Assembly (NCBI RefSeq): GCF_002958735.1
Contig: NZ_PPGH01000018.1
Coordinates: 186,001-250,000, forward strand
DNA length: 64,000 nt
Direction: 5' to 3'
DNA from: Chromatium okenii
GTDB lineage: Bacteria; Pseudomonadota; Gammaproteobacteria; Chromatiales; Chromatiaceae
The position numbers and the translations under genes are program-made. A model generated the notes under the pieces. It had not been told where the DNA came from, did not search any database, and was given only the letters and a program-made list of their open reading frames with translations. This document shows, one piece after another, positions 1-64,000 of this stretch; within the stretch, counting starts at the first letter, position 1, and every line of letters starts with the position of its first letter.

Positions 1-1
1 G

Positions 2-343
2 TATTTCCCCTTTGGTTTAATTAAACGTCCTGACGCGGATATTTTGCCACCAACGGATAAAGGGCGTTTTCAAGTGACCAAAGCGCCAGCCGATGAATAC
101 GTTTTCCGCGCTGGACCATTGCGCAATATCGCTTTAACTGCGCCTTATTTTCATTCCGGTCAAGTTTGGGATTTAAAACAAGCGGTCGCAATAATGGGCA
201 CAGCACAACTTGGCGTGGCAATTGATGATGCAGAAGCTGGCAAAATCGCCACCTTTTTAGGTTCTTTAACCGGCAAATTGACCAACATCAGTTATCCAAT
301 GTTGCCAGTAGAAACTGCAACGACACCACGTCCGCAATTCTGA
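2..343 (+). CDS. Di-heme cytochrome c peroxidase family protein, C-terminal fragment
   Basis: The reading frame is already open at the window edge and ends at a TGA at 341-343, so only about the last 113 residues are present. The stretch GPLRNIALTAPYFHSGQ matches the box near the end of the second haem domain of bacterial di-haem cytochrome c peroxidases (CcpA/MauG type), where APYFHDG-like sequences are typical. These enzymes act in the periplasm and reduce hydrogen peroxide with electrons from c-type cytochromes. No CxxCH haem site lies in this fragment; both would be upstream of the window. The next gene starts 10 bases after the stop and may be cotranscribed. MauG-like relatives cannot be excluded without the N-terminus. 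Confidence 0.8.
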   Translation, partial: YFPFGLIKRPDADILPPTDKGRFQVTKAPADEYVFRAGPLRNIALTAPYFHSGQVWDLKQAVAIMGTAQLGVAIDDAEAGKIATFLGSLTGKLTNISYPMLPVETATTPRPQF

Positions 344-353
344 GTAATTCATT

Positions 354-2759
354 GTGACCACGTCCCAGCTTGAACCTTTGACTGATTTATTCAATGCCAT
401 TGAGCAGCTTAAAACTGCTGGGCACATCGAAGCTGCGTTAGCCCGTTATCGCGTTTGGCTGGCGCAGGCAGCGAATTCGCCGACGGCGTATGCAGTTTGG
501 TTCAATCTGGGCGTGGAATTGGCGAGCTTAAAACGTCCTCACGATGCAATTGCTGCTTATCGACAAGCCATTGACATTAAAGCCGATTTTGTGCCAGCGC
601 GGTTCAATCTCGGCACGCAATTAGAACAACTCGGTCAACATCAATTGGCGCTGACGCAGTGGCGCGACATTCTCGCGCAGCAGCAACCGGTGCTGCTCGC
701 CGATCTGTCGCTGCACACACTCACGCTCAATAATCTCGGGCGGCTGCTCGAAATTGAACGCGAATATCCCGAAGCGGAGGCGATGCTGGCGCAAAGTCTC
801 ACGCTCGATTCCAATCAACCGAAAGCGTTGCAACACTGGCTACATCTGCGGCAAAAACAATGCGCGTGGCCGCTGTGCGCCGAATTGCCCGGCGTGTCAC
901 CAGCACAAATGATCGCCGCTGCCTCGGCACTTTCCACTTTGGCGTTGACCGACGATCCCGCGCAGCAGTTAGCAGTGGCGCAGCGATTCGTGACCGAAAA
1001 AGTCAAGCCATTGACGGAGCCACTCGCGCCAATCGGCGGTTATGGTCATCGCAAACTGCGCATTGGTTATTTGTCATCGGATTTCTGTCTGCATCCGGTC
1101 GCGCTGCTCACGGTGGAATTATTTGAACTGCATGACCGCGAGCAATTCACCGTGCACGGGTTTTGCTGGACGCGAGATGACGGTTCGCTGCTGCGGCGGC
1201 GCATCATCGCCGCGATGGATCAATTTACGCAGATCGGCAATGTGGATGATGAAGCAGCGGCGCAGTGTATTCGCGCCCAAGAAATCGACATTCTCATTGA
1301 TTTACAAGGCTTAACCAGCGGAGCGCGTCCCAACATTTTGGTGCAACGCCCAGCGCCGGTACAAATCAGTTATCTCGGATTCCCCGGCACCAGCGGTCAT
1401 CCCGCGCTCGACTATTTATTGGGCGACGATTATCTGCTGCCGGAATCTGAGCACGTGCACTACAGCGAACGACCGCTGCGAATGCCGCGCTGTTTTCAAG
1501 TCAGCGACCGCCAGCGCGAAGAAGCCGCGCCGTTGCAGCGGGCAACGTACCAACTGCCGGACGAGGCGATCGTATTCTGTTGTTTTAACAACACTTATAA
1601 AATCACGCCCGACGTGTTTGCGGTGTGGATGCGGATTTTGCAGCGTGTGCCGGACAGCGTGTTGTGGCTGTTGGCGGACAATCCGCAAGTGCCGCTCAAT
1701 CTGACGCGAGAAGCCACGCAGTACGGCATCGATCCAACGCGACTGCGTTTTGCCGGACGGGTTGCGCCGTCGGTGTATCTCGCCCGTTACGCGCTGGCGG
1801 ATTTGTTTTTAGACACTTTTCCGTTCAACGCAGGCACGACAGCCAACGATGCGCTGTGGATGGGATTGCCAGTGTTGACTTACAGCGGACGCGCTTTTGC
1901 CTCGCGGATGGCCGGCAGTCTGCTTCATGCTGCCGGACTTGATGCGCTGATTAGCACCGATCTGCATGATTATGAAGAGAAAGCGGTCAGTTTTGCGCAT
2001 TCGCCAGAGCAGCGGCTGGCGCTGCGGCAACAGGTCGCTGCGTTGCGCCAGCAGGATTTATTCGATATGCCCACGCGCACCCGCGAACTGGAAACGCTGT
2101 ATCGGCTGGCGCTGCATGAACGGTTGGGCGCAGACGCGCTGCCGGAAATCACGCCAGACGTGACCACCAGCGAGCGCCAATTTCTCCGCGTGTTCTGCGC
2201 ACCGCAGCATCAAACCGACACGCTGCCGATTTTTCAGCGCGAGCAATGGCGCGAAATTCAGTGTCATCTCAACGCTGCTTCAACCGATATTCTCAGTACA
2301 ATCAACAACATTACCGATGCAACGGTTGACGCGGTGTACATCAGCCACGCGCTCGAACATCTATTTTTTCACGATGCAGCGCGACTGCTCGCAGCAGCGC
2401 GGCGCGTCCTGAAACCGGATGGATTTATTGTCGTCATCAGCGCCGATTTGCAGGCAATTTGCGGGTTAATCGCAGCAAATCGCGCCACTGAGCCGCTGTA
2501 TCAATCCACCGCTGGCGCGATCACTGCGCTTGATCTGCTGTTCGGTCATCAAGCCGCAATCGCTGCCGGTGACACTGGCATGGCGCAGCGCAGCGGTTTC
2601 ACCCGCGACAGTCTCGCCGCTGCGCTGACGACTGCGGGATATGGGCGCGTTGGCGTCATTTCGCGTCCAGAACACTTTGATTTGTGGGCATTTGCTACCA
2701 AACGCTTGCTCGCTGCCGATGATTTTGCGGCATTAAGCCAAACAGTGTTAATGGCGTGA
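354..2759 (+). CDS. TPR - GT41 (SPINDLY/O-GlcNAc transferase-like) glycosyltransferase with C-terminal methyltransferase-like domain
   Basis: 801 residues from a GTG start. Residues about 40-115 form TPR repeats (AVWFNLGVELASLKRPHDAI, then ARFNLGTQLEQLGQHQLAL). Residues about 230-590 are a GT41 catalytic region: LRIGYLSSDFCLHP carries the conserved His, FNNTYKITP the conserved Lys, and FPFNAGTTANDALWMGLPV the donor-binding signature. The known family moves GlcNAc or another sugar from a nucleotide sugar to Ser/Thr of proteins. Residues about 650-795 resemble the second half of a class I methyltransferase (ISHALEHLFFHDAARLL, RRVLKPDGF), but no Gly-rich SAM motif I is visible before it, so methyl transfer is doubtful. 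Such fusions can occur near flagellin or glycan loci; no acceptor protein is encoded here. Substrate unknown. Confidence 0.82.
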   Translation: MTTSQLEPLTDLFNAIEQLKTAGHIEAALARYRVWLAQAANSPTAYAVWFNLGVELASLKRPHDAIAAYRQAIDIKADFVPARFNLGTQLEQLGQHQLALTQWRDILAQQQPVLLADLSLHTLTLNNLGRLLEIEREYPEAEAMLAQSLTLDSNQPKALQHWLHLRQKQCAWPLCAELPGVSPAQMIAAASALSTLALTDDPAQQLAVAQRFVTEKVKPLTEPLAPIGGYGHRKLRIGYLSSDFCLHPVALLTVELFELHDREQFTVHGFCWTRDDGSLLRRRIIAAMDQFTQIGNVDDEAAAQCIRAQEIDILIDLQGLTSGARPNILVQRPAPVQISYLGFPGTSGHPALDYLLGDDYLLPESEHVHYSERPLRMPRCFQVSDRQREEAAPLQRATYQLPDEAIVFCCFNNTYKITPDVFAVWMRILQRVPDSVLWLLADNPQVPLNLTREATQYGIDPTRLRFAGRVAPSVYLARYALADLFLDTFPFNAGTTANDALWMGLPVLTYSGRAFASRMAGSLLHAAGLDALISTDLHDYEEKAVSFAHSPEQRLALRQQVAALRQQDLFDMPTRTRELETLYRLALHERLGADALPEITPDVTTSERQFLRVFCAPQHQTDTLPIFQREQWREIQCHLNAASTDILSTINNITDATVDAVYISHALEHLFFHDAARLLAAARRVLKPDGFIVVISADLQAICGLIAANRATEPLYQSTAGAITALDLLFGHQAAIAAGDTGMAQRSGFTRDSLAAALTTAGYGRVGVISRPEHFDLWAFATKRLLAADDFAALSQTVLMA

Positions 2760-2838
2760 CAGCAATAACCCAATAAAATATCAATTCTGCTATTCTGTGA
2801 ATTGATAGATCATCACAGTAGTTTTTAATGAGGTTCAA

Positions 2839-3438
2839 GTGGCGGAAAAAGCATTGCGTTCATCAGTTCAGGGACAACCCTTTAATGATGTTCTAAACGA
2901 ATTACACGCGCACACTTTTAGCGGTGTTCCGGGAGAATCCGATCCGTTTACCTTGAGTGAACTGGATCGTGAATATATTGCGTATGCGTTGGCGCTATAT
3001 TATCAATGCGACCATTGTCATCAATATCATGGGCGCACGGTAGCGCGGCTGCGTGAACAATCGAATTGTCCCGATTGGGATTGGCAAGGTGAAATTGTCA
3101 AACTCATTTTATTCTTGCGCACCAGCCACGACAGCATTTCTATTATGGAATGGAATGGTTGGATTGAAGCGTGGCGGAATTTTTCTGATCGTGTTCATCA
3201 TCATCGTCAGGGACTGGGTAGCAATATCGCTTATGCGATTGGCATTGCCCGCGCCGATGAACATTTAATGACAGTTGCTTTCGATTCATTGGTCACGTTG
3301 TATCCAGATGACGCAACGTTATTGGGTGTCATTCGTGATATTGATCGCGTGGTGGTTTTTATGAAGGCTGCGACCTCGAAAAATCGCACCGATCCGATTT
3401 TGCGTGAGCAATTAAAATCGCGTGGAATTCGCGTGTAA
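2839..3438 (+). CDS. AhpD-like / carboxymuconolactone decarboxylase-fold protein
   Basis: 199 residues from a GTG start preceded by a GAGG. The pattern C57-x2-C60-x3-H64 (CDHCHQYH) sits in a helix after LDREYIAYALALYY, as in the AhpD/CMD fold, where the cysteine pair acts as a redox or peroxidase centre and the His assists. Members reduce peroxides or serve as disulfide reductants for peroxiredoxins. The protein is longer than simple one-domain CMD proteins and its second half is not recognisable. No peroxiredoxin is adjacent, but a cytochrome c peroxidase fragment lies two genes upstream. The gene is monocistronic as judged by the strong terminator that follows. Precise function unknown. Confidence 0.65.
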   Translation: MAEKALRSSVQGQPFNDVLNELHAHTFSGVPGESDPFTLSELDREYIAYALALYYQCDHCHQYHGRTVARLREQSNCPDWDWQGEIVKLILFLRTSHDSISIMEWNGWIEAWRNFSDRVHHHRQGLGSNIAYAIGIARADEHLMTVAFDSLVTLYPDDATLLGVIRDIDRVVVFMKAATSKNRTDPILREQLKSRGIRV

Positions 3439-3460
3439 CGATTGCGTTAGTTAACCGCAA

Positions 3461-3498
3461 AGCCCCAGTTTCTCATCGCAGAAACTGGGGCTTTTTTA
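3461..3498 (+). terminator. Rho-independent terminator after the AhpD-like gene
   Basis: A perfect 12-bp stem (3461-3472 with 3481-3492), an 8-base loop and a run of T on the + strand. It lies between convergent genes; the A-rich left side is weak, so it mainly serves the + strand. Confidence 0.9.
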
Positions 3499-3501
3499 TT
3501 G

Positions 3502-3849
3502 TCATTTCAGCGGTGAACGCAGCATAAAATCAACGTGCACTGCATCAAATGGGAATTCAATTGCGCCATCTTCGCGCCGATTTAATAAACCGGCATTGAC
3601 TAATACATGAACATCTTCGTGTACTGCTTTGACATGACAACCCACACGCCGCACAATTTCGCACAAGCTCACTGGACCCAATCCAGTAATTGCACCGAGA
3701 ATTGTCCAGCGGCGCGGTGTTAGGGTTTGCCACAGGTCTTCAAGCGTTTCAAATCCCCGAAAGTTATCCTGTAATTCACCATTGAGTGCATTCAAAAATC
3801 GGGAATTAAGCGTATCTCGACTGAGAACGCCAATAGTCACTGTACTCAT
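3502..3849 (-). CDS. HTH antitoxin / transcriptional regulator of a TumE-TumA-type toxin-antitoxin pair
   Basis: 115 residues with a winged-helix region: TPRRWTILGAITGLGPVSLCEIVRRV is followed by VKAVHEDVHVLVNAGLLNRRED, the helix-turn-helix and wing typical of small ArsR/MarR-like antitoxins. Its ATG overlaps the stop of the toxin-like gene by 4 bases (ATGA), so the two are translationally coupled with the toxin first. This order and domain pairing is that of TumE (DUF6516) and its HTH partner. By analogy it neutralises the upstream protein and represses the operon. No operator was identified. The assignment rests on domain look and on context. Confidence 0.7.
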   Translation of the reverse strand: MSTVTIGVLSRDTLNSRFLNALNGELQDNFRGFETLEDLWQTLTPRRWTILGAITGLGPVSLCEIVRRVGCHVKAVHEDVHVLVNAGLLNRREDGAIEFPFDAVHVDFMLRSPLK

Positions 3850-4142
3850 TGTTTTTCTCCATGATAATCATCGACACGTTGCCAGAATTCAGTCAATAGC
3901 GCCGGAATATCCTGAATTGAATCAGCTGCAGTGTTGAGACGATCCCTACTGCCTTTCTTATCCGGCGCATTATTAAAATGCAATACGCAAACACCACCTA
4001 CAATTAAAGCCAGTCGATAACGTAAATGTGCATGATGTTCCGCTGTTGTATCAATCACTCGCCATACTCTTAATTGCACAAAAGCCTGTTCACCCTGTTT
4101 AAGGTGCGCATTAAAGAGTTCTTCAGTGTTTTCTGGTTTCAT
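3846..4142 (-). CDS. TumE-like (DUF6516) toxin of a type II toxin-antitoxin pair
   Basis: 98 residues. The core LRYRLALIVGGVCVLHFNN, then a short basic stretch (DKKGSRDR) and a C-terminal helix LLTEFWQRVDDY, match the DUF6516/TumE family pattern: a beta hairpin with a conserved KYR/RYR, a loop, and a final FW..D helix. The family is annotated as the toxin of a type II system; its biochemical activity is not something I can state from sequence. It starts 42 bases after the stop of the large acyltransferase gene, on the same strand, so it could receive read-through transcription from it. No clear ribosome binding site precedes the ATG. Confidence 0.7.
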   Translation of the reverse strand: MKPENTEELFNAHLKQGEQAFVQLRVWRVIDTTAEHHAHLRYRLALIVGGVCVLHFNNAPDKKGSRDRLNTAADSIQDIPALLTEFWQRVDDYHGEKQ

Positions 4143-4184
4143 GGCGTTATATGGTGTGTTTGAAATAGAGGAATTAAGACGATT

Positions 4185-7100
4185 TCAAAGTGAAGCCGCC
4201 AACATTCGCGCTGCGCCGAAATCAGTTTTACCGCTGCCGAGTTTGGGAATTGCTGCCACTGTTTTTATAAACGCAGGAATTTGTAATGCCGGAACGCCTG
4301 CGGCTAATAAGCGCCGCCGCAATTCTTCAGCATCAATTTCGCCAGCGACGAGTAATAAAATACGTTCACCCTTGCGTTCATCCGGCATATTCACTGCAAT
4401 CAATTCTAAATCCGGCTGTTCTAATACCCGCCGCACCTGCTCTTCAATAGCGCTTAAACTCACCATTTCACCGCCGAGTTTCGCAAAGCGTGAATAGCGA
4501 TCCACAATCGTTAAAAAGCCGTCTGCATCTAAATGTCCTTTATCGCCAGTTTTATACCAACGTATTCCGTCGCGTTCGAGAATCGCTGCGGCTGTTTTTT
4601 CTGGCGCATCGAGATAACCGCGCATCACCTGCACCCCGCCGATCAAAATTAACCCGTCGGTGTCGAACGGCAGCGGTTCCAAAGTGGCGGGATCGACGAT
4701 GCGGAAACTGGTTCCCGGTAACGGCATTCCGACGCTGCCAACGCGAGCAGTGGTTTGAATTTTCAGGTTTTCCGTGTCCAGTTCATCCGGCACGTTGACG
4801 CTGGCAACCGGCGTGGTTTCGGTCACGCCATAGCCTTCGTAAATCGGTTGGTGAAATTTCAACGCAAAGGCTTCGCGCACCGCTGGTCCCAGCCGTTCTG
4901 CGCCAGCAACCACCAATCGCAATGATTCCAGCATTGGCGGATAGACGCGACGATGCCGAACGTAGAGCCGTAAAAAAGTCGCCGTGCCAAACAACACGCT
5001 GGCGCGATGCCGCGCAATCGCTTTGGCTGCGCCGACGACATCGGTTGGATCAGGATGGCAAATCATCGGGATGCCTTCGAGCAGTGGCAGAAACGTTGTC
5101 ACGGTTAAGCCAAACGCATGAAATAACGGCAGATTCGCTAAAATCCGATCGTTGTGTTCGACGTTGAGCACATCAGCCACTTGGCGCACGTTGGCGACGA
5201 GATTGCGATGCGTGAGTTCGATGCCCTTCGGCGTGCCTTCGCTGCCACTGGAAAACAGAATCGCTGCCGTCGCCTCCGTCGTGCTCGGCAGATTAAACCG
5301 CCGCAATAACGCCCAAGTCGGCAACACACTGACTCGCGCCAGCATCGTTACGGCGCGACCGCGACTGATTCCGGCGCGAATGTCTTCCATCGGATGCAGC
5401 GCCACGTCCGCCAAAATCACCCGTACATCAATCCCGCGCTGCGCCAACTTGTTGATAAACCGCTCGGCGGTGATGACATGCGCAATTCCTGACTGCGCCA
5501 CGCTCGCCCGCAGTGCCTCGGCGCTGGCGCTGTAATTCAGATTGATCACCGTTTTTCCGGCGAGCAGTCCCGCGAGATTGGCAATTGCGCCAGCACTGCT
5601 CGTCGGCAACAAAATGCCGATCCGCGTTTCTGGCACTCGCTGCCGAATCCACTCCGCAAACAGCATGACGGCGGTAATGAGTCGCCGATTGGTCAACACC
5701 ATCCCGTTGGAATCGATAATCGTCACTGCGCCGAGACGACGTTTCGCAGTGGTCAACCACGCCAGCGGCAGCGTCGGCAAGCGCGTGACGTGGATTTGCC
5801 ACGCGATCACCGACAAATCAAACACGCGCTGTTTGACCACGGCGGCGCGGGTGTGCAATGGCAGCGGTGGTCCAAAAGCAACAATCACCTCGCGCCGCGC
5901 CATGCTGCGCCGATTGCGTCGCAGCGTCGGATTCGCAGCAGAAAACCGACTGCTCCACAATCCGTAGTGATACAGCGGCACAATCACGCCCGCGCTAGCC
6001 GCCTGCGCCGCCAATTCAAATCCACGCCGAAATTCGCCTAACTGCCCGTTTTTACTCAACGTTCCTTCTGGAAACACGCACACCACTTCGCCCGCATCCA
6101 ACCACGCCGCAACGGTGCGAATCGCCTGCCGACTGCCGTCGCGGGAAATCGGCACCACGCCAACCGCGTCGAGCAGCCAGCGCAGATACCAACGTTGATA
6201 AATCGCCCGCTCCATCACAAACCGCACCGGACGCGGGCTGGCCATCTGCAACATCGCCCAATCAATCCAACTCACATGATTGCCCAGCAGCAATACGCCG
6301 CCGGTCGTCGGAAGATGCTGCGCTCCAATAATCGTCAATTGATACCGCGCAGCCATCAATCGCGCAATCACGAATTGCAATAGCGGCTGCGGCAATTGCG
6401 CAAGGCTATAAATTGCGCCTATTCCCGCAATGAATGCCAGCGCCAGCAAGAGTGATAAACTGCCAAGATTAAAATAAGCGGCTGCCACCGTTAATGCGAG
6501 AAAGATCAGCATTGCACTGTTTTGAACAAAGTTATTGGCGGCAAGAATCCGCCCCAATTCAACTGCTGGCGCATTTAGTTGAATCAACGCATTCAGTGGT
6601 ACGAGCAGCAATCCCGCCAATACGCCAAGTGCTAAAAAGTTTAAAGCATGTGCGCTGGCGCTGGGCAATGTCGGCATAATGAATAACGCCAGCGCAATTC
6701 CACTTGCGCCAACCGGAATTAATGCAGTTTCAATGCGCTGCCGCGATAATCGCCCAGCAATCATTGAACCAATAATGATACCCAATCCGGCGCAGGCTAA
6801 AATACCCTGAATCACCACCGTATTCATTTCGCCAAGCGAATCTTTAGCAAAAGCGGGAAATACTGCCAACAACACTTGCGAAATTGACCAAAACAGCGCC
6901 AAGCCAACAATTGAACGCCAAATCACTGGACTATTCCACGCGGCGCTAAAATTATCAGTTAGATAACGTCCGCTGCGATAAGCTGCCCAATCAAATGCCA
7001 ATAAATTACCTGTTGCCAACTGCGGCAATTGATACGCCAGCGTGACTTCAATCAATGAGCACAGCACCAATAGCCAACCGAGCGGTGCAATCAGGTGCAT

Positions 7101-7631
7101 GATTTCGCCGGGTGTGGTAAACGATGCAGCAGTGAGTTGGCTTTCAAACAGAATGGAAAATACGAAAATGCCCGCGAGAATGGCGGTGGTTGTGGTCGCT
7201 TGCACCCAGCCATTCGCGGCAGCCAGTGATTCTTTTCCGGTCAATTCTTTGATGTAGCCATATTTCGCTGGCGAATAGATTGCTGCCTGCGCACCCAATA
7301 AAAAAGTCATCGCAAAGGCCGGCCAAAACCAACCAAGATAATAAAATAGCGTGATCGCCAGCGTGAGTGCAACCGCGATCCATGCACTAATACGCATCAC
7401 TTTATTTTTCGGAAAGCGATCAGCGAGAAATCCCGACGGTGTAAATAATAAAACGAATGGTAGCAGAATGAGCGCATTAACAATGGCAGTTAATAAGATT
7501 TGCGCGTCACCGTCATAGGTTTTGAACAGCGTATTTTGAATGATAATTTTATGCCCCAAATCCACAAAAGCATTCAAAAAAATCATGACGATATAAAATA
7601 AAAATCCGGTAATGCGGAGTAATTTGCCCAT
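4185..7631 (-). CDS. aas: Lysophospholipid transporter - acyltransferase - acyl-ACP synthetase fusion (Aas type)
   Basis: 1148 residues from the ATG at 7631, which has a GAGG about 6 bases upstream; a TTG 15 bases earlier lacks one and is rejected. Residues 1 to about 410 are an MFS (LplT-like) domain with about 12 hydrophobic segments. Residues about 430-610 are a PlsC acyltransferase: NHVSWID gives the HX4D catalytic motif and FPEGTLSKNG the EGT motif. Residues about 640-1140 are an AMP-forming acyl-ACP ligase (ILFSSGSEGTPKGIELTHRN, YGVTET, WYKTGDKG). In E. coli LplT and Aas are separate proteins that flip lysophospholipid inward and re-acylate it. The three-domain fusion is known in Proteobacteria. 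It probably recycles phosphatidylethanolamine lysolipids at the inner membrane. Confidence 0.9.
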   Translation of the reverse strand: MGKLLRITGFLFYIVMIFLNAFVDLGHKIIIQNTLFKTYDGDAQILLTAIVNALILLPFVLLFTPSGFLADRFPKNKVMRISAWIAVALTLAITLFYYLGWFWPAFAMTFLLGAQAAIYSPAKYGYIKELTGKESLAAANGWVQATTTTAILAGIFVFSILFESQLTAASFTTPGEIMHLIAPLGWLLVLCSLIEVTLAYQLPQLATGNLLAFDWAAYRSGRYLTDNFSAAWNSPVIWRSIVGLALFWSISQVLLAVFPAFAKDSLGEMNTVVIQGILACAGLGIIIGSMIAGRLSRQRIETALIPVGASGIALALFIMPTLPSASAHALNFLALGVLAGLLLVPLNALIQLNAPAVELGRILAANNFVQNSAMLIFLALTVAAAYFNLGSLSLLLALAFIAGIGAIYSLAQLPQPLLQFVIARLMAARYQLTIIGAQHLPTTGGVLLLGNHVSWIDWAMLQMASPRPVRFVMERAIYQRWYLRWLLDAVGVVPISRDGSRQAIRTVAAWLDAGEVVCVFPEGTLSKNGQLGEFRRGFELAAQAASAGVIVPLYHYGLWSSRFSAANPTLRRNRRSMARREVIVAFGPPLPLHTRAAVVKQRVFDLSVIAWQIHVTRLPTLPLAWLTTAKRRLGAVTIIDSNGMVLTNRRLITAVMLFAEWIRQRVPETRIGILLPTSSAGAIANLAGLLAGKTVINLNYSASAEALRASVAQSGIAHVITAERFINKLAQRGIDVRVILADVALHPMEDIRAGISRGRAVTMLARVSVLPTWALLRRFNLPSTTEATAAILFSSGSEGTPKGIELTHRNLVANVRQVADVLNVEHNDRILANLPLFHAFGLTVTTFLPLLEGIPMICHPDPTDVVGAAKAIARHRASVLFGTATFLRLYVRHRRVYPPMLESLRLVVAGAERLGPAVREAFALKFHQPIYEGYGVTETTPVASVNVPDELDTENLKIQTTARVGSVGMPLPGTSFRIVDPATLEPLPFDTDGLILIGGVQVMRGYLDAPEKTAAAILERDGIRWYKTGDKGHLDADGFLTIVDRYSRFAKLGGEMVSLSAIEEQVRRVLEQPDLELIAVNMPDERKGERILLLVAGEIDAEELRRRLLAAGVPALQIPAFIKTVAAIPKLGSGKTDFGAARMLAASL

Positions 7632-7658
7632 TATAAACCTCGGCAAGTGATGATTAAA

Positions 7659-9899
7659 TTAAATTGATGTTTCTAGTGCGGGTGGTTGCCAATCGCCAAC
7701 GATAACACGATTGCGGCCTTCATTTTTAGCTTGATACAATAAATCATCAGCGCGGTGATAAACGCTTTCCCAACTTAACGGTATTGCATTGGCGTGATCA
7801 AACGCATTTGCTGGAACACAGAGTAAACCAAGTGATAGCGTGATCACTGGCGCGACTGCATTGCCTGTATGCGGAATAGCAAGTTGTTCGGTAGCAATGC
7901 GTAATTCTTCCGCAAATTTGAGTGCGTTGCTATGATTGATTTCAGTTAATAACACAGCGAATTCTTCGCCACCTACACGAAAAGCAAAATCACCGCCTCG
8001 GCGCGTATGCTCGCGTAATAGCGCACCAACCCGCTGAAGCACTACATCACCTGCGGGATGTCCGTAACCATCGTTATACAGTTTGAAATAATCAATATCG
8101 ATCAATAACAAATGTAACGGACGCTGTTCGCGCAATGCGCGTCGCCATTCACGGGGCATAATTTCATGGAAATAACGGCGATTAAATAATCCGGTTAATT
8201 CGTCAGTAATCGTTAATAATACGATACGCGCATTGGCGTTGCGCAACGCTTCATTAAAACGCGTGAGGCGATGATTCCAAAATAACATTGTAAGCAATAA
8301 CAAAATACCGCCACTAAAATATGGCCACAGCCAACGATAATCGACTGTTTGTTCATAGCGCACTGATGTCCAACGATCGTGAACAGTTTTAATTTCTTCG
8401 GGGCGCAGACTGACTACTGCTTTGGATAAACTTGATAACAATAGTGGTAATTCTTTGCGCACTCCAATTGCCAAATCGTAGCGTTCACTAAGATTGCCAG
8501 CAATTTTGATATTGAGAATGTTTTCGTGCTGTGCCGTCCACGCAATCGTTGGCATTAAGTCGATATAACCAAACGCATTACCCGCGGCAACAGCGCGGAG
8601 TGCGGTCGCTATGTCGCTGGCTTCAATGATGCGCATTGCTGGATATTGACGACGCAATAATTCAATAGCGGCATGACCGGAAACCATCATAAAGGTTTGA
8701 TCGGAATAGTGATGGAGATCGCCATTAAAAGTGTTATCGGTGCGGATGGTAACGACGAGCGGTTCACTCAGCAGTGGACGAGTAAAATTGAGATATTCGC
8801 TGCGTTCTGGTGTGATTGCTGCACCCAGAATCATGTCGCAACGTCCAGCGCGAATCGTAGCGAGCGATTCATTCCAATTCGCGGTATAGATCAATTGGGT
8901 ATTGCTTCCTAGTCGCTGCATGAGTATGGCGACAAAATCAATAAAAATCCCTTGTGGATGAGCGTCTAGCGTTAATGACTCAAACGGCATCCAATTCGGA
9001 TCAAGGCATAGTCGAATTGGATCAATGCGATTCAGAAAATCACTTTCTTCAGTGCTGAGACTCAATGGTTGATAGTTCGCTGCTTCGCTATTAGTGAGCG
9101 GAGCGAGAAACCAACGCGCCTGAATACGCTGGCGCTCTGTTTCAGTGATTGCGCGTAATCCTTTATTAATAATGCTAATGGCTTCTGGCCAGTCATTGCG
9201 AACGCCAAATACAAGATCAAGGGATTCGTTAATAGATAAAGCAAATTGCAAATAAGGGCTACCAATACGATTGGCGCGATACAGCATTGCACCATTGTCG
9301 AAAGTCGCATCTGCTTGCCCAGTAGAGACGGCTTCAATCACGGCATCTACGCTGTCAAGTAGCATAATGTGCGAGCGCGGAAAGCCTTGTGCGACCTTTT
9401 CATCGGACAGATTGCCGCGATGAATAGCGATGGTGCGTCCATCTAAATCGGCGCGGCTGCGAATGTTGAGCGGATTGCCTTTAGTGACGAGAACAAACTT
9501 GTTAAGCCGAATGTAAGGGTCTGAAAAATTGAGATAAACGTGGCGTTCAGGGTGAATAGCGCCGGTGCTAAGACCGTCGATTTCGCGCCGTTGGGCTTGG
9601 TCCTGACGCAGCCGCCAATCACCGGGCAGCAGGCGAAATTCAAGACCGGTTAAATTCTGTATTTTACTAATAATATCAAAATCATAACCGCTTATTTGAC
9701 CATCATCACCGACGATGACGTAAGGTTCCCACGCATCGCCAGTGCCAAGCGTGATGATTGGATGTGCTTGAATAAATGCCAGTTCTTCGGTAGTGAGGGT
9801 GACAGATGAGCTGGCGAATGCAGATGCTGACCATAGCCCACCATAAAATGCGAGCACTGCATCTAAAATAAATAACAAGATCAATTGCTTCACATTCAT
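7659..9899 (-). CDS. Membrane diguanylate cyclase with two periplasmic solute-binding domains
   Basis: 746 residues. A signal peptide (about 1-29) is followed by two tandem type 3 solute-binding (SBP_bac_3) domains, about 40-270 and 285-510; both contain the NFSDPY / NFTRPL box of the family. A single transmembrane segment (WLWPYFSGGILLLLTMLFW) leads to a GGDEF domain. The active-site loop is GGEEF, a form compatible with synthesis of c-di-GMP, and RGGD five residues before it is an allosteric inhibitory I-site. The protein should sense an amino-acid-like or similar small ligand in the periplasm and control c-di-GMP inside. Only 27 bases separate it from the aas-type gene downstream, so they may be cotranscribed. 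Confidence 0.9.
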   Translation of the reverse strand: MNVKQLILLFILDAVLAFYGGLWSASAFASSSVTLTTEELAFIQAHPIITLGTGDAWEPYVIVGDDGQISGYDFDIISKIQNLTGLEFRLLPGDWRLRQDQAQRREIDGLSTGAIHPERHVYLNFSDPYIRLNKFVLVTKGNPLNIRSRADLDGRTIAIHRGNLSDEKVAQGFPRSHIMLLDSVDAVIEAVSTGQADATFDNGAMLYRANRIGSPYLQFALSINESLDLVFGVRNDWPEAISIINKGLRAITETERQRIQARWFLAPLTNSEAANYQPLSLSTEESDFLNRIDPIRLCLDPNWMPFESLTLDAHPQGIFIDFVAILMQRLGSNTQLIYTANWNESLATIRAGRCDMILGAAITPERSEYLNFTRPLLSEPLVVTIRTDNTFNGDLHHYSDQTFMMVSGHAAIELLRRQYPAMRIIEASDIATALRAVAAGNAFGYIDLMPTIAWTAQHENILNIKIAGNLSERYDLAIGVRKELPLLLSSLSKAVVSLRPEEIKTVHDRWTSVRYEQTVDYRWLWPYFSGGILLLLTMLFWNHRLTRFNEALRNANARIVLLTITDELTGLFNRRYFHEIMPREWRRALREQRPLHLLLIDIDYFKLYNDGYGHPAGDVVLQRVGALLREHTRRGGDFAFRVGGEEFAVLLTEINHSNALKFAEELRIATEQLAIPHTGNAVAPVITLSLGLLCVPANAFDHANAIPLSWESVYHRADDLLYQAKNEGRNRVIVGDWQPPALETSI

Positions 9900-10102
9900 A
9901 AAACCCAGTCACGCCGAATGTCGTTATGTTTTAATCGGGTTGGATGTCATCCTAGGTGCGGGTGTTGCCGTTGGCAAATCAACGCACCTCCACTTCAATT
10001 GCCCACTTAACAATTCTGCGTTACCTTGATTCGTTTCCCATCACCTACCTCCATCGCGTCGGCAGCACCTCAACGCCGCGTTGATGGCGAGAACCCGAAA
10101 CC
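9900..10102. promoter_or_regulatory. Divergent intergenic region between the GGDEF gene and purF
   Basis: About 200 bases separate two genes that point away from each other, so promoters for both must lie here. I see no convincing PurR-type palindrome and no good -35/-10 pair. Confidence 0.4.
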
Positions 10103-11617
10103 ATGTGCGGCATTGTTGGTATCGTTGGTAAAAGTCCCGTCAATCAATCACTTTATGATGCGTTGCTGGTGTTACAGCATCGCGGACAAGATGCCGCTGG
10201 CATTGTGACCTGTCTGGGTGAACGCTTGTTTTTGCGCAAAGATAATGGGCTTGCCCGCGATGTTTTTCAGACGCGGCACATGATTCAATTGCGCGGCAAT
10301 ACCGGCGTTGGACATGTGCGTTATCCGACCGCTGGCGCAGCGAGTTCCGCCGAAGCGCAACCGTTTTATGTCAATTCGCCTTATGGAATCGTATTGGCGC
10401 ACAACGGTAATTTAACCAATGCCGATGCGCTTAAACGTGATTTATTTGTGGATGATTTACGTCATCTCAATACCGAATCAGATTCGGAAATTCTATTGAA
10501 TATCCTTGCCCACGAACTGCAACAACAGGGCAAATTGCGTATTGATGAAAAAGATGTATTTAATGCTGTTTCTGGAGTGCATCGGCGTTGTCGCGGCGGT
10601 TACGCAGCAGTAGCAATGATTCCCGGTTTCGGTGTATTCGGTTTTCGTGATCCCAATGGTATTCGTCCATTAGTTTATGGTCGCCGCGAAACCGCTGACG
10701 GCACTGAATACATGATTGCTTCTGAAAGCGTCGCGCTTGATACAATCGGATTTAAAATTATCGCTGATGTCGCGCCTGGTGAAGCAGTGTTAATTACTGT
10801 GGATGGTCAACTTTACACGCATCAATGCGCGACCCAGCCCGTGCTTTCACCCTGCATTTTTGAATTCGTTTATTTCGCCCGTCCCGATTCAATTATTGAT
10901 AACATTTCAGTACATAAAGCGCGGTCGCGCATGGGTAAAAAACTCGCCACGAAAATCAAACGTGAATGGTCAAATCACGATATTGATGTCGTCATTCCAG
11001 TACCCGATACTAGTCGCACTGCCGCATTGCAATTAGCCAACCATCTCGGCATTAACTACGCTGAAGGATTTATTAAAAACCGCTACATCGGACGCACCTT
11101 TATTATGCCCGGGCAAAAAGTGCGCAAGAAATCAGTACGCCAAAAACTCAATGCCATCAATTTAGAATTTCGCAAAAAGAACGTGTTATTAGTTGACGAC
11201 TCCATTGTGCGCGGAACCACCTCGCAACAAATCATTCAAATGGCACGAGATGCTGGCGCACATCGCGTTTATTTTGCTTCTGCTGCGCCACCAGTGCGTT
11301 ATCCGAATGTCTACGGTATTGATATGCCAGCCGCCAGCGAATTGATTGCGCACGGACGTACTGAAGAAGAAGTCGGGCGTGAACTCGGTACTGATGGTTT
11401 AATTTTTCAAGACCTCAACGATTTAATTAGCGCAGTGCAAAAGAAAGGAAAAAGTCACGTTGATCGCTTTGATACCTCGGTATTCGACGGCGTTTATGTG
11501 ACTGGTGACGTAACGCCAGAATATCTACAGGCTTTAGAAACACGACGTAATGATCGTGCAAAACAACATCATTTAATCAGTAGTGAGAGCGCCCTTGATC
11601 TCTATAACTCCGACTGA
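10103..11617 (+). CDS. purF: Amidophosphoribosyltransferase
   Basis: 504 residues, the usual length. The product makes 5-phosphoribosylamine from PRPP and glutamine, the first committed step of purine synthesis. The chain begins MCGIVGIVG, so Cys2 becomes the N-terminal nucleophile of the glutaminase domain; HRGQDAAGI and HNGNLTN are its binding loops. The PRPP site is [14 protein letters not shown] at about residues 362-375. No long propeptide is present, as in the E. coli type. metZ follows 50 bases later on the same strand, the same pairing as in Pseudomonas. The usual upstream cvpA is absent. Confidence 0.97.
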
Positions 11618-11667
11618 TGCTACATCTGCGCAAAATACTTTTTTACAACGTCAATTAGGAATTAGAA

Positions 11668-12855
11668 ATGGTCTCTTTAGAATCACTGAATAGGGAAGAT
11701 TTTAGTTTTGCAACTCGTGCAATTCGTACTGGTCATTTGCGTACTGCTGAAGGCGAACACAGCGAACCTATTTTCAATACTTCCAGTTACGTATTTGCCA
11801 GTGCTGCCGAAGCCGCAGCGCGGTTTTCTGGCGAACAAATTGGCAACATCTATTCACGCTTTACGAATCCCACTGTACGCGTTTTTGAAGAGCGATTAGC
11901 CGCATTAGAAAGTGGCGAACGCTGCGTGGCTACTGCATCGGGAATGGCCGCAATTCTAGCCGTGTGTATGGGACTATTAAAAAGCGGCGATCGGATTATT
12001 GCTTCGCGCAGTCTATTTGGCAGTACTACGCTGTTATTTAATAAATACTTAACCCGATTTGGTATTGAAACCATTTACGTTCCGTTAAGTGATTTAACTG
12101 CATGGGAAGCAGCGATTGATTCGCATACAAAGCTGCTGTTTTGTGAAACGCCATCGAATCCACTGACGGAAATGGTTGATTTGCGTCAATTAGCAGAAAT
12201 TGCGCATCGTCACGATTGTGTGCTGGTAGTGGACAATTGCTTTTGCACTCCCGCGCTGCAACGACCGCTTGAATTGGGCGCAGATATTGTTATTCATTCC
12301 GCAACGAAATATCTTGATGGACAAGGACGTTGTGTGGGCGGCGCAGTAGTCGGCAATCATAAATTGGTTGGTGAAGAGGTTTATGGTGTATTGCGTACTG
12401 CGGGACCAACATTAAGTCCATTTAATGCGTGGGTATTTCTAAAAGGTTTGGAAACGTTGGAATTGCGGATGCTGGCGCATTCACAGAATGCCGCTCAACT
12501 TGCCGCATGGTTGAATGAACAACCAGCAATTGAGCGCGTGTATTATCCGGGATTAGCGACGCATCCGCAGCATTCACTAATTGGCAATCAACAGCGTACT
12601 GGTGGCGGTATTGTTGCATTTGATGTGCGCGGTGGTCAGGCAGCAGCTTGGAAATTAATTGATGCAACGCGAATGCTATCAATTACGGCTAATCTCGGTG
12701 ACACCAAAACCACAATTACGCATCCAGCCACCACCACGCACGGACGTTTAACTCCTGCTGAACGTGCTGCTGCGGGTATTGGCGATGGATTAATTCGGAT
12801 TGCCGTTGGCTTGGAAGCAATCGCAGATATTCAGGCAGATTTGGTGTTTTCATAG
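11668..12855 (+). CDS. metZ: O-succinylhomoserine sulfhydrylase
   Basis: 395 residues of the Cys/Met-metabolism PLP family. The PLP lysine is in SATKYLDGQGR at about residue 212. The pattern TRAIRTGHLRT at the start and NLGDTKTTITHPATTTHGRL near residue 345 agree best with MetZ, which makes homocysteine from O-succinylhomoserine and sulfide. The position directly after purF is conserved in Pseudomonas and relatives and supports MetZ over cystathionine gamma-synthase. A ribosome binding site (TAGGAATTAG) precedes the ATG. Confidence 0.92.
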   Translation: MVSLESLNREDFSFATRAIRTGHLRTAEGEHSEPIFNTSSYVFASAAEAAARFSGEQIGNIYSRFTNPTVRVFEERLAALESGERCVATASGMAAILAVCMGLLKSGDRIIASRSLFGSTTLLFNKYLTRFGIETIYVPLSDLTAWEAAIDSHTKLLFCETPSNPLTEMVDLRQLAEIAHRHDCVLVVDNCFCTPALQRPLELGADIVIHSATKYLDGQGRCVGGAVVGNHKLVGEEVYGVLRTAGPTLSPFNAWVFLKGLETLELRMLAHSQNAAQLAAWLNEQPAIERVYYPGLATHPQHSLIGNQQRTGGGIVAFDVRGGQAAAWKLIDATRMLSITANLGDTKTTITHPATTTHGRLTPAERAAAGIGDGLIRIAVGLEAIADIQADLVFS

Positions 12856-12868
12856 TTATTAAGTAATT

Positions 12869-12903
12869 GAAGCGTCATCTCCAACTGTAAGAGATGACGC
12901 TTC
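12869..12903. terminator. Hairpin between convergent metZ and amylosucrase genes
   Basis: A perfect 13-bp stem (12869-12881 with 12891-12903) with a 9-base loop. The T tract on either strand is poor, but the site between two convergent 3' ends favours a bidirectional terminator. Confidence 0.65.
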
Positions 12904-12932
12904 TTGGTTGAAAAGCACTGATCACTGTAAAG

Positions 12933-14906
12933 TCAATGGTTGTTAAACTGATTACTCAACCAATAAAAGTGATAGGGCGGGATGACAATCCGTTGATTAA
13001 AAAGTGCTGGCGATTCACCAGAAATCAAATCTTGAATTTGCCCGTAACGAAATATCCCTCGCGCATTTGCGCTAATTTCCTCTAAATCCAGATATTGTGG
13101 TGTTGCATCAAAGTTTGCTACTACTAACACTGAACTTGACAATGCTGTTGGATGACTACGCAGAAAGACAAATAAGTGTGGGTTAATAAGATCAATTAAT
13201 TCACGGTTATTAAAATCTGCAAATGCTGGCGTATTTTTACGCACCATAATCATACGTTTAAGACCATAAAATAGTCGTTGTTCAACGCTACCACTTTCAT
13301 GCCGTTGCGCAAGGCGTTGCCAATCAAGATGGGGACGATGAATCCAGCGCATATCACCAGCTTTGTTTTCATCACTTAAAAAAGAATTATCGTTTAAGGT
13401 TCCTACCTCATCTCCATACCAAATTAGCGGAATACCGCCGAAAGAAAGAATCATGCCGTGCAGCATGAGAATAAGATCAATCGTTATCTTTATTGCAATT
13501 TCATCATTTGCCTCTAACGCTGTTTCCAATCCGGCTAATGATGCTAAAGCGCCTGCGATTCGCGCATCTCCAGTTTTATGATTAAAGCCAAAAGTTCGTC
13601 CTCGTGCCGGTGAATCCTTAAAGTTTCCGGTAAACCAATCAATTAAAAAATGCCGGTGGGCATAGGGATCATAATCACAGGCACGAATATCTGCATCATC
13701 AAAACCCAGTCCAATATCATCGTGACAACGAATGTAATTTAACCAAGTTGCGCGATCTAATTTAGTGGGTAAATTTTTAATCCCACGATTAAGTAATTTT
13801 GCGTTTTTTGTGGCTACTGCATCCCACAGTAACGCCATAAAAGTGGCGTTATACGCAATCTCACATTCTTTAGCGATAATTGCATCCTCACCAAAATACT
13901 TGACGATTTCAGAAGGAGCAACAATTGCTTCTGCAATAAATAATGTGCCGGGCGCTACCACCTGACAACAATCTTTCATTAACTGTAGAATTAAATGTGC
14001 TTCGCGTTCATTTTGTGAGCGCGTTCCTATTTTTTTCCATAAAAAAGCGACGGCATCAAGACGTAAAATATCTGCTCCCTGATTTGCCCAAAATAAAATA
14101 ATGTCTAGCATTTCAATAAAAACACTAGGATTAGAATAGTTTAAATCCCATTGGTAATGATTAAATACGGTCATTACCCATTGTGACATTTTAGGATTCC
14201 AAGTGAAATTACCCGGCGCTGTTTCTGGAAAAACTTCTAATAGCGTTTCTTCAAACATATCGGGAATATCCCGATTAGGAAAGGTATAGTAAAAATTTTG
14301 ATACGTTTTATTGCCTGCCTGCGCTTTTTGTGCCCATTCATGTTCGTTTGATGTGTGATTCACTACTACATCAAGCGTTAATAACATGCCACGCGCACGC
14401 ATTGCTTCTGATAAAAGACGAATGTCTTCTACATTACCAACACGCGGATCGAGATTGCGAAAATCACTCACTGCATAACCGCCATCGCTGGCGTTATCAG
14501 GACAACGCAGAATTGGCATGATATGGATCATGTTAATTCCGAGTTCTTGTAAATATGGCAGCCGTTGCAATAGGTTTTTAAGATCGCCAGCAAAACCATC
14601 TAAATAGAATGCCATCCCAACCCATTCTTGACTCATAAACCAGTTATAATTTTCCTCACGCTCCATATCAATTACCCGCAATACTTCAGGGCGTGCAATA
14701 TATGCGCGAGCTAGCCGTTCCGTTAATTGCGTGAGTTGCGCTTTGAAATCCGGGCGCTGACCATACAGTCGGGAAAAAAGTGAATGAATTGCGTAAAAAT
14801 TTGCCCCCAAACGTGTATAAAAATGGCGCAAATCTGCGCAAACCACTTGATGGCTAAGATCATCAAGAATGTCGTTTAATAAAGCGTGAGAAACTTGTTC
14901 ATACAT
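12933..14906 (-). CDS. ams: Amylosucrase (GH13)
   Basis: 657 residues from the ATG at 14906; a TTG 15 bases upstream is possible but less likely. The enzyme splits sucrose and adds glucose to an alpha-1,4-glucan, releasing fructose. A GH13 barrel is clear: DVVNHTSNEHEWA (region I), ADILRLDAVAFLWK with the nucleophile Asp near residue 286, FIAEAIVAP with the acid/base Glu near 328, and IRCHDDIGLGF with the third Asp near 393. The N-terminal helical part (1-90) and NYNWFMSQEWVGMAFYLD are typical of amylosucrase rather than of other GH13 enzymes. It is the last gene of the sps-spp-fructokinase-ams order, so it would degrade sucrose to glucan and fructose. Confidence 0.92.
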   Translation of the reverse strand: MYEQVSHALLNDILDDLSHQVVCADLRHFYTRLGANFYAIHSLFSRLYGQRPDFKAQLTQLTERLARAYIARPEVLRVIDMEREENYNWFMSQEWVGMAFYLDGFAGDLKNLLQRLPYLQELGINMIHIMPILRCPDNASDGGYAVSDFRNLDPRVGNVEDIRLLSEAMRARGMLLTLDVVVNHTSNEHEWAQKAQAGNKTYQNFYYTFPNRDIPDMFEETLLEVFPETAPGNFTWNPKMSQWVMTVFNHYQWDLNYSNPSVFIEMLDIILFWANQGADILRLDAVAFLWKKIGTRSQNEREAHLILQLMKDCCQVVAPGTLFIAEAIVAPSEIVKYFGEDAIIAKECEIAYNATFMALLWDAVATKNAKLLNRGIKNLPTKLDRATWLNYIRCHDDIGLGFDDADIRACDYDPYAHRHFLIDWFTGNFKDSPARGRTFGFNHKTGDARIAGALASLAGLETALEANDEIAIKITIDLILMLHGMILSFGGIPLIWYGDEVGTLNDNSFLSDENKAGDMRWIHRPHLDWQRLAQRHESGSVEQRLFYGLKRMIMVRKNTPAFADFNNRELIDLINPHLFVFLRSHPTALSSSVLVVANFDATPQYLDLEEISANARGIFRYGQIQDLISGESPALFNQRIVIPPYHFYWLSNQFNNH

Positions 14907-14983
14907 GGCAGGAATTATCAATTAAAAGTGGCAACTAACGATGAAAGCACTAATAAATATGAGCACTCATCGCTATCTTTGAA

Positions 14984-15880
14984 TCAATGAGAACTCCATT
15001 GATTTAGCATGGTTTGATACCAGGTGCGTTCAGTACTGATTGCGCCGCGTTGTTCCACAATATGGGTCGCAAATTGTTGAGCGCGGTTTAATAGCGTGGT
15101 GAAATCCCATTGCTGCATTAAACCAAATAAGGCAACGGCAGAAAACGCATCACCTGCTCCAACAGTATCAACCAGAGTGCAGGCTGGTGGCGGTTCAATT
15201 TGAATACAAGCTCCATCTTGATTTAATCCTAAAACACCTTTACTTCCTAGTGTAACGATGAGTCCTGTGAGTTGATGTTGCTGTAAAAAATGCTGCGCAA
15301 CAGTTTCTAATGGTGGGGTAATGTTATCGAGCGTCAGTGCTGATAATTTCAATAATTCATCACGATTGAGTTTAACCCAATGTGCTTCTTCAAGTAGGGC
15401 AATAGTTTTCCCAAGTGACCACCAAGGCGCACGCAAATTAACATCTAAAAAAATGTTCTCTACTCCGCCGTGTTTTATGTGCTGTAAGGTTGTAGCAGAC
15501 ACTAAATTACGCACAGCTAAGGTGCCATGATATAACCATTGCACTGGCGCGTAATTACTGGGGAATTGAATAAAATCATAAGCGCAATTTGGAGTAATGG
15601 TGTATTGCGGTTCACCATTATGTAATTCAACGTGCACGGTTCCGGTTGGATGCACAGGATCAAGTTGTAGTGTTGCAGTGCTTAAACCCCAATGTGTCAT
15701 GTGGGTGCGAATTTGTTCTCCAGCTGCATCAGCGCCCACGGCACTAATCAATTGCGGGTCTACGCCAAGTGCGGATAAATGCCAAGCAACATTAAATGGT
15801 GCGCCACCTAATACTTGACATTCGTCACTGAATACATCGAATAAAACTTCACCAAAAATAGCTACTGTTGATGATGTCAT
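14984..15880 (-). CDS. fruK: Fructokinase (PfkB family)
   Basis: 298 residues of the ribokinase/PfkB fold. It has GGAPFNVAWHL in the first substrate loop and DTVGAGDAFSAVALFG at about residues 235-250, where the GAGD anion hole holds the catalytic Asp. The enzyme phosphorylates a sugar with ATP. Fructose is inferred from the neighbours: amylosucrase downstream releases fructose, and the cluster upstream makes sucrose phosphate from fructose 6-phosphate. The symbol fruK follows the use in methanotroph sucrose clusters; it is not the 1-phosphofructokinase of E. coli. Confidence 0.85.
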   Translation of the reverse strand: MTSSTVAIFGEVLFDVFSDECQVLGGAPFNVAWHLSALGVDPQLISAVGADAAGEQIRTHMTHWGLSTATLQLDPVHPTGTVHVELHNGEPQYTITPNCAYDFIQFPSNYAPVQWLYHGTLAVRNLVSATTLQHIKHGGVENIFLDVNLRAPWWSLGKTIALLEEAHWVKLNRDELLKLSALTLDNITPPLETVAQHFLQQHQLTGLIVTLGSKGVLGLNQDGACIQIEPPPACTLVDTVGAGDAFSAVALFGLMQQWDFTTLLNRAQQFATHIVEQRGAISTERTWYQTMLNQWSSH

Positions 15881-15935
15881 AATACTATTCTCTGTCGTTA
15901 TTCGCCTGAATTGAATGCGGCGCTTTAGTGCATCA

Positions 15936-16772
15936 TTACCATAGATGTGCGGTCATTTCTGGATAAAAATGCGCCACGCCTTCAATAATTCCTGCGCTGT
16001 AATTTCCATTCATTCCAGCCCAACCGCCTTGAGCACAATACAATTGTGCATTCCAATGTAATGCTGCGGCTTGTTGCTGTACGCTGGTGCGCAGTGCTGC
16101 TGTGGCATTGGCAACCAGTACAGCAGGAATAGGACTGACTAAAACATCGAGGTCATTTCCACTGTCGCCAGCGAATACAGTTTTAGTTGCGTTTACGCCG
16201 GGAAGTTGCTGTAAGAATTCAATTGCTGTTCGTTTAGAAGCAGCGATTGGTACAATATCTAGCAGTCCGGTATTGGTGGCATCATCGCAGCTCCAGATGA
16301 GACGAACATTGCTGTTCTTTGCGATTAAATAATCCTGAACTGCTTGGCAAAATACCGCATCGTTTACTGAGGCAGCAGGCAACTGATAACTCACTTTATA
16401 CGGCGCTTGCTGGGCTGTGGGTTGTAATGTAAGTGCAGGAAAAAACTGCACATACTGTTGCAGCAGTGCCGGTTCAGGCCAATTGGGAATGAGTTGGTCT
16501 GTCCATGCGCAAAGCAATTGCCAGCCATCATTTGTGACGGAATACAATGTTGTTCCAACATCGGCAATGACGTATTGCGGCAGCGGTAAAGCGTATTCAA
16601 TCATCGCTGCTTCAATAAGAGCGCGATGACGTCCGCTGACATATGCGAGAATGACGTTTGGTGAAGCGACGAGTTGATGAAACCATCCCCGCGCCGCTGG
16701 TGATTCCGGTGCATCTCCATTCGGAATAAGTGTACGATCTAAATCCGTACACAATAACAATGATGTATTCAT
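15936..16772 (-). CDS. spp: Sucrose-6-phosphate phosphatase
   Basis: 278 residues from the ATG at 16772, which overlaps the sps stop by 4 bases (ATGA); this decides the start over a codon 24 bases further out. A HAD-superfamily phosphatase of the SPP type: motif I CTDLDRTLIP with the two Asp, VSGRHRALIE at motif II, a Lys in AASKRTAIEFL, and VFAGDSGNDLDVL as motif IV. It removes phosphate from sucrose 6-phosphate and makes the sps reaction irreversible. It resembles the C-terminal domain of the neighbouring sps product, which also keeps a HAD domain. Confidence 0.9.
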   Translation of the reverse strand: MNTSLLLCTDLDRTLIPNGDAPESPAARGWFHQLVASPNVILAYVSGRHRALIEAAMIEYALPLPQYVIADVGTTLYSVTNDGWQLLCAWTDQLIPNWPEPALLQQYVQFFPALTLQPTAQQAPYKVSYQLPAASVNDAVFCQAVQDYLIAKNSNVRLIWSCDDATNTGLLDIVPIAASKRTAIEFLQQLPGVNATKTVFAGDSGNDLDVLVSPIPAVLVANATAALRTSVQQQAAALHWNAQLYCAQGGWAGMNGNYSAGIIEGVAHFYPEMTAHLW

Positions 16773-18754
16773 GGCTGAGGTGCTGGAACACTGCAAGTGT
16801 GAAAAAAATCATAATGCGCAATGGCTTCTAAAATGCCTTGCGCAAATCCCTGTTTAGCAAAATAGATACGCTCTAAATCAGAGAGATATGCCAATTCTTC
16901 TCGCCCGTTATCCAGCACGACGGCTAAAGTATTACCGCGCAGCATGTCTTCATCTGCGCCCGAGCTGCCAACTACCAATACCTGTCCCAATGGAATGCCG
17001 AAACGATGAGTAACGTATCGCACTGCTAATCCTTTGCTGGCGCGAATCGGTACGACATCAAGGAATTGCCCAAAAGCACAAGTGAGATTGACGCTTAATT
17101 CACGGGTGCGTAAATATGCTGCGAGATCATCAAGTGGTGGCGCGATATTAGAATCGTAGTGATAGGAAATTTTGAAGCGGCTTTGTTCGCTTTTCGGCTG
17201 CAATGTCAATCCCGAAATAGTGGCTAATGCTTGGCGCACTGCTTTGGGTTTCCACAGATGATCAATGTGATCTTCCCAATAATCATCACGGACAAGTCGG
17301 CTGGTGTAATGAATTTCTGTACCGGAACTGGTAATGAGTACATCCGGCACTGGAATCGCATAACGCTTAAGTTCAGTTAATACCGAATCGCGGCGACGCC
17401 CAGTGACAATACCGAAATTAGCGCAGCGTTTATGCCGACGCATCAATGCCACCAATTGCGCTAAACCTTCATCATCACCCAATAAACTGCGATCTAAATC
17501 CGTAAATAATGCTCGATCGCTATACACCAAACTGCGGCGCATTGGCGGAGTGCCGGGAATAGTTTCGTGATGATCTGCCAGTGGCGCGATGCAAGCGCGA
17601 TAGGTGGCAGCATGAGCAGCCCACGCATAATGCTGGCGCACACCAGCTAAACCCTGCGCTGCATAGCGTTGCCAAAGAGCGCGATCTTCTAAAATGCGCA
17701 ATAACGCAGTGGCAATTGCGTGATGATCAAGCGGATCAACCAATAACCCATTATGGCAATTGCCAATAATATCGACTGGACCGCCGTTTTCTGTGGCGAC
17801 CACTGGCAACCCGCTGGCAGCAGCTTCCAATAGCGTTAATCCAAATGGTTCGGTCACAGCCGGATTAATAAATACACCGCCAGAACGCGCTGTTAAACGA
17901 TAAATCTCTGCGACTTCATTCGCGCTATGATGTTTTGGCAATGCGACTTGTCCATAAAGATCATAGGCATCCAATGTAATAAGAATATCGGTTAATACGG
18001 TACGCGCTCCTTCATCGAGATCGCGGATGTCATCCCGATTGCCAGCAACAATTAATACATTTGCCAATTCGCGCAAACGTGAATTACTGCCATAGGCTTC
18101 TAATACCGCCAAGATATTCTTACGTTGATCAGCGCGAGATAGCGCCAGAATGAGCGGTTTATCAGGATCATCAAGAAACCGCGCTACTTCAGCGGCAAAA
18201 GCAATCGGCGGGTCATGCGGGCTGGGAGGATAAAATTGCTGTAAATCAGTTCCCGGAGGAATGACTTTCATGCGCTCAGGTAAATAATAATCGTATAAAC
18301 TATATTGTTCTTCAATTTCATTATAAGCGCTGGTAATAATCAATTCGGCACTGGCTAATACCGTTTCTTCAGCATCAATTCGTCGCAGCATATTGTACTG
18401 CGTATCAATCTGATCACTCTCTAATCCCATTGCCAATAACCGCTGGCGTTTATCACGTCCCAAAGAGTGTCCGGTATGAACCAAGGGCGCACCAATGAGA
18501 TTAGAGAGTTTCACGCCAACATAACCGGCATCAGCGTAATGACTGTGAATAATTGTTGGCCAACGCTTTTGTTCATGTAAAAAGGCAGTTAAGCGATCAA
18601 CAAAACTGTCGAGATGATCCCAAAGTAATTCTTTTTGAATATAACCTTCTGGACCTGCTTCAATACGGATAATTCTAACTTTATCCGTTAACACTTCAAT
18701 TAGTTCAGAATAATCAGTACTCACTGCCGAATCAATAATACAACGGGTGACCAA
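16769..18754 (-). CDS. sps: Sucrose-phosphate synthase, 5'-truncated (GT4 plus HAD domain)
   Basis: 661 residues if translation began at the TTG at 18754, which has no ribosome binding site. It contains GHSLGRDKRQRLLA, IPPGTDLQQF, LALSRADQRKNI and EPFGLTLLEAAASGLPVVATE, the donor and acceptor sites of a GT4 sucrose-phosphate synthase, and from about residue 420 a C-terminal HAD-like domain (LFTDLDRSLLG). The frame continues a few codons upstream (SQVDLVTR) and then meets a stop. The conserved first 60-70 residues, including the DTGGQ-K-VVEL segment that forms part of the donor site, are missing. None of the three frames in the 120-base gap encodes them, so this is a true truncation. The gene may be inactive, or use an undetected start. 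Confidence 0.85.
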   Translation of the reverse strand: MVTRCIIDSAVSTDYSELIEVLTDKVRIIRIEAGPEGYIQKELLWDHLDSFVDRLTAFLHEQKRWPTIIHSHYADAGYVGVKLSNLIGAPLVHTGHSLGRDKRQRLLAMGLESDQIDTQYNMLRRIDAEETVLASAELIITSAYNEIEEQYSLYDYYLPERMKVIPPGTDLQQFYPPSPHDPPIAFAAEVARFLDDPDKPLILALSRADQRKNILAVLEAYGSNSRLRELANVLIVAGNRDDIRDLDEGARTVLTDILITLDAYDLYGQVALPKHHSANEVAEIYRLTARSGGVFINPAVTEPFGLTLLEAAASGLPVVATENGGPVDIIGNCHNGLLVDPLDHHAIATALLRILEDRALWQRYAAQGLAGVRQHYAWAAHAATYRACIAPLADHHETIPGTPPMRRSLVYSDRALFTDLDRSLLGDDEGLAQLVALMRRHKRCANFGIVTGRRRDSVLTELKRYAIPVPDVLITSSGTEIHYTSRLVRDDYWEDHIDHLWKPKAVRQALATISGLTLQPKSEQSRFKISYHYDSNIAPPLDDLAAYLRTRELSVNLTCAFGQFLDVVPIRASKGLAVRYVTHRFGIPLGQVLVVGSSGADEDMLRGNTLAVVLDNGREELAYLSDLERIYFAKQGFAQGILEAIAHYDFFHTCSVPAPQP

Positions 18755-18874
18755 ATCAACTTGACTGACATCATCACGTTATTTTACTCGTATTGATTAG
18801 CAATGCGCTAAATGGCACTTTGGTTATTAAACGAAACATTGCCAAAATGAAAACGTCATCTCTGCGATCCGTTT

Positions 18875-19462
18875 TTATTCTTGACATAAGGTGTCATAAC
18901 GCGCCTTAAATACTGTTTGTCGCAGCGTATTGGCTTCTATTTCGGTCGCAGTGAGCGGCGCATCTTGCCAACACTGCGTTATGTGATCGAATACCGAAAA
19001 GCGCCAGCCGCGTCCCACGCGAAATACCGGTGTCACCTCACGTCCTGCCTGCGCCATCGCTTCGATTTTGCTTAATCCAGCGCGACGTTCTGGCGCAGCG
19101 GGCATCGTCGCAACCGCGTCATCGGTGATTTCATCCGTCGTTGCAAACGTAAACTGATGATTGTGCATGTCGCCCTGCGTATCGAACGCCACTGCGACCA
19201 AGCCCGGCAGTCGCGCCAGCAGATAACCCGCCATTAACAAACCCAGTTTTTCATTGCCCGCTTCCAGCGCAGTCAACAGCTTATCCGCCACAATTTGCGC
19301 ACGTTGGTGCGCAGCGGGCGTGTTCACCCACGTTCGGCTCATCTGCCAGCCGCCCGCCATATCGCGGTCAAGTTGCGTGTAAAAATCTTCCGCTTGATTG
19401 AGAAGTGCATCTGGGACGCGAATCTGATGGGTGATGTCGTCGATAATGGCGTTGAGAATCAT
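18875..19462 (-). CDS. Hypothetical protein, 195 residues
   Basis: The ATG at 19462 has GGAG six bases upstream, so I prefer it to a TTG 18 bases further out. The product is soluble, with no signal peptide and no membrane segment. The first half is helical (NQAEDFYTQLDRDMAGGWQM, RAQIVADKLLTALEAGNEKL) and a small beta region follows (RLPGLVAVAFDTQGDMHNHQ). I do not recognise the family. It is divergent from the small gene at 19594 across about 130 bases, so the two may share a regulatory region. Confidence 0.7.
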   Translation of the reverse strand: MILNAIIDDITHQIRVPDALLNQAEDFYTQLDRDMAGGWQMSRTWVNTPAAHQRAQIVADKLLTALEAGNEKLGLLMAGYLLARLPGLVAVAFDTQGDMHNHQFTFATTDEITDDAVATMPAAPERRAGLSKIEAMAQAGREVTPVFRVGRGWRFSVFDHITQCWQDAPLTATEIEANTLRQTVFKARYDTLCQE

Positions 19463-19593
19463 GTGGCGCTCCGTAAGCAACGTTTTGATATGGATTGACG
19501 GCGACCGCAGTCGGCTTGTCGCCTATTAGATTAACGCTGTATTCTTATGCGTCGATCACATACAACAATCGAAAATTGTGCGGAGACCGGAAA

Positions 19594-19791
19594 ATGAACC
19601 AGTTTTACTACGACGCCGTGACCAAGATGGAGCAACTCGGTGTCGATGACGAATACATCCAAGGTTGGCAATGTGGCTTTCTCCAGAATCCCAAACGCGA
19701 AGAGCAACGTCTAACCGACGCCTATGAAGCGGGCTATGGCGACGGCGAAGAAAAAAACACTGAGAACTTTGGTGAATGGGTTAAGGATTAG
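19594..19791 (+). CDS. Small acidic protein, 65 residues
   Basis: The start at 19594 is set by GGAGACCGG just upstream; the frame is open further out but without a ribosome site. The product is acidic and soluble, with the pattern YIQGWQCGFLQNPKREEQR followed by AYEAGYGDG. It looks like a compact conserved protein, but I cannot name the family. It is followed by a strong terminator, so it is a one-gene unit. Confidence 0.65.
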   Translation: MNQFYYDAVTKMEQLGVDDEYIQGWQCGFLQNPKREEQRLTDAYEAGYGDGEEKNTENFGEWVKD

Positions 19792-19810
19792 ATTCGTCGC
19801 AAGCGGTCTG

Positions 19811-19838
19811 AAAAAGGCGGTGATACCGCCTTTTTTTT
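19811..19838. terminator. Rho-independent terminator, bidirectional
   Basis: An 11-bp stem (19811-19821 with 19825-19835), a 3-base loop, eight T on the + strand, and five A at the left that give a T run on the - strand. It lies between the small gene at 19594 and the convergent GT39 gene. Confidence 0.92.
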
Positions 19839-19841
19839 CGT

Positions 19842-21416
19842 CTAAGGCACGGAGATTGCGGATGGCTCGTAACGATACAACTGCCAAATGTGCAACGGTT
19901 GCGAACAAGGCGCGACCGTCGCTTCCTGCACTGGCAGCGTTGCACAATCAAAAATCTGACGTGCTGTCGTGCATCCAAAACCTGTCAACGCTGGTGGCGT
20001 CATCCGTCGTGTCACCAACCAAAATGGCTGCTGCATCGTCGCCGGTTCCACTCGCGGCGCAATTTCTCCACGCAGATATTCTGACGGACGACTCAACTCC
20101 GGCCACTGGCTAATCTCTTGTTGTGGTTGATAAAAACGCAGCAGTGCCGTGGTTTGATAGCGATCCGCGTACACCGGCGCATCCAGCGTGCTGACAATCT
20201 GCGCCAACTCCGCAAACCCGTGGGTCTCGCGCAAAATCCGATTCAGCGCATCCGGCAGCGGCAACGCACCAGTCGCGGCATGAGCTGCGTACAGCGTCAC
20301 CAGCAGCACATTCGCCAACGCTGCGCCAATCAGCCAGCGCCGCTGGTTTCGCAACCACGCCGACAACAATGGCGCAGCCGTCAACAAATACACCGCAGGC
20401 CAATTCGCTTCTACTGCGCTGAAGCTGGCGATGACTGCAAAAAATCCCAATGGAAACAGCGTTGCTGTAATTAACAGCGGTTGGGCGTGGCGCTTAAATC
20501 CCCCCAACCTCCCTTTTGCAAAGGGGGGCTTTTCGAGCGTTCCTTTTGCACCGGAGGGCGGTTCTTTTTCCCCCCTTTGGAAAAAGGGGGGTTGGGGGGA
20601 TTTATCAAAGAAACTGGAATTTAAGCGCACCACCAGCGCCAGCGCGATCAAGCCCCAAAATGCCAATTGCGTCGCCAAATATCCGGTCACACTGGCGAAC
20701 CGTTCACCGAGCGCCATCGCCGCTGGCGGCAACGTTGCCACCACGCCGACATCAGTCGATAACCCGTGACCCAATTGAAAGCGCATCGTCAACCAGTCGT
20801 GATTGGCGTTCCAAATGATGTTCGGCGCAAACACCACCAGCGCCAGCACCGCGCCCAAATACGGCCAAACCGTACGCAGCGCCCGCCAATCACTGCGGAC
20901 AATCGCCCACAGCACCACCGGACCGATCAACACCATCGTGTATTTGCCGAGCAGCCCCAGCCCAATCGCTGCGCCCGCCGTCAACCAGCGTCGTCGATCA
21001 CCCGCCAGCGCCCGCTCGCTTTCGTGCAACGCCAGCGCCCAGCCCAGCATCAATGCCGTATCTGGCGTGGTGATGACGCCGCCGATCAAGCCGATCAATG
21101 TCGTTCCTGCCAGCAGCAGCGCCAGCGCCACATCCCGCGCATCGCTCAAACCGCACCGGCGATAAAACCGCGCCAGCACCAGCAGCGTGATCAATCCGGC
21201 GCTGATTCCACCGAGCCGCGCCGCAAATGCCGAACCCGATTCCAACCAAGTTGTCACGCCGAGCAGCGCCACGCCCGGCGGATGGTCGAAATAACCCCAC
21301 GCCAAATGTCGCGCCCAATCAAAGTAATAGGCTTCATCCTGTGTCACCGGCAGCAGCGCCGCGATGCTCAACCGCCACGCCGTCAGTGCCGCAATCACGG
21401 CGATTATCCATTTCAT
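19842..21416 (-). CDS. GT39 (PMT/ArnT-like) membrane glycosyltransferase with an inserted repeat
   Basis: 524 residues with about 10 hydrophobic segments. Near the N-terminus is VTQDEAYYFDWARHLAWGYFDHPP, the DEAYY/YFDHPP signature of dolichyl- or polyprenyl-phosphate-sugar mannosyltransferase relatives (GT39/GT83). Such enzymes move a sugar from a lipid carrier to a protein or lipid A on the outer side of the inner membrane. Residues about 272-307 (SPQPPFFQRGEKEPP, KGRLGGF) come from a palindromic DNA repeat that interrupts the frame without breaking it. The ATG overlaps the stop of the VWA gene by 4 bases, so it ends a coupled chain of four genes. Donor and acceptor unknown. Confidence 0.85.
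   Translation of the reverse strand: MKWIIAVIAALTAWRLSIAALLPVTQDEAYYFDWARHLAWGYFDHPPGVALLGVTTWLESGSAFAARLGGISAGLITLLVLARFYRRCGLSDARDVALALLLAGTTLIGLIGGVITTPDTALMLGWALALHESERALAGDRRRWLTAGAAIGLGLLGKYTMVLIGPVVLWAIVRSDWRALRTVWPYLGAVLALVVFAPNIIWNANHDWLTMRFQLGHGLSTDVGVVATLPPAAMALGERFASVTGYLATQLAFWGLIALALVVRLNSSFFDKSPQPPFFQRGEKEPPSGAKGTLEKPPFAKGRLGGFKRHAQPLLITATLFPLGFFAVIASFSAVEANWPAVYLLTAAPLLSAWLRNQRRWLIGAALANVLLVTLYAAHAATGALPLPDALNRILRETHGFAELAQIVSTLDAPVYADRYQTTALLRFYQPQQEISQWPELSRPSEYLRGEIAPRVEPATMQQPFWLVTRRMTPPALTGFGCTTARQIFDCATLPVQEATVAPCSQPLHIWQLYRYEPSAISVP
20496..20603. repeat. Palindromic repeat element inserted in frame in the GT39 gene
   Basis: About 108 bases with inverted ends: the left side starts with AAATCCCCCCAACC and the right side ends with GGTTGGGGGGATTT. 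Inner arms with CCCTTTTGCAAAGGGGGG and a related CCCCCCTTTGGAAAAAGGGG give a long G/C-rich hairpin. The peptide it encodes (SPQPPFFQRGEKEPP and PPFAKGRLGGF) resembles the SPPTPLFQRG / PPFEKGGLGGF translation of a small palindromic repeat seen in many bacterial genomes. Its length is a multiple of three. Confidence 0.85.
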
Positions 21417-22393
21417 CGTTGCTGCCTCAGTGCTGCCAGCGCCAGCCCAACCGTCAATAACAACGCGCCTGCGGCTGGCCAGACGAATAACTCACGTTGC
21501 GGGCGAAAAGTGCGTTGATCGCGTTCATTCGGTTCCAGTTGATCGAGCTGGGCGTAAACCGCCTCCAACTGCTCGCGGTTGGTTGCAGTGAAAAATTGTC
21601 CGCCAGTCAATTCCGCAATCTGCTTGAGCGTCGCCGGATCAAAATCGCTGCCTTGCCGCAGCAGCCGCATTCCGAATGGAGTACGAATGCCAACTTCGCC
21701 GCCGCCGATGCCGATGGTGTGAATGCGGACTCCGGCTTGAGCGGCGAGTTTGGCGGCATCCAATGGCGCGAGCGTTCCGGCAGTGTTTTGTCCGTCAGTC
21801 AGCAAAATCAGCACCCGTTGCCCATCGGGTTGCTCGCGCAACCGTTTGATCGCCAACGCAATCGCGTCACCAATTGCGGTTTCGCGCCCCGCCAATCCAA
21901 TCACTGCTTCATTGAGCATGGTCGCCACTGTTGCGCCGTCAAAGGTCAGTGGCGTCTGCACATACGCTTGACTGCCAAACACAATCAATCCCAGCCGATC
22001 CTGATTGCGGCGCTCCACAAACCGCGTCGCCACTGCCTGCACTGCGGCCAGCCGCGATACCGCTCGCCCGTTCACTTCGTAATCCTCCTGCTCCATGCTG
22101 CCGGAAATATCGAGCGCCAACATCAAATCGCGCCCAGCAACCGGCAAACCAATCGGCTCGCCCAGCCATTGCGGACGCGCCGCCGCGATGACCAACAGCG
22201 TCCACGCTGCTACTGCAATCAGCAGATGTTGCCAATGTGGGCGAACTGCTGGCGCATCTGCTGCCAGCGGCAATTCCGCCATCAACGGCAAGTGCAACGC
22301 CGCGCCAATGGACGACGGCGCTGGTGGTAATAGTCGCGCCAGCAACGGCAGCGGTAATGCCAGCAACATCCACGGCCATTCAAACGTGATCAT
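21413..22393 (-). CDS. BatA-like von Willebrand factor A domain membrane protein
   Basis: 326 residues from the ATG at 22393, which overlaps the preceding stop by 4 bases; a start 30 bases upstream is rejected. An N-terminal membrane segment (WPWMLLALPLPLLARLLPP), a second at about residues 55-75, a VWA domain with the metal site DISGSMEQED (MIDAS DxSxS) and LTDGQNTAGTL, and a C-terminal membrane anchor. The layout is that of BatA proteins of the MoxR-associated aerotolerance cluster. It probably assembles with the neighbouring DUF58 and DUF4381 proteins at the inner membrane. moxR, batB and batD are not nearby. Confidence 0.87.
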   Translation of the reverse strand: MITFEWPWMLLALPLPLLARLLPPAPSSIGAALHLPLMAELPLAADAPAVRPHWQHLLIAVAAWTLLVIAAARPQWLGEPIGLPVAGRDLMLALDISGSMEQEDYEVNGRAVSRLAAVQAVATRFVERRNQDRLGLIVFGSQAYVQTPLTFDGATVATMLNEAVIGLAGRETAIGDAIALAIKRLREQPDGQRVLILLTDGQNTAGTLAPLDAAKLAAQAGVRIHTIGIGGGEVGIRTPFGMRLLRQGSDFDPATLKQIAELTGGQFFTATNREQLEAVYAQLDQLEPNERDQRTFRPQRELFVWPAAGALLLTVGLALAALRQQR

Positions 22394-22875
22394 CGTGGCG
22401 ATTTCCGAGATTGCCGAATCCACGCTGCGGCGAGCTGGCGCAATGGTTCAGGATCGCCGGTTGCGTCGGTTCGATACGCAGCTTCAATCAGTAAATGTCC
22501 GGCAGCGCTGCCGGTAAATCCGCCATTGCCACCAGTCGCATCGAGAAATGCCAGCCAAGCGGTTCCGGTCAAGCCGGCGACTTCAAAGGGTGGAAAGCGC
22601 GTTAATGCCAAGCGGCGCAGCAGTTGCGACACGCCAATCGCAAATTGCCGCACATCGCCATCTGCCGCGAGAATGGTTTGCAGCGCGGCGAGCTGGCGCA
22701 GTGCCGCACGAGTGCTGGCGCGATTCCGCCACCACCGCCAGCCGAGATAAAACAGCAGTAACGTCAGCAGCACGATTCCGCCGAGCAGCCACCAGCCGGG
22801 CGCTGGCGGCCACCACGACACTGGATCAGGCAAATGCCAATCGCGCAGATTGAGCGGAACTGCGGGCGTGGTCAT
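22390..22875 (-). CDS. DUF4381 membrane protein of a MoxR/Bat-type cluster
   Basis: 161 residues from the ATG at 22875, chosen because it overlaps the DUF58 stop by 4 bases. It has the DUF4381 pattern: NLRDWHLPDPVSWWPPAPGW, then one transmembrane segment (GIVLLTLLLFYLGWRWW), then a helical cytoplasmic part with LLRRLALTRFP and GLTGTAWLAFLD. DUF4381 proteins lie between DUF58 and VWA genes in MoxR operons and are thought to be scaffold components. No enzyme motif is present. Confidence 0.85.
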   Translation of the reverse strand: MTTPAVPLNLRDWHLPDPVSWWPPAPGWWLLGGIVLLTLLLFYLGWRWWRNRASTRAALRQLAALQTILAADGDVRQFAIGVSQLLRRLALTRFPPFEVAGLTGTAWLAFLDATGGNGGFTGSAAGHLLIEAAYRTDATGDPEPLRQLAAAWIRQSRKSPR

Positions 22876-23822
22876 CGCGGCATCCAACCGGGCATGACGC
22901 TGAGTCGTGCACCGAGCCCCTGCGCCAGCGCCGCGCCCACCGGCTGCGGCGTGGTCAAACGCAATAAATGGGCGTGATGCCGATGCGCCAAACGCTGCAC
23001 GGTTTCGAGGCGTTGTTGAAACACGCTTTGATAAACAATGCGTTGTTTCTCATTGGTTAAATTCAGTCGCTGCCAGCGTTGCCCGTCGGTCACGGGATAT
23101 TGGCCGGGCGGCGGTGGTTCTGCTTCCAGCGGGTCGCTCACCATAATCAACAGCAGTTCCTGACCCGTCGCCAGTCGCGCCAGCCAGCCGCTCTGTTCGC
23201 GCTGAATGCCGGCAAAATCGCTAATCACTGCGATCAAACTGCCGGGGCGCAAATGACGACACAGGCGCATTGCGGCATGAGGCAGCGATGGACAACCGCT
23301 GCGTTCGGACGGCGCTGGCGCAGTGCTCAGGCGCTCCAACAACGGCAATAATCCCGCGCTGCGGGTGCGCGGATGTTGTTGTAAATAATGGGTTTCATCG
23401 AACACCAATCCGCCAACGCAGTCGCCACGATCCACTGCTGCCCAGCCGAGCAGTGCTGCTGCCTGCGCTGCGATGACCGATTTGAACGCGACGCGGCTGC
23501 CGAAACGCATCGACGCACTTTGATCGACGAGCAGCCAGACCGGACGCTCGCGCTCTTCCTGAAATAATTTGATGTGCGGCGTGCCGGTTCGCGCCGTGAC
23601 GCGCCAATCCATGCGACGCGGATCGTCGCCGGGCTGATAAACCCTTGATTCTTCAAACGCCATGCCGCGCCCACGAAACCGCGATAAATGCCCGCCGCTG
23701 CGCGTGGCGAGTACGCGACCACGCGGCGCGAGATCAAGCAGCCGCGCTTGTTCGCGCAAGGCAATCAATTCTTTTAATGTCGGGCGAATGCCGTGAATGG
23801 GAAATGGTGGAATGGGTGACAT
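22872..23822 (-). CDS. DUF58 domain protein (MoxR-associated)
   Basis: 316 residues. The DUF58 signature is clear: FEESRVYQPGDDPRRMDWRV at about residues 55-75, followed by a VWA-like stretch VWLLVDQSASMRFGS with a DxSxS metal site and LIAVISDFAG. DUF58 proteins are partners of MoxR AAA+ ATPases in maturation or stress-related complexes. It is the first of four genes joined by ATGA overlaps (DUF58, DUF4381, VWA, GT39). The moxR gene expected upstream is missing; dapB ends 43 bases before the ATG. Confidence 0.88.
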   Translation of the reverse strand: MSPIPPFPIHGIRPTLKELIALREQARLLDLAPRGRVLATRSGGHLSRFRGRGMAFEESRVYQPGDDPRRMDWRVTARTGTPHIKLFQEERERPVWLLVDQSASMRFGSRVAFKSVIAAQAAALLGWAAVDRGDCVGGLVFDETHYLQQHPRTRSAGLLPLLERLSTAPAPSERSGCPSLPHAAMRLCRHLRPGSLIAVISDFAGIQREQSGWLARLATGQELLLIMVSDPLEAEPPPPGQYPVTDGQRWQRLNLTNEKQRIVYQSVFQQRLETVQRLAHRHHAHLLRLTTPQPVGAALAQGLGARLSVMPGWMPR

Positions 23823-23865
23823 GGATTGGCGATGGGTTTTAATGGCAATAGGTTTTAATCAGCAT

Positions 23866-26366
<2,501 letters not shown>

Positions 26367-26373
<7 letters not shown>

Positions 26374-27269
26374 GCTGGCGCTCGCATGGCGGCATGAGGC
26401 CCGCCCCAGTGCAGTTTGGCCCGCATGATTTGATAATGGTTGTGACCGATTGGATGCAGCAGCCGCACACGATGGGAATCGCGCTCAATGCGAATCCACG
26501 CATCCACCGGCAGCGGTAGCGCAGTTTGTCCGTCGCAGGTGATTTGCACTTGTTGTTGATTTAATTCACAAATACGCACATCGACGCGGCGGTCGGCAGG
26601 AATCACCAGCGGGCGCTGGCTGAGATCGTGGGGACAAATCGGCACGAGCAGAGTCGCATCCAGTGCCGGATCAACCAGCGGACCGCCGCCGGATAACGCA
26701 TAAGCGGTGGAGCCGGTTGGCGTGGCAACAATCAACCCGTCCGAACGCTGGGCGTTGATAAACACGCCATCAAGATAGGTTTCAAATTCAATCATTCGCG
26801 CCGTGTTCCATTTATGAATGGCGACATCGTTGAACGCCGTTGCCGTGTGCCCAGCGCCCTGTTCGGTCATCACCGTCGCTCGCAGCAGGCTGCGCGTTTC
26901 TGCTTGATAATCACCGGCAAGTATTTGATCAATCACGGTTTCAATGTGTTCGGGCGAGACATCGACCAGAAAACCCAGCCGACCGAGATTGATGCCGAGC
27001 AGCGGAACGCCGTGCGCTGCCGTTTCCCGCGCTGCCTGTAACAGCGTTCCATCACCGCCCACGACGATGATGAGATCGCAGCGTTCGGCAAGTTCGGGAA
27101 GTGATGCAGTAGTGGTGGGCGGTACGTCGAGCAGGCGGGCACTTTCGGCATCAAACAGTCGCTCCAGTGCGTATGAACGCAGATGGGTGTCGAGTCGGTT
27201 GAGCGTGCTGCGCACCGGCAGCGGGTCGCCTGATTTGGCAATGATGCCGACGGTCGTAAAATGCGGCAT
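26367..27269 (-). CDS. nadK: NAD kinase
   Basis: 300 residues from the ATG at 27269 (MPHFTTVGIIAKSGD). The product makes NADP from NAD and ATP. VVGGDGTLLQAAR at about residue 70 is the GGDGT catalytic loop, LGINLGRLGFLVDV and FNDVAIHK follow, and SDGLIVATPTGSTAYALSGGGP is the conserved substrate region. recN starts within its last codons, the order usual in gammaproteobacteria. The gene is intact although it lies among frameshifted neighbours. Confidence 0.95.
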
Positions 27270-27470
27270 ATAGTGATTAACAATACTGACCAATGAAATG
27301 AAGACCGATCAACGTTAGCACGGGGTTGATCGTTGCGCCAACGTGGAAACTGAGCACGAATCCAGTCGCGTTGACACAACAAATTGACGGCATTTCTCAA
27401 CGCCCAACATCGCTAAACTGCTCATCATTCTGCCCAGCACTTTTGCTCCTCACACCGAGACTATTTTTAG

Positions 27471-28906
27471 ATGAATGACCCGATCACGATTGCGCGAGAC
27501 ACGATTTTGACTCCAGCCGGTTTGACCGATTCCAGTTTGGAACAGCTATTGGAATGCTTAACCAATTCGGCAGTGGATGCTGCCGACATCTATTTTCAAT
27601 CCAGTCGTTTGCAATCTTGGCTGCTGGAAGACGGCATTATTAAAGACGGCAATTTCAGTATTGAAAAGGGCGCGGGTTTACGCGCAGTCAGCGGTGAAAA
27701 AACCGGCTTTGCGTATTCCGATGAATTGGAATTTTCAATGCTGTTGCAGGCAGCGCAGGCAGCGCGCTCCATCGTCAGTGGCGGTCAATCGGCGCAGGTG
27801 CGTATTCGCTCGGCGCAGCCGCAGCGCCAGCTTTACGGATCAAACAATCCGATTGACACGCTCGGCGATATGGAAAAAGTCGCGTTATTGCATCAGGTGA
27901 ATGCGGAGGCGCGGCGGCTTGATCCGCGAGTGTGTGAAGTGTCCGCGAGTTTGGCGGCAGCGCAGGACACGGTGCTGGTGCTCGGTGACGATGGACAATT
28001 GAATGCCGATATTCGTCCGCTGATTCGCCTGAATGTGAGTGTGATTGTGGAGCAGGACGGACGCCGCGAGCAGGGCGCGAGTGGCGGCGGAGCGCGTACC
28101 GATTTGGGTTATTTCCTCGCCGAGGAACGGGCGCTTAACTATGCGCGTGAAGCAGTGCGGCTGGCGCTGGTGAATCTGGATGCCGAAGACGCGCCCGCGG
28201 CACGATGACGGTGGTGCTCGGTTCTGGCTGGCCGGCGTGTTGCTTGCACGAAGCAGTTGGGCACGGTTTGGAAGGTGATTTCAATCGCAAAGGCAGTTCG
28301 GCATTTGCTGGGCGCATCGGCGAACGGGTCGCAGCGGGCGTGACCGTCGTTGATGACGGCACACTGCCGGAGCGACGCGGTTCGCTCACGATGGACGACG
28401 AGGGAACGTTGACCCAGCACACGTGTTGATTGAAGACGGAATTTTGTGCGGCTACATGCAGGACAAACTCAACGCTCGGCTCACGGGCACGGTGTCCACC
28501 GGCAACGGCGGCGCGAATCCTATGCGCATTTGCCGATGCCGCGCATGACCAACACCTACATGCTCGCGGGCAGCCATGATCCCGCTGAAATCATCGCGTC
28601 GGTGGAGCACGGGCTGTATGCCGCCAACTTCGGCGGCGGTCAGGTGGACATCACTTCGGGGAAATTCGTGTTTTCCGCCAGCGAAGCCTATCTCATTGAA
28701 AATGGAAAGATTGGTCGTCCGGTGAAGGGCGCGACGCTCATCGGCAACGGCCCAGATGTGCTCACTCGCGTCAGCATGATCGGGAACGATTTGCGGCTGG
28801 ATGACGGCGTGGGCACTTGCGGCAAAGAAGGCAGAGTGTGCCGGTTGGCGTGGGGCAGCCGACGTTGCGCATTGATGCGTTGACGGTCGGCGGAACCAGC
28901 GCCTAG
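27471..28906 (+). CDS. tldD: Metalloprotease TldD, four apparent frameshifts
   Basis: TldD works with TldE (PmbA) as a zinc peptidase on unfolded peptides such as microcin precursors and CcdA. Residues 1-245 read through to DAEDAPA. After a missing G near 28200 the frame resumes at [27 protein letters not shown], which contains the HExxxH zinc motif. Further one-base losses near 28423, 28511 and 28832 interrupt [35 protein letters not shown] and [20 protein letters not shown]. The final TAG is at 28904-28906, giving about 479 residues, the usual length. No tldE lies in the window. Confidence 0.88.
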
Positions 28907-28911
28907 AAAGA

Positions 28912-28961
28912 AGTTGTCAGTTGTCAGTGACGAGCGTGTTTTCTGCTGATAACTGACAACT
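28912..28961. terminator. Hairpin between convergent tldD and folK
   Basis: A 16-bp stem with one G-U pair (28912-28927 with 28946-28961) and an 18-base loop, followed by AAAAAG on the + strand. AGTTGTCAGTTGTCAG/CTGATAACTGACAACT arms like these occur as intergenic repeats in many genomes. It probably ends transcription from one or both sides. Confidence 0.55.
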
Positions 28962-28978
28962 AAAAAGCTGCGTCATTT

Positions 28979-29484
28979 CTATTCAGTGTCGCAGCGCCGA
29001 ATAATCTGGCGATCAATAACATCCTGTGCCAGCGTAGCGAGCGGAATGCGCAATACCGGATGTTGCACTTCTGGCGCAATTTCCAATAACGGCAGCAACA
29101 TAAAATCACGCTGCGTTAATCCTAAATGCGGAATTTGTAGCCTCGGCGTATTGAGTACTGCATCGCCAAATAACAGCAAATCAAGATCAATGGTGCGCGG
29201 GCCATTTTTCTCTGCTCGCACCGCGCCAACGCCAATTCAATTCGCTGCATCTCTGCGAATAATTCTAGCGCAGAATAATGCGTCGTTACGCCGACCACCA
29301 AGTTAATAAAATCCGCTTGTGCCGTCATTCCCCATGGGCGCGTTAGATACCAATGAGAACTCACCCACTCTGTACAATTCGGCAACTGCTGCAACAAGGT
29401 TAAAGCGCGAGAAATGTTGTATTCAGCGTTGATATTAGAACCCAGCGCGAGATAAGCGCGATTGGATCGCAATTGATTCGTCAC
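28979..29484 (-). CDS. folK: HPPK, folate synthesis, one frameshift
   Basis: 2-amino-4-hydroxy-6-hydroxymethyldihydropteridine pyrophosphokinase. The N-terminal piece from the GTG at 29484 has AYLALGSNINAEYNISRAL and SSHWYLTRPWGMTAQADFIN. The second piece, one frame over after about 29219, has NGPRTIDLDLLLFGD, the catalytic Asp pair, and IPHLGLTQRDFMLLPLLEIA. Together they give about 168 residues, normal for FolK. The GTG overlaps the stop of the rlpA-like gene (GTGA). One missing base explains the break. Confidence 0.9.
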
Positions 29485-30085
29485 GGCAGCAGCGCCTGCG
29501 CAATGGCTTTGGTTTTAGAAAGCGCAGCGAAAAATACATTTTCATCTTCAGGTGGACGTGGATCAATCGCTCGAACTTCAACCAATGCCGTGCCCTTTTT
29601 ATCCACGCCGAGCTTGACTGCGGCGGTATACGATAAATCAATTAACCGTGATTCGTGAATGGTCCGCGATCATTAATGCGAATCACAATGCTGCGTTTAT
29701 TGGCAAGATTGGTTACTCGCGCATAAGTTGGCAATGGCAACGTTTTATGCGCCGCACTCATTCCATTCATATCGTAGATTTCGCCGGAACTGGTTTTGCG
29801 TCCGTGAAAAGGTTCGCCGTACCACGACGCCAGACCGCGCTCGATATAACCATGACTATTTGATTTGACATGATATTGCTGACCACGCACCACGTAAGAG
29901 GGCGCATTGCCGGATTTAGCGAGCGGTTCCACCTTCGGCACTGCGTCTGGAATACGGGCAATGTGCGCCGGAATTCCGTCAATCAGCGGTTCGCTGCTGC
30001 AACCAGCCAACAGCGCCAGCGTCAAAATAATGACAGACTGGAAAATAGATTTAGAGATAAGATATTGAAAGTGATGATAAAACAC
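29481..30085 (-). CDS. rlpA: RlpA-like septal ring lipoprotein, one frameshift
   Basis: Residues 1-35 hold a hydrophobic segment and a lipobox LLAGCSS, so the protein is a lipoprotein of the outer membrane. The double-psi beta-barrel domain has GLASWYGEPFHGRKTSSGEIYDMNGMSAAHKTLPLPTYARVTNL and VIRINDRGPF. A missing base near 29646 ends the frame early; in the next frame LIDLSYTAAVKLGV and VEVRAIDP complete the domain, and the gene ends at 29481. RlpA is a lytic transglycosylase acting on glycan strands that lack stem peptides. The SPOR domain of longer RlpA proteins is absent. The start is a GTG; a later start is possible. Confidence 0.87.
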
Positions 30086-30151
30086 GATGTAGTCTGGCCA
30101 TTTTTAGGTTGTGAATAACCAGTAAAATGCAATAACCGTGACAATTCAGTT

Positions 30152-31278
30152 CTAGCGCGTTGATTTTTTGAGATGCGTTTCCACGCCCATAATCATGCCG
30201 AAGCCAATTAATAATGTGACCATTGAGGTTCCACCGTAACTAATAAGCGGCAATGGAACGCCGACCACTGGCAATAAACCTGTCACCATGCCGGTATTCA
30301 CAAACACATAAACAAAAAATACTAGCGTTAATCCGCCAGCCAATAACCTTCCGTAATTGTCTTGACTGCGCACGGCAATTAATAATCCGCGCATAATAAT
30401 AAATAGATACAGCGCCAACAACGCTAAAATTCCCGCAAAACCAAATTCTTCACCGATCACTGCAAAAATAAAATCGGTATGCCGTTCCGGTAAAAATTCT
30501 AAATGTGATTGCGTTCCATTCAACCAGCCTTTGCCAGAAATACCGCCGGAACCAATCGCAATTTGCGATTGAATAATGTGATAGCCGGTACCCAGCGGAT
30601 CGGATTCTGGATTTAAAAAAGTAAAGATGCGATTGCGTTGATAATCGTGCATTAAAAACCAAATGACTGGCGTTACTGCTGCGACCACCAGCGCCAGCCC
30701 GCCGATCATCCACCAACTTAATCCAGCCATGAACATCACTAACACGCCAGCACTGACGACCAATAGTGCCGTACCTAAATCCGGTTGTTTGGCAATTAAC
30801 AACACCGGAATGAGCGTTAATACGACCGCTAATAAAATCCATGCGGGGCGCGGCGGCAATGGGCGCAGTGATAATAGCCACGCAATCGTCATTGGCACGG
30901 CCAGCTTGAGCAATTCCGACGGTTGAAAACGCAGCACGCCCAAATCAAGCCAGCGTTGTGCGCCTTTACCAATGTCGCCAAATAGCAGCACTGCTATGAG
31001 CATGACCACGCCAAATAAATACAGTCCCAGCGACCATTGCCGCAATATACGCGGTGGCACCTGCGCAATTGCACCCATTAAACCAAATGCCAGCAGCAGT
31101 CGGACGGATTGACGTTCAACAATTTCAAAATCTGATCGCCGGCGCTATACACCACCAATAACCCAAAACCGCACAGCATCAGCAGCGCCAGCAATAATGG
31201 CGCATCTAAATGTAACCGCTGAAATAATCCGACATTTGCGGCTTCAGCTTCCGCATTGAGCTGGGCGATAAGGCTTAA
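30152..31278 (-). CDS. rodA: Rod-shape SEDS protein RodA, one or more frameshifts
   Basis: A SEDS peptidoglycan glycosyltransferase that works with PBP2 during cell elongation. The main piece (31078-30152) has GKGAQRWLDLGVLRFQPSELLK, AKQPDLGTALLV, EFLPERHTDFIFAVIGEEFG and PLPLISYGGTSMVT, all RodA hallmarks. The N-terminal part lies in another frame (LDAPLLLALLMLCGFGLLVVYSAG) and joins after one missing G near 31140. No start codon is visible in the upstream frame; an ATG overlapping the mrdA stop would need a further indel, so the true 5' end is uncertain. Restored, it has about 10 membrane segments and 370 residues. Confidence 0.88.
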
Positions 31279-33145
31279 TCGCCATCAGTGGTCTCATCAG
31301 GTGGCAAGGTGGTTTTGGTGCCGAGATACACATCCATTACGCGGCGAGCAACTGGTGCAGCATCCGAACCGCCGTGACCGCCGTTTTCGACCAGCACGGC
31401 AACGGCAATGCGTGGATCGTCCACTGGTGCGAACGCAATAAACAGCGCGTGATCGCGCATTCGTTCTGGGGTTTTGGCGGCGTTATAGGTTTGCTTTTGT
31501 CCGAGTGTAAAAACCTGCGATGTGCCGGTTTTTCCTGCAATACGATATTCAGAACTGCGAATGCGTTTAGCGGTTCCGCGTGGACTTTCAACAACCTGCG
31601 TCATGGCTGCAATGACTTGATTCCAATAGTGGGAATCACCAACGTTAATTTGCCGTGAAATAATCGGAAATAATGTTTCGCTCTCTGCGCCGGGAAAACG
31701 ACTGGCTCGTGCTAAACGCGGTTGAATGAAATGCCCACGATTTGCCATTGCTGCGGTGGCGACGGCTAATTGCAATGGCGTGGCTAAAAAGAGCCTTGAC
31801 CAATTCCGACAATTAGCGTTTCGCCCGGATACCATGTTTGTCGCCGCACCCGTTGTTTCCATTCCCGCGATGGCAATAAACCTGCTAATTCACCAGAGAC
31901 ATCAATTCCAGTGCGGCTGCCAAAACTGAATTGACTGAGAAAATCATGCAGCCGATCAATGCCCATTTGATTTGCCAGTGAATAGAAATAAACATCGCAG
32001 GATTCAGTGATTGCGGCACTCAAATCCACTGTGCCATGACCGCCTTTGCGCCAGCACCGAAAACGATGACTTTGTCCGGGCAAGGTGAATGCGCCGGAGC
32101 AGAACACGGTTTTGTGGGCGCTGGTAAAGCCGGTTGCCAGCCCGCCCAGCCCGATAAATGGTTTGACGGTGGAGCCGGGCGGATATTGGCCACGAGCGGC
32201 GCGGTCAAACAGCGGCTTGTCGGGTGAATGCAGCAGTGCGTTGTAATCCTTGCCGCTAATGCCCTCAACAAACAGATTGGGATCAAAACTGGGGTTGCTG
32301 ACCATTGCCAACACGCTGCCGTCACGCGGATTGATGGCGACGACTGCGCCACGGCGGTCGCCAAGTGCCTCCAGTGCGGCTTTTTGCAAACCCAAATCGA
32401 GCGACAAAAATACGTCCTGACCCGAAATCGGCGGCGTACTTTCTAAGGTGCGCAAAATCCGTCCACGCGCATTCACTTCAACTTGCTGATAACCAACTTT
32501 GCCATGCAGCACTGCCTCGTGGGCTTTTTCCAAACCGCCCTTGCCGATGAAATGGGTTCCCGCGTAACTGCTGGTGTCAATCTGCGTCATTTCGCGTTCA
32601 TTGATGCGTCCGACATAACCGAGTACATGCGCAGTGGCTGCGCCCAGCGGATAGGTGCGAATCAATTCGGCGCGAACATCGACACCGGGAAAACGGTAGC
32701 TATTGACGGAAAAACGGGCGACTTCTTTCGGCGTGAGGTTCAGACGAATCGGGACACTTTGAAAACGCATCCGCTGGCGCTTGAGACGTTCAAAACGGGC
32801 GCGGTCGTTGGCATCAATCGGCAGCAGTTGCGCCAGCGCGTCAATCGTGGCGGGAAGGTTGTCAACTTTTTCGATGGTAATTTCCAGCGAAAAGGTCGGA
32901 TTATTGTCGGCGAGCAGCACGCCTTTGGCGTCGTAAATCAGCCCTCTCGTGGGCGGAACAGGTTGAATTTTAACGCGGTTTTCCATTGATAACACAGAGA
33001 AGTGTTCGTGACGATCCACTTGCAAATGCAGCAAACGCAGACTCAACAGCAGCAGTCCGATAGAAACCACCGCCCCAGCAACCAAGGCGCGGCTTGCCAC
33101 CAAACGCTGCTCGCGCTGGCGCTCTTCTAAACTGGTTAAACGCAT
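31275..33145 (-). CDS. mrdA: Penicillin-binding protein 2, one frameshift
   Basis: The transpeptidase of the cell-elongation complex. One N-terminal membrane segment (residues about 22-45), a pedestal domain with ENRVKIQPVPPTRGLIYD, then the catalytic domain with QYPPGSTVKPF (nucleophile Ser, SxxK), ITESCDVYFY (SxN-like second motif) and IAGKTGTSQVF (KTG). The frame breaks near 31790 in a run of five T; a sixth T restores GQGSFLATPLQLA. Restored length is about 623 residues. Order mreB-mreC-mreD-mrdA-rodA is conserved, and mrdA starts 68 bases after the mreD stop. Confidence 0.94.
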
Positions 33146-33212
33146 GAGAAGTGGTCAGTTGGCAATACTGCGTGCACGCGCTTTTGCTGCCAGCCGACAG
33201 TCAACTGAGGCT

Positions 33213-33698
33213 TCATAACGCCCCCGTGCGCTGTCCTAACCAAGTTAAACTGCTTGATAACCAAGGCCATAACGCCAAACCCACGAGCGTTGGTAGCCAA
33301 TACGCCAAGGTTGGCATCGGTTGACCGGTTGCACCGAGAATCCACAGGGTTAGCAGCCGCTCGGCCAACAACAGCATCCACACGAAAAAGCTCTGTTGCC
33401 AGCGTGGAAATAACCGCACTCGCGCATGAAGGGTGATCGTGACATAAGCCACTAACGACAAACTCAGCGCCTGTTGTCCCAGCAAACCACTGGTGAACAT
33501 GTCGAGCATTAAACCCGCACCAAAACCCCAGAACACGCCGATCCGTTCAGGCAGTGTCAGGCACCAAAAAATCAGCAGCAGCGTTACCCATTGCGGACGC
33601 CAGTCGTCCCATACGGGCGGCAGCGGCACAATCGTTAAAAACAGTGCCAACATCAGGCTGATTAAAACCATCCAACGCATGGATTGCTGGGAAATCAT
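33213..33698 (-). CDS. mreD: Rod shape-determining protein MreD
   Basis: 161 residues from the ATG at 33698, whose first base pairs with the last base of the mreC stop (TGATG), so translation is coupled; the longer upstream frame is an overlap artefact. Five membrane segments, for example WMVLISLMLALFLTIVPLP and WVTLLLIFWCLTLPE, and the conserved GVFWGFGAGLMLDMFTSGLLG. MreD links MreB/MreC with the elongasome enzymes in the inner membrane. Confidence 0.92.
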   Translation of the reverse strand: MISQQSMRWMVLISLMLALFLTIVPLPPVWDDWRPQWVTLLLIFWCLTLPERIGVFWGFGAGLMLDMFTSGLLGQQALSLSLVAYVTITLHARVRLFPRWQQSFFVWMLLLAERLLTLWILGATGQPMPTLAYWLPTLVGLALWPWLSSSLTWLGQRTGAL

Positions 33699-34603
33699 CA
33701 ATGATTGCCAGCTGGCGCTGGCGCATCGACCGCAAGTGCTGGCGGAGTGGTCGGCGGAACCGGATTGAGATTGAGCGACCACACCAGCAGCACTTCGCGG
33801 CTGCGATCCAACCGCGCAGTGGGTTCAGCAATCACGGTCGTAAACGGATTATCTGGGTCTTGGCGCACTGTTTTGACTCGCGCTACGGGATAGCCGGGCG
33901 GAAAGCGTTCGTCCATGCCGGAAGTCACCATTAAATCGCCCGCACGAATGTCAGCATTTTTGGGAATGTAAAGCAGTTCAAGTTCTTGGCTTGGTCCTTT
34001 GCCCGCAGCGATGGTGCGCAATCCGTTGCGATTGTCTTCTACCGGCAGTGCATGGTTCGCGTCGGTAATCAGCAACACCGTTGATGACAGCGCGTTGGTG
34101 CGAATCACTTGTCCCATCACTGCCTGCGCATCCAATACCGGTTGTCCGACAAATACGCCGGAATTGGTGCCTTTATTGATGATGACTTGCTGGCGATAGG
34201 GATCGAGGTCAATGGCGAGAATTTCGGCGATTAATACCCGCTCGCCAACATCGAATGAAGAACCAAGCAAATCACGCAGCCGCATATTCTCTGCCCGCAA
34301 TGATTCAAACTGCTGCAACCGTCCTTTCAGCACGAGATTTTCATGCTGCAAATCATCGTTAGCGCGGCGCAACTCAACTTCATTATCCAAATGTCCCTGC
34401 GCTGAACGCAGCCATTGCGCAGGCAGACTCGCAACATATTGCATCGGATAAATCACCACTTCGAGAGTTGACCGCACGACATCCAGATGATGAAAACGGT
34501 GATCTGCGACCATCAAGCCCAGCGCCAGCATCACCGCCATGATCACGCGAAATGTGGCAGAGGGACCACGAACAAACAGCGGTTTGATAGCAGCATTCCT
34601 CAA
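33698..34603 (-). CDS. mreC: Rod shape-determining protein MreC
   Basis: About 301 residues: one membrane segment (VIMAVMLALGLMV), a coiled coil (ELRRANDDLQHENLVLKGRL), then the beta domain with GVFVGQPVLDAQAVMGQVI and DIRAGDLMVTSGMDERFPPGYPV. MreC is a periplasmic scaffold that activates PBP2. The start is unsure: the frame begins at a TTG at 34603 without a ribosome site. An ATG at 34617 would read MNAFLRNAAIKPLF if a run of seven T were six, so a homopolymer error may hide the true start. Confidence 0.93.
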   Translation of the reverse strand: MRNAAIKPLFVRGPSATFRVIMAVMLALGLMVADHRFHHLDVVRSTLEVVIYPMQYVASLPAQWLRSAQGHLDNEVELRRANDDLQHENLVLKGRLQQFESLRAENMRLRDLLGSSFDVGERVLIAEILAIDLDPYRQQVIINKGTNSGVFVGQPVLDAQAVMGQVIRTNALSSTVLLITDANHALPVEDNRNGLRTIAAGKGPSQELELLYIPKNADIRAGDLMVTSGMDERFPPGYPVARVKTVRQDPDNPFTTVIAEPTARLDRSREVLLVWSLNLNPVPPTTPPALAVDAPAPAGNH

Positions 34604-34648
34604 AAAAAGCGTTCATCGTGTTGACGGTCAAACCCAGCGCCCGCTGCG

Positions 34649-35734
<1,086 letters not shown>

Positions 35735-35829
35735 TCAATGATGGCGTGAAACATGCGGCTGGTGCAGTGACTGGTAAGTCGCTATTAGGAAGAATAGGAC
35801 AGCTAATCTAGCAACCGCTACTAAATATC

Positions 35830-35960
35830 CATACAAAATCTATACAAAAGCGTACAAATCTAGCTTTGATATATTCACACCGTCAACGCAAAAGCCATGA
35901 TGAAACGATGGTCTAACTTTGCTCTGGTGTGCATTTAAGGTCAGGCTGTAACGTGTCCAG
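35830..35960 (-). ncRNA. Expected omega (guide) RNA region at the tnpB 3' end
   Basis: Known TnpB guide RNAs start inside or near the end of tnpB and run through the element end into flanking DNA. The region from the last tnpB codons to the ATCTA repeats is where it should lie. This is inferred from position; no fold was computed and the 5' end is not known. Confidence 0.35.
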
Positions 35961-37036
35961 ACCGTATTGATTTAGATTGAGCGCGGCGTTCAAATCTCTA
36001 TCCGCGCTAAATCCACACTCACAGGTAAAAGTTCGATCTGCAAGTGATAAATTTGTTTTAACTTTTCCACAACATGAACATGTTTTACTGCTGGGAAAAA
36101 ATCGATTTGCGACAACAACGACACAATTTCTCAATTGAGCCTTGTATTCAATCATCTGCCGTAAATAACCAACACCAGCATCGCTGATAGCGCGACTGAG
36201 TTTTCGATTTTTTAACATGCCTTTAACGTTTAAATCTTCAATCGTAATCACGTCAAAGTTTTTAGTCAGATAATCCGACAATTCATGCAACAAGGCTTGT
36301 CGTTGTCGTGCAATACGAAAATGAAGTTTTACAATTGCCAGCTTGGCTTTCGCTCGACGGTTTGACCACTGCACTTTCTTGGTTAAATTGCGTTGAAGTT
36401 TTACCAACTTTTTCAAACTGGCTTTCAACTTTTGATTGGCAGAAAACACTTTACCTATGCTTAAAACGGCAAGTGATTTGATACCAAAATCAACACCAAC
36501 TGAGTGTTGGCGATCAACATCGTGGGATTGTAGTCTTCTGTTTCAACTAAAATTGAAGCAAAATACTTTCCAGCGCGTTTAGAAATCGTGACTTGTTTTG
36601 CGATGCCTTGAAAACGTAACGGTTGACGCAGTTCAATTTTAGTTTTGAGTTTTTCAATCCGCAATTCACGACCGATAACATCAAATTTAGCCGATTCACG
36701 CAACGCAAAACTATCACGCAAATCTTTCTTTTTGAAGCGTGGAAAACCTGCTTTTTGTTTGGCTTTGACGCGCCTGAAAAAGTGCTTAAAAGCGTTATCT
36801 AAATCATCAATTGCATTGCGGGTGACACGACTGGAAACTTCGTTGTACCAGTCAAATTCTTTACGAAGTACGTTAATGTAATGCCGATATGCTTCGTTTT
36901 TTGACCATTTATTTTCTGGCTTTGAAAAATGCGCGAGCAATTGATTATAGCAATGGCGTTTGGAGCCACAGGCTTGATCCAAATACACCATCTGTTCAGG
37001 TGTGGGGCGCAATTCAATTTTGTGTGCCAGTAACAT
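35913..37036 (-). CDS. tnpB: TnpB RNA-guided nuclease of an IS607-type element, one frameshift
   Basis: About 375 residues when one base near 36521 is restored. The N-terminal part (MLLAHKIELRPTPEQ, YNQLLAHF, SRVTRNAIDDLDNAFKHFF) is the OrfB HTH/REC-like region. The RuvC centre is present: VGVDFGIKSLAVL (first Asp), VITIEDLNVKGM (Glu), SADRDLNAALNL (last Asp). A zinc ribbon CSCCGKVK...CECG lies between. TnpB proteins cut DNA guided by an RNA made from the 3' end of the element, and favour retention of the element. All catalytic residues are kept, so the protein could be active if the frameshift is a sequencing error. Confidence 0.93.
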
Positions 37037-37060
37037 GGTTTCTAATCTCAATCAACACAT

Positions 37061-37284
37061 CTAAAATTTATTCAACGTAGCCGGCAAATCTTCTTTTTGG
37101 TCGTGACTTGAAACACGAGCGTAACACACCGTATTTCACCTACGTTCATCAATTTGGCAACGCTGTAGTAACGTGTTCCACCTTGCGTTTTTTGCGTTGG
37201 GACTCATTCGCCCGACGCTCCCATCGACGCAATGTATTTAGACACGTTTCCCAAATTTTTGCCGCTTCACCTATCTTTACTCAT
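37061..37284 (-). pseudogene. Remnant of IS607-family TnpA serine recombinase
   Basis: Three short pieces in shifting frames read like the start of an IS607 TnpA. The MerR-like DNA-binding part is KIGEAAKIWETCLNTLRRWERR; then comes GGTRYYSVAKLMN, and then CYARVSSHDQKEDL, which carries the catalytic Ser of the serine-recombinase fold. The frame then stops (NKF and a TAG at 37061-37063), about 25 bases before the tnpB ATG. The rest of the catalytic domain, normally more than 100 residues, is gone. A deletion, not only indels, must have occurred. Confidence 0.8.
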
Positions 37285-37388
37285 TTCTTTTCCATAAGAA
37301 TAGATTATAGTAGATATGTATAGATTATTGCAAGCTGTTACTTACCCATTTGGGGATCGGCAAGGCGTGGTCAAACACCCAGCGATCC

Positions 37389-38273
37389 TCAACTCAGCCG
37401 ACCTAAACGTTGTCCTAAACGTACCGAATCACCAGCGGTCAATCCGCTTTCCCAAGTCACTGCGTTCGGAGGCAGCAGCAGAATAACGGTAGAACCGAGA
37501 TTGAAACGTCCCATTTCTGCGCCGCGTTCCAACGCCAGCGGCGAGGTCGCATAATCCCAGCGTTGTAACACGCGACCCGAATGCGGCGGTGTGATTTCGC
37601 CAGCCCATACCGTTTCAATTCCACCGACAAAAATCGCGCCGACCAATACCAGCGCCAGTTCCGTCGTCGCAGTGTCAAAGTGACACACCACGCGCTCATT
37701 GCGTGCAAATAATCCCGAAACCAATTTTGCCGTGCTGTGATTGACGCTGAATAAACGCCCCGGCACATAAGTCATCGCAGTTAATGCACCAGCCAGCGGC
37801 ATGTGAATTCGATGATAATCACGCGGCGAGAGATAGATTGTAATGAAACTGCCACCCTCAAATGTCGCCGCTTGCGCTGCCGTCAAGCCCAGCAATTCGG
37901 CAACGGCATAATCCTGTCCTTTTGCTTGAATCACGCGCCCAGCGTTAATTCGCCCAATTTGACTGATTGCGCCGTCTACTGGACATAACACTGCTCGCGG
38001 ATCGGAATCGAGCGGACGTACTTCGGGACGCAGAGCACGGGTAAAAAAAGCGTTGAAATGCGGATACGCAGCTAAATTCGGTTCCACTGCCAGCGACATT
38101 TCAATACGGTAAATCCGCGCAAAGTTTTGAATTAACAACGATTTTAGCGGTTTCCATCGCACTCGCGCCAGCCGGTGCATCAATAATGACAACTGATGTT
38201 GCGGAAGCAGATGTTGTAATGCGACAAATAGACGTTCGCCAAATGACACGGTGGATTGCTGATGTTGAAACAT
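37389..38273 (-). CDS. psd: Phosphatidylserine decarboxylase proenzyme
   Basis: 294 residues from the ATG at 38273. The product turns phosphatidylserine into phosphatidylethanolamine at the inner membrane. It holds PHFNAFFTRALRPEVRPLD, VLCPVDGAISQIG (catalytic Asp region), YLSPRDYHRIHMPLAG and, near the end, FNLGSTVILLLP. The LGST motif is the self-cleavage site where the Ser becomes the pyruvoyl group. It lies 337 bases from tnpB and is divergent from the amidotransferase gene. Its product is a substrate of the Aas-type repair pathway encoded at 4.2-7.6 kb. Confidence 0.95.
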   Translation of the reverse strand: MFQHQQSTVSFGERLFVALQHLLPQHQLSLLMHRLARVRWKPLKSLLIQNFARIYRIEMSLAVEPNLAAYPHFNAFFTRALRPEVRPLDSDPRAVLCPVDGAISQIGRINAGRVIQAKGQDYAVAELLGLTAAQAATFEGGSFITIYLSPRDYHRIHMPLAGALTAMTYVPGRLFSVNHSTAKLVSGLFARNERVVCHFDTATTELALVLVGAIFVGGIETVWAGEITPPHSGRVLQRWDYATSPLALERGAEMGRFNLGSTVILLLPPNAVTWESGLTAGDSVRLGQRLGRLS

Positions 38274-38378
38274 AAAAATCAAGTCGCACAATTGAATAGT
38301 GGAAAGGGTAAAACAGTATAGAAGCTGCAACCAAATTAGTTCAAGTTATCAGTGGTATTTTATTTGAGGCTGTTCATT

Positions 38379-39072
38379 ATGCAAATCCAAGCGTTTACGC
38401 ATGTTCCTTTTGAAGACCCTGCCGCAATTGCGGATTGGGCAGCGCAGCGTGGTCATACATTGAATTTAACACCATTCTACACTGCGCAGCAGTTCCAGAA
38501 TTATCAACGTTTGATTGGCTGGTGATCATGGGCGGACCAATGAGTGTGAATGATGAGGCACTTTATCCTTGGTTAGCGGTAGAAAAACAATTGATCGCTG
38601 CGGCAATTGCTGCGAATAAAACGGTGGTTGGCGTGTGTTTAGGTGCGCAATTGATCGCCGCCGCATTGGGAGCACAAGTCCGGCGCAATCCTGTTAAAGA
38701 AATTGGTTGGTTTCCAATTGAATTAACCGCCGCAGGAAAACAGGCGCACTTATTCAACAGAATGCCACCGACATTGCCAGTATTTCACTGGCATGGCGAT
38801 ACCTTTGAATTGCCACAAAATGCCATTCAAATCGCCGCAGTGCTGCGTGTGAACAACAGATTTTTCAATACGGCGAGCGGGTGATTGGTTTGCAATGTCA
38901 TCTCGAATCGACGCCCGCAACTGTTGCTGCAATTGTTGCGCATTGTGCTGATGAATTGCAGCCAGCGCGTTTCGTGCAAACCGAAGCGCAGTTATTGGCA
39001 GCAGATGCAGTCTGTTATGCAGAAATGGAAACAGCGTTATTTGCATTACTCGATCAACTGGCTGCGGTCTGA
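38379..39072 (+). CDS. Class I glutamine amidotransferase (GMP synthase-like), two frameshifts
   Basis: The ATG at 38379 follows a GAGG. Pieces in order: MQIQAFTHVPFEDPAAIADW, then after a missing C near 38496 FDWLVIMGGPMSVNDEALYPWL and TVVGVCLGAQLIAAALGAQV with the nucleophile Cys. After a second break near 38840 come CEQQIFQYGERVIGLQCHLE, with the catalytic His and Glu, and a C-terminal helical tail. This is the stand-alone amidotransferase family related to the GuaA glutaminase domain, about 230 residues. Possible roles include hydrolysis of gamma-glutamyl compounds; the substrate is unknown. Confidence 0.85.
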
Positions 39073-39176
39073 ATTGCCAGCAAGCAATTGTGGTACGATC
39101 AATTGCGTGTTGAACAATATCCAGCGCGTTTGCGTTGAGCATGTTTTTATAATTCAATTTGTTAGGAGCAAAGCGC

Positions 39177-39590
39177 ATGAAAAAAACCATGACGGCATTA
39201 TTGTTAGCTGCGGTCGGGCTAATTGCAACGTTGCCGGCGCAGGCAGAGGGCATTCGTGATCGAATTGAACGTCAACAGATGATGATTGAACGCGGTCTTG
39301 AAACTGGGGCATTGACGCGCCACGAAGCGCAGGATTTTCGCCGTGAACAACGCGAATTACGAAAAATAGCAGGAAGTTTGCGTGATTCTGGTGCATCGCG
39401 GATGGAACGGCAGCAAGTATTGGATTCACGATTGGATCGCATTGATCGGCGATTGAAAAGAGCAATGCGCGATAATGATCGTGGCGACCGGTTTCAACCA
39501 GATAATGATCGTTATAATGATCGCTGGCACGGCAATCCAGATTCTTTTGATGGTCGTGATCGCGCAGTGCGGCAGCCTTGGGAACGTTAA
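39177..39590 (+). CDS. Small secreted Arg/Asp-rich protein
   Basis: 137 residues from the ATG at 39177, which has AGGAG upstream. A signal peptide (MKKTMTALLLAAVGLIATLPAQA) is followed by a highly charged helical region (IRDRIERQQMMIERGLETG, ALTRHEAQDFRREQRELRKI) and a disordered tail rich in Asn, Asp and Arg. It should be periplasmic. The heptad-like charge pattern suggests a coiled coil, similar in look to small periplasmic stress proteins, but I do not recognise the family. Confidence 0.75.
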   Translation: MKKTMTALLLAAVGLIATLPAQAEGIRDRIERQQMMIERGLETGALTRHEAQDFRREQRELRKIAGSLRDSGASRMERQQVLDSRLDRIDRRLKRAMRDNDRGDRFQPDNDRYNDRWHGNPDSFDGRDRAVRQPWER

Positions 39591-39602
39591 TTAATCCTGA
39601 AT

Positions 39603-39630
39603 GAGCACCGCGTTTGGCGGTGCTCTTATT
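39603..39630. terminator. Terminator between the secreted-protein gene and hslU
   Basis: A 9-bp GC-rich stem (39603-39611 with 39617-39625) followed by TTATTT on the + strand. It lies between convergent 3' ends. Confidence 0.75.
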
Positions 39631-39634
39631 TGCG

Positions 39635-40966
39635 TTAAAGAATATACCGCGATAAATCTTCATCAGCGGCTAATCCCGCTAAATTCTGATCGACATAAGC
39701 CGCATTAATTGTCACCGTGACGCGATCCAATTCAGAAGCGTTATAAGACACATCTTCTAATAATCGCTCCATCACCGTATGCAGTCGCCGTGCGCCAATG
39801 TTTTCAGTCCGTTCATTCACTTGCCATGCAATTTCTGCCAGCCGTCGAATACCATCATCGGTGAACTCAAGTGTCACTCCTTCCGTTTTTAAGAGTGCCT
39901 GATATTGATCGGTTAATGACGCATCCGGCTCGGTTAAAATGCGCACAAAATCCTCAGTGGTCAGAGCTTTTAATTCAACGCGAATCGGCAAACGTCCCTG
40001 CAATTCGGGAATTAAATCTGAGGGTTTAGATAAATGAAATGCACCCGAGGCAATAAATAAAATGTGATCGGTGCGCACTGCGCCGTGTTTGGTCGAAACC
40101 GTGCTGCCTTCGACAATTGGCAGCAAATCGCGCTGCACACCTTCGCGTGACACATCCGCGCCCGCCATGCCTTCGCCGCGTTTGGTGACTTTGTCCAGTT
40201 CGTCCAGAAACACGATGCCATTTTGTTCAACGTTTTCAATTGCTCGCAGCTTCAATTCATCATCATTGACGCGCTTGGCCGCTTCTTCATCTTTGAGCAA
40301 TTGCCGAGCCTCGCAGATGCGCAACTTACGGCGTTTAGTGCGCCCTTGACCGAGATTTTGAAATAAGCCTTGGAGTTGATTAGACATTTCCTCCATGCCG
40401 GGCGGTGCCATGATTTCGACCCCAACCGGCGCAGCAGCCACCTGAATCTCAATCTCACGTTCATCCAACGCACCAGCGCGAAGTTTATTGCGCAATTTTT
40501 CTCGCGTGGCATTGCTCACCGAAGCGTTGCTGTCTTCCTCAAAACCAGACAGCGGCGGCAACAGTGCGTCGAGAATGCGCTCCTCGGCGGCAGCTTCGGC
40601 TTGATCGGCGAGTTTGATCATTTCCTGCTCTCGCGCCATCTTGACGCCGATGTCAGCAAGATCACGGATGATCGACTCCACATCGCGCCCGACATAACCA
40701 ACCTCAGTAAACTTGGTCGCTTCCACTTTAATAAATGGTGCGTTGGCTAATCGCGCCAACCGCCGCGCAATCTCGGTTTTACCCACGCCAGTCGGACCAA
40801 TCATCAGGATATTTTTCGGCGTGATTTCTGAGCGCATTGGTTCGGCGATTTGCGAACGTCGCCAGCGATTGCGCAGCGCAATGGCCACTGCGCGTTTGGC
40901 ATCATCTTGACCGACGATGTGTTTATTGAGTTCTGCGACGATACGCTGGGGAGTAATTTCTGACAT
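39635..40966 (-). CDS. hslU: HslU ATPase of the HslVU protease
   Basis: 443 residues. [28 protein letters not shown] at the start, Walker [15 protein letters not shown] near residue 55, the pore motif within [16 protein letters not shown], an inserted I domain (about 110-240), Walker [12 protein letters not shown], and the HslV-activating C-terminal end LSRYIL. HslU unfolds substrates and feeds them into HslV. It follows hslV after 66 bases, the conserved order. Confidence 0.97.
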
Positions 40967-41032
40967 AAATCATCCATTCAATAATGGCAAGGCGAACAGA
41001 AAATTCTTAATGGAGCGCATCAGCACTGCCAT

Positions 41033-41578
41033 TCAAATTGCTACTTCCAATTCTTCAATCACTAAATTGTGATTGGTATAAATGCAAATATCAGCGGCAA
41101 GATGCAGACCTTTTTCGACAATTTCACGGGCGCTCAAATCGGTATTTTCTAATAATGCTCGCGCTGCTGCTTGCGCAAAGGGACCACCAGAACCAATTGC
41201 CATTAAATCATGTTCAGGTTCAATCACATCACCAGTGCCGGAAATCATGAGCGAGGTGCTGGCATCCGCAATACACAATAGCGCCTCTAATCGTCGCAAC
41301 ATACGATCAGTGCGCCAATCTTTTGCCAATTCCACTGCTGCTCGCGTGAGATGTCCCTGATGTTTTTCTAATTTACCCTCGAATCGTTCAAAGAGAGTGA
41401 ACGCATCGGCAGTTGCTCCAGCAAAGCCAGCCAATACCTGTCCCCGATACAAACGGCGCACTTTGCGGGCATTGCCTTTCATTATGGTTGATCCGAGTGA
41501 AACCTGACCATCGCCACCAATGACTACCTGAGTACCGCGCCGCACTGAAAGAATTGTTGTACCTCGAAAATTATCCAT
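41033..41578 (-). CDS. hslV: HslV peptidase of the HslVU protease
   Basis: 181 residues. MDNFRG is followed by [23 protein letters not shown]; removal of the first six residues would expose a Thr as the N-terminal nucleophile. [19 protein letters not shown] and [17 protein letters not shown] match the proteasome-related fold. The first gene of the hslVU pair. No heat-shock promoter could be recognised with confidence in the short upstream gap. Confidence 0.96.
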
Positions 41579-41666
41579 GCTTTACCTATGTGATGACGAT
41601 CATCGAATGGTTTATTGGTACTCATTTGACCAATAACATAACACGATTCAACTGTGTTATTGACGC

Positions 41667-42320
41667 CTAATTTTTGCCGTGTGTTCTAATGCGCAACACT
41701 ACACCAGTTGCAATCAATAAATTACTTAAAGATAGTAAACTTTCACTTAACCCATGTAAAAAATCGTTGTGAGATAAACTGGGCAAACCCTGAATCGTTG
41801 TTGCGATATGGATACTAAAAATTGTCGCCGCAACGAATACCAGCAGAAACCAAAAACCGGCAATCGTAAGCAGTGAAAAAAGCTGCTGATCGCTGCGATA
41901 AACTAGCAGCAACGTTAATAAAAATAACAGATAACACAAATTCGCTGCCTGCAATAAAATCGTGCTGTGGTTGTCTAAAATTAACACCAGCACACCAACC
42001 ATTAACCCTATTGGAACACTACGCCAAAGCCAACGGCTCGATTGATTGAGCACCATCGTTAAAGTTGCGAATAATAACAGCAGGCTGCCGCAAAATGTCA
42101 TTAGTCGCGCTAAATCGAGTAAAACTCGTTGCGTATCTCCGCTGAGATGAAATAGCAAAATCAACAACCCACCAATTAAATGCGGCATCATGCACACTGC
42201 AAAAACATGTAATTCCCGCCGTTGAATCAATGTTCCATAATGCCAAAACAACCCAATTGCTGCGCCCCACTCGGTGACTGTAAAAAGATGAATAAACCAA
42301 GTGGGGAGCGATAACAACAT
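41667..42320 (-). CDS. DUF2499/DUF3593-like multi-pass membrane protein
   Basis: 217 residues with about seven hydrophobic segments. The N-terminal half (LSLPTWFIHLFTVTEWGAAI, MMPHLIGGLLILLFHLSGDT) resembles Ycf49/DUF2499 proteins. The C-terminal half (IQGLPSLSHNDFLHGLSESLLSLSNLLI) resembles DUF3593, where an H-x-D-x-LHG-x-ES box is typical. Both families are mostly known from cyanobacteria and plastids and have no proven function. The ATG is 10 bases after the pntB stop and has AAGG upstream, so it is probably the fourth gene of the pnt operon. A link with redox balance is inferred only from this position. Confidence 0.6.
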   Translation of the reverse strand: MLLSLPTWFIHLFTVTEWGAAIGLFWHYGTLIQRRELHVFAVCMMPHLIGGLLILLFHLSGDTQRVLLDLARLMTFCGSLLLLFATLTMVLNQSSRWLWRSVPIGLMVGVLVLILDNHSTILLQAANLCYLLFLLTLLLVYRSDQQLFSLLTIAGFWFLLVFVAATIFSIHIATTIQGLPSLSHNDFLHGLSESLLSLSNLLIATGVVLRIRTHGKN

Positions 42321-42330
42321 CGTCTAAACC

Positions 42331-43731
42331 TTAGTGTCCACTGCCTTTCAATGCGCTATTCATACCATCAATGGTATCTTTTGCATCACCGAACACCAGC
42401 GAGGTGTTGTCTTGATAAAACAGTAGGTTATCAACACCAGAATAGCCCGGACGCATTGACCGCTTCAGGAAATAAACTTGGCGAGCGCGACCAGCTTCCA
42501 GAATTGGCATTCCGTAAATGGGACTGCTTTTATCTTCTTTAGCTGCCGGATTGACGACATCATTTGCACCAACAACTAACACTACATCAGTGCTCGGAAA
42601 TTCAGGATTGATTTCATCCATTTCTAATACGCGGTCATACGGAATATCTGCTTCAGCAAGCAATACATTCATGTGTCCGGGCATTCGTCCGGCAACGGGA
42701 TGAATGGCAAATTTGACTTCAACACCTCGCGCTTCTAACAGCTCCATTAACTCTTTTAATGAATGCTGCGCTTGTGCGACTGCCATGCCATAACCCGGCA
42801 CAATAATCACGCGATTAGCGTCTTCCATCCAATAGACTGCATCTTCAATTGCAGCGGATTTAACCCCTTTTTCTGCGGCCTGTGCACCAGCGTTATCACC
42901 TGTTCCGCTATCCGATCCAAAACCACCAAAGACAACATTAATAATGGAGCGGTTCATGGCTTTGCACATAATGAATGAGAGAATTGCGCCAGAGCAGCCC
43001 ACCAATGCGCCGACAATAATCAATAAATCATTATGCAGAGTAAAACCAGTGGCTGCTGCTGCCCAGCCTGAATAGCTGTTAAGCATTGAAATAATCACCG
43101 GCATATCTGCGCCACCAATCGGAATAATAAGCGTGATGCCAAGCGTTAATGCCAATAACGTCATTAATATCAATGCCAATAAACTGCCACTCATGGCAAA
43201 ATGTACTGCCAGCGCGATGGTTGCTAATGCAAGTACGGCGTTTAATAGATGCTGACCCGCAAATTTAACTGGTGCTCCACTTAATAAACCCTGCAATTTA
43301 CCAAACGCAATGATTGAACCAGTGAAGGTAATTGCACCAATCACAACGCCAGCGGAAATCTCGCCCATCAATACCGCATTGAGTAAGCCAGCTTCCTGCT
43401 TGTGTAAAAAAGTTCCAATACCAACCAATACCGCAGCTAAACCCACAAAGCTATGCAGTGCTGCGACCAATTGCGGCATGGCGGTCATTTGAATGCGCAG
43501 TGCGACGATAATGCCAATCACTGCACCGCCAGCAATACCGGCAATAATAAAACCGTAGGATTGAACATCGCGTCCCAATAGCGTTGCTGCAATTGCAAGC
43601 AACATTCCAAACATGGCGTAAACATTACCACGCCGCGCAGTTGACGGATGCGTTAAGCCTTTTAAGCCCAAAATAAATAGCACCGCAGCAATTAAATACG
43701 CCAGTGCTTGATGATTGACAGTGAATTCCAT
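42331..43731 (-). CDS. pntB: NAD(P) transhydrogenase subunit beta
   Basis: 466 residues with about nine membrane segments (for example AYLIAAVLFILGLKGL), then an NADP-binding domain with VIIVPGYGMAVAQAQHSLKEL, AIHPVAGRMPGHMNVLLAEA and VVLVVGANDVVNPAAKEDKSSPIYGMPIL. Together with the two alpha-chain genes it moves hydride between NADH and NADP and couples it to proton flow across the inner membrane, making NADPH. Confidence 0.97.
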   Translation of the reverse strand: MEFTVNHQALAYLIAAVLFILGLKGLTHPSTARRGNVYAMFGMLLAIAATLLGRDVQSYGFIIAGIAGGAVIGIIVALRIQMTAMPQLVAALHSFVGLAAVLVGIGTFLHKQEAGLLNAVLMGEISAGVVIGAITFTGSIIAFGKLQGLLSGAPVKFAGQHLLNAVLALATIALAVHFAMSGSLLALILMTLLALTLGITLIIPIGGADMPVIISMLNSYSGWAAAATGFTLHNDLLIIVGALVGCSGAILSFIMCKAMNRSIINVVFGGFGSDSGTGDNAGAQAAEKGVKSAAIEDAVYWMEDANRVIIVPGYGMAVAQAQHSLKELMELLEARGVEVKFAIHPVAGRMPGHMNVLLAEADIPYDRVLEMDEINPEFPSTDVVLVVGANDVVNPAAKEDKSSPIYGMPILEAGRARQVYFLKRSMRPGYSGVDNLLFYQDNTSLVFGDAKDTIDGMNSALKGSGH

Positions 43732-43743
43732 TGCAGATTGTCC

Positions 43744-44040
43744 TTATTTCTTTTTCTTAAACATTGACAGCATTCGGTGCGTGACCAAAAAGCCACCGAA
43801 CACATTGATTGACGCCAGCAATACGGCGATAAAACCAATGAACTGAATCAATAACCCAGCATTCGGATCACCAGCCACAAGTAATGCGCCAATTAAGACG
43901 ATGCCCGAAATAGCGTTGGTTAATGCAACTAGTGGTGTGTGCAATGATGGCGTGACACCCCATACCACCCAATAACCAATAAAACACGCGAGAACAAAAA
44001 CGTATAACGCAATAATTGAAGGATCGAGAGTTTCGGGCAT
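43744..44040 (-). CDS. pntAB: NAD(P) transhydrogenase alpha subunit, membrane part
   Basis: 98 residues with three membrane segments ([59 protein letters not shown]) and the end [15 protein letters not shown]. This is the part that forms the C-terminal domain of PntA in E. coli and a separate chain in many other bacteria. pntB follows after 12 bases. Confidence 0.95.
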
Positions 44041-44095
44041 TTGGAAATCCTAAATCAGTGATAAAGTGGCAGTGAAGATGATGAAGATGCGAGAG

Positions 44096-45187
44096 TTATT
44101 TTTTAATGAGCATCGCAGCGGTGATGTCATCTGCATCGAGGTCTTTTAATTGCGGTGGTGCGGCGCTGAATTCAAACATAATCTCAATGAGATTGAATAA
44201 ATTGCGGGCATAAAATGCGCTGGCATCTGCCGGAATTAACGCTGGGAAATTGGTAATACCAACGATGGTAACACCCTGATGTTGAACGATTTCATCTGCG
44301 ATCGTGAGCGGGCAATTACCGCCATTTGCCGCCGCCAAATCAACAATCACCGAGCCGGGGCGCATTCGCTCTACAACTTCTGCCGTCACCAACACTGGCG
44401 CAGGCCGACACGGAATCAGCGCAGTAGTAATAATGACGTGCGCTTTTGCCAACTCGTCGCCGAGCGCAATCTGTTGAATTGCTTTGGCTTCTGCTGACAA
44501 TTCACGCGCATAACCGCCCTCGCCCGCGCCACTTTCGCCCAGATCAAGCACGATCGGTTTCGCGCCCAGCGAGCGAATCTGCTCTTGAGTTTCGGGGCGC
44601 ACATCATAGGCATGAACGTCCGCACCGAGCCGCCGCGCCGTCGCAATCGCCTGTAACCCAGCCACGCCAGCGCCCAGCACGACGACTCGCGCCGGTTTTG
44701 ACGACCCGGCGGAAGTCATCATCATCGGAAAAAAGCGCCCATATCGCGCCGCAGCTTCCAATGTCGCCCGATACCCAGCGAGATTGCTTTGCGACGACAG
44801 CGCATCCATCGACTGCGCCCGCGAGGTACGCGGCATCCGCTCCATGCCGAGGACACGCATGTTTTTATTTAACATTTCCGACAAAATATCATCTGCGCCG
44901 CAAGTTTCCAGCAGAGCGATCAACAGCCCACCGGAACGCATCGCTGCGACATCATCCGCATCTGGTCGCCGCACTTTCAACAATAAATCAACGTCATACG
45001 CGCCAGCACGGTCGGTCAACTGTGCACCAGCTTGACTATAATCGGTGTCGGGATAACCGGCGCTGATTCCCGCGCCAGCTTCAACATTAAGCGTAAAGCC
45101 TTTGCTAATCAGCTTTTTAACCACGTCGGGCGTGGAAGCAACTCGCGTTTCACCGAGCCGTGTTTCTCGTGGAATACCAATCTTCAT
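44096..45187 (-). CDS. pntAA: NAD(P) transhydrogenase alpha subunit, NAD-binding part
   Basis: 363 residues from the ATG at 45187 (MKIGIPRETRLGETRVASTPD); an earlier codon in frame lacks support. It is an alanine dehydrogenase/PntA N-terminal fold: PDVVKKLISKGF, QSNLAGYRATLEAA, the dinucleotide loop VVLGAGVAGLQAIATARRLGA, and PGSVIVDLAAANGGNC. It binds NADH in the cytoplasm. Its separate coding from the membrane part is the three-chain type. Confidence 0.96.
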   Translation of the reverse strand: MKIGIPRETRLGETRVASTPDVVKKLISKGFTLNVEAGAGISAGYPDTDYSQAGAQLTDRAGAYDVDLLLKVRRPDADDVAAMRSGGLLIALLETCGADDILSEMLNKNMRVLGMERMPRTSRAQSMDALSSQSNLAGYRATLEAAARYGRFFPMMMTSAGSSKPARVVVLGAGVAGLQAIATARRLGADVHAYDVRPETQEQIRSLGAKPIVLDLGESGAGEGGYARELSAEAKAIQQIALGDELAKAHVIITTALIPCRPAPVLVTAEVVERMRPGSVIVDLAAANGGNCPLTIADEIVQHQGVTIVGITNFPALIPADASAFYARNLFNLIEIMFEFSAAPPQLKDLDADDITAAMLIKK

Positions 45188-45532
45188 GTGTGATTCGCCT
45201 TGTGTTTCAGTGTCGCCGCTGAGATGCGGCAAAATTGGCGCATTATCAGGGTCGCCTGCTTGTCATCGCAACTTAGCCGTAATTTGGCGGTTGCGTGTGA
45301 AAAAGTGTGCCGGATTCGCGTGAATTTCGAGGTGTCACTCGAAAATCATGTTTGTTCATTGTTTACCAATGCGTCGGCGATTCCACGGATAGCTTTAGGC
45401 GCTGCGCTACCATTTGATGGTCGCATTGGATTAAAACCACTATTTGAGGATATTGGACGGGAGTCAAATCAGCGTGCCACCGCTCGGGGTTCTGATTTGG
45501 GAAGGAATTGAAAATGGCCGTTTATCGTTAAT
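45188..45532. other. Intergenic region upstream of pntAA without a recognised gene
   Basis: About 345 bases between pntAA and the terminator of ppsA. It must contain the pnt promoter on the - strand. An open + strand frame (to about 45511, ending LFEDIGRESNQRATARGSDLGRN) has no ribosome site and resembles no family I know. Nothing else stands out. Confidence 0.4.
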
Positions 45533-45571
45533 AAAAATCCCGCCTTTTAGTTAAAAAAGGCGGGATTTTTT
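45533..45571. terminator. Bidirectional Rho-independent terminator after ppsA
   Basis: A long stem (AAAAATCCCGCCTTTT with AAAAAAGGCGGGATTTTT) around a 4-base loop; both sides end in T or A runs, so it can work on both strands. It lies 14 bases after the ppsA stop on the - strand. Confidence 0.92.
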
Positions 45572-45584
45572 AATCGGTCAAAAA

Positions 45585-47957
45585 TTACAGCGTTTTAGCT
45601 TGTTCGGCCAAGTAAATCCAAGTATCAATCACGGTATCAGGATTGAGTGAAATGCTGCTAATGCCCTGCTTCAATAACCAATCCGCAAAATCTTTATGAT
45701 CGGATGGTCCCTGCCCGCAAATACCCACATATTTGCCCTGAGCACGGCACGCAGTAATTGCCATTGACAACATCTTTTTCACTGCCGGATCGCGCTCATC
45801 AAAGCTCTCTGCGACCAAACTGGAATCCCGATCTAATCCCAGCGTGAGCTGCGTCATATCATTGGAACCAATTGAGAAGCCGTCGAAATACTCCAAAAAC
45901 TCATCGGCTAACACGGCATTGGATGGCAATTCGCACATCATAATTAACCGCAGTCCATCTTTGCCGCGTTCCAATCCCTGCGCTGCCAATGCTGCAACAA
46001 CTGCCTTCGCTTGTGCCAGCGTCCGCACGAATGGAATCATAATCTCGACATTGGTTAATCCCATGTCATTGCGCACCCGCTTGAGTGCCTCGCATTCCAA
46101 TTCAAAGCAGGCTTTGAAGTTGTCGGCGATATAACGTCCAGCGCCACGGAAGCCGATCATTGGATTTTCTTCTTCCGGTTCATACCGCTTGCCGCCAATC
46201 AAATTGGCGTATTCATTCGATTTGAAATCCGACATCCGCACGATCACGGTATTGGGTGAAAAAGCCGCTGCCAGCGTCGAAATTCCTTCTGCCAACTTGG
46301 CAATGTAAAACTCACGCGGGCTGGAATACGCAGCAATACGCGGCGTGATCTGTGCTTGTAATTCCGCTGGCAATTGATCGAATTCAAGCAGCGCCTTGGG
46401 ATGAATACCGATCATGTTATTGATGATGAATTCCAGCCGCGCCAAGCCCACGCCCGCATTCGGTGTCGCAGAAAACGCAAAAGCGCGATCTGGATTGCCG
46501 ACATTCATCATAATTTTAACTGGAATATCTGGCATCGCCGTTAATTCGATGGTTTTGTAATCGAATTCCAACTTGCCATCGTAAATATAACCGGTGTCAC
46601 CTTCGGCACAACTGACCGTCACCAATTGCCCTTCTTTCACAATCTCAGTGGCGTTATTGCAGCCAACTACTGCCGGAACACCCAATTCACGCGCAATAAT
46701 TGCGGCATGGCAGGTTCTTCCCCCACGATTGGTCACAATCGCTGCCGCCCGTTTCATAATCGGCTCCCAATCGGGATCGGTCATATCGGTAATCAGCACA
46801 TCGCCGGGCTGGACGCGATTCATATCGGCGATGCTTTCCACCACCCGCGCCACGCCCGCGCCAATGCGACTGCCGATGCTGCGTCCGCTGGTCAAAATCG
46901 GCGCTTTTTCGCGCAGGATGTAACGCTCGATGATGTTGCCGGAGCGACTTTGCACCGTCTCAGGCCGCGCCTGCACGACGTAAATTTTGCCGTCCATGCC
47001 ATCTTTCGCCCATTCGATGTCCATCGGACGACCGTAATGCTGCTCGATTTGCATCGCCTGCTTCGCCAATTCCTCCACTTCGGCATCGCTGATGCTGAAC
47101 AACGGGCGCATCTCTTCCGGCACTGGCTCGGTGCGCACTGGGCTGGCAGCGCCAGCTTCGGCGTACACCATCCGAATCGCTTTATCGCCGACGGTGCGGC
47201 GCAAAATCGCGGGGCGACCGGCAGCAAGTGTCGGTTTATGCACATAAAATTCATCGGGATTGACCGCGCCTTGCACGACCATTTCGCCCAAACCGTAGCT
47301 GGCGGTGATGAATACGGCGTCGCGGAAACCGGACTCGGTGTCGAGCGTGAACATCACGCCAGATGCCGCTAAATCGCTGCGCACCATGCGCTGAATGCCA
47401 GCGGACAGCGCGACGTTGCGATGCTCAAAACCTTGGTGAACGCGGTAAGAAATGGCGCGGTCGTTGAATAGCGAGGCGAACACTTCTTTGATGCGATGTT
47501 TGATGTGATCCAAACCTTTGACATTCAAAAAGGTTTCTTGCTGACCAGCAAAGGACGCATCCGGCAAATCTTCCGCCGTCGCTGACGAGCGCACCGCCCA
47601 CGAGACTTCGCTGCCGGCTGCGGCAGTCAATTGGGCATACGCGGTATCAATTGCAGTTTCCAGCGCAGTCGGGAACGGTTGCTCCAACACCCAGCCGCGA
47701 ATGCGCGGGCCAGCTTCAGCGAGCGCAGCAACGTCATCAACATCCAGCGTGTCGAGAATGGTTTGAATCCGCTCATCCAAGCCTTCGTGCGCGAGAAATT
47801 CGCGGTAGGCATCGGCGGTGGTGGCGAATCCGCCCGGCACCTGGACGCCGAGATCGGTGAGGTTTTGAATCATCTCACCGAGCGAGGCGTTTTTGCCGCC
47901 CACGACGGGCACATCTTCCATTCCTAAGTCTTTGAGCCAGCGGACATAATCGGTCAT
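45585..47957 (-). CDS. ppsA: Phosphoenolpyruvate synthase
   Basis: 790 residues. The product makes PEP from pyruvate and ATP, the entry to gluconeogenesis. The ATP-grasp domain has [11 protein letters not shown] and [23 protein letters not shown]. The phosphohistidine domain has [21 protein letters not shown], with the catalytic His near residue 415. The PEP-binding barrel contains [24 protein letters not shown] and the Cys loop GICGQGPSD. No regulatory DUF299 kinase is next to it, although such a gene often is. Confidence 0.97.
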
Positions 47958-48234
47958 CGTTTGCGTTCTCTAGGTGGTGAAAAAATGCGAGCCACTCCAT
48001 CAAACGCCCAAAGCGTCGCCGAACTGCTCGCTGTACGTTTGGTTATGATGCAACTGCAACATGATTAAGATCAATGAAAATTGCTGCACTTGCGAAAATG
48101 GCGGTTTTTTGCAAATACGCAACACTCCAAGTTGACCCGGTTGATTCTCTCTTGATCCGATGCGTCCATTCAGGCAGCCTAGTTAGGCATTGTTTGTCAA
48201 ATTTCGTGTTCTAAATCTGTAAAGGATCAATCTA
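47958..48234. other. Divergent region between ppsA and the Ala/Pro repeat gene
   Basis: 277 bases upstream of both genes, so promoters on both strands are expected. AAAGGATC just before 48235 is the ribosome site of the right-hand gene. No clear operator is seen. Confidence 0.4.
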
Positions 48235-48918
48235 ATGACTGAAACTAAATCTAGCCCGTTAAGCAACATTGACAGCACCAAAGCAATTATTGGCGGCGTG
48301 ATTGTGCTGGCAATTATGGGCGTGTCACATGCCATCTCGACCGGAATGCTGGTGGGAGCGCCAACACCGATGACCGCCGAACAGCTTGCGACTAATTTGG
48401 CGCGAGTTGGTGCAGTAACAGTAAATCAACCGGTGGCTCCACCGGTGGCTGTTGCACCAGTAGTTGAAACTGCGCCTGCGGCAGAACCTGCTGCACCAGC
48501 GGTTGAAACTGCGCCTGCGGCAGAAGCTGCTGCACCAGCGGTTGAAACTGCGCCTGCGGCAAAACCTGCTGCACCAGCGGTTGAAACTGCGCCTGCGGCA
48601 GAAGCTGCTGCGCCAGCGGCTGAAACTGCGCCTGCGGCAGAAGCTGCTGCGCCAGCGGTTGAAACTGCACCTGCGGCAGAAGCTGTTGCGCCAGCGGTTG
48701 AAGCTGCACCTGTGGCAGAATCTGCTGCGCCAGCGACTGAAGCTGCGCCTGCGGCAGAAGTTGCTGCGCCAGCGGTTGAAGCTGCGCCTGCGGCTGAAAC
48801 TGCACCTGCGGTAGAACCTGCTGCACCAGTTGTCACTGCACCAACGCCGCACCCACAACCAGCTTGGTTGCTGCACATGGCTCCGCTCAGTTCGCCAGCT
48901 CCGCATCACCCGAAATAA
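48235..48918 (+). CDS. Membrane-anchored Ala/Pro/Glu repeat protein
   Basis: 227 residues: a short cytoplasmic start, one membrane segment (AIIGGVIVLAIMGVSHAI), a short folded-looking stretch (TPMTAEQLATNLARVGAVTV), then about nine copies of a 13-residue unit VETAPAAEAAAPA and a His/Pro-rich end. Such Ala-Pro-Glu stretches form stiff extended spacers, as in TonB-like or wall-spanning proteins. The N-terminal 70 residues are the only informative part, and I do not recognise them. The function could be to reach across the periplasm. Good ribosome site AAAGGA. Confidence 0.75.
   Translation: MTETKSSPLSNIDSTKAIIGGVIVLAIMGVSHAISTGMLVGAPTPMTAEQLATNLARVGAVTVNQPVAPPVAVAPVVETAPAAEPAAPAVETAPAAEAAAPAVETAPAAKPAAPAVETAPAAEAAAPAAETAPAAEAAAPAVETAPAAEAVAPAVEAAPVAESAAPATEAAPAAEVAAPAVEAAPAAETAPAVEPAAPVVTAPTPHPQPAWLLHMAPLSSPAPHHPK
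48463..48813 (+). repeat. 39-bp minisatellite in the Ala/Pro repeat gene
   Basis: Nine tandem units of about 39 bases (13 codons), each built around GTTGAAACTGCGCCTGCGGCAG-like sequence with few changes. The period keeps the frame, so copy number can vary without breaking the protein. The last units are the most diverged. Confidence 0.85.
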
Positions 48919-48930
48919 ATCCCACATTTC

Positions 48931-48960
48931 AATCACGCAGCTGTGCGGCTGCGTGATTTC
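48931..48960. terminator. Hairpin between the repeat gene and the convergent hydrolase gene
   Basis: A perfect 11-bp stem (48931-48941 with 48948-48958) and a 6-base loop, but only short T stretches follow. Its position between two 3' ends favours a terminator. Confidence 0.6.
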
Positions 48961-48986
48961 TGTAACTCGTTAAAAAGCAACAATAA

Positions 48987-50123
48987 TTATTGCAGTGGCG
49001 GTTTAATCGCTGCTGGCGCAGTGTTCCACGCCGTCAATGTCTGCAAAATCAGTGCAATTGCTGGCGGTTCTGGGTCGGTCGGCAGCAAGCGCGTCAACAT
49101 GCCACGATGCGACCCAGCAACTTGCAGTGGCGCTGGCGCATTGGGAAGTTTGAGCGCATCCAGCGTGACCACGCCGTCGCCAAGATTAACGCCGAGATTT
49201 GACCACCATGCCATCAGCAGTGCCTGTAATTCCGCCGATGATGCCTTTGTCAACGCTGCGATACTGTCTGACATGCTGGGCGTTGGTCCCGATAACACGC
49301 CACCAAGCAGTTGAATAGAAACCATATTTGACCAAGGCAGCGTATTTAACGCAGTCAGCGAGCCGCTGTTGGGTTGCAAATCAATCGCTGGCGTGTCACA
49401 GCCATCCCGCAGTGCAGCATAAAGTGCAAACCGTTGATCTTCTTTGGTTAAAAATTGATCGCGCAACTCCAGCCACACGCGCAAGCGTGTCCATTCGCTA
49501 CCCTGATTCGGCGTTCCCACCAAAATTGCCCCGCGTACTGCGGCACCATCTACCCGAGCTGGCGAATTAACTGGATGTCGCCAGCGCGTCACAAAATCGC
49601 GGATTACCAATCCACCGACATCATGCCCAATCAAAATCGCGGGGCGATTGGTCGGAAATTCTCGCCAGCGTTCGGCTAAATCCTGCGCAGTGCGTTCGAT
49701 GCTTTGATCGTGCGGATAACGAAATTCCCACACTTCAAAACCAGCAGCGTCGAGAAATGGAAACAGGTCATGCCAAATACTGCCGGGTTCGTCTAAACCG
49801 TGTATTACAACCAAACGCGGCAATTTCGATGCAGTCGCACGAATGCGCAATTCCAAACCGTACCAATCGTAAGTTGGCGGCGCGACTGGCTGCGGAAACC
49901 ATTGTTTGAATTGATCTTGAACCGCGCTGCGTAATTGACGCTGGGCTTTCGGAAGTTGGTCTTGAGCGTTGTCGCCCCACCATGTCCAAGACAGCGCCAG
50001 CACCACCAAACTCAATAAACCTAACAGCAGTGGTCGCAGCCAGCGCAGCGGTGCGGGCGGTGAATATCGTGGTGTGCGCGTGGCGGAAAGTTTGACTGGT
50101 GGAATGTGCAAAGGTGGTTTCAT
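48987..50123 (-). CDS. Membrane-anchored alpha/beta hydrolase with a GHDxG elbow
   Basis: 378 residues from the ATG at 50123. One N-terminal membrane segment (LRPLLLGLLSLVVLALSWTWW), then an alpha/beta hydrolase domain: PRLVVIHGLDEPGSIWHDLFPFLDAAGF (oxyanion HG loop), the nucleophile elbow ILIGHDVGGLVIRDF, GAILVGTPNQGS, and a late His in VAGSHRGMLTRL. The layout is that of lipases and PGAP1-like esterases, but the usual Ser of GxSxG is replaced by Asp, as in haloalkane dehalogenases and epoxide hydrolases. It should face the periplasm. Substrate unknown; loss of activity is also possible. Confidence 0.75.
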   Translation of the reverse strand: MKPPLHIPPVKLSATRTPRYSPPAPLRWLRPLLLGLLSLVVLALSWTWWGDNAQDQLPKAQRQLRSAVQDQFKQWFPQPVAPPTYDWYGLELRIRATASKLPRLVVIHGLDEPGSIWHDLFPFLDAAGFEVWEFRYPHDQSIERTAQDLAERWREFPTNRPAILIGHDVGGLVIRDFVTRWRHPVNSPARVDGAAVRGAILVGTPNQGSEWTRLRVWLELRDQFLTKEDQRFALYAALRDGCDTPAIDLQPNSGSLTALNTLPWSNMVSIQLLGGVLSGPTPSMSDSIAALTKASSAELQALLMAWWSNLGVNLGDGVVTLDALKLPNAPAPLQVAGSHRGMLTRLLPTDPEPPAIALILQTLTAWNTAPAAIKPPLQ

Positions 50124-50576
50124 GAGGAGCGATCCAAGCGCGATGAGACAACATTGATGGTCAAAATAATGCCCACCGCTGCGCATCCGCAGATTCGCAA
50201 CAGTAGGCGCTGTGGTAAAAGGGACACAATTTGGTGTGGAGTAAAGCGTTTCAACTGCAATTCATTTTGTGGAATCGATCACAGCCAATATCGTGATTAA
50301 AGTTGCAGTCGTGGTAAATATGACGCAAATAGAGAAAAAAGTTGTTCTTTTGTTCCAATTGTGGGCTAAAATGTCTGTGTTCCACGGTGCAGTCATACAA
50401 ATACGCCCATCATTTTGGCGCATCATTTCCCATTTGTGGAAGACAGTTTTAGCGCCAAGATCAATAACGCGATGATATTATTGTTTTTTACTGCGGCTAA
50501 ATGTCAACGCAGTATTGTGATGTCAATGAGCAACGGTTCCCAATTCCAATCCCACCACCTGAATAGGAAATACAAC
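50124..50576. other. Divergent region between the hydrolase gene and the OmpA-like gene
   Basis: About 450 bases with no gene that I can support. A weak sigma-70-like site on the + strand is TTCTTT (50345) with TAAAAT (50367), spacing 16. The OmpA-like frame is open upstream of its ATG, but without family similarity. Confidence 0.4.
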
Positions 50577-51149
50577 ATGCGCACTTCATTTACTTCCATT
50601 CCGCTGGCAATTGCGCTGGCAATTGCTGCACCACTCGCTGCACATGCCAGCGATGCTTATAACAATGAACATTTTTGGTCAGCAAAACCTGAAGCTTCTG
50701 GTTGGACTACTAAATACGACGAATGCTGGCAGAGTTTACACGGCTCGAGTGAATTATCACCCTGTGTTGAATCTGCGCCAGTTGCCGCAGTACCCAAAGA
50801 ATTCACGGTGCGTTTGCATTTTGATTTCGATAAATATCACATGAACAACATCGCTAAAGACAGCGAATTGCAGCGGCTTGATAATTACATTGATCAGGTC
50901 AAGGAAACTCCGGCACATGAGCGCATTTCTTTAACCGGTTACACTGATGCGAAAGGCTCTGATGAATACAATTATCAGCTCGGTCAACGTCGCGCTGAAA
51001 GTGTGCAGCAATATATGGTCAGCAAAGGCATTCCAGCGCAAGACATCGTTTCAGTGAGAAGTCGCGGTAAACAAGATTTGCTGCCCGGAGTTGATATCTA
51101 TTCGGTTGAACAGCGTCGTGTGAAAATCAACGCTGAAGACGGCAGTTGA
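50577..51149 (+). CDS. OmpA-family outer-membrane/periplasmic protein
   Basis: 190 residues from the ATG at 50577 (AGGAAA upstream). A signal peptide (about 1-24, ending AAHAS), a linker with two Cys (DECWQSLHGSSELSPC), then an OmpA C-terminal domain: VRLHFDFDKYHMNN, RISLTGYTDAKGSDEYNYQLGQRRAESVQQYM and RSRGKQDLL. The conserved Asp and Arg that bind the diaminopimelate of peptidoglycan are in place. No beta-barrel domain is present, so it is a soluble periplasmic wall-binding protein. No partner is visible. Confidence 0.9.
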   Translation: MRTSFTSIPLAIALAIAAPLAAHASDAYNNEHFWSAKPEASGWTTKYDECWQSLHGSSELSPCVESAPVAAVPKEFTVRLHFDFDKYHMNNIAKDSELQRLDNYIDQVKETPAHERISLTGYTDAKGSDEYNYQLGQRRAESVQQYMVSKGIPAQDIVSVRSRGKQDLLPGVDIYSVEQRRVKINAEDGS

Positions 51150-51251
51150 AATAATCCTCGATTCAAAACTATCGCCGACAGCAATTCATTCAATTGTGCG
51201 GATGCGATAGAAAACGCCGCCAATAATTTCTGAATTAATGTCGTTAATCCG

Positions 51252-51352
51252 CGCCGGTGTTATTAGATTTCAATACCGGCGCGGCAGTGTCCAATAAGCC
51301 GCACCCCCCGAGTGGCTGATGGTCTAGTCGATCACGTTAGCGCGTGACCGAC
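51252..51352. other. Hairpin-rich intergenic stretch between the OmpA-like gene and purB
   Basis: Two inverted repeats: an 8-bp stem (51252-51259 with 51276-51283) and a 10-bp stem with one G-U pair (51327-51336 with 51343-51352). Neither has a T run. They may end transcription from the convergent genes or be a small repeat. Confidence 0.4.
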
Positions 51353-51369
51353 CTCCTTCGTGTGTGCGT

Positions 51370-52759
<1,390 letters not shown>

Positions 52760-53152
52760 TTATTTTATTAAATGAGACGGCGGTTCGCCATCCACCCATG
52801 TTCGCCGCGATAGTGTTCCAAACGGAATGAGTAGTGGCAATAAACTGAGTAATGACCACGCATTAAAATCATTTGCCGTTATTCCACCAAATACCCATAT
52901 CGCCCACACAATAGATGCGCCCATTAAGCTATAAGGTGCAAGCATTAATTTCCAGTAGGGTTGTGTTGGATAATGCCACGGCGCAAATTTGTGAATCGCT
53001 GCAATTGCCGTGATGCTTAATAATACACCAGATGCGCTTTCTAACCATTTTCCTTGCCAGAAAAATACGCCAGACAAGACTGCAACCCAAATAAAACTAC
53101 CTAGCCAGCCAAACTTCCAGCCCAGTTGTTCACCGCGTCGCGTATTTATCAT
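52760..53152 (-). CDS. Small multi-pass membrane protein
   Basis: 130 residues from the ATG at 53152 (MINTRRGEQLGWKFGWLGSF). Four hydrophobic segments, among them FIWVAVLSGVFFWQG and LESASGVLLSITAIAAI, and a short charged end. I do not recognise it. It starts 10 bases after the end of the shorter MmeI-like gene and lies between it and purB. Its link to the restriction genes is only by position. Confidence 0.6.
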   Translation of the reverse strand: MINTRRGEQLGWKFGWLGSFIWVAVLSGVFFWQGKWLESASGVLLSITAIAAIHKFAPWHYPTQPYWKLMLAPYSLMGASIVWAIWVFGGITANDFNAWSLLSLLPLLIPFGTLSRRTWVDGEPPSHLIK

Positions 53153-53162
53153 TTGATAATTC

Positions 53163-55425
53163 TCAACACTGACTTTGATATAACTTAAATAAAAAAGTAA
53201 CCCGTTCGCTGTCTTCATTGCTGCCTTGATAGCAATAAGCAGTATCTACTGCTTGATCTAATTTAATATGCGCTTTTGTTAAAATAAGCGGCATCGTGCG
53301 TGGATCGTATAAATCTGCTAATGACGCATTGGGAAACTGGGCGCGAGCATTCAACACCGCTTGAGCAGCAGTTTCAATAATGGCAGTTTGTTTGGGAGTT
53401 GGTGTTGGCCAAGGAAAGTTGTTGTAAACAATTTTTGCAGAATAACTATAGCTACCACCTAATCTTCCACAAATAGTACGCATCCAAGCATTGTGCATAA
53501 TACTGGTCATCACGCCAAAATGATAAACTGTAGCATCTGGAATAATTTGCAACTTATCACCGACAATATGCGTATAAGGCAAAAACCCAACAGGTACATA
53601 TTGACGATGTTCAGAAGAAACACGCGGTAAAGCTAAATAATGCCCTTGAGTTGGTTGACGTATTTCTGTAAAAAGCATTGGCTTATTAGCCCATTCTTTT
53701 GTTGCAGCTTTACTACTTGCTAGTCGCACAGATTTAACAGCTTCAATACGCTTCAACACTTCTGGCATTTTTTCAGTTCATTAGGTAAACAATCAACAAG
53801 CCATAAACAGTAACGTGGAATGTTGTTGATAAATTCATCACCCATTGAAAATGGTTGAATATACTGTTCTGCTTGTGGTTCGCTCTTGACTAAATCATCT
53901 TTTTCTTGTTGGTTAAGTAATAAATAACCGCCGTCTGTCGCTTGACTGCCTCTTGTCATTATAGGTGCCGCTAAACACAGCGGTTTTTTTCGTGCATTTA
54001 CTATCACATTAGGCGCATCGAATAAATAAGGACTGATATTGGTTGCTGATAATGCTTGGGGTTTTCCTTTAATATCTGCGTAAATAAACAGCGTTTTTGG
54101 TGGCACAGAAAATAGAGCAAAACCAATAATCACTACATGCACAGCAGCATTGTTTTTAGCCTCATTTGACCAGCTAAATGTGCGATGTGCAAAGTTAATA
54201 CACACTCCGGCATCTAATAACGGCTGCCATAAAATAGCGATCTGTTCACCTTGCACGATGCTATTAGTACTCACGAACGCTGTTTGCGTTGCCGGATGGG
54301 TTTTCATATATGCAGTTGCGGTGTAATGCCATGCGCACACGAAATCAAGACTTTTGTATAATTTAACGGCTGGCAAATGTGGTGTATGTGTAAACACTTT
54401 TGCTAAATCTGCATTTTGTTGTAAATTGCGAAAATTTTTGCCAATAAAAGGCGGATTGCCATAATAAAACTGGCATGAGGACACACGTTGCGCCAATCTA
54501 TTTGTAAGGCATTCGCGTGAACGATAGTTGCCGATGTTTTCAACGGAATGCGCACAAAATAAACGCCAAACATGGCGCTCACTTGTTGATTCATTTGATG
54601 ATCAGTCAACCATAACGCAACTTGAGCAATTTGTGCTGGGAATTCCTCCAATTCAATGCCATAACATTGATTGACATCTAACTTTATCAACGTGTCGATT
54701 TCTAATAATTGCGCCTTTTTATGCACCTTTTCGAGAATTGCTAACTCTAATTGCCGCAATTCTCGATAAGCAATCACTAGAAAATTACCGCAGCCACAGG
54801 CGGGATCAAAAAAAGTCAATTGCGCCAAGCGATGATGAAAAGCGTTGAGCTTGGCTTTATTGTTGCCCAATTTATGAAATTCTGTCCATAACGCATCTAA
54901 AAACAGCGGCTTAATTAACTTTAAGATATTCTCCTCACTGGTGTAATGCGCTCCCAGATTGCGTCGTTCTGTTTCATCATAATGCTTTGAAAAATACTGC
55001 CAAAGATCGCCGGACTAATTCGACTCCAATCCAATGCGCAAACACTCAATAACGTCTCGCGCATCGTGCGATCAAAACTCGCAGGTGGTAACAATTCAGC
55101 AAATAATTTGCCGTTGATATATGGAAATGCGGCAAGTTCTTCGTCTAAATTGGTTAATCGCTGCGCCAACGGTGTATTGAGCACATGAAATAACTGACTG
55201 ATTTGTGCCGCTAAATCACTGCCGTCGCTGCGCGTTTTGTTTTCAAAAACTTCTGAAATTGGCGCTTTGCAAAAATACCGGTATCTTCTGCAAATAAACA
55301 AAACAATAGCCGTACTAAATACACTTCCAGCGGATGCCCTAATAACCAATCGCTTTTAATTGATCATGCAGCTTTCCCATACATTCAACAGCTTTAATGT
55401 TGATTAAGTCTTGTGGCTGCATCAT
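53163..55425 (-). CDS. MmeI-like methyltransferase-specificity protein lacking the nuclease domain (copy 1), frameshifted
   Basis: The ATG codons at 55425/55422 begin MMQPQDLINIKAVECMGKLHDQLKAIGY, which matches copy 2 from its residue 180 or so onward. The nuclease domain is therefore absent. Present are the helical connector, the methyltransferase domain (FDPACGCGNFLVIAYREL, then NPPFIG), and the target-recognition and C-terminal parts (HNAWMRTICGRLGGSYSYS, YCYQGSNEDSERV). Frame changes near 55347, 55262, 54976, 54461 and 53765 each fit one missing base. Bases about 54436-55380 are almost the same as 56691-57636 in copy 2, while the following target-recognition part differs much more. It could be a second methyltransferase with other specificity, or a decaying copy. 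Confidence 0.75.
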
Positions 55426-55434
55426 CGGCGTCTC

Positions 55435-58125
55435 TTAACGCCTACTTTCATAGAGCTTGAATAAAAAACTAACCCGTTCGCTGTCTTCATTGCTGCCTTG
55501 ATAGCAATAAGCAGTATCTACTGCTTTATCGAGTTTGGTATGCGCTGCGCGTAAAATTTTTGGCATTAAATCTGGATCATAAAGCGTCGCTAACGTATTA
55601 TTAGCATCCAGCGCAACAGATTGATCTCGTGCGTTAAGTACCGCTTTGGCAGCTTGTTTAATTATTGATTGATGTGCTGCGCTGACAGTTATCCAAGGAA
55701 ATAACTGATAGACATTTGGGGAATAGCTGTAACTGCCTCCTAAACGACCAGCAACGGTGCGCATCCACGCATTATGCAACGCACTGGTTAACACCAAATT
55801 CGTATAAACCAACATCAGGAATCATTAAAACTTTTTCATGCGGAATAATGTTTGGTTGTAAAAATAAAATGGGAATGTATTGACGCCGAGATGAAACGCG
55901 AGGAATTGCTAAAAACTTTTTTTTAGGACTTGATTTGCGTAAAAGGTAAGGTTGACTCGCCATTTCTCTAACGCTTTCAGTTTTACTAGCTAATCTCGCT
56001 TTTTTTATCCTTCAATCCGCTTTAATTTCAGGATACTGTCCAATAATTTCAGTTGCGCAGGTGTAGCTTCCGCAAACCACAAACAATAGCGTTCTACGCC
56101 GTTATCAATTCATAACCACCAATAAATGGTTTAATAAACGCGTTAAGTCAGGATATTTTGCCAAGAGTTCGCTTTTTGTGCGGCATCTAAAATTAAATGT
56201 CCGCCGTCTGTGGGTTGACTTCCTTTAGTCATCGCCGGCATTCCTTGCGGTGGTTGTGAACGCGATGGCAATAACACATTAGGCGCATCTAACAAATAAG
56301 GATTGATATGACTCGCAGGGAGTGCTTGCGGTTTTCCTTTCACATCTGCATAAATAAACAGCGTTTTCACTTGTGCCGCAAATAACGCAAAACCAATAAT
56401 GACGACTTGCACTGCTGCATTACTTTTTGCTTCATTTGTCCAGCTAAACGTGCGATGCGCAAAGTGAATTTGCACTCCTTGCGCTAACATCCAACTCCAT
56501 AAAATGCCAACTTGTTCACCTTGCGTAATGCTATTGGTTGCCACAAATGCGCAGGCGGTTTGTCGTTGATTGAGCAGATATTGCGTTGCTTTCACAAACC
56601 ACGCGCCCACAAAATCAACTTTGCCAAACTTTTTATCTTTCGGAAAGACTAACTCTACATCGGCTTGTTGCGCCGGAGATCGCCATTGATGACCAATAAA
56701 AGGCGGATTGCCGATAATAAAGCTGGCATGAGGACACACGTTGCGCCAATCCATTTGTAAGGCATTCGCGTGAACGATAGTTGCCGATGTTTTCAACGGA
56801 ATGCGCACAAAATAAACGCCAAACTTGGCGCTCACTTGTTGATTCATTTGATGGTCAGTCAACCATAACGCAACCTGAGCGATTTGTGCTGGGAATTCCT
56901 CCAATTCAATGCCATAACATTGATTGACATCTAACTTTATCAACGTGTCAATTTCTAATAACTGCGCCTTTTTATGCACCTTTTCGAGAATTGCTAACTC
57001 TAATTTCCGCAATTCCCGATAAGCAATCACTAGAAAATTACCGCAGCCGCAGGCGGGATCAAAAAAAGTCAATTGCGCCAAGCGATGATGAAAAGCGTTG
57101 AGCTTGGCTTTATTGTTGCCCAATTTATGAAATTCTGTCCATAACGCATCTAAAAACAGCGGCTTAATTAACTTTAAGATATTCTCCTCACTGGTGTAAT
57201 GCGCTCCCAGATTGCGTCGTTCTGTTTCACTCATAATGCTTTGAAAAATACTGCCAAAGATCGCCGGACTAATTCGACTCCAATCCAACGCGCAGACGCT
57301 CAATAACGTCTCGCGCATCGTGCGATCAAAACTCGCAGGTGGTAACAGTTCAGCAAATAATTTGCCGTTGATATACGGAAATGCGGCAAGTTCTTCGTCT
57401 AAATTGGTTAATCGCTGCGCCAACGGTGTATTGAGCACATAAAATAACTGACTGATTTGTGCCGCTAAATCGCTACCGTCGCTGCGCGTTTTGTTTTCGA
57501 TAAACTCCTGAAATTGGCGCTTCTCAAAAATACCGGTATCTTCTGCAAATAAACAAAACAATAGCCGCACTAAATACACTTCCAGCGGATGCCCTAAATA
57601 ACCAATCGCTTTTAATTGATCATGCAGCTTTCCCATCCGTTCAGCGGCTTTCATGTTAATCGGGTCTTGCGGTTGAATCACCTGCGTCGTATAACCCGCA
57701 ATAAAACCAAAGGCGCTGATATGCGTGACGAAATCAGCTAAAGGAAAAGTCAGCGTATGATTCGTTTCTAAATCGGTGAGTTGCAGCGTTGCAAAATCCG
57801 ATACCAACACATAACGCGGTAAATCATGTTCTTTAATTCCGGCGCAATACTCCATTGCTTGCTGATAAGCCAGCGCCAAGTTTTTGCCGCGACTTTTCAT
57901 TTCTACGATTAACACACCCGGCCAGAATAAATCAATAAATCCTGCTTTACCGCCGTATTTTTTCACAGCATATTCAAACGTTGCCAGCCGCTTGTTGGTA
58001 ATTCCAAACACTTCAAAAAAATCAATTAAAAATGGCTTGGCTTCGCTGTTTTCACTCGCGGCATCGTGCCAACGTTGCGCAAAAGCCACCGCCCGCGTTT
58101 TTATTTCATTCCAAGAAAGCGGCAT
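55435..58125 (-). CDS. MmeI-like type IIG/IIL restriction-modification enzyme (copy 2), frameshifted at the 3' end
   Basis: About 897 residues when restored; MmeI has a similar length. The ATG at 58125 has AGGAG upstream. Residues 1-160 form the nuclease domain with D65-x9-E75-x-K77 (in FIDLFWPGVLIVEMKSRGK), exactly the MmeI D-x9-ExK pattern. Then follow a helical connector, an N6-adenine methyltransferase with FDPACGCGNFL near residue 350 and GNPPFIG near 475, and a target-recognition part with HNAWMRTVAGRLGGSYSYS. One chain cuts and methylates DNA, and only one strand of the site is modified in the known family. Four or more one-base losses break the frame between 56150 and 55800. The recognition sequence cannot be read from here. 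Confidence 0.85.
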
Positions 58126-58162
58126 TATTTCTCCTATATTCACATCGCACTGAAAAATAACA

Positions 58163-58193
58163 GCATCGCAGCAATGATTAAATGCTGCGATGC
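58163..58193 (-). terminator. Terminator after acnA
   Basis: A perfect 11-bp stem (58163-58173 with 58183-58193), a 9-base loop and TGTTATTTTT on the - strand just after it. It lies 10 bases after the acnA stop and before the MmeI-like gene. Confidence 0.78.
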
Positions 58194-58203
58194 CATGACG
58201 CAA

Positions 58204-60867
58204 TTAACCCACCAACCGCCGCAGCACATACGGCAAAATACCGCCGTGGCGGTAATAATCCACTTCATTCGGCGTATCAATCCGCACCTTGGCGGTGAAT
58301 TCAATCACCGCGCCCGTTGCAGCAATTGCCTGCACCGTCACCTGTTTTGCCTCGCCATTATTTAAGCCGATAATCGCAAAGGTTTCTGCGCCAGTTAAAC
58401 CCAATGATTGTGCATTCTCGCCATTCATAAATTCTAATGGTAAAATGCCCATGCCCACTAAATTAGAGCGATGAATCCGTTCATAACTTTCTGCAATCAC
58501 GGCTCGCACTCCCAATAAACGCGGACCTTTTGCTGCCCAATCGCGTGACGAGCCAGAACCGTATTCTTTACCCGCTAAAAGAATGACCGGTGTTAATTCG
58601 GATTGATAACGCATTGCGGCATCATAAATCGACAATTGTTCACCACTCGGATGATGCACTGTGACGCCGCCTTCTGTACCGGGTGCCATTAAATTGCGCA
58701 AACGTAAATTGGCGAAGGTGCCGCGCATCATTACCTCGTGATTGCCGCGTCGTGCGCCTAAGCTATTGAAATCCTTAACTTCAACGCCCTGCGCCAGCAG
58801 ATATTGTCCCGCCGGTGAATTCGCTTTAATTGATCCAGCCGGCGAAATGTGATCGGTAGTAATTGAATCGCCGAGCACCGCTAAACATCGCGCTCCGCTG
58901 ATGTCGGCAATCGGCGCAATTTCCCGCGTCATGCCGTCAAAATACGGCGGTTTGCGGATATAAGTTGACGCCGCTGGCCATTCATAGGTTTGGCTGGTCG
59001 GGGCGGCGAGCGATTGCCAACGCGCATCGCCGGCGTAAATGTTGGCATACGCAGCGGTGAATTCGGCGGCGGTGACATGTGCTGCAACTGCTTGATTCAC
59101 TTCAGTTTGTGTCGGCCAAATGTCGCGCAAATAGACCGGCTGCCCGTTGGCATCCTGCGTCAGCGGCTCGCGCTCAGGATCAAAATCAATCCGCCCGGCG
59201 ATGGCATACGCGACCACCAGCGGCGGGCTGGCGAGGTAATTCATCCGCACTTCGGCGTGAACGCGCCCCTCAAAATTGCGATTGCCCGACAAAATCGACA
59301 CCGCGCACAGCTCGTGGTCAGCGATGGCTTGCGAAACCGGCGCAGGCAGCGGACCGGAATTGCCGATGCAGACCGTGCAGCCGTAGCCAACGTTATGAAA
59401 TCCCAACGCTTTTAACGGTTCAGTCAAGCCAGCGCGGTCAAGATAGCGCGTCACCGCCAGCGAGCCGGGGCCAAACGCAGTTTTCACCCAAGGCGCTGAT
59501 TTCAAACCGATTGCTGCCGCTTTTTGTGCCACCAAACCGGCCGCCAGCATCACGCTCGGATTGGAGGTGTTGGTGCAGGAAGTGATCGCGGCGATCACAA
59601 TTGAGCCGTCGCGCAATTCCACCGGCTGCCCGTTGATGACGGCAGTCGCCGCGCCTTTATCGGGCAAATTGCGCTCTTTTTTCAACGCTGCCAATGCGTT
59701 AGGAAAATGCGTCGCCATGTCGCTCAACGCGACGCGATCCTGCGGCCGTTTCGGCCCCGCCAGCGACGGCACCACCGCGCCGAGGTCGATTTCCAGCGTT
59801 TCCGAATAATCGGCTTCCGCCGCGTCCGCCGTGTACCAGACGCCCTGCGCCTTGCAATACGCCTCAATTAACGCGAGCTGCGCGGCATCGCGTCCGGTTT
59901 GGCGCAGGTAGTCGAGCGTGATCTGGTCAATCGGAAACAGCCCGCAGGTCGCGCCATATTCCGGCCCCATGTTGGCAATCGTCGTGCGCTCCCCCATCGG
60001 TAAGCTGCTGATTGCATTGCCATAAAATTCAACAAACTTGCCAACCACGCCGTGTTTGCGCAGCCGTTCGACGATGGTCAACACCAAATCGGTCGCGGTC
60101 ACGCCGTCGCGCAACGTGCCGGTCAATTTGCAGCCGACGACCTTGGGCACGAGCATCGACACCGGCTGCCCCAACATCGACGCCTCGGCTTCAATACCGC
60201 CGACGCCCCAACCTAATACGCCAATTCCATTGACCATTGTCGTATGCGAATCAGTACCAACGCAGGTATCAAAATAAACCTGCGTAGTATTATTCAACGT
60301 ATTCGCAAAAATCACCCGTGCGAGGTATTCAACATTGATTTGATGCACGATACCGGTATCGGGTGGAACGACCTTAAAACCGGCAAACGCATTCTGGCCC
60401 CATTTCAAAAAGTTATAGCGTTCTTGATTGCGCTCAAATTCGCGTTCTGCATTCAATGCAAACGCATCATCACTGCCGAAATAATCCACCTGCACCGAAT
60501 GATCAATCACCAATTCTGCGGGTTGCAACGGATTGATTTGTGACGGATCGCCGCCGAGTTCACGCATGGCATCGCGCATCGCAGCTAAATCAACGACTGC
60601 CGGCACACCAGTGAAATCTTGCATTAACACTCGCGCCGGGCGGTATTGGATTTCTTTATCCGGTTCGGCCTGCGCATTCCAAGTGCTGAAATACGCAATA
60701 TCATCCGCAGTGACGGTGATTCCGTCTTCATGGCGCAGCAAATTTTCGAGCAAGATTTTTAATGAATACGGCAGCCGGGCGCTATTGGATACGGCATCCA
60801 ATTTGAAGATTTCGTAATCCCGATCAGCGACGGTGAGCGTGGTTTTAGCGTTGAAACAGTTAGACAT
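58204..60867 (-). CDS. acnA: Aconitate hydratase A
   Basis: 887 residues from the ATG at 60867, which has GGAG upstream (TCTGGAGATTTTTGC); the longer frame runs into a terminator-like hairpin and is rejected. The enzyme converts citrate to isocitrate in the TCA cycle. It has VLMQDFTGVPAVVDLAAMRDAM, DTCVGTDSHTTMVNGIGVLGWG, the 4Fe-4S ligands ITSCTNTSNPSVM and YGCTVCIGNSGPL, and the swivelling domain with GDSITTDHISPAG and GSSRDWAAKG. This is the IRP1/AcnA type. AcnD of the methylcitrate path is less likely because no prp genes are nearby. Confidence 0.95.
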   Translation of the reverse strand: MSNCFNAKTTLTVADRDYEIFKLDAVSNSARLPYSLKILLENLLRHEDGITVTADDIAYFSTWNAQAEPDKEIQYRPARVLMQDFTGVPAVVDLAAMRDAMRELGGDPSQINPLQPAELVIDHSVQVDYFGSDDAFALNAEREFERNQERYNFLKWGQNAFAGFKVVPPDTGIVHQINVEYLARVIFANTLNNTTQVYFDTCVGTDSHTTMVNGIGVLGWGVGGIEAEASMLGQPVSMLVPKVVGCKLTGTLRDGVTATDLVLTIVERLRKHGVVGKFVEFYGNAISSLPMGERTTIANMGPEYGATCGLFPIDQITLDYLRQTGRDAAQLALIEAYCKAQGVWYTADAAEADYSETLEIDLGAVVPSLAGPKRPQDRVALSDMATHFPNALAALKKERNLPDKGAATAVINGQPVELRDGSIVIAAITSCTNTSNPSVMLAAGLVAQKAAAIGLKSAPWVKTAFGPGSLAVTRYLDRAGLTEPLKALGFHNVGYGCTVCIGNSGPLPAPVSQAIADHELCAVSILSGNRNFEGRVHAEVRMNYLASPPLVVAYAIAGRIDFDPEREPLTQDANGQPVYLRDIWPTQTEVNQAVAAHVTAAEFTAAYANIYAGDARWQSLAAPTSQTYEWPAASTYIRKPPYFDGMTREIAPIADISGARCLAVLGDSITTDHISPAGSIKANSPAGQYLLAQGVEVKDFNSLGARRGNHEVMMRGTFANLRLRNLMAPGTEGGVTVHHPSGEQLSIYDAAMRYQSELTPVILLAGKEYGSGSSRDWAAKGPRLLGVRAVIAESYERIHRSNLVGMGILPLEFMNGENAQSLGLTGAETFAIIGLNNGEAKQVTVQAIAATGAVIEFTAKVRIDTPNEVDYYRHGGILPYVLRRLVG

Positions 60868-60883
60868 GCAAAAATCTCCAGAA

Positions 60884-60914
60884 AGAAAAACCCTCATTTG
60901 AATGAATGAGGGTT
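60884..60914 (-). terminator. Terminator-like hairpin between hflD and acnA
   Basis: A 10-bp stem (60889-60898 with 60905-60914) followed on the - strand by TTTTTCTTTC. It starts 9 bases after the hflD stop and ends about 17 bases before the acnA ATG, next to its ribosome site. Confidence 0.82.
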
Positions 60915-60922
60915 GAGGGGGT

Positions 60923-61549
60923 TTAGCCAGCATAACGCTCTAAATACTGCTGGGCATCATGCAAAATCTGTTTATTTTTAAACAGAATATGCCAGCGTGA
61001 ACCGCCGACTTGTTGCCATAACATCGCGGCACGAACGCCAGCAAGTAGCAGCGCCCGAATTCGCTGTTGATGATCGGAATCGCGCAAATAGACTGCTTCG
61101 CCACGAATGAGAATGCGCGGTTTTAATTGGCTCAACGTCTCCTGATATAAATCAGCAAAATGCGCGAGCACATTGGTATGTAATAATCCAAAATGATCGC
61201 GTTTATTTTCTGCTGCTTCGATGCCAGCGCCAATACGCTTGCGCAATTCAGGATGACGCGACAAATTGCGCTCCAAGCGCATTAAATGAATGGCATAACG
61301 CGTCACTTCTAAATTGCGTTCTGGCATTCCAGTAAGTTGTGCAATCAGTTTTCGAGCGCCCGGCATCACTGCGCCCGGCGCACCAAAAACTGCATCCACA
61401 TTCACTGCGTCAATTTGAAATAAACTGTAAATACATGGCTCCACAATTGCGGTTTCCATCTTGCCTTCGCGGGCGATGTGGATCACGGCATCAATGGCTT
61501 GATAAACGCCAGCAAGGGCGGTAACGGTAGCAAGATCGTCATGCAGCAT
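60923..61549 (-). CDS. hflD: High frequency lysogenization protein HflD homologue
   Basis: 208 residues from the ATG at 61549 (MLHDDLATVTALAGVYQAI). It is all-helical, with ALAGVYQAIDAVIHIAREG, RNLEVTRYAIHLMRLERNL, HFGLLHTNVLAHFADLYQETLS and LWQQVGGSRWHILF, typical of HflD. In E. coli HflD is a peripheral membrane protein that binds lambda CII. It is a gammaproteobacterial family, normally beside mnmA and purB; mnmA is not seen here, and purB lies some 8 kb away. Confidence 0.92.
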   Translation of the reverse strand: MLHDDLATVTALAGVYQAIDAVIHIAREGKMETAIVEPCIYSLFQIDAVNVDAVFGAPGAVMPGARKLIAQLTGMPERNLEVTRYAIHLMRLERNLSRHPELRKRIGAGIEAAENKRDHFGLLHTNVLAHFADLYQETLSQLKPRILIRGEAVYLRDSDHQQRIRALLLAGVRAAMLWQQVGGSRWHILFKNKQILHDAQQYLERYAG

Positions 61550-61604
61550 GAGATAAGAATCTCCAAGCAAATAGATAGTGATGCAGAAGTTTAATCGCAT
61601 AAGA

Positions 61605-61644
61605 AATTAAAAAATGCGTCACATCGCACACAACGACATGACGC
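61605..61644 (-). terminator. Terminator after ileS
   Basis: On the - strand an 11-bp stem with two G-U pairs (61634-61644 with 61615-61625) is followed by ATTTTTTAATTTC. It lies 18 bases after the ileS stop. Confidence 0.78.
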
Positions 61645-61661
61645 CAAATTCATTTTTTGCG

Positions 61662-63998
61662 CTACGCAAAACGGCGTAATTCACCCGCACCACTGACATT
61701 TTCTGCGCAACGTCCACACAATTCAGGATGTTCCAAATGTTCACCAACATCAGTGCGATGATGCCAACAGCGCACACATTTGGGATGAGCAGATGAAATC
61801 ACACGCACTGCCAGCGTTTCCAAATCAGTTGTATTGGCGTTTTCCGTCTGTTCAATTAACGGCAGCAATTCCACTTCGGACACAATCAATGCAAAGCGCA
61901 ATTCATCGCCGAGTCGTTTCAATTGTGCCAGTAATGTATCATTGCAATACAAGATTATTTCTGCATCCAATGATGAACCAATATGCCCAGCTTTTCGCGC
62001 CGCTTCTAATGCGGGACCAATTGCCACGCGCACTGCAATGACCTGTTCCCAGCATTCACGGTCGAGCAACTCATTAGCAGCAAGCGTAAATAACTTGTCA
62101 TACCAAACGGCAGTAAAAATCGTGTCATCGCGTTCGCCGGGAATCTCGCGCCAAATCTCATCAGCGGTAAAACTCAGAATTGGTGCAAGCCAGCGACTCA
62201 TTGCTTCAATTAAATGAAACATTGCGGTTTGACACGAGCGCCGAGCGCGGCTATCGGTCGGCGTGGTGTATTGACGATCTTTAATCACATCGAGATAAAA
62301 ACCGCCGAGATCAACCACGCAAAACTGCTGCACTTTTTGCACAACTAAATGGAATTGATATTCCTGATAAGCAGCAATGATTTCAATTTGCAATTGCGCG
62401 GCGCGATCCACGACCCAGCGATCTAGCGCCAGCATATCTTCTGGTGCAACGACATGAATTGCGGGATCAAAACCATTGAGATTGGCGAGTAGAAAACGAG
62501 CAGTATTGCGCAAACGGCGATACGCATCCGCAGTGCGATTTAAAATCTCATCGCTAACGGTCATTTCAGTGCGGTAATCAGTTGCGGCAACCCATAAACG
62601 AATGATGTCTGCGCCCAGCGTTTTCATTACCGTTTGCGGACTGACGACATTGCCCTTGGATTTGGACATCTTTTCGCCTTTCGCATCGACAGTAAAACCA
62701 TGGGTTAATACCTGTCGATAGGGAGCGCAACCGTGAATAGCGACTGAAGTCATTAACGATGATTGAAACCAGCCGCGATGTTGATCAGAACCTTCTAAAT
62801 AAAGATCGGCTGGTGAATGCAAACCTTCGCGTTGTTCTAATACGCAGGCGTGAGTGACACCAGAATCAAACCAGACATCTAGCGTATCGGTAATTTTGGC
62901 GTAATGTGCGCCTTCTTCATCGCCCAGTAAATCACGCGGATGTAATTCAAACCAGGCTTCAATCCCGTGTTTTTCTACTCGTTTGGCCACCAGTTCCAAT
63001 AATTCAGCGGTGCGCGGATGCCATTCTCCAGTTGCTTTATGAATGAATAGCGGAATCGGCACGCCCCAAGTGCGCTGGCGCGAAATACACCAATCCGGGC
63101 GACCGCGCACCATGCCTTCAATGCGGCTTTGTCCCCATTCCGGCAGCCAATTGACTTTGTCGATTTCATTCAATGCGGTGTCGCGCAATCCGGCTTTATT
63201 CATGCTAATAAACCATTGCGGCGTAGCGCGAAAAATAATCGGCGTTTTATGCCGCCAGCAATGCGGATAACTATGCGTGAAGCGTGTTTCCAATAATAAT
63301 GCGCCATGCGCTTTTAATACTTCAACGACGTGCGCATTGGCTTGAAAAACATTTTCACCCGCAAATAACGGTGTATTCGGTAAAAAGCGCCCATCGCCGC
63401 CTACTGGATTATTGACCGCCAGCCCGTAACGCAGCCCGACGAGGTAATCCTCCAAACCGTGACCGGGTGCGGTATGGACTGCGCCCGTGCCCGCTTCCAA
63501 CGTGACATGTTCGCCGACGATGATCGGTACTTCGCGGTCATAAAACGGATGTTTGAGCTGCAACCCTTCAAATGCGATGCCGCGCCCGTCGCCAACCACG
63601 CGATACTCAGAAATATCCCAGCGATCCATCGCGTCTTTCAGCAAGCCTTCCGCGACGATCAACCGCTCTTTGCCGTGAGCAGTCATCGCCTCCACAATTA
63701 CATAATCCAGCTCGGCATTGAACGCAACTGCTTGATTTGCGGGCAATGTCCACGGCGTAGTCGTCCAAATCACCACTGACATCGCGCCTGCGCCGCAACC
63801 GTTTGGGCTGGTGTTGGCGCAGGCAGCAAACGCGGTCGGATCGACCACCGGAAAGCGCACATCAATCGCAAGTGATTGTTTATCGGCATATTCCACTTCC
63901 GCTTCTGCCAGCGCCGAGCCGCAATCAATGCACCAATGCACCGGCTTCTCGCCTTTCTGCACATGCCCGTTGGCAATGATTTGACCGAGCGCACGAAT
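61662..63998 (-). CDS. ileS: Isoleucyl-tRNA synthetase, N-terminus beyond the window
   Basis: The last 778 residues or so; the frame is open at the window edge. It includes the end of the catalytic insertion (VHWCIDCGSALAEAEVEY), the editing domain (VIWTTTPWTLPANQAV, GAVHTAPGHGLEDY), PDWCISRQRTWGVPIPLF, YLEGSDQHRGWFQSSL, the KMSKS loop (GEKMSKSKGNV), the anticodon-binding domain, and a C-terminal zinc site with CVRCW and CGRC. It is a class Ia synthetase that charges tRNA-Ile and edits Val. lspA, the usual downstream neighbour, is absent. Confidence 0.97.
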   Translation of the reverse strand: MRALGQIIANGHVQKGEKPVHWCIDCGSALAEAEVEYADKQSLAIDVRFPVVDPTAFAACANTSPNGCGAGAMSVVIWTTTPWTLPANQAVAFNAELDYVIVEAMTAHGKERLIVAEGLLKDAMDRWDISEYRVVGDGRGIAFEGLQLKHPFYDREVPIIVGEHVTLEAGTGAVHTAPGHGLEDYLVGLRYGLAVNNPVGGDGRFLPNTPLFAGENVFQANAHVVEVLKAHGALLLETRFTHSYPHCWRHKTPIIFRATPQWFISMNKAGLRDTALNEIDKVNWLPEWGQSRIEGMVRGRPDWCISRQRTWGVPIPLFIHKATGEWHPRTAELLELVAKRVEKHGIEAWFELHPRDLLGDEEGAHYAKITDTLDVWFDSGVTHACVLEQREGLHSPADLYLEGSDQHRGWFQSSLMTSVAIHGCAPYRQVLTHGFTVDAKGEKMSKSKGNVVSPQTVMKTLGADIIRLWVAATDYRTEMTVSDEILNRTADAYRRLRNTARFLLANLNGFDPAIHVVAPEDMLALDRWVVDRAAQLQIEIIAAYQEYQFHLVVQKVQQFCVVDLGGFYLDVIKDRQYTTPTDSRARRSCQTAMFHLIEAMSRWLAPILSFTADEIWREIPGERDDTIFTAVWYDKLFTLAANELLDRECWEQVIAVRVAIGPALEAARKAGHIGSSLDAEIILYCNDTLLAQLKRLGDELRFALIVSEVELLPLIEQTENANTTDLETLAVRVISSAHPKCVRCWHHRTDVGEHLEHPELCGRCAENVSGAGELRRFA

Positions 63999-64000
63999 AA

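Follow-up and report, generated by a model that had tools for sequence, protein, structure and literature searches.

A tandem pair of MmeI-type genes

The window analysed here is a stretch of 64,000 nucleotides (G000:C22:186001-250000) from the LaCa assembly of Chromatium okenii, a purple sulfur bacterium; the assembly comprises 45 contigs and 3,784,749 bases. The minus strand of the window carries two MmeI-type genes in head-to-tail order, copy 2 (58125-55435) followed by copy 1 (55425-53163). An intact orthologue of each was found in strain DSM 169 (G002). The features are as follows.

55435..58125, minus strand: copy 2, complete MmeI-type (Type IIL) gene with nuclease, spacer, methyltransferase, target recognition (TRD) and C-terminal domains (domain search, MmeI alignment, intact orthologue)
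57676..58125, minus strand: copy 2 nuclease domain, about residues 1-150, with D65, E75 and K77 (Pfam MmeI_N, MmeI alignment)
56693..57688, minus strand: homogenised core tract of copy 2, spacer and methyltransferase up to NPPF (95.8% identity; concerted sites)
55547..56690, minus strand: divergent part of copy 2, with post-NPPF loop, second methyltransferase half and TRD
55444..55546, minus strand: 3′ identical tract of copy 2 (103 nt, 90.3% to 53274-53172)
55426..55434, minus strand: 9-nt spacer GAGACGCCG from the copy 2 stop to the copy 1 ATG (identical in DSM 169)
53163..55425, minus strand: copy 1, MmeI-type gene without nuclease domain, with spacer, methyltransferase, TRD and C-terminal domains (domain search, intact orthologue)
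54441..55432, minus strand: homogenised core tract of copy 1 (alignment of copies)
53275..54436, minus strand: divergent part of copy 1, with post-NPPF loop, second methyltransferase half and TRD (contact residues identical to a full-length gene, G025_75)
53172..53274, minus strand: 3′ identical tract of copy 1 (alignment of copies)
L038:7115-9820: intact copy 2 orthologue in DSM 169
L038:4838-7105: intact copy 1 orthologue in DSM 169

Copy 2 scores 149 bits for the Pfam family MmeI_N, and over its first 649 residues it gives an alignment of 917 bits with MmeI (5HR4). Its D65-x9-E75-x-K77 corresponds to D70...E80-x-K82 of MmeI. The five domains and these three residues confirm the original prediction, made by reading the window, that copy 2 has the whole R-M-S layout. 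Alignment of the intact DSM 169 orthologue showed that copy 1 starts at about MmeI residue 155 and matches this solved relative end to end (residues 155-900); thus, precisely the nuclease domain (1-155 in MmeI) is missing. This domain is gone exactly at the MmeI 155/156 boundary, and methyltransferase motifs I and IV are intact. In the crystal structure of MmeI, the enzyme's own nuclease domain is not visible (PMC4833311). The copy 1 ATG (55425-55423) comes 9 nt after the copy 2 stop (55437-55435), and junction and start are identical in DSM 169. The expectation that copy 1 begins right after the nuclease part was borne out. Both copies carry the helical spacer, a gamma-class methyltransferase (DPACGCGNF, NPPF), an MmeI-type TRD and the C-terminal domain, in pieces in LaCa and end to end in DSM 169. 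In LaCa, copy 1 is flanked by copy 2 and acnA and, on its other side, by a small ORF and purB; in DSM 169 the pair also adjoins acnA, and a different gene follows copy 1.

As deposited, both LaCa frames are interrupted by single-base gaps, near 55344, 55247, 54977, 54462 and about 53770 in copy 1 and near about 56165, 56108, 56010 and 55815 in copy 2. The two-gene picture of the original prediction holds for the pair itself, but these breaks had been missed. The neighbouring purB is likewise frame-broken. LaCa was assembled with canu from PacBio RS II P6-C4 reads of an enrichment at about 25x coverage, and 708 of its 3,792 annotated genes are pseudogenes (PMC6374484). Both frames of the pair are open in DSM 169 (about 901 aa for copy 2 and 755 aa for copy 1). 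Because of these open frames and the PacBio-only origin of an assembly with so many pseudogenes, the LaCa breaks are probably base-calling errors. A comparison within the assembly points to sequencing error as well, since contigs C39 and C41, which are alike over several kilobases, differ there by gaps of one base, and these interrupt gatA on one of the two contigs. Decay of the pair in LaCa, whose own frames are broken, is a residual possibility. An assembly duplicate, which the original prediction had named as a possible source of copy 1, is excluded because the independent genome of DSM 169 holds the same pair with both frames open.

Some further features of the window were noticed. At 51370-52640 and elsewhere, purB and other housekeeping genes are split over several frames, which fits a PacBio-only assembly. 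An ORF with a long Ala/Pro/Glu-rich repeat (AAPAVETAPAAE...) at 48235-48918 is open on several frames, and two adjacent frames at 35913-37051 resemble, by reading only, a broken TnpB/OrfB-type transposon protein.

Identity between the copies and recombination of the core

Base-by-base alignment showed that 55432-54441 and 57688-56693 are 95.8% identical over 996 columns, in agreement with the near-identical core of about 0.95 kb that had been noted by eye. The codons that differ within it are synonymous in 17 cases and not in six. In 50-nt windows, identity drops at the NPPF motif, from 0.98 to 0.53, then lies at 0.64-0.80 over the second methyltransferase half and is mostly 0.42-0.70 over the TRD. 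The recognition part as a whole is mostly 44-80% identical between the copies, and one stretch of 270 columns beyond the core reaches 78%. The last 103 nt are then 90.3% identical, so the gene ends become nearly identical again, as predicted. An even level of identity along both genes, which would have spoken against the proposed gene conversion, is rejected by the alignment and the window profile.

The boundary between core and divergent part is explained by the structure of MmeI, in which residues 487-489, just past NPPF (481-484), contact the target on its minor-groove side, and the TRD proper spans 621-825 (PMC4833311). The homogenised tract ends where specificity begins. The strong divergence predicted right after NPPF was found, but recognition had been placed slightly too early: the TRD proper begins about 140 codons after the post-NPPF loop, and only that loop (MmeI 487-489) touches the target near NPPF. 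At the other end of the genes, GCGTTAAGAGACGC at 55428-55441, in which GGCGT...ACGCC can pair, spans the copy 2 stop. It occurs exactly twice in DSM 169, behind copy 1 at L038:4831-4844 and behind copy 2 at 7108-7121, which means that the repeated end tract extends past the stop codon.

Copies 1 and 2 from LaCa and DSM 169 were then compared in a four-way alignment. Within the core, nine sites are concerted (grouped by genome) and six separate the paralogues, whereas outside the core one site groups by genome and 351 separate the paralogues. This difference supports an exchange of the core by gene conversion after the split of LaCa and DSM 169, as read from concerted sites that are few in number and of which five cluster at 56896-56911. 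In the core tree, both copies of both strains form one clade (support 99/96). In the tree of the post-NPPF part and TRD, copy 1 groups with two full-length genes, G006_2 from the same genus and G025_75 from another genus of the family (97/94). The swapped groupings were rejected with p = 3e-66 for the core and, at a moderate level, with p = 0.015 for the TRD side (AU test). Core and TRD trees therefore conflict significantly, the pattern that marks TRD movement between methyltransferase genes. Tree conflict and clustered concerted sites together back the gene conversion originally proposed. An exchange inside the copy 2 TRD occurred as well, because copy 2 of LaCa and DSM 169 is about 97% alike up to the TRD and 61% alike in part of it.

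Between the two strains, dN/dS of copy 1 is 0.19 overall, 0.064 in the core and 0.42 after NPPF, where constraint is weaker. The first 640 codons of copy 2 give 0.056, and across the 150 codons of its nuclease domain the amino-acid sequence is unchanged at a dS of 0.13. These codon comparisons show that both genes are under purifying selection. It is quite improbable that copy 1 is a non-functional, decaying duplicate, as might be suspected from its missing domain, its frame breaks in LaCa and the higher ratio in its recognition part. Its frame is open over 755 aa in DSM 169, its overall ratio is low, and breaks are equally many in copy 2 and in housekeeping genes of the LaCa assembly. Moreover, several DSM 169 genes are similar, with the same boundary.

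Predicted targets and nuclease-less relatives

Targets were called by applying published covariation rules (PMC4833311) to the contact residues, with x as the last base. The residues of copy 1 suggest CGGCAx, with C from K723/E738, G from R642/Q645, G from R751/D773, C from S810/K774 and then the methylated A. For DSM 169 copy 2 the rules suggest [A/G]GCCAx. The call for LaCa copy 2 is tentatively about GGGCAx (G from T723/R737, then G, probably G from R751/E773, C and A), its contact residues sitting partly in an error-rich, frame-broken stretch. At its contact residues, copy 1 is identical to the full-length G025_75, matches the full-length G006_2 except at 806/808, and differs from copy 2. 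The two specificities originally proposed are thus in line with the predicted target contacts, and a second protein that only methylates is likewise predicted from the missing nuclease and the intact motifs I and IV.

Gene order and the 9-nt spacer suggest co-expression, as would suit a copy 1 that serves the asymmetric site of copy 2 by methylating its opposite strand. Such a second-strand role is most improbable and was rejected, since the predicted targets are not complementary (CGGCAx against [A/G]GCCAx in DSM 169 or about GGGCAx in LaCa). In addition, modification of a single strand is the form of host protection described for MmeI-family enzymes.

Counting copy 1, four MmeI-type genes of DSM 169 have no nuclease domain. 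Their junctions all fall within codons 147-155, with homology to full-length genes setting in again at nt 438, 456, 457 and 465. One of them has retained its first 58 nt and is missing about 400 nt in frame, and another sits behind the 3′-end remnant of a further MmeI gene. Apart from L084, which sits at the edge of its contig, the 80 genome loci found by similarity hold nuclease-less genes only in C. okenii. In a further sample of 369 genomes of the class, near-complete matches outside LaCa are all about 897 aa or more; shorter, partial matches also occur, several of them at contig ends. Nuclease-less relatives elsewhere are DnmA and one viral contig. A second viral candidate (L146) was rejected, its nuclease part being present in another frame.

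The viral contig (IMGVR_UViG_3300028591_000418, L145:3956-8101; also L201) encodes a 1381-aa MmeI-like methyltransferase without nuclease domain. Three TRD-plus-C-terminal modules follow one another in this frame, 70-80% alike and with different contact residues in each, and none of the other frames in a scan of 201 with TRDs has more than one. From this layout, the protein looks like a multispecific adenine methyltransferase.

LaCa holds a second tandem MmeI-type pair, with both genes full-length, on contigs C39 (L005, 7204-13966) and C41 (L006, 3311-10073). The contigs match each other through copy A and into the start of copy B; across the copy B core and TRD and the start of the next gene they are 50-85% alike, and beyond it similarity returns to about 95-100%. 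The copy B core of C41 is similar to copy A. These contigs are possibly alternative haplotypes, or else reflect two enrichment strains or an assembly effect. A search of LaCa with acnA or purB DNA found no second haplotype of the window locus. Genes that have a C-terminal part in common and a Bro-N, pRha or KilA-N start lie behind MmeI-type copies (L005:10057-11076, L005:14239-15054, L006:10363-11190, L008:4096-4776, L038:16886-17707 and L039:8433-9290) and form a second mosaic family linked to these loci. Remnants of the 3′ ends of MmeI-type genes lie upstream of intact copies (L005:6971-7095; L038 about 13972-14133), as if the arrays had formerly been longer.

Copy 1 might instead be mainly a recombination reserve, whose TRD is swapped through the core and 3′ tract into the nuclease-bearing gene and so changes restriction specificity over generations. 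We consider this unlikely. The conserved tracts that flank the divergent part in both copies would allow it, as would the repetition of 3′ tract and linker on either side of copy 1 in DSM 169. It also fits that the two contigs of the other pair differ only in the core and TRD of one gene and in the gene next to it, and that the full-length LaCa_38 and the nuclease-less DSM_c3 have about 100% of the TRD in common. However, no swap between copy 1 and copy 2 was seen when LaCa was compared with DSM 169, and each TRD is about 94-99% conserved in place between the strains, apart from part of the copy 2 TRD-C. Selection on copy 1 suggests use as a protein, and the contig difference may have the other origins named above.

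A recombining pair and its relation to known systems

The reading that we prefer, with a probability of about 0.7, is a recombining Type IIL pair in which copy 2 would cut and methylate, copy 1 would only methylate another target, and exchange of the core went on after the strains split. For activity, targets and benefit we infer the following. Copy 2 would be a complete enzyme, cutting and methylating at its own target, and copy 1 a spacer-methyltransferase-TRD-C protein that would methylate adenine at CGGCAx without cutting. Homologous exchange between the genes keeps the spacer and first methyltransferase half alike, and the part from the post-NPPF loop through the TRD stays different or is swapped with other family members. 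As recombination keeps the core alike and the target-reading parts differ, one cell probably marks two DNA sequences and cuts at only one of them. The benefit would most likely be modification of the chromosome at a second site where related bacteria still restrict, or else safe trials of new TRDs.

When a single recognition domain serves cutting and marking, the host is at risk of being cut whenever that domain changes; a nuclease-less twin with a shared, recombining core would be a natural, safe way of trying new targets. Extended to the tandem MmeI-type arrays of C. okenii, this would be a specificity-shuffling system: nuclease-less genes would provide safe methylation of a new target and serve as TRD donors, core-mediated recombination moving a TRD onto the nuclease-bearing frame once the chromosome is already protected. 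We hold this wider view to be doubtful. The conserved pair, the repeated precise nuclease loss in one species and the two sister-locus contigs make the idea of a twin for trying targets directly testable.

Type IIL enzymes cleave about 20/18 nt from their site and modify a single strand with m6A. Of the two genes, only copy 2 has the N-terminal PD-(D/E)XK nuclease in the same polypeptide that defines this type. Compared with MmeI (PDB 5HR4; PMC4833311), copy 2 is complete, with five domains and the catalytic residues, and copy 1 has the last four domains. The differences from MmeI are the lack of a nuclease domain in copy 1 and the tandem arrangement of two genes whose core is homogenised and whose TRDs differ. 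Copy 1 shares its MmeI homology and the absence of a nuclease motif with DnmA/YeeA of Bacillus subtilis, a reported orphan methyltransferase (PMC9973331). However, DnmA sits with yeeB and yeeC, whereas copy 1 stands behind a complete paralogue with which it has a converted core in common; yeeB/yeeC-type neighbours are absent from the LaCa locus, where copy 2/acnA and the small ORF/purB are found instead. TRD ('domain') movement between methyltransferase genes has been described, for example, in Helicobacter pylori (PMC3983042), and the trees obtained here likewise indicate recognition parts moving between genes with conserved flanks. Unlike in that account, the genes here are of Type IIL, and repeated loss of the nuclease domain and a tandem arrangement are added. 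Type IIL enzymes, orphan relatives such as DnmA and TRD movement are thus already known; what is new is a tandem pair that combines a precisely removed nuclease domain with a converted core.
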